From Deltaproteobacteria bacterium RBG_13_61_14 (GTDB taxonomy: Bacteria; RBG-13-61-14): DNA of 6,626 bases. Location of the stretch: assembly GCA_001797815.1 (NCBI GenBank), contig MGQK01000031.1, forward strand, positions 23,291-29,916, written 5' to 3'. Positions 1 through 6,626 of the stretch are shown one piece after another (position 1 is the first letter of the stretch; each line of letters begins with the position of its first letter). The translations under genes were made by a program, and so were the position numbers. The notes under the pieces were generated by a model that saw only the letters and a list, made by a program, of their open reading frames with translations, did not search any database and was not told where the DNA came from.

Positions 1-129
1 CCGGACAAAAAGCTGCTTGCCGATCTTGAACATCCCCGCCAGATCGGAAAGTCGCTCGACCCATTCCTCCGCCTGGTTCAGCCCGCGCGCTTCCAGCGCA
101 AAAATCAGCCGATTCTTGATCTGGTCCAT
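1..129 (-). CDS. pyrF: Orotidine-5'-phosphate decarboxylase, N-terminal fragment (runs off the left edge)
   Basis: This gene should encode the enzyme that decarboxylates OMP to UMP, the last step of de novo pyrimidine synthesis in the cytosol. Only the first 43 codons are present, out of roughly 230-240 expected; the 3' part lies outside the window. The translation starts MDQIKNRLIFALE and continues through a helix rich in Glu/Ala to GMFKIGKQLFV. This matches beta strand 1 (the usual L-I-x-A-L-D) and strand 2 (F-K-x-G, holding the first active-site Lys) of the PyrF barrel. The ATG at 129 is preceded by GGAG (138-141, minus strand) at 8 nt. One oddity is that the near-invariant Asp ending strand 1 is Glu here (residue 13, codon GAA). 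A chance ORF is unlikely given the pattern, but the fragment is short, so a diverged paralog cannot be excluded. Confidence 0.85.
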   Translation of the reverse strand, partial: MDQIKNRLIFALEARGLNQAEEWVERLSDLAGMFKIGKQLFVR

Positions 130-164
130 TTTTCTATCTCCAGGAAAAATCCGTCGGGTTCACT

Positions 165-200
165 TTAGCAGAATTTAGCTGAGTTCTAAATAAAAAACAA
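165..200 (-). promoter_or_regulatory. Predicted sigma-70 promoter of pyrF
   Basis: Reading the minus strand, TTGTTT (195-200) and TAAATT (172-177) are separated by exactly 17 bp and fit -35 and -10 boxes. Transcription would start near 165, giving a leader of about 35 nt before the pyrF ATG. The target-site copy of the mobile element (206-213) ends up a few bases upstream of the -35 box, as an A/T tract that could act like an UP element. This is motif-based only. Confidence 0.5.
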
Positions 201-217
201 CCCTGAAAAAAAGGGTT
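186..217 (-). terminator. Terminator-like hairpin at the left junction of the mobile element
   Basis: On the minus strand, AACCCT (212-217) pairs with AGGGTT (199-204) around a 7-nt loop, and the stem is followed by GTTTTTTATTT (198 down to 188). This has the form of a short intrinsic terminator. One arm is partly made of the element's own end (GGTT) and the other is host flank, so the structure appears to have been created by the insertion. It would stop transcription leaving the element towards pyrF. The stem has only 6 bp, so its strength is uncertain. Confidence 0.4.
206..213. repeat. Left 8-bp target-site duplication of the mobile element
   Basis: AAAAAAAG directly abuts the first base of the left terminal inverted repeat and is repeated exactly at 501-508, directly after the right one. 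Identical 8-bp direct repeats on both sides are the footprint of a transposition event. The sequence is simple (seven A's then G), so a chance match is easier than for a mixed 8-mer, but its exact alignment to both ends argues against coincidence. Confidence 0.75.
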
Positions 218-238
218 CTTCACGTTTCTGTGTGGATT
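214..238 (+). repeat. Left terminal inverted repeat
   Basis: This is the outer arm of the mobile element. It is complementary to 476-500 at 22 of 25 positions, with the three mismatches clustered in the middle (225, 228, 229). Perfect blocks of 11 bp at the outer end and 9 bp at the inner end fit the usual two-part ends of transposons, with a cleavage end and a transposase-binding part. Confidence 0.8.
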
Positions 239-252
239 GGTGGTCTTCTGCT

Positions 253-280
253 CCCCCGGGGAGATGCCTCAGCCCGGGGG
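253..280 (+). repeat. Perfect GC hairpin inside the element
   Basis: CCCCCGGG (253-260) and CCCGGGGG (273-280) form a perfect 8-bp stem with a 12-nt loop. No T-tract follows on either side, so it is not a terminator. It is one of several internal dyads of the element and probably reflects the folding seen in miniature transposons. Confidence 0.6.
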
Positions 281-319
281 CGTTTCTGGGGGGAGGCGGC
301 ATCCGAGGCAAACTAGGCT

Positions 320-428
320 GGGATTTTCGAGGCATACCTCCGGTGGCCCATCGGCTCCCGGCCGGAAACCAACGCGATGGCTCCGGATCAGCGCCCTGGG
401 ACACCCGAGCCATGCCTGAAAAAATCCC
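320..428. repeat. Internal imperfect inverted repeat of the element
   Basis: GGGATTTTCGAGGCAT (320-335) is nearly complementary to the segment 412-428, which reads ATGCCTG, five further A's, then TCCC. Between them, CCATCG (348-353) pairs with CGATGG (375-380). The whole inner part of the element could therefore fold as one long branched hairpin in either strand. No known RNA family signature is recognisable in it. Confidence 0.5.
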
Positions 429-475
429 TGCCCAACCAGAAAGGGGAAAACGGTCGAGCCTGCGGCCAGGCGAGA

Positions 476-500
476 AATCCACACGAAAGCGTGAAGAACC
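476..500 (-). repeat. Right terminal inverted repeat
   Basis: This is the outer arm of the mobile element, ending GTGAAGAACC at base 500, the complement of the left end. It also contains a small dyad of its own, CACG-AAAG-CGTG (482-493), which is imperfect in the left copy. Confidence 0.8.
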
Positions 501-508
501 AAAAAAAG
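501..508. repeat. Right 8-bp target-site duplication
   Basis: AAAAAAAG directly follows the right end of the element and is identical to 206-213. A third AAAAAAAG, followed by CG as at 501-510, opens the terminator stem at 531. The A-tract is thus a local host motif as well, which is the main caveat. Confidence 0.75.
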
Positions 509-530
509 CGAAGCTTTGGCGGGCAGACGC

Positions 531-558
531 AAAAAAAGCGGCAATCGCCGCTTTTTTT
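531..558. terminator. Strong bidirectional intrinsic terminator
   Basis: The 12-nt arm A7-GCGGC (531-542) and the arm GCCGC-T7 (547-558) form a perfect 12-bp stem with a 4-nt loop, AATC. The GC core has a U-tract on the 3' side in either direction, so it can end transcripts from both strands. No gene in the window ends here: pyrF points away to the left and groES begins downstream to the right. It may have shielded pyrF and the chaperonin operon from each other, or closed a short divergent transcript now split by the mobile element. Confidence 0.75.
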
Positions 559-688
559 GTTTCCTGGGGTTGTTACACCCGAGGAAAAGGAGGGGCAACA
601 CTTATTGGGCTTCACCTATTAAGACGCATTTTCAAGGAAAAGGATGCAAGCTATGGTAAAATTTCTTTGAAAAAAATGCGGATTTCTC
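559..688. other. Gene-free stretch upstream of the groES promoter
   Basis: I see no gene in this stretch. AAGGAGG-like bases (588-594) are not followed by a usable start codon with an open frame. TGGTAAAAT (654-662) resembles an extended -10 box but lacks a well-spaced -35 partner, so it is at most a weak second promoter for the chaperonin operon. No sigma-32-type CTTGAAA/CCCCAT pair is visible. Confidence 0.4.
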
Positions 689-723
689 TTGATTTTTCGA
701 AAAAACTGATTATATTTGATACA
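689..723 (+). promoter_or_regulatory. Predicted sigma-70 promoter of groES-groEL
   Basis: TTGATT (689-694) and TATATT (711-716) with a 16-bp spacer fit -35 and -10 boxes, in a locally AT-rich patch. The predicted start is near 723, about 89 nt before the groES ATG. The dyad at 730-756 then lies just downstream of the start, a normal place for an HrcA operator. This is motif-based only. Confidence 0.55.
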
Positions 724-729
724 CTCTGG

Positions 730-756
730 CTGGCAGACAAGGGGATAGACTGCCAG
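730..756. promoter_or_regulatory. Diverged CIRCE-like operator (candidate HrcA site)
   Basis: CTGGCAGAC (730-738), a 9-bp spacer and GACTGCCAG (748-756) form a dyad with one mismatched pair. The 9-9-9 geometry is that of CIRCE, whose consensus is TTAGCACTC-N9-GAGTGCTAA. Eleven of 18 arm positions match that consensus, including the inner GCA/TGC core. The site lies between the predicted promoter and groES, where CIRCE is normally found. HrcA binding is therefore plausible but unproven, because three central positions of the usual box differ. Confidence 0.5.
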
Positions 757-762
757 TTATGC

Positions 763-780
763 CTTCCAAGTCTTTGGAAG
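763..780 (+). promoter_or_regulatory. Stem-loop in the groES leader
   Basis: CTTCCAA (763-769) pairs perfectly with TTGGAAG (774-780) around a 4-nt GTCT loop. It lies 16 nt upstream of the groES Shine-Dalgarno sequence (AAAGGAG, 796-802) and leaves it free. A 5'-leader hairpin of this kind could stabilise the mRNA. It does not sequester the ribosome site, so a thermosensor role is not supported. Confidence 0.45.
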
Positions 781-811
781 ATAACAATTTTTCGGAAAGG
801 AGCAGTCCAAG

Positions 812-1129
812 ATGAAAGTGAAACCTTTGCAGGACCGAATTTTGGTCAGGCGGATTGAGGAGGAAGAACGGACCAAGGGCGGCATAATTATCCCGGATAC
901 GGCCAAAGAAAAGCCCCAGGAAGGCGTGGTCGTGGCCGTAGGCCGCGGCAAAGTGTTGGAGGACGGCAAGATCCTTCCCCTGGACGTGAAAGAGGGCAAC
1001 CGGATCCTATTCCAGAAATATGCCGGCACCGAAGTCAAGATCGAAGGGGTGGAGCACCTGATCATGCGGGAAGAGGACATCCTGGGCGTGATTGAAGGTA
1101 AGAGCAAGGACGAGAAGAAGAAGAAGTAA
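812..1129 (+). CDS. groES: Co-chaperonin GroES (Cpn10)
   Basis: GroES forms the heptameric lid that caps GroEL and closes the folding chamber in the cytosol. The 105-residue product begins [14 protein letters not shown], the classic family start. The mobile loop follows at about residues 17-33, with the GroEL-binding GGIIIP patch at 23-28. The roof region and the typical closing strand, with [11 protein letters not shown], come after. It is slightly longer than the usual 95-97 residues because of a lysine-rich tail (KSKDEKKKK), which probably hangs outside the fold. The ATG has AAAGGAG ending 9 nt upstream. groEL follows after 45 bp, so the two are co-transcribed. Expression is probably controlled by the CIRCE-like dyad upstream. 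Confidence 0.98.
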
Positions 1130-2818
<1,689 letters not shown>

Positions 2819-2839
2819 CATCGAAAGGGCATAGCTGCA

Positions 2840-2865
2840 GGGGCACAGGTTAAGGGGCACAGGTT
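2840..2865 (+). repeat. 14-bp tandem duplication at the groEL terminator
   Basis: GGGGCACAGGTT occurs at 2840-2851 and again at 2854-2865, one 14-bp unit apart. The second copy forms the upstream arm of the terminator and the first is an extra copy of that arm. Only one complementary downstream arm is present (2868-2882). Confidence 0.8.
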
Positions 2866-2885
2866 TTAAACCTGTGCCCCTTTTT
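2852..2885 (+). terminator. Intrinsic terminator of groES-groEL
   Basis: GGGGCACAGGTTT (2854-2866) pairs with AAACCTGTGCCCC (2868-2880), and TTTTT follows directly at 2881-2885. The flanking AA/TT can extend the stem to 15 bp, though a few innermost pairs must open to form a real loop. Read on the opposite strand no T-tract follows, so it mainly serves the chaperonin operon. Confidence 0.85.
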
Positions 2886-2931
2886 GATTTGACAGCCGCC
2901 TTAACCTGGTCTCTGGCATTTCAAAAATGCA

Positions 2932-3249
2932 TTAACTTAAGATTCTCCTTCTTCCGAACGGGAAGGGTTGCCATTTGAGGCCACACTGCGGACAGACTGC
3001 GGCCCAGACCCTGGCAAACGATAAGAGAAGCGAAAAGGCTGCAACTGCGAAAAATGCCGCGAACCAATCACTTTTGCTGAGATAACCTTTCAGCACCAAG
3101 ATCAGGCCCAAAAGCCCTATGATGGGAAGTAGAAGATGAAAACAATACATTATGAACCCCAAGGTCCCAATGGTTATCATCTTAGCTTTGCCATAATAAT
3201 GGCAGCGTGGGTATTCGTTCGTTATCTTGTACCAGAAAGTCAGAGCCAT
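2932..3249 (-). CDS. Small two-helix membrane protein with a C-terminal CxxC (unknown function)
   Basis: I do not recognise a named family. The 105-residue product has a basic N-terminal part with one Cys (residue 16), a long hydrophobic stretch at about 25-53 and a second at about 62-79. CPQCGLKW (86-93) and a basic tail (GRRRILS) follow. Lys/Arg at both ends suggests a hairpin in the inner membrane with both termini in the cytosol. CPQC is half of a zinc-ribbon knuckle; the other half may be degenerate around Cys16. The ATG lies 10 bp after the acyl-CoA dehydrogenase stop on the same strand, with a weak AAGGCGG Shine-Dalgarno, so the two are probably co-transcribed. GC content is about 48% by hand count over 2941-3240, clearly below the neighbours, which hints at later acquisition or relaxed coding. 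Confidence 0.6.
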   Translation of the reverse strand: MALTFWYKITNEYPRCHYYGKAKMITIGTLGFIMYCFHLLLPIIGLLGLILVLKGYLSKSDWFAAFFAVAAFSLLLSFARVWAAVCPQCGLKWQPFPFGRRRILS

Positions 3250-3259
3250 GATCGCCGCC

Positions 3260-4420
3260 TTACATTTTTAATAGTTCCCTGGCGATAATGGTGCGCCGGA
3301 TCTCGGAGGTGCCGGCGCCGATGGTGTAGAGCTTGGCGTCGCGGTAGAGGCGGTTGACCGGATATTCCATAGTGTAACCATAGCCCCCGAAAATCTGCAC
3401 AGCGTTATTGGACACCCGCTCGCCCATCTCGCCGGCGAAGAGCGCCGCGGCCGCGGCCAGCTTGTGCAGTTCGGTGCCTTTGCCGCCCCGCTCGGTAACC
3501 TGGCACAGCGCCGCGGCCCGGTAACAAAGCCCGCGGGCCGCCTCCATCTCCGTGTACATGTCGGCCAGCTTGCCCTGGATGAGCTGGAAGTTGCCAATGG
3601 TCTTGCCGAACTGCTCGCGCTCGCCCGCATAGCGGACGCACAGGTCCAGGGCCGCCCGGGCCAGCCCGACGGGTCCGGCCGCGATCACGGTCCGCTCCAC
3701 GTCCAGGCCGTCCATCATCACCCGCACGCCCTGGTTCTCGCCCAAAAGCACGTTCTCTTCCGGAATGCGGCAGTCTTCCAGCACGATTTCCCCGGTAGGG
3801 GAACCGCGATGCCCCATCTTCTCAATCCATCTGGTCACGGCAAAGCCCGGAAAATCCTTCTCGATGATAAACGCGGTGATTCCCCGCGACCCCCGGTTGG
3901 GCTGGGTCTTGGCATAGAGAATGCCCACATGCGCCAGGGGCGAGTTGGTGATGAACACTTTGCGGCCGTTGAGGATGTATTCCTTGCCCTTTTTCACCGC
4001 TACGGTCTTGATCCCGACCGCGTCCGAGCCGGCCCCGGGCTCGGTCAGGGCCAGCATGCCCAGGTGCTCGCCGGAGCAAAGCTTGGGCAGGTATTTCTCC
4101 CGCTGGAACTCGTTGGCGTGGTGAAAGAGGTTATCGGCGCAGAGGATGGCGTGGGCCAGCCAGGACAGGGAAACCGAGCACGAGCCGCGGCTCAACTCTT
4201 CCATCACGATCACCGCGCTGATCACGTCCGCGCCCGCGCCGCCGTATTGCTCGGGCACGGTGAGGCCCATCACGCCCAGGTTGGAAAGCTTGTTGCGGAT
4301 GGACTTGGGAATCTTGTCTTTGGCGTCTATCTTCTGGGCCCAGGGAGTGAGCTCGTGGTCCACAAACCGCCGCATCATCTCCTGGAGCATCTTCTGGTCT
4401 TCATTCCAATGAAAGTCCAT
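3260..4420 (-). CDS. Acyl-CoA dehydrogenase, isovaleryl-CoA dehydrogenase type
   Basis: This is an FAD enzyme that introduces the alpha-beta double bond into an acyl-CoA and passes electrons to ETF, in fatty or branched-chain amino-acid oxidation in the cytosol. The 386-residue length is typical. The helical N-domain (about 1-120) contains GLTVPEQYGG. The beta-domain begins with ALTEPGAGSD (124-133), which contacts FAD and substrate, and continues through FITNS. The C-domain carries REQFGKTIGNFQLIQGKLADM and ends FGGYGY...IGAGTSEIRR. The catalytic Glu appears to be E242 in GLDVERT, the isovaleryl-CoA dehydrogenase position. The medium- and short-chain position is Ala (A369 in GAGTSE). Exact substrate is uncertain. 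The ATG has GAGG (4427-4430) 6 nt upstream. The small membrane-protein gene follows at 10 bp, and a 4Fe-4S protein gene diverges on the other side. Confidence 0.95.
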   Translation of the reverse strand: MDFHWNEDQKMLQEMMRRFVDHELTPWAQKIDAKDKIPKSIRNKLSNLGVMGLTVPEQYGGAGADVISAVIVMEELSRGSCSVSLSWLAHAILCADNLFHHANEFQREKYLPKLCSGEHLGMLALTEPGAGSDAVGIKTVAVKKGKEYILNGRKVFITNSPLAHVGILYAKTQPNRGSRGITAFIIEKDFPGFAVTRWIEKMGHRGSPTGEIVLEDCRIPEENVLLGENQGVRVMMDGLDVERTVIAAGPVGLARAALDLCVRYAGEREQFGKTIGNFQLIQGKLADMYTEMEAARGLCYRAAALCQVTERGGKGTELHKLAAAAALFAGEMGERVSNNAVQIFGGYGYTMEYPVNRLYRDAKLYTIGAGTSEIRRTIIARELLKM

Positions 4421-4467
4421 TCCTCACCTCATTTTGACTGCGGAGAATCGAACCCCTTACTCCAACA

Positions 4468-4503
4468 CGACCAGAACCTAGCACACCCGCTCCTACCCGG
4501 CAA
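4468..4503 (-). promoter_or_regulatory. Weak candidate promoter of the acyl-CoA dehydrogenase
   Basis: On the minus strand, TTGCCG (4498-4503) and TAGGTT (4475-4480) are spaced by 17 bp, with TG one base before the -10 box. Matches to consensus are modest. It would give a leader of about 48 nt. I see nothing better between the two divergent genes for this direction. Confidence 0.25.
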
Positions 4504-4521
4504 GAGCGAGAAAAAGTGAAT

Positions 4522-4562
4522 TTGGCATTGACAAATTTTCATGAAATCTGCTAACATGCCAA
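4522..4562. promoter_or_regulatory. Nested inverted repeats around the 4Fe-4S gene promoter (candidate operator)
   Basis: TTGGCAT (4522-4528) and ATGCCAA (4556-4562) are perfectly complementary and bracket the -35 and -10 boxes. A perfect 10-bp palindrome, TTTCATGAAA (4537-4546), lies in the promoter spacer. Both placements would let a dimeric regulator block RNA polymerase. No known regulator box is recognised. Confidence 0.4.
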
Positions 4563-4564
4563 TT
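4528..4564 (+). promoter_or_regulatory. Predicted sigma-70 promoter of the 4Fe-4S protein gene
   Basis: A perfect -35 box TTGACA (4528-4533) is followed after 18 bp by TAACAT (4552-4557), with TG at 4549-4550 making an extended -10. Transcription would start near 4564, giving a leader of about 60 nt. This is the best-looking promoter in the window. Confidence 0.65.
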
Positions 4565-4624
4565 GTATCAACACCTGCCTGAAGCTTACCGCGACCAAGA
4601 CCAAGGAGAAAGGAGAAGGGTAAC

Positions 4625-5728
4625 ATGAAAGACGCCCTGTATCTGCGCATCGCGGAGAACATTGACCGGAACCCCCTGGGTGCGCCCAAGTCCGGCCCCA
4701 CCTTCTCCGCGGCTTTCCTCGCCTACCTCCGGCTCCTCTACAGCCCCGCGGAAGCCGAGCTGGTCCAGCATCTCCAGATGCCCTCCGCTTTCCTGACCTC
4801 GGCCCAGGTGGCTGAGCAGGCCGGCCGGGAAGAGGCCGAGGTCAAGGAAACGCTCGAAAGCCTGGCTCAGCGCGGCGCGATCATGGGCATCGCCGGGATC
4901 TATTCCTTGCCCCAGATTCCTCTGCTCCTGAACGCCCATCAATTCCGGCCGGAGAAGAAGCCGGAAGACCTGGAGGCCGCCAAGCTCTACCAGCAGTTCT
5001 TTATCAAGGAGGGCTACTACAAGTATTACGAGAGTTCGGAAAAGGGCACGCCGATCATGCGGGCGATCCCGGTGCAGCGGGCGGTGGATCCGGGCCAGAA
5101 AATCCTGGACAGCGAGGAAGCCCACCAGATTATCGAGGCGACCAAGGAGCTGGCGTTGGTGCCTTGCCCGTGCCGGACCCGCACCGAGAAAATGGGCGTC
5201 CGCGAGTGCCGGGACAAATACCCGATCGGCTTTTGCATCATGCCCGGGGTCTCAGCCGTCTATTTCCAGATGGCGGGCCTGGGCCGGAAGGTGACCGCGG
5301 AGCAGGCCGAGAGTTACATGGACGAGATGCAGGACCTGGGCCTGGTAGCCATGACCGACAACTACAGCGATCCCAACCATAGCGTGATCTGCCTGTGCTG
5401 CGACTGCTGCTGCTCGCAGGTGCGGGGCCGCACCCGCTGGGAGAACCCGGCCGCGATTGCGCCCTCGAATTTTATGCCCGAGGCCAGCCTGGACTGCGCG
5501 GCCTGCGGCACCTGCGTGGACCGGTGCTTTTTCGGGGCGATTTATCTGGATGAAGAAACCGACCGGGCGCTGGTGGACTCGGACCTGTGCATCGGCTGCG
5601 GGATCTGCACGATCACCTGTCCCGAAGGCGCTTTGAAATTAAAGCGGGTCGAGCGCGCGCGGCCCTTTGCCAATGCCCGGGAGCTGTATCGGACCATTGC
5701 CCAGGAGAATAAAGGTCCTGCGGATTGA
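4625..5728 (+). CDS. Winged-helix-like, cysteine-rich protein with a C-terminal 2[4Fe-4S] ferredoxin domain
   Basis: The role is probably electron transfer or redox sensing in the cytosol; the exact partner is unknown. The 367-residue product has three parts. Residues about 40-100 read like a winged helix (EAELVQHLQ, then LTSAQVAEQAG, then LESLAQRGAI and a short wing). A middle domain carries CPC (181-183), Cys195, Cys204 and a dense CLCCDCCC block (256-263). Together these resemble the CxCR...C...C...CxCCxCCC pattern I know from uncharacterised anaerobe proteins next to redox enzymes. The end has two ferredoxin motifs, C291/294/297/301 and C322/325/328/332, for two 4Fe-4S clusters. The ATG has AGGAG (4611-4615) at 9 nt. 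It diverges from the acyl-CoA dehydrogenase and precedes the PIG-L gene by 32 bp. No transmembrane segment is seen. Confidence 0.85.
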   Translation: MKDALYLRIAENIDRNPLGAPKSGPTFSAAFLAYLRLLYSPAEAELVQHLQMPSAFLTSAQVAEQAGREEAEVKETLESLAQRGAIMGIAGIYSLPQIPLLLNAHQFRPEKKPEDLEAAKLYQQFFIKEGYYKYYESSEKGTPIMRAIPVQRAVDPGQKILDSEEAHQIIEATKELALVPCPCRTRTEKMGVRECRDKYPIGFCIMPGVSAVYFQMAGLGRKVTAEQAESYMDEMQDLGLVAMTDNYSDPNHSVICLCCDCCCSQVRGRTRWENPAAIAPSNFMPEASLDCAACGTCVDRCFFGAIYLDEETDRALVDSDLCIGCGICTITCPEGALKLKRVERARPFANARELYRTIAQENKGPAD

Positions 5729-5740
5729 AGCGGGACCTTT
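5711..5740 (+). other. Stem-loop overlapping the stop codon of the 4Fe-4S gene
   Basis: AAAGGTCCTGC (5711-5721) pairs with GCGGGACCTTT (5730-5740), an 11-bp stem with one G-U pair and an 8-nt loop. The TGA stop (5726-5728) lies in the loop. No U-run follows, so complete termination is unlikely. It may slow read-through or protect the upstream mRNA before the PIG-L gene. Confidence 0.5.
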
Positions 5741-5760
5741 CATGATATCAGCTTGAAGAA

Positions 5761-6573
5761 ATGAAGGAGACGGCCTTGCCCAATCAAACGATGCTGATCC
5801 TGGTGGCCCATGCCGATGACACCGAGTTTTTGGCCGGCGGCACCGTGGCCAAGTTTGCGGCCGAGGGCTGGGAGATTATCGAGGTGATCGCCACCAACAA
5901 CGAGCGGGGCAGTTTCGAGCTGGACCGGGAGAGGTTGATCCGGGACAGCGAAAAGGAGGCGCGGGAGGCGGCGCGGATTCTGGGCAAGAAAGATGTGATC
6001 TTCCTCGGCTACCCGGACGGCAACCTGGGCGATACCCCGGTCAACGCGCTCAGGGAGAAGTTTATCCGGTTGATCCGGCAATACCGGCCCCGGATGGTGA
6101 TGACCTTTGACCCCTGGGCGCCTTTTGAGCCTCACCCCGACCACCGCCAGGTAGCCTGGGCCGCGGTGGAGGCCGTCATGTTCAGCCACATGCCGCTGTT
6201 CTATCCGGAACATAAGAAAGATGGCCTCCAGCCGCACCAGGTGGCCGAGGTTTACTATTTTGCCAAGGAGACCTCTCTCGCCAACAAGGCTTTTGACATC
6301 ACCGCCTTTGTGGACAAAAAGATTGACGCGCTCTGCGCCCACGACAGCCAGATGAAGCTGACCATTGACGAGCTCAAGATGTCGCTAGAGACTCTGGGCG
6401 CCAAGCCCGAGCTGTCCCAGGGCCTGGACCGCAACAACTACAAGGGCATGCTCACCCTCATGGTCAAGGCCTGGTTCGGAGAGGTGGGCAAAAAGCACGG
6501 GGTCCCCTTTGCCGAAGAGTTCCGCTACGAACGCGCCGGCGGGCCCATCGCCGAAGCGGTCATGGGATTATAG
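5761..6573 (+). CDS. PIG-L/LmbE-family zinc-dependent deacetylase
   Basis: Members of this family are zinc hydrolases that remove N-acetyl groups from amino sugars or related small molecules; the substrate here is unknown. The protein has the family hallmark near its start, LVAHADDTE (residues 14-22), where H17 and D20 would bind zinc and D19 act as base. The second hallmark HPDH (125-128) supplies the remaining ligand, H128. The usual AHPDD is AHADD here, a tolerated but less common change. FDPWAPFEPHPDH and LGYPDGNL are also family-like. The 270-residue length is ordinary. The ATG at 5761 has only a weak GAAGAA upstream. A TTG at 5776, six bases after AAGGAG (5764-5769), may be the true start and would shorten the protein by 5 residues. 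It lies 32 bp after the 4Fe-4S gene and is probably co-transcribed. Confidence 0.9.
   Translation: MKETALPNQTMLILVAHADDTEFLAGGTVAKFAAEGWEIIEVIATNNERGSFELDRERLIRDSEKEAREAARILGKKDVIFLGYPDGNLGDTPVNALREKFIRLIRQYRPRMVMTFDPWAPFEPHPDHRQVAWAAVEAVMFSHMPLFYPEHKKDGLQPHQVAEVYYFAKETSLANKAFDITAFVDKKIDALCAHDSQMKLTIDELKMSLETLGAKPELSQGLDRNNYKGMLTLMVKAWFGEVGKKHGVPFAEEFRYERAGGPIAEAVMGL
5764..5778 (+). promoter_or_regulatory. Shine-Dalgarno that favours a TTG start for the PIG-L gene
   Basis: AAGGAG (5764-5769) lies inside the first codons if translation starts at the ATG at 5761. It is 6 nt before TTG (5776-5778), an ideal spacing. The next in-frame ATG (5791) is 21 nt away, too far. The homologous part of the protein begins after all three candidates, so homology cannot decide. 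Confidence 0.4.
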
Positions 6574-6626
6574 GAGCCTCACGCAAAAACCCTAAGAAAC
6601 TATCTCAAAACCGGCGGGTTTGAAGC
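6574..6626 (+). other. Right-edge tail; possible beginning of a NuoF-like reading frame
   Basis: The 53 bases after the PIG-L stop hold no recognisable terminator or start codon. Read in the same frame as the PIG-L gene, they translate to a peptide containing TLRNYLKTGGFEA. This resembles the N-terminal TLxxYLxxGGYE region of NuoF/Nqo1-type flavoprotein subunits. With no ATG, GTG or TTG in this frame, it cannot be called a gene from this window alone. Confidence 0.25.

Follow-up and report, generated by a model that had tools for sequence, protein, structure and literature searches.

ISL3-family insertion sequences (ISCg1, ISPpu12a and the IS204/IS1001/IS1096/IS1165 group) are longer than 1 kb and carry imperfect terminal repeats of about 24-25 bp, starting with GG(T/C)TC(T/A)TC and containing a GTGG block near position 20, flanked by an 8-bp duplication of an A+T-rich target. 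In ISCg1 the ends are imperfect repeats of 24 bp and the 8-bp target is A+T-rich at its centre (PMC8715038); ISPpu12a combines 24/21 ends with a duplication of 8 bp (PMC4133298). Bacterial MITEs, such as the Correia elements of Neisseria, are short intergenic sequences possessing terminal inverted repeats, a flanking duplication and a foldable interior, but no transposase gene. TIMEs (Tn3-derived miniature elements) are about 260-290 bp long, usually occur in a single copy, produce foldable transcripts and use the ends of their autonomous family, which are Tn3-type 38-bp ends with a 5-6-bp duplication (PMC4133298). A few literature searches, limited to open papers, returned no direct description of ISL3-type MITEs.

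In this work, we analyzed a stretch of 6,626 nucleotides, hereafter the window (G000:C31:23291-29916), from the draft genome of Deltaproteobacteria bacterium RBG_13_61_14 (132 contigs). The segment at window positions 206-508 is very probably a non-autonomous ISL3-type transposable element (MITE) located in the intergenic region between pyrF and groES. It consists of the following features:

206..213, no strand: target-site duplication, left copy AAAAAAAG, an exact match to 501-508
214..238, plus strand: left terminal inverted repeat GGTTCTTCACGTTTCTGTGTGGATT, an ISL3-type end (repeat search; 24.9 bits in a matrix derived from other genomes' ISL3 ends)
239..312, no strand: interior in which about 250-290 forms a strong G+C-rich hairpin; no coding or known RNA family (Rfam, folding)
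313..352, plus strand: left copy of the inner motif, CTGGGATTTTCGAGGCATACCTCCGGTGGCCC, in inverse orientation to the right copy (aligned with further miniature elements)
387..430, minus strand: inner motif, right copy, the reverse complement of which aligns with motifs of further miniature elements in this genome
476..500, minus strand: right terminal inverted repeat, GGTTCTTCACGCTTTCGTGTGGATT on the minus strand, an ISL3-type end (repeat search; 24.9 bits)
501..508, no strand: target-site duplication, right copy AAAAAAAG, an exact match to 206-213

The element shares with ISL3 insertion sequences the type and length of the ends and the 8-bp duplication of an A+T-rich target, but is only 287 bp long and has no transposase gene. 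All of the above characteristics of Correia elements are present as well, whereas the sole full copy, the ISL3-type ends and the 8-bp duplication set it apart from them. In its size, single copy, foldability and use of the ends of an autonomous family it resembles TIMEs, from which it differs in the type of the ends and the length of the duplication.

The flanking genes are divergent housekeeping genes: pyrF, encoding orotidine 5'-phosphate decarboxylase of the OMPdecase family, is on the minus strand, and groES (Cpn10) is on the plus strand; both neighbours named in the initial annotation were thereby verified. A second groES-groEL locus is found in the same genome (G000:C129:10555-10836, L135), and its groES is 64% identical to that of the window. 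Between the element and the window's groES, a perfect inverted repeat, CAAAAAAAGCGGC-aatc-GCCGCTTTTTTTG, occupies positions 530-559. It is terminator-like on either strand and sits between two divergent genes, where a terminator is not needed; it may mark the end of an unannotated short transcript.

The 287-bp element proper (window 214-500) is bounded by two 25-nt arms, at 214-238 and 476-500, which were detected by a repeat search of the window and are 88% complementary (22/25 positions match after reverse complementation). The identical 8-bp word AAAAAAAG lies directly outside each arm, at 206-213 and 501-508. According to the list of reading frames, transposase coding is absent from the 287 bp, and the frames overlapping it are short and extend beyond its ends. 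Thus, the terminal inverted repeats, the abutting target-site duplication and the transposase-free interior by which MITEs are recognized are all present at 206-508. To estimate chance, the window was scanned exhaustively for GG...CC pairs separated by 80-700 bp and having exact 8-bp flanks, and so were 1000 first-order Markov randomizations of it. The 22/25 pair was recovered in the real window, and the best arm match across the 1000 versions was 16/25; the random versions contained approximately one GG...CC pair with an exact 8-bp flank each, but with poorly matched arms (<=16/25). Since AAAAAAAG is a low-complexity, A-rich word with a third occurrence at 531-538, the duplication by itself counts for less than one of a random 8-mer would, and most of the weight is borne by the arms. 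Direct inspection of the sequence, the repeat search and the 1000-version test therefore agree with the initial annotation, in which 22/25 inverted repeats with identical abutting 8-mers had been described around 287 bp without a transposase.

The assignment to ISL3, previously proposed from the GG ends and the 8-bp duplication, was examined using ISL3 elements with intact transposases from other, unrelated genomes. Of 145 genomes searched for the transposase domain PF01610, 21 gave a match, and paired ends were sought around the transposases found. ISL3 elements with exact 8-bp duplications were identified around these transposases (GAAAAATG, GATTTTGT, TTTTTTTT, TAAAAATT, TTAGTATT, AGTAGTTA, AAAAAATA, TGTTGAGG). 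The reference ISL3 duplications are 8 bp long and mostly A+T-rich (GAAAAATG, GATTTTGT, TAAAAATT, ACAAAAAA and others), and AAAAAAAG agrees with them. A weight matrix was built from 15 ISL3 ends, none of them from the window's genome and mostly from elements that encode a PF01610 transposase and are flanked by an 8-bp duplication. This matrix ranks positions 214 on the plus strand and 500 on the minus strand first and second in the window, with 24.9 bits each, the next window position scoring 11.7. The best of 112,702 positions in other DNA reaches 21.9 bits, below both window ends, and corresponds to one of the solo end look-alikes (G000:C36:5760). As the matrix was built without the window's ends, and yet both score at the top, these ends are of the ISL3 type, and the earlier proposal gains support from an independent matrix of ISL3 ends from unrelated genomes. 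In the closest example, the left end GGTTCTTCGCCAATCAGCGTGGAGA is preceded by ACAAAAAA at one locus (L141), and a right end is followed by ACAAAAAA at another (L162); judging from a contig break, the two loci are presumably one insertion. Its transposase of 406 aa contains ISL3 DDE, helix-turn-helix and zinc-ribbon domains.

An autonomous source of the element was not located. No match to the ISL3 transposase domain (PF01610) was obtained in the draft assembly of the host genome, which may reflect a real loss or an assembly collapse. The 25-bp end pattern occurs, among 386 genomes, in the window itself and in one chance match within a coding sequence. The suggestion that an ISL3-type transposase with matching 25-bp ends might be found was borne out as far as the ISL3 ends of other genomes match, whereas an autonomous element with these exact ends was not found in the 386 genomes. 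Solo ISL3-like ends (GGTTCATCGCG.....GTGTGGAT and similar) were observed at three positions in the host genome: C36:5760 (L127), C79:34232 (L129) and C118:10494 (L126). These were rejected as copies of the element, as the paired-end search found no partner end and duplication, and are possibly relics.

The full segment is single-copy in its own genome according to similarity searches, by which very diverged copies could be missed. Further copies with different 8-bp flanks, anticipated in the initial annotation, did not appear, and just 30-35-bp inner pieces occur elsewhere; the element thus lacks the multiple copies that are typical, although not strictly defining, of MITEs. DNA searches of 40 other genomes, including the order relatives, detected no homologue of the full segment; nothing in plasmid and phage collections matches the segment, and the exact inner motif is absent from viral contigs. 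The 30-35-bp inner motif, present as two inverted copies within the element, was also found on contigs C124, C84, C68 and C89 of the same genome and at G002:C155 in an order relative, the left copy (313..352) being 88% identical to the latter over 33 bp. These other motif copies sit within or beside miniature elements whose ends, GGCTCCTC..., are related to those of the window element but distinct from them, so that the interior is akin to that of miniature elements having ISL3-like ends. One sibling element, C68:41485-41666, is complete: it is 182 bp long, has 20/25 ends of the GGCTCCTC type and a perfect 8-bp duplication AATTTTTT, and contains the inner motif. Partial copies of it are located on C84, C89, C124, C107 and C11.

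ISL3 transposase fragments are present in G002, the nearest relative genome with one. Contig C659 of this genome opens with an ISL3 transposase C-terminus running straight into a GGCTCCTC-type end, TTTTGAGGAGCC, and the transposase gene terminates within ...CCCCCAAATTCTTTTGAGGAGCC, an end of the sibling type. Because this transposase abuts a sibling-type end, the sibling elements can be linked to an ISL3 transposase of the same order, while the window element is tied to ISL3 by its own ends. The common inner motif in elements with different ends possibly arose by end exchange or nested insertion.

Other repeats were noted in this genome. Window positions 6579-6626, adjoining a run of Ns in the scaffold, form the end of a second family of miniature elements, CTAAGAAACTATCTCAAAACCGG; twelve ends of this type exist in the genome, and copies of approximately 130-150 bp with inverted ends lie at C63:19579 (L181) and C79:32107 (L182). 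A short dispersed repeat, GGGCTCCCTTCGGGTCTGAGCCTCAGGGTCGAAGACAGG, of about 35-50 bp is found at approximately 30 places in the genome (including L095, L098, L101, L104 and L112-L120) and recurs in both order relatives.

One very improbable explanation of the segment is a structured RNA gene resident at this locus, transcribed rightward toward the 530-559 hairpin, with a closing helix that mimics inverted repeats. The plus strand does fold better than its shuffles (z -5.1), and an inverted repeat with a run of T follows just downstream (530-559), although the plus-strand results of the terminator scan do not include it. However, the minus strand folds equally well (z -5.6), as expected of an inverted-repeat element, so that the highly structured interior described previously holds true for both strands. 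Rfam searches at gathering and relaxed thresholds gave no credible family. DNA searches found no such segment in G001 and G002, the sole order-level relatives; at their groES loci, inspected for an empty insertion site, other genes lie upstream of groES in regions that are not syntenic with the window. The lack of an Rfam match, the symmetric foldability and the non-conserved neighbourhood upstream of groES together make an orthologous RNA gene unlikely, and this explanation leaves the exact 8-bp flanks and the ISL3 ends unaccounted for.

The remaining alternatives also involve mobile DNA. Elements of the IS6 family have GG ends too, and a MITE derived from IS6 or another family that combines GG ends with 8-bp duplications would share these characteristics; we regard such an origin as extremely improbable. 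The 8-bp duplication is indeed documented for the IS6 element ISYps1 (PMC3297565), but the ends of the window element match ISL3 ends over their full 25-bp length and share the GTGG block near position 20, and a transposase search of the genome and its two order relatives revealed no IS6 transposase. An internally deleted, decayed remnant of one full-size autonomous ISL3 insertion, never mobile as a miniature, would agree with the sole full copy and with a genome without a transposase. It is nevertheless unlikely, given that the interior, as judged from its short reading frames running past the ends, retains no transposase trace and that the inner motif is common to other miniature elements. 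Such a remnant is a variant of the ISL3-type assignment, with the same family and ends and a different history, and our estimates for the two overlap.

The best explanation is an ISL3-type miniature element mobilized by a transposase encoded elsewhere. An ISL3-family transposase supplied in trans would bind both GGTTCTTCAC...GTGTGGATT ends; the 287-bp segment would then be excised or copied and joined to an A-rich target via an 8-bp staggered cut, leaving AAAAAAAG on both sides. We infer both this transposition event and where the transposase came from, the assembly itself containing none. The initial description as a miniature transposon with a target duplication was right in kind: the locus holds an ordinary but well-preserved single-copy ISL3-type element. 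Its recent movement, also suggested there, is only weakly favoured, by the intact duplication and the well-matched ends; identical copies and a transposase were not found in the assembly.

More tentatively, the genome might hold mosaic ISL3-type miniature elements, with a common inner motif and differing end families whose ends were maybe swapped to follow different ISL3 transposases, a scenario that we consider rather doubtful. In a lineage that has been poorly sampled, the window element is a clear example of an ISL3-type MITE, and its ends, duplication and sibling elements are all visible. Its value for annotation is modest: segments of this type should not be called RNA genes.
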